A DNA stretch of 15,096 bases from Candidatus Aminicenantota bacterium. GTDB taxonomy: Bacteria; Acidobacteriota; Aminicenantia; UBA2199. Within the stretch, counting starts at the first letter, position 1. Each line of letters begins with the position of its first letter. The stretch spans positions 8,117,697-8,132,792 of the forward strand of contig CP070627.1 of assembly GCA_020355945.1 (NCBI GenBank), read 5' to 3'. The position numbers were made by a program, and so were the translations under genes. The notes beneath the pieces were generated by a model. It did no database searches, had not been told where the DNA came from, and was given only the letters and a program-made list of their open reading frames with translations. Shown piece by piece: positions 1 through 15,096 of the stretch.

Positions 1-486
1 GTTCCCATGAGAGATTTATCAGAGTGTGCGTTGAGTGGTCCTTATCACTATCCCTGGTGTGTTACCAGGATAGAATATGAAATTACAGGCAAGCACATTC
101 AACCGGTTCATAAGAAATCCTTTGACTATAGGAAAATCATCATTGCCGACTGGCCTGGTTCGATGTACTATGACACGGTTCGTTCAATCTTCAAACCCCA
201 TTATATTCCTGCTATTAAAAGTAGAGGTCTGGACCATCCTAATTATCCTTTATACCAATACTATATCATCACCAATACAGATGGAAGCGGAGAATTTGGT
301 AAAGTGAATGAGTCATGGAAAAATTTTGCCTGGATTACAGGAGCCCGGGATGAATCCGGTAACCGCCTATTCCCGGATGGCTTATATACGATAACTGTAA
401 CAGCTTATGATTTCATGGGAAATCACACCACGGTAAGTGATATGGTTGAAGTGAGGTACAAAAAAAAAGCTGTAGTAAGAAGATAA
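1..486 (+). CDS. C-terminal part of a secreted protein with an Ig/Fn3-like (FlgD-type) end domain, 5' truncated
   Basis: The reading frame is open to the first base of the window, so the ATG at position 7 is probably internal and the gene starts upstream. About 160 residues are visible. The last 60 resemble the beta-sandwich repeats (Fn3 / FlgD Ig-like) that end secreted proteases and adhesins: an 'ESGNRLFPDGLYTITVTAYD' stretch followed by 'MGN' and a short basic tail. The 'DG-Y-T-x-V-x-A-x-D-x-x-GN' pattern is typical of these domains. No catalytic motif lies in the visible part, so the enzyme or adhesin class cannot be told. It would act outside the cytoplasm if the missing N-terminus carries a signal peptide. 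The family call is inferred from this one motif. Confidence 0.6.
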   Translation, partial: VPMRDLSECALSGPYHYPWCVTRIEYEITGKHIQPVHKKSFDYRKIIIADWPGSMYYDTVRSIFKPHYIPAIKSRGLDHPNYPLYQYYIITNTDGSGEFGKVNESWKNFAWITGARDESGNRLFPDGLYTITVTAYDFMGNHTTVSDMVEVRYKKKAVVRR

Positions 487-562
487 AATTATAAAGGATT
501 TCCTTACGAAAAGACTTTGATAATAAATGAGTCTTAAAAAAATAAACAATAAGGAGTATAAA

Positions 563-1192
563 ATGAGAAAAGCATGTTTTATTGGTTTAATTCTGGTTCT
601 GACAGCCTGTTTTGGTTTTGGAAAGCCAGGACAGTTCCAGGCCTCTATATTGTTTGGATTCAACCATACTTCCTCTTATGGTTCTGAAGAGGATTATATA
701 TGCGGGGAGAATGATTTTCCTGTGACTCCAGCTCATACGCCTCTCCAGTTTGCAGCTTCGCTTGCCTACTTCTTCACAAAGAATACGGCCATTGAATTGA
801 CAGGGGCATATACTTTTGGTTCCAGGGTAACGTTACAGGATCCTTCAGACAATGATACAGTAGATATCAACACCGCCAGGCATTTTTCTTTTACTCTTAA
901 TTTCATTTACCGGTTTTTGGTAAAGAAATTCAGGCCTTATCTTCGTGCAGGTGGAGGAATTGACAGCCTGATCACTAAAGAAGAAACATATATTTCCCGG
1001 TATGGATATGAAATTAAATTTGTCTCACCTGAAAGAAAAGTTGATCCGTTGTTAGATATAGGAGGAGGTGTTCATTATTTTTTCACGCCTAAATTTGGGG
1101 TGATGATGGATATTCGTTATATGATCATTTTTACCAGGGAATACAACATTAACGGTTCAAATCTGAAGCTGGGATTTTTCATGAAATTTTAA
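563..1192 (+). CDS. Small outer-membrane beta-barrel protein
   Basis: A 209-residue protein of OmpA/opacity-like eight-strand barrel style. The start at 563 is chosen because AAGGAG (551-556) sits just upstream and the N-terminus then begins directly with a signal peptide (MRKACFIGLILVLTACFGFG). An in-frame ATG at 527 would add 12 polar residues ahead of the signal and has no good ribosome binding site. The 'LTAC' at the end of the hydrophobic core matches a lipobox, so it may be a lipoprotein, although the protein behind it looks like a barrel. The body alternates polar and hydrophobic residues with many aromatics, and the last residues (GFFMKF) end in Phe, as barrel-assembly signals do. Ligand and function are unknown. 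It is separated from the next barrel gene by 137 bp. Confidence 0.65.
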   Translation: MRKACFIGLILVLTACFGFGKPGQFQASILFGFNHTSSYGSEEDYICGENDFPVTPAHTPLQFAASLAYFFTKNTAIELTGAYTFGSRVTLQDPSDNDTVDINTARHFSFTLNFIYRFLVKKFRPYLRAGGGIDSLITKEETYISRYGYEIKFVSPERKVDPLLDIGGGVHYFFTPKFGVMMDIRYMIIFTREYNINGSNLKLGFFMKF

Positions 1193-1316
1193 CGCAATGG
1201 AAGTAAAAGAAACGGTATCCGATTTCTTAAATGTCTTACCTTATAAGGTAGGTCGAATTTTTTCAAATTGATGCTATAAAATTATAGAGCAATGATGGTT
1301 ATTAAGTTTTTTGAAA

Positions 1317-1324
1317 AAGGAGGT
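1317..1324 (+). promoter_or_regulatory. Strong ribosome binding site of the second barrel gene
   Basis: AAGGAGGT, a near-perfect anti-16S match, ends five bases before the ATG at 1330. It fixes that start. Confidence 0.7.
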
Positions 1325-1329
1325 AAAAC

Positions 1330-2166
1330 ATGAACATAAAAAAGACAATAATCTTTTTGCTTTTTATCGCTATTTATTTTTGCCTTTTTGCCAAAGGCAG
1401 CGGTCTTTATCTAAAAATCACCGGTGGAGCAAATTTTTTAAACAGCGGCGATTTCAAAGAACTGATAAAAAACAATGAAATTTACTACAGCACTCGCAAT
1501 GATGAGTCAGCCCAAACCAATATTTACACCAGTAAACATCCGTTTTTTTGGGGTTTTGTCGGCGAGATGGGATACGATTTTGGAAAAATTGCCATTGGTA
1601 TTGAAACAGGCTATATTGAGAGGACCTTCACAGTACATATGGAACCCGCTGAAACCTACAGCGGACCATATATCCAGACCTTTTCTTCTATCCCGGTGCT
1701 TTTAAATTTTCATTACAAAATGGTAAATTCAGCCGCAATGAACGCCTACGTAACCGGGGGGCTGGGAATATACCTGGGGAAATTTATAAGTAAATACAAC
1801 CTGGAATACCTTGATTCTCCTGACGAATATATCAATTTCCACTTGAAAAGCACGGGGAATTCCCCGGGATTTCATGTGGGGGTGACCCTGGACTACAGTA
1901 TTGCAAAACACCTGGCCCTGGTTCTTGAAACCAGGTACCGCCTGGTCAACTTCAAAAATATGTCCGGGAAAGCCACAATGGAAAGCTCTCTTTATGGTTT
2001 CGGCTACACCGATGAAGGAGACTTATATTATATTGTCAGAAAATCAAACCAGGCCGGCCAGTTTTATGTTGGCACAGATTACGATACCAGTCCATATGAT
2101 ATAAAAGAGGCTGAACTGAATTTAAATGGATTGGCTCTCGCCATTGGCTTCAAAGTTCGTTTATGA
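1330..2166 (+). CDS. Outer-membrane beta-barrel protein with signal peptide
   Basis: A 278-residue protein with a clear Sec signal: MNIKK followed by a long hydrophobic run ending near 'FCLFAKG' (about residue 22). The rest has alternating hydrophobic/polar strands, many Tyr and Phe residues and glycine-rich turns. Strand-like segments such as 'VTGGLGIYLGKF' and 'FHVGVTLDYSIAKHLALVLE' resemble porin-family or PorT-like small barrels. The C-terminus (LALAIGFKVRL) could be the closing strand. It follows another small barrel gene in the same orientation but has its own strong ribosome binding site and a 137-bp gap, so co-transcription is uncertain. Substrate and role are unknown. Confidence 0.65.
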   Translation: MNIKKTIIFLLFIAIYFCLFAKGSGLYLKITGGANFLNSGDFKELIKNNEIYYSTRNDESAQTNIYTSKHPFFWGFVGEMGYDFGKIAIGIETGYIERTFTVHMEPAETYSGPYIQTFSSIPVLLNFHYKMVNSAAMNAYVTGGLGIYLGKFISKYNLEYLDSPDEYINFHLKSTGNSPGFHVGVTLDYSIAKHLALVLETRYRLVNFKNMSGKATMESSLYGFGYTDEGDLYYIVRKSNQAGQFYVGTDYDTSPYDIKEAELNLNGLALAIGFKVRL

Positions 2167-2190
2167 GTTGGGTATAACAGTTACTCATGA

Positions 2191-2259
2191 TGTGAGCCTC
2201 ACCTGGAGGGCCCCGCGGCGCGGGTGCCACAAATAAAGAAATAAAGTGCCAGGCAAAGA
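2191..2259. repeat. GC-rich block plus GTGCCAGGCAAAGA box in an AT-rich gap
   Basis: Positions 2191-2230 are strongly G+C-rich, with the palindromes GTGAGCCTCAC and CCGCGG, in an otherwise AT-rich intergenic stretch. At 2246-2259 lies GTGCCAGGCAAAGA, which recurs exactly at 6237-6250. Read on the other strand, the GC block resembles 5667-5703. These look like short dispersed repeats rather than coding sequence. The 178-bp gap between the barrel gene and the next promoter holds no gene that I can support. Confidence 0.45.
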
Positions 2260-2301
2260 AAATCAAAAAAGAGGGGTGGAGAATGCAAAGGAAATTATTT
2301 T

Positions 2302-2340
2302 TTGATTGGATTTGATCTTTTGTTATAATAATACTATAAT
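2302..2340 (+). promoter_or_regulatory. Two overlapping sigma70-type promoters
   Basis: TTGATT (2302-2307) is followed after 16 bp by TATAAT (2324-2329). TTGATC (2312-2317) is followed after 17 bp by a second TATAAT (2335-2340). Both would drive the 57-residue gene at 2360 with a very short leader. The exact -10 boxes make a promoter likely; which one is used cannot be told. Confidence 0.6.
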
Positions 2341-2359
2341 ATAAATGGAGGTAACAAAA

Positions 2360-2533
2360 ATGAAACAAGAAAGAAAAACGTTTGCTATCAATGAGGATTT
2401 CAGGAAGTCATTGACTCATGAGCGCCCTGAACCAAGGAATAATGCACCAACCGGAAGACAAACCAGGAATTCAGCTCAGCAAAGCACCAACGCACCGGGG
2501 AGAGAAAGCAATTCAACAAACAACAGGGAATAA
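2360..2533 (+). CDS. Small hydrophilic, probably disordered protein (57 aa)
   Basis: Begins MKQERKTFAINEDFRK, then becomes a low-complexity stretch of Asn, Arg, Ser, Thr, Gln and Pro without hydrophobic core, membrane segment or Cys. The start at 2360 is supported by GGAGGT (2347-2352) seven bases upstream; the ATG at 2345 overlaps that site and is unlikely. It ends three bases before the DUF6338-like gene, so the two are almost certainly co-translated. I do not recognise the family. The short N-terminal 'FAINEDFRKSL' is the only part likely to fold or bind. A role tied to the membrane partner is inference from the pairing only. Confidence 0.55.
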   Translation: MKQERKTFAINEDFRKSLTHERPEPRNNAPTGRQTRNSAQQSTNAPGRESNSTNNRE

Positions 2534-2536
2534 TCA

Positions 2537-3148
2537 ATGTCAATTGAAGAAATCATAGGGCTTATATTATACATTGCACCGGGTTTCTTGACCATGGAAG
2601 TCTATCATGCCTTCTACCCGGTAAGGGAGCGAAATAACTTTATCCTGTCTACCTGGAGTATCATTTATGGAGTAACTATTTCTGCCTTTGTCAGGGGTAT
2701 TGATACCGCTTTACTAAACAATATACTTCAAAGCAACAAAAATACGTTTCCATCCTTTCCTTTTATCATGGTTTTATTTTTTGTCGGGATATTAGTAGGA
2801 CTTTTTTTGGTATTAATCAACAGAATCCGATTTGGGATATCGCAAAAATGGCCCCAAATCAAAGGAATGGCACCAGACCCCCGGAGTACGTGGGCAAAAA
2901 TAAATCAACCTGCAAATGAAGATTGGGCGACTGTATTCCTTGATGATGGGGCGATATATCTGGGTTGGATTAAATACTATACCTTTGATCCCAATGCTGA
3001 TAACCAGGACTTTCTTTTATCCCATGCTAAACGGGTAGATGAAAACCTAAATATTAAATATGAAATCGATGGCTTAGGCGTGTACATAAATACAAAGGAC
3101 GTAAAAAGAATCGAATTCTTAAAAGGAGAAACGATATCAATTCAGTAA
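2537..3148 (+). CDS. DUF6338-like membrane protein
   Basis: A 203-residue protein with three hydrophobic segments in its first half: about residues 5-22 (IIGLILYIAPGFLTM), 36-53 (ILSTWSIIYGVTISAF) and 74-95 (FPFIMVLFFVGILVGLFLVL). A soluble C-terminal domain follows, containing 'WATVFLDDGAIYLGWIKYYT' and ending 'GVYINTKDVKRIEFLKG', like a small beta barrel. This layout (three helices, then an SH3-like tail) and the 'APGF' near the N-terminus match DUF6338 as I recall it; its function is unknown. It is the second gene behind the tandem promoters and is convergent with the kinase gene at 3312. No strong terminator is visible behind it. Confidence 0.55.
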   Translation: MSIEEIIGLILYIAPGFLTMEVYHAFYPVRERNNFILSTWSIIYGVTISAFVRGIDTALLNNILQSNKNTFPSFPFIMVLFFVGILVGLFLVLINRIRFGISQKWPQIKGMAPDPRSTWAKINQPANEDWATVFLDDGAIYLGWIKYYTFDPNADNQDFLLSHAKRVDENLNIKYEIDGLGVYINTKDVKRIEFLKGETISIQ

Positions 3149-3220
3149 CGACTGAACAATCTTAAAGATCACTACCTTTTCGACTGCTCCTTTTTTTGTG
3201 CATCAAGGACAAAGGCCTCT

Positions 3221-3255
3221 TGACTAATGACCAATGACTAATAACCAATGACAAG
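3221..3255. repeat. Tandem heptanucleotide repeat, five units
   Basis: Five 7-bp units in a row: TGACTAA, TGACCAA, TGACTAA, TAACCAA, TGACAAG. It lies between the convergent DUF6338-like and kinase genes. The reverse complement of the unit (TTGGTCA) recurs in tandem at 12142-12176. The unit is like the heptanucleotide STRR repeats described in filamentous cyanobacteria. Confidence 0.7.
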
Positions 3256-3270
3256 TGCTTCAAAATCATT

Positions 3271-3288
3271 CCTTTGTCGCGGCAAAGG
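3271..3288. repeat. Short hairpin just downstream of the kinase-FGE gene
   Basis: CCTTTG (3271-3276) and CAAAGG (3283-3288) form a 6-bp perfect stem with a six-base loop; a T-G pair could extend it to 7 bp with a CGCG loop. It lies 23 bp beyond the stop codon of the minus-strand kinase gene. No T-run follows it in the minus direction, so it is a poor terminator. Its position past a candidate variable region recalls the hairpin found behind DGR variable repeats. Confidence 0.45.
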
Positions 3289-3311
3289 GTAAAATGGTAA
3301 AAGAAAAAAGG

Positions 3312-5543
3312 TTAATTGTCCTGGGAGAGGCGGAAGCCAACGTAGAAGCTGCGAACGGAGGGCTCGCCGCAAACGCGATTTGCACAGCGCAGGCTCACGG
3401 CCTTGACGTCCCAACGGCCGCCGCGCAACACGCGGTCTTTGCCGCTTTTCGGGCCAGTGGGATTCTTGTCCGGGGATGATTGATAATAATTTTCATCATA
3501 CCAATCCCTGCACCACTCCCAGACGTTCCCGGCCATATCCAATAGACCATAGGGCGATGCGCCTTTAGGGTAGGAATCCACAGGCGTGGTTATGTTAGTG
3601 GCAAAATTTGCTAATGTCTCATCAGGTTTCTTTTTTCCCCAAGGATATTTACGACTGCCAGTCCCCCGGGCTGCTTTTTCCCATTGAGCTTCTGTTGGAA
3701 GTTTGAATGTTAATCCTTTTTTCCAAGATAACCACTTACAATATTTATTCACATCATTCCAGGTGACACATACAACCGGATGATTATCTTCCTGTTCAAA
3801 TCCAGGATTTTTCCAATTTATACCTTTTTTTTGCTTCCATTTCTTCCGTATTAATCCGGTCCAGGCATAAGCACCTCCACTGATCTCTGCCTCAGTCACA
3901 TAGCCTATATCGTTAACAAATATTTTAAATTGATTAACTGTAACCTCATACTTTCCTATCCAGTAACCATCCAGGTAGACGGTATGTGTGGGTTTTTCAT
4001 CATTGTAATCATTAGAACCCATTTTAAACTCGCCCGGTGGAATGTATACCATGATGATTCCATCTCCATAATCAGCTTCCATGAAACCCTGTTTGTTTTT
4101 ATAAACTTTTTTGGCTCCCTGTACATGTAGAAAATCTTCATTTTTATCTCGTGGAATTTTCTTTTTTTTGGTAACCGGCCCTGATGGTGGTTTATTATCA
4201 ATTGGCTCAATCCTTTTCTTTTTCACTGGTTTTTGTGTTCTGTTTGAAATCGATTTCAAAGCCACCAGGACTTCTACCATATTTTTCCAGCGTCTTTTCC
4301 TGTCTTTTTCCAGGCATTTTATCACGATATTTCGTAACTCATTGGAAACACCTTCCAATTCATAAGGCTTTTCATTGATGTCTTTGATCTGGTCCTTGTT
4401 TGTAAAGGGTAAGTCACCGCTCAGCAATTGATAAATAGTTACACCCAAGCCCCATAAATCTACTTGATTATTTTCTCTCCCATAGAGGGTGGTTAATTGC
4501 TCAGGAGCCATATAAGGCCACGTTCCTATCCACTGGTGCTCACCTACCAATTCCGTCATAGATAATGTGACCTGGTACGATATGCCAAAATCAAGTATTT
4601 TCACCTGGCCTTCAGGAGTAACCATGATATTTGCTGGTTTAATGTCCCTGTGAATCACATTGTTTTTGTGGGTTTCTTTCAATCCTTGAGCCATCTGCTG
4701 CATGATGTCAATGACTTCGGTTTCTTTAAGTTTTCCTTCTTTGCTTTCCGCCAGTATTTGTTCGAGGCTATTGCCTTCGATATATTCCATCACGATAAAA
4801 TACTGTCCCTGGTGCTCTTCCAATCCCAACACCTTAACGACATTGGGATGTATGATACAGGCTGCGGTGTTTACTTCACTTTTTAAATGTTTAAAGTCAA
4901 GGGGTGAATCGGCAACCCGGGGGGGCACCATTTTAATGGCTTTTTCCTTTTCTTCCAATTTATCCAGGACCTTGAACACCACCCCTTTCCCTCCGCTGCC
5001 CAGCTTTTCCCGGATGACATATTTTCCTAATTGAGTGCCGATTAAATCTTCAGGTTTTTTGTATTTAATAAACGATCGTTCAGCCATCGATACCAAATTA
5101 CTCACGGCTGCGCTGACATTACCGCCCAATTCATCGGCATTTTTGAAAAAGCTGACAATATATTCATTCATCAGCTCATTTCGGAGTCGATCGATCTTTT
5201 GGTGTTCTTCCCCGGTGTCTATATATTCCACTGGCCAGAGAGCTTTTTGGTCCAATAGAAAGATCAGGCAGGGAATACCGGCTTTCCTGGCAGTTTCATA
5301 TTCTAAATGAGTAATGCTTTTATCGTAACCATCGGGAATAAAACCGTATCGCCAGGCAAAGATTCCTACATAAACATCACAACTGCATACGTCTTGTAAA
5401 CATTTTTTAACAGGCTTTTGAGACGCGGCCACATAATCTTCCATGTAAACGGATTGGTGGCCTAAGCGTCGAACGGCTTGAGCCGCTGCTTCCCGCTCAT
5501 TCTTCAAATCAGCGTATGTGGAGGAAATATAGATTCTTGCCAT
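3312..5543 (-). CDS. DUF4062 - Ser/Thr protein kinase - FGE/C-type-lectin-fold fusion; candidate DGR target
   Basis: A 743-residue protein in three parts. Residues 1-115 are DUF4062 (MARIYISSTYADLKNERE, 'YVGIFAWRYGF'), a domain found on STAND NTPases and other conflict-type proteins. Residues 168-430 are a complete Hanks-type kinase: Gly-loop GSGGKG 182-187, Lys204, HRD 298-300, Asn305, DFG 318-320 and an APE motif near 346. A basic Lys/Pro linker (430-470) leads to an FGE-sulfatase/CLec-fold domain (490-743) with 'IPPGEFKMGS', 'LPTEAQWEKAARG', 'DMAGNVWEW' and terminal 'VGFRLS'. The Cys pair expected for formylglycine-generating activity is missing at the equivalent place, so ligand binding is likelier than catalysis. 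No signal peptide or membrane helix is seen, so it is probably cytoplasmic. The start is fixed by the conserved DUF4062 N-terminus and AGGA upstream. The last 100 bp have very different base composition. Confidence 0.9.
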   Translation of the reverse strand: MARIYISSTYADLKNEREAAAQAVRRLGHQSVYMEDYVAASQKPVKKCLQDVCSCDVYVGIFAWRYGFIPDGYDKSITHLEYETARKAGIPCLIFLLDQKALWPVEYIDTGEEHQKIDRLRNELMNEYIVSFFKNADELGGNVSAAVSNLVSMAERSFIKYKKPEDLIGTQLGKYVIREKLGSGGKGVVFKVLDKLEEKEKAIKMVPPRVADSPLDFKHLKSEVNTAACIIHPNVVKVLGLEEHQGQYFIVMEYIEGNSLEQILAESKEGKLKETEVIDIMQQMAQGLKETHKNNVIHRDIKPANIMVTPEGQVKILDFGISYQVTLSMTELVGEHQWIGTWPYMAPEQLTTLYGRENNQVDLWGLGVTIYQLLSGDLPFTNKDQIKDINEKPYELEGVSNELRNIVIKCLEKDRKRRWKNMVEVLVALKSISNRTQKPVKKKRIEPIDNKPPSGPVTKKKKIPRDKNEDFLHVQGAKKVYKNKQGFMEADYGDGIIMVYIPPGEFKMGSNDYNDEKPTHTVYLDGYWIGKYEVTVNQFKIFVNDIGYVTEAEISGGAYAWTGLIRKKWKQKKGINWKNPGFEQEDNHPVVCVTWNDVNKYCKWLSWKKGLTFKLPTEAQWEKAARGTGSRKYPWGKKKPDETLANFATNITTPVDSYPKGASPYGLLDMAGNVWEWCRDWYDENYYQSSPDKNPTGPKSGKDRVLRGGRWDVKAVSLRCANRVCGEPSVRSFYVGFRLSQDN
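3330..3434 (-). other. Candidate DGR variable region at the 3' end of the kinase-FGE gene
   Basis: This segment encodes about residues 704-738, from the VLRGGRW stretch to VGFR. By hand count, 102 nt of it contain 68 G+C and only 10 A on the coding strand, in a gene otherwise rich in A. Codons at the sites that are Asn-rich in known DGR templates are GAC, GTC, AGC, GTT, TGC, GGC, TCC, GTT, AGC, TTC and TAC. Each is reachable from AAC or AAT by changing only A. The constant framework (RGG-W, L-R-C-A-N-R, P, R, VGFR) is intact with the usual spacing. The 3' end (GGCTTCCGCCTCTCCCAGG) is GC-rich, as an IMH (initiation of mutagenic homing) site would be. The template repeat and reverse transcriptase are not in the window, so this is an inference from pattern. 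Confidence 0.5.
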
Positions 5544-5644
5544 TTCCTATGCTTAAATTATTAAGTTTTCAAAATCAATATCAAAGATAATTTTACAGGA
5601 AATAGGTTGGAATATCAATAGGCGAAAAAAGAATAATTTTAATG

Positions 5645-5703
5645 TTAGCCACGAAGATACACAAAGCGTGCGGCGCCCGCAGCCCACCTGGCCGCCGGAG
5701 GCA
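5645..5703. repeat. TTAGCCAC-type repeat joined to a GC-rich block
   Basis: TTAGCCACGA (5645-5654) is followed by a GC-rich block (5667-5703) ending AGGCAAAG. The TTAGCCAC motif recurs at 6270 and, inverted, at 6328-6335. AGGCAAAG is also the core of the boxes at 2246 and 6237. The 247-bp gap between the divergent genes holds this repeat plus the promoter of the 5791 gene; I see no gene in it. Confidence 0.45.
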
Positions 5704-5745
5704 AAGGAAATCCTTTTAAAAAATAAAAAATTCCTGTATTATCTC

Positions 5746-5774
5746 TTGAGATTTTTTCCCATTAGTGGTAAAGT
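5746..5774 (+). promoter_or_regulatory. Sigma70-type promoter of the 5791 gene
   Basis: TTGAGA (5746-5751), a 17-bp spacer, then TAAAGT (5769-5774), preceded by TG as in an extended -10. The start codon follows 16 bp later, with GAGGTG (5781-5786) as ribosome binding site, giving a very short leader. Confidence 0.5.
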
Positions 5775-5790
5775 ATACATGAGGTGAAAG

Positions 5791-6192
5791 ATGCCAACAG
5801 TTCAGGTTAAAGCGCAATTATCCACTGATGACTTGCTGCAAGCGGTTAAACAGTTGGACCCATCAGAACTGGAAGGGTTTATCTGGCAAATTATCGCATT
5901 ACACGCACACCGAAAAGCACCAGGTTTATCAAAAGAAGAATCCCAATTACTAATAAAAATTAATCAAGGTGTACCACCTGATATCCAGGAACGTTACGAT
6001 GAACTGATTGCTAAGCGACAGTCAGAGACACTGACTGCTGACGAGTATAATGAATTATTGCGGTTAACCGATCAAATCGAGAAACTGGATGCAGAGCGTG
6101 CGGAATACCTAAAAGAATTGGCTTGTATCCGTCAAACTTCGCTTACTGCACTCATGGAAGAGTTAAACATTCAAACACCTGGTTATGGTTAA
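5791..6192 (+). CDS. Conserved small helical protein of unknown function (133 aa)
   Basis: Acidic, Leu/Glu/Gln-rich and predicted almost fully helical, with no Cys, signal or membrane segment. The N-terminus (MPTVQVKAQLSTDDLLQAVKQL) looks like a short strand then a helix. The centre (KINQGVPPDIQERYDELIAK) and the stretch 'LTADEYNELLRLTDQIEKLD' suggest a helical hairpin or coiled coil. I recall very similar small proteins in filamentous cyanobacteria and some Chloroflexi, annotated only as hypothetical. Its own promoter and a GAGGTG ribosome binding site support this start. It is isolated: divergent from the kinase gene, convergent with the flagellar operon, and bracketed by TTAGCCAC repeats. 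That suggests a horizontally moved unit, which is inference. Confidence 0.7.
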   Translation: MPTVQVKAQLSTDDLLQAVKQLDPSELEGFIWQIIALHAHRKAPGLSKEESQLLIKINQGVPPDIQERYDELIAKRQSETLTADEYNELLRLTDQIEKLDAERAEYLKELACIRQTSLTALMEELNIQTPGYG

Positions 6193-6236
6193 GAAATACC
6201 CCCCGGCTCAACTTAAACAGGCTATTCTAGAAAAAG

Positions 6237-6335
6237 GTGCCAGGCAAAGAGGAGAACCAAAAAAAAAAATTAGCCACGGACGAACACGGATAAACACGGT
6301 TTAAAAAAATGACTCTCTGTGACCTCTGTGGCTAA
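6237..6335. repeat. Dispersed-repeat cluster: GTGCCAGGCAAAGA box and inverted TTAGCCAC ends
   Basis: GTGCCAGGCAAAGA (6237-6250) is an exact copy of 2246-2259. TTAGCCAC (6270-6277) starts a run of CACGG units (CCACGGA, ACACGGA, ACACGG). GTGGCTAA (6328-6335) closes it as an inverted repeat. The closing repeat supplies the TAG stop of the minus-strand gene at 6332. TTAGCCAC-CACGG tracts of this kind recur in many environmental bacterial genomes as I recall. The gap holds no gene that I can support. Confidence 0.5.
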
Positions 6336-7159
6336 ACCTTCCTGGTTAAATAAACATCGATTTTATAATCCCGGGTTTCACCTTTGAGCCATACCGCGTT
6401 TTCCAGGTTATCTATTTTTATCTTGCTGCGGCAAAGACCTTTCAAGAATTCCATAAATTTCACCACAGTCTTTTCCAGTGCCGTGATTTTAATTGATTCC
6501 TCTTTTGAAAGCAAGGCCTCCTCTATTCCCACCTGCAATGGTTTACCCGGGTAATTGTTGGTGAGGATTTCCAGTATCTTTTCTTTATCTTCCAGGTAAA
6601 ATTTGATTAAATACCCGGGGTAAACTTTTGAAAAATATTCTTCGAGGTAGGAGAGATAATCTACGTCATAGAGGGCGATTAAAATAACCCTGCTTTCTAT
6701 ATCACAATCAAAGATGACAAAAGGGAATTCGCTGATAAGTTTAAAGGGAATGTCATCTTTTAATTTGACTTTCAATCGAGGGTCAAGAACGATGAGAGCC
6801 ATGCCAGCTTGCATGGCCAGTACGGCTTTTAATTCCTGTCCAGTAATATATCCGGCTTCCACCAGGATTTCTCCCAGCTTTTTGTTAGAACCGAGCTTTT
6901 GCTGCAAGGCCAGGGTTAATTGTTCTTGGTTAATGAAATTATTTTTTACCAGGAGCCTGCCCAGTTCCACACTGGGTAGGGCTTTCTTAAATCCACACCG
7001 CCTGTCTTCGATGATTCGATCGGCCAGGACGCTGCTGTAACACTTATGACTGCAAAACCATTGATCGTCTTTTTTTTCACCGCACCCCGGCAGTCTTAAT
7101 TTAACGGCAAGGGTATTGATGGTTTTAATGCATTCGGGGTTGGCGCAGGTGATTTTCAT
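6332..7159 (-). CDS. Zinc-ribbon plus MshEN-like (GspE/PilB N-terminal type) protein
   Basis: A 275-residue protein without an ATPase domain. Residues 5-40 carry Cys5, Cys10, Cys36 and Cys40 (also Cys26), with 'WFCSHKCY', looking like a zinc-binding finger. About residues 66-125 contain two tandem helical motifs, 'LGRLLVKNNFINQEQLTLAL' and 'LGEILVEAGYITGQELKAVL', typical of the MshEN domain, which in MshE binds cyclic di-GMP. The first motif lacks the usual Arg/Lys before LG and the Gly after LLV, so binding by that half is doubtful. The remaining 150 residues are unfamiliar. It overlaps the DUF2802-like gene by four bases (ATGA) and has AAGGAG upstream, so it is translationally coupled. It is the last gene of the flagellar operon. 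A role as a c-di-GMP sensor for motility is inference. Confidence 0.7.
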   Translation of the reverse strand: MKITCANPECIKTINTLAVKLRLPGCGEKKDDQWFCSHKCYSSVLADRIIEDRRCGFKKALPSVELGRLLVKNNFINQEQLTLALQQKLGSNKKLGEILVEAGYITGQELKAVLAMQAGMALIVLDPRLKVKLKDDIPFKLISEFPFVIFDCDIESRVILIALYDVDYLSYLEEYFSKVYPGYLIKFYLEDKEKILEILTNNYPGKPLQVGIEEALLSKEESIKITALEKTVVKFMEFLKGLCRSKIKIDNLENAVWLKGETRDYKIDVYLTRKV

Positions 7160-7632
7160 AGTTTCTCCTTTAAAGGTGAACTGAGATACCGCCTCAGTTT
7201 GATTACCAATTCGATCTCTCCCAGCGGGATATTAAGCTTGGGAGCAATCTCTGTCGGGGTAAATCCCTGGTTGACCAGGATCAATATTTTATCAACGGTC
7301 TCTTTGTCCAGCTTATTTTCCTTGAATTTCTTTTCCATCATCCCCAGTTGTTGGGAGACTTTTTCGGCTTCGGATATTAATTTATTTAACACATTTTGTC
7401 TCAGGGTCAACTCTTCTGAAATGTCTGTGCCGACTCGTTCGCTTTTTTCAATAAACTCCAGGAATTGTTTACTGATGGTGGATAAATGCTGCATATTTTT
7501 TCCTATATTGGCAATGCGATGATTGGTTTTAATGTAGAGATGATAAGTCACACCAATAAGAGCGATTAAAATAATTGCTTCAACGATAACAATGATATGA
7601 ATCACATTCATGGTTCCATGTTCATGGGTCAT
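7156..7632 (-). CDS. DUF2802-like membrane-anchored protein
   Basis: A 158-residue protein. A hydrophobic segment at about residues 9-30 (VIHIIVIVEAIILIALIGVT) is followed by a polar helical, probably coiled-coil region. A C-terminal helix-turn-helix-like stretch comes next: 'LVNQGFTPTEIAPKLNIPLG' followed by EIELVIKLRR. The 'G.T..EIA..L.IP.GE..L...L' pattern is that of DUF2802, found beside chemotaxis genes such as cheW in polar flagellates. The exact role is unknown. The start is uncertain: the ATG at 7632 and the one at 7611 (before NVIHII) are both possible, with only weak ribosome sites, and the first codons run into a heptanucleotide-like repeat. It overlaps the downstream gene by four bases. 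Confidence 0.65.
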   Translation of the reverse strand: MTHEHGTMNVIHIIVIVEAIILIALIGVTYHLYIKTNHRIANIGKNMQHLSTISKQFLEFIEKSERVGTDISEELTLRQNVLNKLISEAEKVSQQLGMMEKKFKENKLDKETVDKILILVNQGFTPTEIAPKLNIPLGEIELVIKLRRYLSSPLKEKL

Positions 7633-7641
7633 TGATTTCCA

Positions 7642-7676
7642 TTACCTATCACCCGTCACCCGTTACCCGTCACTCT
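7642..7676. repeat. Tandem heptanucleotide repeat inside the flagellar operon
   Basis: Five 7-bp units: TTACCTA, TCACCCG, TCACCCG, TTACCCG, TCACTCT. They fill the gap between the HDOD and DUF2802-like genes. The unit sequence differs from the TTGGTCA units at 3221 and 12142, but the period is the same. Confidence 0.6.
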
Positions 7677-7678
7677 TC

Positions 7679-8587
7679 CTATTTTTTACTTAGTAATTCT
7701 TTAACCGAATCCCTGATATATGCTGATTCATCATAGATTTCAAAGGTCATACGTTCTACATCGATGGGTTTATTTTTGTAAGCGGCAAGGATGTCCCAGG
7801 CGGGGTCACCGATTATGGCAAAGGCTTTTTTATCCCAGGGGAAGCATAATGCAGCGGCTTTGGTAAACAAGTTAGAAATTCGTACCACCGCGGCAGGCAA
7901 AGCCATAGATTCCAGGCATTTATGGTGATCGCGGATGGCTGCCGTTATTTCCTGCTTAAATCTCCATTTCTCCGCCAAAAACCTACCTACATCCTGATGC
8001 CCTACCCCTAACACCTCTTCTTCGGCTTCATAGTCTACCAATCCCTGGTTCAATTGTTTTTTGACGATTGCTTTGAATTTTTCCGGGTAAAATTGATAGA
8101 TCGCCAGCTTGCCGATATCGTGCAAGAGTCCGGCAGCGTAATAGTCATCACTGGGAGGTAAATTTAACTTTTTTACCAGGGTATTGGTGAAATAGGCAGC
8201 ACCCAGGGAGTGCTCCCAAAAAGTGTTGATATTGAAACCCGGGATATCATCATGGAACCGAAATATTCGTACCACTGAAATTTGTAATATCAAATTCCTG
8301 ATGATGGTGGTTCCCAGGAAAGTAACGGCATTGGTTAAGTTGGTGATTTCCTGTCGTTTACTGTATATGGCACAATTAGAAAGCCTGAGAATCTTAGACA
8401 TCATGGCCTGGTCTTTCATGATTAAATCAGCGATTTTTTTGCTGGAAATAAAGGGATTCTCCAACATCTTATTTAACCGGCTAAATAACACCGGCAAGGT
8501 GGGTAATTGCTTATTGCCGGAAAAAAGTCGGACTAATATCTCTTGTTTTTCCATAGGTCCCCGCCCCTGGCCACCATATCCCATCAT
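7679..8587 (-). CDS. HDOD-domain signalling protein
   Basis: A 302-residue protein starting MMGYGGQGRGPMEKQE. The start at 8587 is chosen because AGGAG lies upstream inside the end of cheR, one base separates it from the cheR stop, and the upstream in-frame extension overlaps cheR. The HDOD domain spans nearly the whole protein: 'LPTLPVLFSRLNKML' and 'KILRLSNCAIYSKRQEITNL' are the typical N-terminal half. It keeps a recognisable HD core, with 'EHSLGAAYFT', 'AAGLLHDIGKLAIYQFYPEKF' and 'GHQDVGRFLAEKWRF'. HDOD proteins act in signalling to motility and c-di-GMP circuits and usually lack phosphodiesterase activity. The retained HD pair means weak metal binding cannot be excluded. The target is unknown. 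Confidence 0.85.
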   Translation of the reverse strand: MMGYGGQGRGPMEKQEILVRLFSGNKQLPTLPVLFSRLNKMLENPFISSKKIADLIMKDQAMMSKILRLSNCAIYSKRQEITNLTNAVTFLGTTIIRNLILQISVVRIFRFHDDIPGFNINTFWEHSLGAAYFTNTLVKKLNLPPSDDYYAAGLLHDIGKLAIYQFYPEKFKAIVKKQLNQGLVDYEAEEEVLGVGHQDVGRFLAEKWRFKQEITAAIRDHHKCLESMALPAAVVRISNLFTKAAALCFPWDKKAFAIIGDPAWDILAAYKNKPIDVERMTFEIYDESAYIRDSVKELLSKK

Positions 8588-8588
8588 G

Positions 8589-9410
8589 CTAATTTCTCCT
8601 ATTATAAATAATTGCAGATGGAAAATGAAGCATTTTAAAATCATTGGAGATGGAAAATAACGATTCCGAATTTCCTAAAATCAAATAACCACCAGGCGCC
8701 ATTTTATCGTAAAAACTATTGATTACCTTCTGCCTGGATTCTTTATCAAAGTAAATTAATACGTACCGGCAAAAGATGACATCAAATTTTGTTTTTATCG
8801 GTATGGAATCCAGTTCCATTAAATTGTACTTTCGGAATTGAATGTTGGTTTTGTATTGATCCTGGAATTTAAGCTTCCCGGGATTCAGCCGGGTGAAATA
8901 CTTTTTTAGATATTCTTTGGGTACGAAGCGGACGGCATAGTCGGTATATTCGCCCCGCATGGCTTTGGCCACCACCAGGTCCGAAATATCAATGCCCCAA
9001 ATGTGATAAGATAACCCGGGAAACTTCTCCCTCAATATGATAGAAATGGTATAGGGCTCTTCACCGGAGGAACATCCGGCGCTTAGTATATTCATGTTGT
9101 TTTTTTCCCGTTGCAGGGTTTCCGGCAAGATATGCTTCTCCAATACTTCCAACTGTGGGGGGTCCCTGAAGAAAAACGTTTCATTAACCGTAATTTCATT
9201 AAACAGGTCGATGGTTTCGGTGCGGATACGTTCGTTTTTGAGGTCCTGCAAGTAGTCGTTAAAATTGCTGTAACGCAGTGATTGAATTCGTCTGCCTACC
9301 TTTTGTTCGATATAATGTTTTCGGGATAAAGGGAAAAACATGCCGGATTTTTTATAGATAAAGTCCTGGAGTTCCATATATTCCGCGTTGGTTAATCCTG
9401 GCGCCTTCAT
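8589..9410 (-). CDS. cheR: Chemotaxis receptor glutamate methyltransferase CheR
   Basis: CheR transfers methyl groups from S-adenosylmethionine to glutamates on chemoreceptors for adaptation, in the cytoplasm at the receptor array. At 273 residues it is full length. The N-terminal helical domain covers about 1-75. The catalytic domain shows NETFFFRD (76-83), the SAM-binding AGCSSGEEPYT (111-121), Asp141 in 'GIDIS', CRYVLIYFD (214-222; the family usually has Asn where Tyr216 sits) and 'GGYLILGNSES'. The gap of 53 bp to fliY is AT-rich with three overlapping TATAAT-like boxes on the minus strand, so an extra internal promoter is possible. No cheB, cheA or receptor gene is in the window. Confidence 0.93.
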   Translation of the reverse strand: MKAPGLTNAEYMELQDFIYKKSGMFFPLSRKHYIEQKVGRRIQSLRYSNFNDYLQDLKNERIRTETIDLFNEITVNETFFFRDPPQLEVLEKHILPETLQREKNNMNILSAGCSSGEEPYTISIILREKFPGLSYHIWGIDISDLVVAKAMRGEYTDYAVRFVPKEYLKKYFTRLNPGKLKFQDQYKTNIQFRKYNLMELDSIPIKTKFDVIFCRYVLIYFDKESRQKVINSFYDKMAPGGYLILGNSESLFSISNDFKMLHFPSAIIYNRRN

Positions 9411-9463
9411 TTGTTTACTTTCCGAACCAATTGATACCTTATTATATTATAAATATTATACCC

Positions 9464-10351
9464 CTAAGCCAATGATTTGATTCGTTCTGCTTTACTTTGT
9501 ACTTCGGTGATACGTACGGCAAAATTGCTGTCGCACACCACTACTTCTCCCCTGGCCACCAATTTTCCGTTAACCAGGACTTCGACGGGGTCCTCCACCA
9601 ATTTTTCCAGTTCAATGATGCTGCCCGGGCCCAATTTCATAATATCGACAAGCCGCATCTCCGTGGTACCGATGCGAACCGTAATGGGGAGTTCGACATC
9701 CAGCAGTAAGTCGATATTGGTGCCTTGATAGTGGTATCCTGGTCCACTGCCAGGAGCGGCGGTGGTCCGGCGTGCTGCTGTTGATGGTTTTGCGTGGGTC
9801 TTGTCGTAGACTCTCGCCGGTTTCCTTTCTGCTTCCGCCCCGGGAAAACCGCGGGGCGTGACCATGACAAACTGGTCCCGGGCTACATCTACTAAATTAA
9901 TGGTACAGTTCCATACCTCAAGTTTCATTTCTCCCATCATGGCCGCGGCATCCATTGATTCAATAAAGGAGATGTTCTTAAATTTCATATCCAGGCCAAA
10001 GTTCTCTTTTATGGGTGCCTGGCAGGCGGAAAACATCTGGTTCACCGCTTCTTCAAAGGCATCCCTGTCATCCGCGCCGATCTCATCTTTAAAGGTATCC
10101 AACCCGATCATCAAATTGGCAATAATAGAAACCAGCTTATTGCTTAAGGCAATGATGATGCGCTGGGATTTATCGTCCCCGTAAGATAAACCGACAAAAG
10201 ATTGAAATTTGCCCAGGACCTTATTCAAATCACTTTTACTTTTCTTTTGCACCGAATCCACCAAGATCTGCACATCTCGTCCCAAAATGGTATGATATAC
10301 GGACGTCCAGTTCTCAACCAATATGTTAATCATCCGCTCTTTATTACTCAT
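9464..10351 (-). CDS. fliY: FliY-type flagellar switch protein: CheC-like phosphatase plus FliN/SpoA domain
   Basis: A 295-residue protein with an N-terminal CheC/CheX-like domain (about 1-165), a Pro/Thr/Ala/Arg linker (165-205), and a C-terminal SpoA (FliN C) domain containing 'VRIGTTEMRLVDIMKLGPGS' and 'FAVRITEVQ'. The CheC active-site pattern D-x3-E-x2-N is present once (Asp97, Glu101, Asn104); I could not place the matching second helix motif. FliY in Bacillus and Thermotoga sits in the switch ring and dephosphorylates CheY-P. The gene overlaps fliM by eight bases, with its AGGGAG ribosome site inside fliM. The window also holds a separate short FliN at 14294, so the ring may use two FliN types. 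Confidence 0.85.
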   Translation of the reverse strand: MSNKERMINILVENWTSVYHTILGRDVQILVDSVQKKSKSDLNKVLGKFQSFVGLSYGDDKSQRIIIALSNKLVSIIANLMIGLDTFKDEIGADDRDAFEEAVNQMFSACQAPIKENFGLDMKFKNISFIESMDAAAMMGEMKLEVWNCTINLVDVARDQFVMVTPRGFPGAEAERKPARVYDKTHAKPSTAARRTTAAPGSGPGYHYQGTNIDLLLDVELPITVRIGTTEMRLVDIMKLGPGSIIELEKLVEDPVEVLVNGKLVARGEVVVCDSNFAVRITEVQSKAERIKSLA

Positions 10352-11369
10352 TTTTAAACTCCCTGGGGATCAAATTGACGATTTGAACGGCCTTTTTTTT
10401 ATCTTTTTTCACTTGATAGGCACTGTATTTTTTTATACCGTTCAACCTGATATTTATTTCATCATCTTTTTTTGTTTCCAGTTTAACCAGGTCACCGGGA
10501 CCCAGTTCCAGTAAATCTTTGATCCTGATGGAGTTGTCGTATATCCCGGCTTCAACAGACATTTTTGTTTTTAACAGGTTTAATTTTATTTTTTTCACCT
10601 CTTCTGCGGAGGTTTTTGCCCGGTGGGCGTACCAATCCCGGGAAAATCGTTTGGCAATTGGTTCCAACATAATTGATGGGATACAGAAATTCATAAACCC
10701 CCTGGCTTCCCCTACTCTCAATTCAAAAACGATTAGTACGACGATTTCATTGGCAGCCACCACCTGGATCGATTGTGGAGAGGTTTCGGCAGCCACAATA
10801 GACATTCTCAGTTTGACGATCTGTTTCCAGGAGTCTTCCAGGTCTTCCAGTATCAGTTTGACTGCCCCCTGGATGAGTGTCCGTTCAATATCGGTGAGGG
10901 TTCGCATACCTTCGCCGAAATCTTCCCCTTTGCCCCCCAATATCTTGTCAATCATGGGGAAGAGAATTTTGGGATTGATTTCCAATACGGCGTTCCCCTC
11001 CAGCGGGTCCATGGCAATGACATTAAAATAGGTGGGGTCCGGCAGCGATAGGATAAACTCCGCATAGGTGAATTGCTCCAGCGAGTAGAGATTGACATCG
11101 ACAAGAGCCCTTAAATAAGCGGATAAGGAGGAGGAAAAGTTACGGGCAAACCGCTCATGCAGGTAATGAAGGGAACGCAGCTGGTCCCTGGATACCCGGT
11201 CCGGCCGGCGGAAATCATAAATAGATACTTTTCTGTCTTTATGGATTTCCTTTTTGTTCTTCCCGGGTTTGATGGTCACTTCTTCGGCAGCCGGTGTTGG
11301 TCCTGTCTCTTCCTGGGAAAACTCCGATAACAGCGCATCAACCTCTTGTTGTGATAATATCTTGGCCAT
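10344..11369 (-). CDS. fliM: Flagellar motor switch protein FliM
   Basis: FliM forms the middle of the C-ring, binds phosphorylated CheY through its N-terminal peptide and passes the signal to FliG. At 341 residues it has normal length. The N-terminus MAKILSQQEVDALLSEFS is the conserved CheY-binding motif. The central CheC-like region includes 'LHYLHERFARNFSSSLSAYL' and 'YSLEQFTYAEFILSLPDPTY'. The C-terminal SpoA domain ('IRIKDLLELGPGDLVKLETK') binds FliN. The ribosome site GAGGAGG lies right on the TGA stop of the upstream sigma gene, nine bases away, so the two are coupled. It overlaps fliY by eight bases. Confidence 0.95.
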   Translation of the reverse strand: MAKILSQQEVDALLSEFSQEETGPTPAAEEVTIKPGKNKKEIHKDRKVSIYDFRRPDRVSRDQLRSLHYLHERFARNFSSSLSAYLRALVDVNLYSLEQFTYAEFILSLPDPTYFNVIAMDPLEGNAVLEINPKILFPMIDKILGGKGEDFGEGMRTLTDIERTLIQGAVKLILEDLEDSWKQIVKLRMSIVAAETSPQSIQVVAANEIVVLIVFELRVGEARGFMNFCIPSIMLEPIAKRFSRDWYAHRAKTSAEEVKKIKLNLLKTKMSVEAGIYDNSIRIKDLLELGPGDLVKLETKKDDEINIRLNGIKKYSAYQVKKDKKKAVQIVNLIPREFKNE

Positions 11370-11378
11370 AATGCCTCC

Positions 11379-12125
11379 TCATAGTACTTCCCTGGTTGGG
11401 ACTCTATTGCGTTGGGCTACTTCGGCCAGTTGGGCCCGCAGCCTCAGGATGGCAGCGGTACGGATTTGAGATATGCGGGACTCGGTTAAATCCAGGACTT
11501 TCCCCACCTCTTTCAGGTTCAAATCGTCCAGGTAGTACATACTCAATACCATTTGTTCCTTTGGGGGAAGTTGGTTTATAAAACCGGCAATCATATCCTC
11601 CATTTCACTCTTTTCCATGATGAGATCCGGGGATGAACTGTGCTCATCCATATAATAATTCAACACTTCTTCATCGGTGATATTGGCTTCATTTTCGCTG
11701 GGCATGCGAAAAACCCCGATTCCCACGCCCCGGGATTCATTGAGGAATTTATGAAATTCCGGCAAAGACATATTTAAGCTGTCAGCTACTTCTTCTTCCT
11801 TTGGCGGGCGTCCCAGTTTTATTTCCAGGGTTTCAAAGGCATGTTCCACCTCTTTGATCTTTTGCCTCAGGCTTCGTGATGCCCAATCCAGGTTTCGCAG
11901 CTCATCCAGTATCGCGCCCCTGATGCGCAGCGAGGCATAGGTAGCAAAGCGGGTTCCCTTCGAGGCATCATACCGTTCCACCGCATCGATCAACCCCAGG
12001 ATTCCCGTATGCACCAGGTCCTCCAGCTCAATCCCCGAGGGTATACGGGCATACAGTTTGGAGGCAATAATTTTGACGATGTGCAGATGGTCCAGTATCC
12101 GTTTTTCAAACTCCGCTTTATTCAT
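11379..12125 (-). CDS. fliA: Flagellar RNA polymerase sigma factor (FliA/WhiG, sigma-28 type)
   Basis: Directs RNA polymerase to late flagellar and chemotaxis promoters. From the start chosen here it has 248 residues, usual for the family. Region 2 shows 'YARIPSGIELEDLVHTGILG', 'RYDASKGTRFATYASLRIRG' and 'ILDELRNLDWASRSLR'. Region 3 has 'LGRPPKEEEVADSLNMSLPE' and region 4 has 'LPPKEQMVLSMYYLDDLNLK' then 'ESRISQIRTAAILRLR'. The in-frame ATG at 12149 lies in a heptanucleotide repeat; the ATG at 12125 is preferred because AGGG lies eight bases upstream and the protein then begins MNKAEFEKR. It sits between flhG and fliM. No anti-sigma flgM is seen in the window. Confidence 0.93.
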   Translation of the reverse strand: MNKAEFEKRILDHLHIVKIIASKLYARIPSGIELEDLVHTGILGLIDAVERYDASKGTRFATYASLRIRGAILDELRNLDWASRSLRQKIKEVEHAFETLEIKLGRPPKEEEVADSLNMSLPEFHKFLNESRGVGIGVFRMPSENEANITDEEVLNYYMDEHSSSPDLIMEKSEMEDMIAGFINQLPPKEQMVLSMYYLDDLNLKEVGKVLDLTESRISQIRTAAILRLRAQLAEVAQRNRVPTREVL

Positions 12126-12141
12126 CCTTTTTTCCCTGTCT

Positions 12142-12176
12142 TTGGTCATTGGTCATTGGTTATTGGTTATTATCTA
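12142..12176. repeat. Tandem heptanucleotide repeat between flhG and the sigma factor gene
   Basis: Units TTGGTCA, TTGGTCA, TTGGTTA, TTGGTTA, TTATCTA in the gap between the flhG stop and the sigma factor start. It is the reverse-complement family of the repeat at 3221-3255. It supplies the false upstream ATG of the sigma ORF at 12149. Confidence 0.7.
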
Positions 12177-12178
12177 TT

Positions 12179-13030
12179 TTAAAAATCTAACCTGGATTCT
12201 TTGTCCTTCCCGGTTTTCATTTGAGACACCCGGTCAATGACTGCCTTTGACAATTCCAGGTAGTCCTTTGTAACGGGACTATCGGGAAACTTTTCCACCA
12301 CCGGCCGTTGGAATTTAATGGCCTCCACCAAATGGTCATCCGTCCGGATACAGCCCAGGTAATGAAGTTCCTTGTTGAGGAACTTTTTAACGGCCCGGGA
12401 GATTTTAAGGAAGACTTCGGAGGCTTCTGCTTCATCTTCCACCATATTGACGATCACGGAAATGGTTTTAAAGGCATCCAGTTCGGTGACCACCTTTACC
12501 ACTGCATAGGCATCCACGATAGAGGTATTTTCCGGGCTCACCACCAGGTACACCTCATCGGCGGCCAATAAAAGCGAAATAACATTATCGGAAATACCGG
12601 CAGCGGTATCAATGATTAATAACTCCACCATTTTCTCTAATTTTTTTAGCTCTTTGTACAATAGAATTTCCTGGTATTCGGTTAAATGGGTCAGGGATTG
12701 CACACCGGAACTGGCCGGGATGATTAAGAGTTCGTTTTTGCTGATGAGTATTTCTTCAAGGGCAGCGGTATCTTTCAACAGGTCGGACATATCCAGTTCA
12801 GGTTCGATGCCCAACAGGATATCGATGTTTCCCAATCCATAATCGGCATCCAGGATAGCCACTTTCATGTCCATCCGTGCCAGGGCCACCCCCAAATTCA
12901 CCACCACATTGGTTTTACCCACCCCTCCTTTACCGGAAGTTATGGCGATTTTCTTCAACCTGGAAACATTCCCGATCACATTTTCATTCAATTTATATAA
13001 TGTCGAAACCTGGTTCTCATTGGTACTCAT
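12179..13030 (-). CDS. flhG: FlhG (YlxH/FleN) MinD-like ATPase controlling flagellar number
   Basis: A P-loop ATPase that activates the FlhF GTPase and limits flagellar number, acting at the membrane as an ATP dimer. From the start chosen it has 283 residues. The deviant Walker A is GKGGVGKT (33-40). The switch region DADYGLGNID (61-70) and Walker B 'LLIIDTAAG' (Asp141) are clear. The short N-terminal tail (ENQVSTLYKL) could be the variant of the DQA-x-x-LR helix that stimulates FlhF; this is inferred. The start at 13030 is supported by AAGGAG six bases upstream. The longer ORF to 13111 lies inside flhF and lacks a ribosome site. It overlaps flhF by 14 bases. Confidence 0.93.
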   Translation of the reverse strand: MSTNENQVSTLYKLNENVIGNVSRLKKIAITSGKGGVGKTNVVVNLGVALARMDMKVAILDADYGLGNIDILLGIEPELDMSDLLKDTAALEEILISKNELLIIPASSGVQSLTHLTEYQEILLYKELKKLEKMVELLIIDTAAGISDNVISLLLAADEVYLVVSPENTSIVDAYAVVKVVTELDAFKTISVIVNMVEDEAEASEVFLKISRAVKKFLNKELHYLGCIRTDDHLVEAIKFQRPVVEKFPDSPVTKDYLELSKAVIDRVSQMKTGKDKESRLDF

Positions 13031-14276
13031 GGGTTTCTCCTTTTTTATTATTACTTTTATTATAGCCCGGAAACACTCTGCGGGCAAATGTCCCGGGATG
13101 CGCAATTTCAATATCTTCCGGGACCCGCTGACCCGTGGTAAAATATGCCGCTGGAATGTCGGTGCGCATCTTTAGATTAAATAAATTTCCCAACGATAAG
13201 GATTCATCAATCTTGCTGAAAATGAATTTATCCGGTTGAAAAATGTTGAACTTTTCATAGGTCATATATAAATCCGCTGTTTTGGTGGGGGCACTGAGGA
13301 TTAAATAAACTTCTTTTTCTTGCGCTGGCACAGCGGATAAGTGCTTTTCCATAATCAACAATCCCTTTTTATCATTGGGGCTCCTGCCTGTGGTGTCTAC
13401 AAAAATCAAATCAAAATTCGTCAATTTATCTAACCGAAATCGCATTTCCCTGTCATTAAATACGGAATAGAAGGGGACATCAAGAATATCGGCATAAGTT
13501 TTCAAATGAGCTTCGGCACCGATGCGGTAACTATCAATGGTTATCAATGCCGCTTTTTTGGATTCCATCAATTTAAAATAGGAACATAATTTGGCAATGG
13601 TGGTGGTTTTACCTGATCCGGTGGGTCCCACCATAACCACCACTTTTCGTTTTCCCTGTTCCGGTTTTAACGGGGATGGCAGGGAAATGGAAGAAGTGAT
13701 GAGATTAAACAGCCGTTCTTTGATGGAGGGTAAGTCGCTGATGTTATCGGCATCGGCCTGGTACTGTAAGGTTTGGATGAGTTTTTCCGACAGTTTCCCT
13801 TCAACACCACTTTCCACCAGGTCCACGTAGAGATCGAAAAATATACCTTTGAATTGTTTATAACCTTCAAAGCCGTTGGTGGTGGCATATAAGAATTTTT
13901 TGATTTCCGCCACCTCCCGGGTTAACGGCCCCAGTTCATTTTTTATATCCGACAGGTCCTTCACTGCCTGTTTGTTAACGGTAATTTCCGGGTGGGCCTT
14001 CATCTTGCTAAAAACTTCCTCTTTCCGCTGCTGCACCTTCCCGGGACTGTAATATTCGTAGGTTTTGTTGAGCAGTGCCGGTGATATATCCGCAGGGTCG
14101 GCCTTAGCAGGGTCCACTGCTGCCGTGACCTCAATCAACTCCACATTGGTTAGGTTTAACTTCCCCCGCTTCACCACCTTTTTCCGGGACAAAATACAGG
14201 CATCCTTTCCCAGGTCTTTCTTGATTAGAGGTATTGCATCCTCCAGGTGTTTAACTAAATATTTCTTAATTATCAT
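13017..14276 (-). CDS. flhF: FlhF, SRP-type GTPase for flagellar placement
   Basis: Recruits early flagellar parts to their site at the cell pole or envelope and is paired with FlhG. It has 419 residues. The N-terminal basic domain begins MIIKKYLVKHLEDAIPLIKK and is followed by a poorly conserved linker (40-130) and a helical N domain (130-205). The G domain has GPTGSGKT (217-224), 'ITIDSYRIGA' (247-254), DTTGR (294-298), SKID in place of TKxD (354-357) and TTGQ (380-383). It lies 17 bp after fliN, with only a weak ribosome site (GGTG), so it may depend on coupled translation. FlhF homologues of this length are typical. Confidence 0.95.
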   Translation of the reverse strand: MIIKKYLVKHLEDAIPLIKKDLGKDACILSRKKVVKRGKLNLTNVELIEVTAAVDPAKADPADISPALLNKTYEYYSPGKVQQRKEEVFSKMKAHPEITVNKQAVKDLSDIKNELGPLTREVAEIKKFLYATTNGFEGYKQFKGIFFDLYVDLVESGVEGKLSEKLIQTLQYQADADNISDLPSIKERLFNLITSSISLPSPLKPEQGKRKVVVMVGPTGSGKTTTIAKLCSYFKLMESKKAALITIDSYRIGAEAHLKTYADILDVPFYSVFNDREMRFRLDKLTNFDLIFVDTTGRSPNDKKGLLIMEKHLSAVPAQEKEVYLILSAPTKTADLYMTYEKFNIFQPDKFIFSKIDESLSLGNLFNLKMRTDIPAAYFTTGQRVPEDIEIAHPGTFARRVFPGYNKSNNKKGETHEYQ

Positions 14277-14293
14277 ATCAACACCACTTCAAG

Positions 14294-14611
14294 TTACACC
14301 TTCCTGGGATCATTGATTTCGGTAATCCTCACCGCAAAGGTATCATCCGGTATGGCAACTTCCCCTTTGGCAAAAAACGTATCCTCCAGGTAGATCGACA
14401 AGCTCTCACCCACGCGTTGATTCAACACCAGCAGGGAACCCGGTTCAAGGCCCAGCAGTTCCCCTAAGATTACCTTTTTCTTACCCATCAGCACATTTAC
14501 CCGTATGGGAATCTCAACAAAATCCTCCAATTCTTTAATGGCTTGATCAAAGCTTTTTTGGTAGTCTTCCAGGTTACTGGTTTCGGAAATCCCGATTTTA
14601 TCCGGTTTCAT
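14294..14611 (-). CDS. fliN: Flagellar switch protein FliN (SpoA domain)
   Basis: A 105-residue FliN. About 30 N-terminal residues are variable, followed by one SpoA domain: 'VEIPIRVNVLMGKKKVILGE', 'LLGLEPGSLLVLNQRVGESL', 'FFAKGEVAIPDDTFAVRITE'. It would form the lower C-ring with FliM. A GAGGTG ribosome site (14619-14624, minus strand) precedes the ATG. It follows fliL by 40 bp and is separated from fliM and fliY by flhF, flhG and the sigma gene, which is not the usual order. A second SpoA protein is encoded at 9464. Confidence 0.9.
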   Translation of the reverse strand: MKPDKIGISETSNLEDYQKSFDQAIKELEDFVEIPIRVNVLMGKKKVILGELLGLEPGSLLVLNQRVGESLSIYLEDTFFAKGEVAIPDDTFAVRITEINDPRKV

Positions 14612-14636
14612 GGTTCAACACCTCGACACTCAGTCC

Positions 14637-14657
14637 TGATTGATTCATTGCTCATTG
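14637..14657. repeat. Short degenerate heptanucleotide tract at the end of fliL
   Basis: TGATTGA, TTCATTG, CTCATTG: only the last two units are close. The tract covers the TGA stop of fliL (14652-14654). It may be a decayed member of the same 7-bp repeat class as those at 3221, 7642 and 12142, but two units could arise by chance. Confidence 0.3.
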
Positions 14658-15096
14658 CATTAAAAATTTGGTTTGCAGTACTTCAACCACGGGTTCCACT
14701 CCCATTAATTCTTTAAGGATTTCGTTCACTCGCATTTGAATCTCTTCGAACAGGGTAATCTTACCGGCTGTACCTTTTAACTCTTTGTAGCTTTTGGCGG
14801 AAATAGTCATGAAAATGTCATGCCTGATTTTAGCTATGATGAGTTCATTCTCCTTTATCCCGGGTACCAGGCTTTTATCGTTGAGAACCAGGTTTAATAC
14901 GCATTCCACATACCTTCTGCCAAAGGGATCATCGAGGTTTACAGTGAAGGTTTCTAAAGGTAAAAACCCGAGTTCTTTTTTTTCTTCGCCGGTGCTTATC
15001 CCTATTCCCGGGCTGGAGTTTTCTCCACCTGGTTTTGTCCCGGTTTCCGTTGGCATCACCTGATCGCTCTTTGCTTCTCCGGCGGATGACATTCTC
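14652..15096 (-). CDS. fliL: FliL, flagellar basal-body stator-associated protein, N-terminus outside the window
   Basis: FliL surrounds or supports the MotA/MotB stator at the inner membrane. The frame continues past the last visible ATG (15092) to the window edge, and no membrane helix is visible, so the N-terminal anchor must lie beyond it. A Gly/Pro/Ser/Lys-rich linker is followed by the periplasmic domain: 'LGFLPLETFTVNLDDPFGRR', 'IIAKIRHDIFMTISAKSYKE', 'RVNEILKELMGVEPVVEVLQ', ending TKFLMQ. These match FliL in order and spacing. It is the first visible gene of the operon and is followed after 40 bp by fliN. Confidence 0.9.
   Translation of the reverse strand, partial: RMSSAGEAKSDQVMPTETGTKPGGENSSPGIGISTGEEKKELGFLPLETFTVNLDDPFGRRYVECVLNLVLNDKSLVPGIKENELIIAKIRHDIFMTISAKSYKELKGTAGKITLFEEIQMRVNEILKELMGVEPVVEVLQTKFLMQ

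Follow-up and report, generated by a model that had tools for sequence, protein, structure and literature searches.

A hypervariable FGE tail on a DUF4062-kinase protein of a Candidatus Aminicenantota bacterium, probably a remote target of a diversity-generating retroelement

Diversity-generating retroelements (DGRs) are known to diversify kinase and formylglycine-generating enzyme (FGE) proteins, including targets remote from the reverse transcriptase (RT). In cyanobacteria, a C-terminal C-type-lectin (CLec) variable region is borne by a putative Ser/Thr kinase whose paralogs are dispersed over the genome, remote from the RT, according to the accessible part of that report (PMC7517822). The accessible text on Thiohalocapsa PB-PSB1 describes CLec sensors that are diversified by DGRs and fused to TIR, NACHT, kinase and metallophosphatase domains of conflict systems; two of the sensors contain FGE domains, some loci are incomplete, and the authors consider diversification in trans (PMC10907252). 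DUF4062 has been reported, in the accessible part of a 2026 preprint, as a family of TIR-like NADases that act against phages in the Swarozyc system, in which an auxiliary domain of the KpSwz protein contacts the phage portal (PMC13174449).

Here we describe a gene that unites these parts, found on a 15,096-nt stretch of a Candidatus Aminicenantota genome (hereafter the window). Its product resembles the cyanobacterial targets in its C-terminal variable region on a kinase, and differs from them, as far as their report is accessible, in phylum, in an N-terminal DUF4062 domain and in a CLec domain of the FGE type (PMC7517822). The target domains that the accessible text on Thiohalocapsa PB-PSB1 names do not include DUF4062 (PMC10907252). 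With Swarozyc the window protein shares a DUF4062 domain detectable by profile against the KpSwz structure (10wc), but in place of the auxiliary domain described in the accessible part of that preprint it has a kinase and a hypervariable FGE domain (PMC13174449). A DUF4062 head on a DGR target, and this lineage as its host, were not found before in the literature searched. In that search, which covered main texts, largely of openly accessible papers, no paper was found joining DUF4062 with diversity-generating retroelement, and none joining it with formylglycine-generating. Aminicenantes and diversity-generating retroelement co-occur once, in a paper whose main text lacks the word, and the main text of PMC8144416 contains neither kinase nor Acidobacteri nor Aminicenantes.

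The features of the locus are as follows.

3312..5543, minus strand: gene for a 743-residue DUF4062 - Ser/Thr kinase - FGE protein (open reading frame; Pfam)
5289..5537, minus strand: DUF4062 domain, residues 3-85, TIR-like, candidate effector (Pfam; PDB profile matches)
4284..5021, minus strand: protein kinase domain, residues 175-420 (Pfam)
3327..4052, minus strand: FGE-sulfatase / C-type-lectin-type domain, residues 498-739 (Pfam)
3330..3434, minus strand: variable region (VR), codons 704-738 of 743, A-depleted and GC-rich (composition, kin alignment, kin template)
3321..3341, minus strand: conserved 3' end of the VR, VGFRLSQ, the expected place of the IMH (kin alignment)
3271..3311, minus strand: T/C-rich tract directly 3' of the stop codon, containing TTTTACC repeats and an inverted repeat of 9 nt

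The three domains were recognised by Pfam with scores of 2.3e-25 (DUF4062), 5.2e-55 (Pkinase) and 3.8e-62 (FGE-sulfatase). Kinase residues K204, HRD (298-300) and DFG (318-320), which we take to be the catalytic motifs, are the same in all eight sequences compared (window and seven kin). Among 17 open reading frames of the window that were scanned with Pfam, neither an RT nor Avd was found, as had been stated in an earlier, sequence-only reading of this DNA. That reading also placed no template in the window, and the closest resemblance to the VR elsewhere in the window indeed has 24 mismatches in 105 nt that template A would not explain. A motility-type gene cluster, unrelated to the VR, occupies 7679-15092 on the minus strand (by Pfam: HDOD, CheR, FliM, FliMN_C in three open reading frames, sigma-70, ParA/MinD-type, SRP54-type GTPase and FliL).

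The gene tail is an island of unusual composition. Codons 704-738 (3330-3434, minus strand; RVLRGGRWDVKAVSLRCANRVCGEPSVRSFYVGFR) contain 10 A and 71 G+C in 105 nt. The coordinates, strand and counts first reported were reproduced, codon-aligned 102-nt segments of the tail having 10 A and 68-69 G+C, and so was the contrast with an A-rich gene, this being the lowest A content of all such segments in the gene. Upstream of the VR the gene is 34.6% A, which gives a probability of 3e-9 for at most 10 A in 105 nt, and none of 100,000 draws of 35 codons from the gene reached either at most 10 A or at least 71 G+C. When the VR peptide was recoded using the codon usage of the gene, 20.0 +/- 2.7 A and 56.3 +/- 3.1 G+C were obtained; because 0 of 20,000 recodings matched the VR in either respect (<=10 A, or >=71 G+C), the peptide does not explain the island.

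Related proteins were sought using the FGE part, which matched 7,877 proteins; kin were drawn from the best 120 of these 7,877, and the kin alignment comprised all 28 of the best 120 with at least 62% identity. The same DUF4062-kinase-FGE architecture occurs among the matches listed in P0010, P0015, P0016, P0023, P0027, P0044 and P0054. Other matches listed are headed by TIR (e.g. P0024, P0053 and P0063, the last from Candidatus Aminicenantes), and one, P0101, carries a trypsin-like domain. Identity to the window protein over FGE residues 500-703 is 67-88% across the 28 kin. In the tail, 10-15 of 15 framework sites are identical to the window (13 of 14 in one kin), as are 0-4 of 14 variable sites. 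The CLec/FGE framework, described earlier as intact, is thus conserved between hypervariable codons. As in DGR targets, the hypervariation falls at codons that encode Asn (AAY) in templates, 7 of the 28 kin being less variable. Pair identity was 12.8% at ten template-Asn sites versus 71.7% in the rest of the domain (21 proteins, 210 pairs).

The residues used at these sites are restricted. Lys, Met, Gln, Glu and Trp are not encodable by NNY and are unreachable from AAY by A-only change. They account for 2 of 210 residues at the ten template-Asn sites (window and 20 kin) and for 118 of 398 at 19 further FGE positions whose entropy exceeds 2 bits, a contrast whose p value (2e-22) is a guide only, the proteins being related. 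With all 29 proteins included, the counts were 7/290 at template-Asn sites versus 219/637 at other variable sites. As read from the alignment, such a residue alphabet is what adenine mutagenesis of AAY codons should leave behind; ordinary selection would not be expected to produce it.

The 21-protein test left out P0010 and seven proteins whose tail starts with RVQR (P0044, P0054, P0056, P0073, P0075, P0084 and P0086), the latter having been dropped after their sharing was seen. P0010, the closest of the aligned kin, departs from the VR framework beyond residue 729 and continues as unrelated sequence, probably through a frame change. The RVQR proteins have 44% pair identity at the variable sites, and taken alone their K/M/Q/E/W counts are 5/70 versus 11/35; they are probably not diversified, or frozen. 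Since this group (7/28) shares letters at the variable sites, not every member of the kin appears to be diversified. P0053 (TIR-FGE) and P0054 (DUF4062-kinase-FGE) have different VRs and may be neighbours on one metagenome contig, because the longest contig of both is 11,329 bases.

Templates were sought in 34 genomes of the same family, reached via L001. Comparison of the window FliM with these genomes gave the best score in G010 (Candidatus Aminicenantes, 10.4 Mb; 78% over the full length) and two fragments in G001 (81% and 77%). G010 also contains a DUF4062-kinase-FGE gene that is 66% identical. A search of the 34 genomes with a predicted template peptide led to an A-rich template-like copy (L164; G010:C733:5576-5695; 83% identity, E 1.5e-16), which is located at the end of its contig within a frame of 67 codons. 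Over 105 nt, the window VR differs from this template of another species at 19 of 26 A and 10 of 79 non-A positions (p 1.5e-8), mismatches that look A-biased and not exclusive to A, as expected across species. The kinase relative in G010 differs from it at 16/26 A and 8/79 non-A. In a 120-nt comparison with L164, Fisher p was <0.005 for the window and five of six other VRs, and 0.07 for L165. Six other kin templates were rejected for the window VR, with 17-35 non-A mismatches of 74-85, worse than the 10/79 of L164. No RT was recognised by eye among the open reading frames of the 5.7-kb contig that holds L164. This copy is itself 60% G+C (63/105); the tail island therefore looks like imported template framework, and the GC richness of the VR appears only partly due to lost A.

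The codons at sites that are Asn-rich in DGR templates had all been described as obtainable from AAC or AAT by A-only change. This was borne out at the ten kin-template-Asn sites, where all ten window codons (GAC GTC AGC AAT GTT TGC GTT AGC TTC TAC) end in C or T, but not at AAG (714), GTG (716) and GAG (727), which need a template codon other than AAC/AAT. Further template-like short open reading frames exist in metagenomes. The closest to the window by eye, the P0123 peptide, carries Glu and Asp at the positions of the window codons GTG and GGC, each of which would be one A-change away if the P0123 codons are GAG and GAC. Viral contigs searched for one template pattern gave 0 matches.

DGR machinery is present in related genomes. 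An RT family was matched in 11 of the 34 family genomes (10 over the cut-off), and in 5 of 13 RT loci read (27 fetched) the DGR-like motifs GNLTSQ and Y[VM]DD were found, the former of which we take to mark DGR RTs. These five loci belong to G007, G010, G012 (two) and G036, that is, 4/34 genomes. Contigs L109, L111 and L112 carry RT, Avd, template and target, the L112 target being cut by the contig start; Avd was identified using NCBIfam DivGenRetAVD, over its cut-off in 3/3 scanned. Template and target differ at 16/26 A and 0/79 non-A positions in L112, and at 14/20 and 10/20 A and 0/85 non-A in the two pairs of L111; a 60-nt stretch of L109 has 8 mismatches, all at template A. The two targets scanned by Pfam are NACHT-FGE (L109) and calcineurin-like phosphoesterase-NACHT-FGE (L111). 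With their FGE targets, these DGRs show that the type of domain holding the window VR is diversified by DGRs in this lineage.

Several other observations were made at these loci. L167 (G010:C472) is a degenerate DGR with a template, Avd, two large FGE targets and a 127-residue RT remnant; its template-target pairs differ at 17/26 and 21/26 A and 3/79 non-A positions. The L111 target (2515-5874; phosphoesterase-NACHT-FGE, complete DGR) matches the PADLOC candidate defence model PDC-S60 (5e-36). An HRDC-domain protein (L111 296-799; Pfam 1.1e-20) directly precedes Avd and RT, a similar open reading frame is seen by eye in the same place in L112 (1973-2473), and the HRDC protein is possibly an extra DGR part. 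In G010, the DUF4062-kinase-FGE relative is flanked just upstream by a NACHT-LRR protein (L128 5902-8193) and just downstream by a second FGE target.

The VGFRLSQ end is presumably where the IMH would lie, its role as such being putative. It is followed by QHN in the four nearest kin templates and mostly by QDN in targets. Tracts with TTTTACC or TTTACCC repeats follow 6 of 14 VR-type target ends (window and DGR-bearing genomes), a count that leaves out L156 and two L170 ends, all without a tract and not clearly VR-type. Loci with the tract are the window, L111, L112, L168 and L169, of which L168 and L169 are near-duplicates. Among template copies, 1/7 has a single hit to the tract repeat, against a background of 0.04 per 100 nt per strand. 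The tract at 3271-3311 is possibly a target or target-recognition mark, a faint lead. A hairpin after the VR (6-bp stem) was given no weight, an equal or better one being found in 26% of 500 random stretches of the window.

Structure prediction was performed using AlphaFold2 on the FGE domain alone (64 sequences), the model of the full protein (8 sequences) being unusable at pLDDT 33.5. The domain model matches 2y3c, 1yu3 and 5vf4, three solved DGR variable proteins, and in this model the VR lies at the 3' end of an open reading frame of C-type-lectin fold, as in DGR targets. Treponema denticola variable protein 1 (2y3c), which we take to be a DGR target, is a chain of 278 residues with no room for a kinase and DUF4062. 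In human FGE, Cys336 and Cys341 (numbers taken from PDB titles) are presumably the catalytic pair. They align with Val713, a variable site with Cys in 0/29 proteins, and Ala715, which is Ala in 27/29. Unlike formylglycine-generating enzymes (1y1e and others), the window protein has both replaced, and the domain is therefore probably a non-enzymatic binding scaffold. Of 11 matches found in a viral fold library at E <=0.001, most were to FGE-like or tail-fibre proteins; these matches were set aside.

At the other end of the protein, a DUF4062 profile (window and three kin) matches the PDB entries of TEP1 (11gz, 1.2e-6) and KpSwz (10wc, 7e-4), in keeping with the Pfam assignment. In the HMMER alignment, His79 stands opposite a KpSwz Glu at chain position 82, inferred to be Glu97, which makes both NADase activity of the window DUF4062 and equivalence of the catalytic Glu with Swarozyc unsure. 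Glu81, two residues after His79, is kept in 13/13 DUF4062 motifs read (a frame was found in 15/30 loci, 2 of those 15 without the motif).

The kinase had also been called cytoplasmic. This agrees with the window protein, in which a simple hydropathy scan gave no membrane-type stretch (best 19-residue mean 1.06), but not with its G010 relative (L128 8860-11103), which has such a stretch between kinase and FGE (2.66). The maxima of six same-architecture kin (P0015-P0054) are 0.98-1.30, without a stretch, and that of P0010 is 1.37. P0088 has a stretch between kinase and FGE (2.88), and P0101 and a protein of L132 (8730-9716) have one near the N-terminus. A stretch within the TIR domain of P0075 and P0086 passes the cut-off and was not read as a membrane segment. 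In view of the stretches in the G010 relative, P0088, P0101 and L132, some kin sensors may face outwards, and FGE sensors appear to operate on either side of the membrane.

Considered as a whole, the window protein is very probably a remote DGR target and a hypervariable receptor or sensor kinase, perhaps with an immune role. Hypervariation at template-Asn sites, the NNY alphabet, the A-bias relative to L164, the DGRs of the family and the match of the FGE model uphold the variable-region reading first proposed. It is next to inconceivable that the GC-rich end is a functionally meaningless product of chance or recombination. The template-like copy is GC-rich too, so that GC alone proves nothing, but the codon draws never reach the VR composition, and the codon-level pattern across kin goes beyond it, the residue-alphabet test refuting such an artefact as a full account. 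An active formylglycine-generating enzyme fused to a kinase, despite the strong Pfam and fold match, is scarcely credible given the loss of both cysteines. Ordinary fast evolution of an FGE ligand surface, through positive selection or paralog recombination and without a DGR, would suit the wide distribution of FGE domains and the template-type peptide matched in 29/34 family genomes, the majority of which are small and showed no DGR-type RT; it is nonetheless very improbable, as K/M/Q/E/W are nearly absent at template-Asn sites and freely used at other variable FGE sites, the differences from the template favour adenine, and the framework is intact between hypervariable codons.

A past DGR may instead have made the tail and then lost its template or RT, leaving a sequence now fixed. 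No machinery lies in the window, codons 714, 716 and 727 and the 10/79 non-A sites misfit the kin template, the RVQR group looks fixed, and L167 retains a template and Avd beside only a remnant of its RT. Such a fossil is nevertheless unlikely: drift would blur a composition island that is still sharp, and apart from those 10 non-A sites the window framework agrees with a foreign template. Diversification in trans is likelier than an orphan target.

On the preferred reading of a remote DGR target, a DGR RT with Avd would copy an A-rich template located outside the window in the same genome (contig of 9.1 Mb), misreading its A's, and the cDNA would replace the ~105-bp tail as far as the GFRL[C/S]Q end. 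This would randomise about 10-14 residues towards the C-terminus of the FGE/C-lectin domain, itself probably non-enzymatic, with the kinase, DUF4062 head and framework staying constant. The hypervariable tail would bind an antigen or partner, the kinase would relay or gate, and the TIR-like DUF4062 would be the likely effector, perhaps through NAD+ depletion. We infer that the machinery is in the organism's own genome, acts in trans and is currently active, and likewise antigen sensing, a cytoplasmic site and an effector output for the window protein. A sensor role gating kinase and DUF4062 is suggested by analogy with the targets and conflict systems described in the accessible parts of PMC10907252, PMC7517822 and PMC7159879.

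It is further hypothesized, tentatively and as somewhat improbable, that these proteins form an immune-receptor repertoire. Its interchangeable heads (DUF4062 NADase with kinase, TIR, trypsin-like protease) would all be joined to a hypervariable FGE sensor of one kind, and a small set of common templates would serve to rewrite that sensor in trans. Abortive-infection receptors would in this way be diversified in an antibody-like, genome-encoded manner, with NAD+ depletion as an output. The membrane-type stretches in some kin slightly lowered our confidence in this repertoire, outward-facing sensors fitting less well with an intracellular phage sensor. If true, a domain reported as a phage-triggered NADase would share one chain with a kinase and a retroelement-diversified sensor, and targeted hypermutation would be tied to a known cell-suicide chemistry. 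What DGR receptors recognise and do would become testable on one protein, and multi-target, probably in-trans DGR use would be placed in large-genome Aminicenantes.
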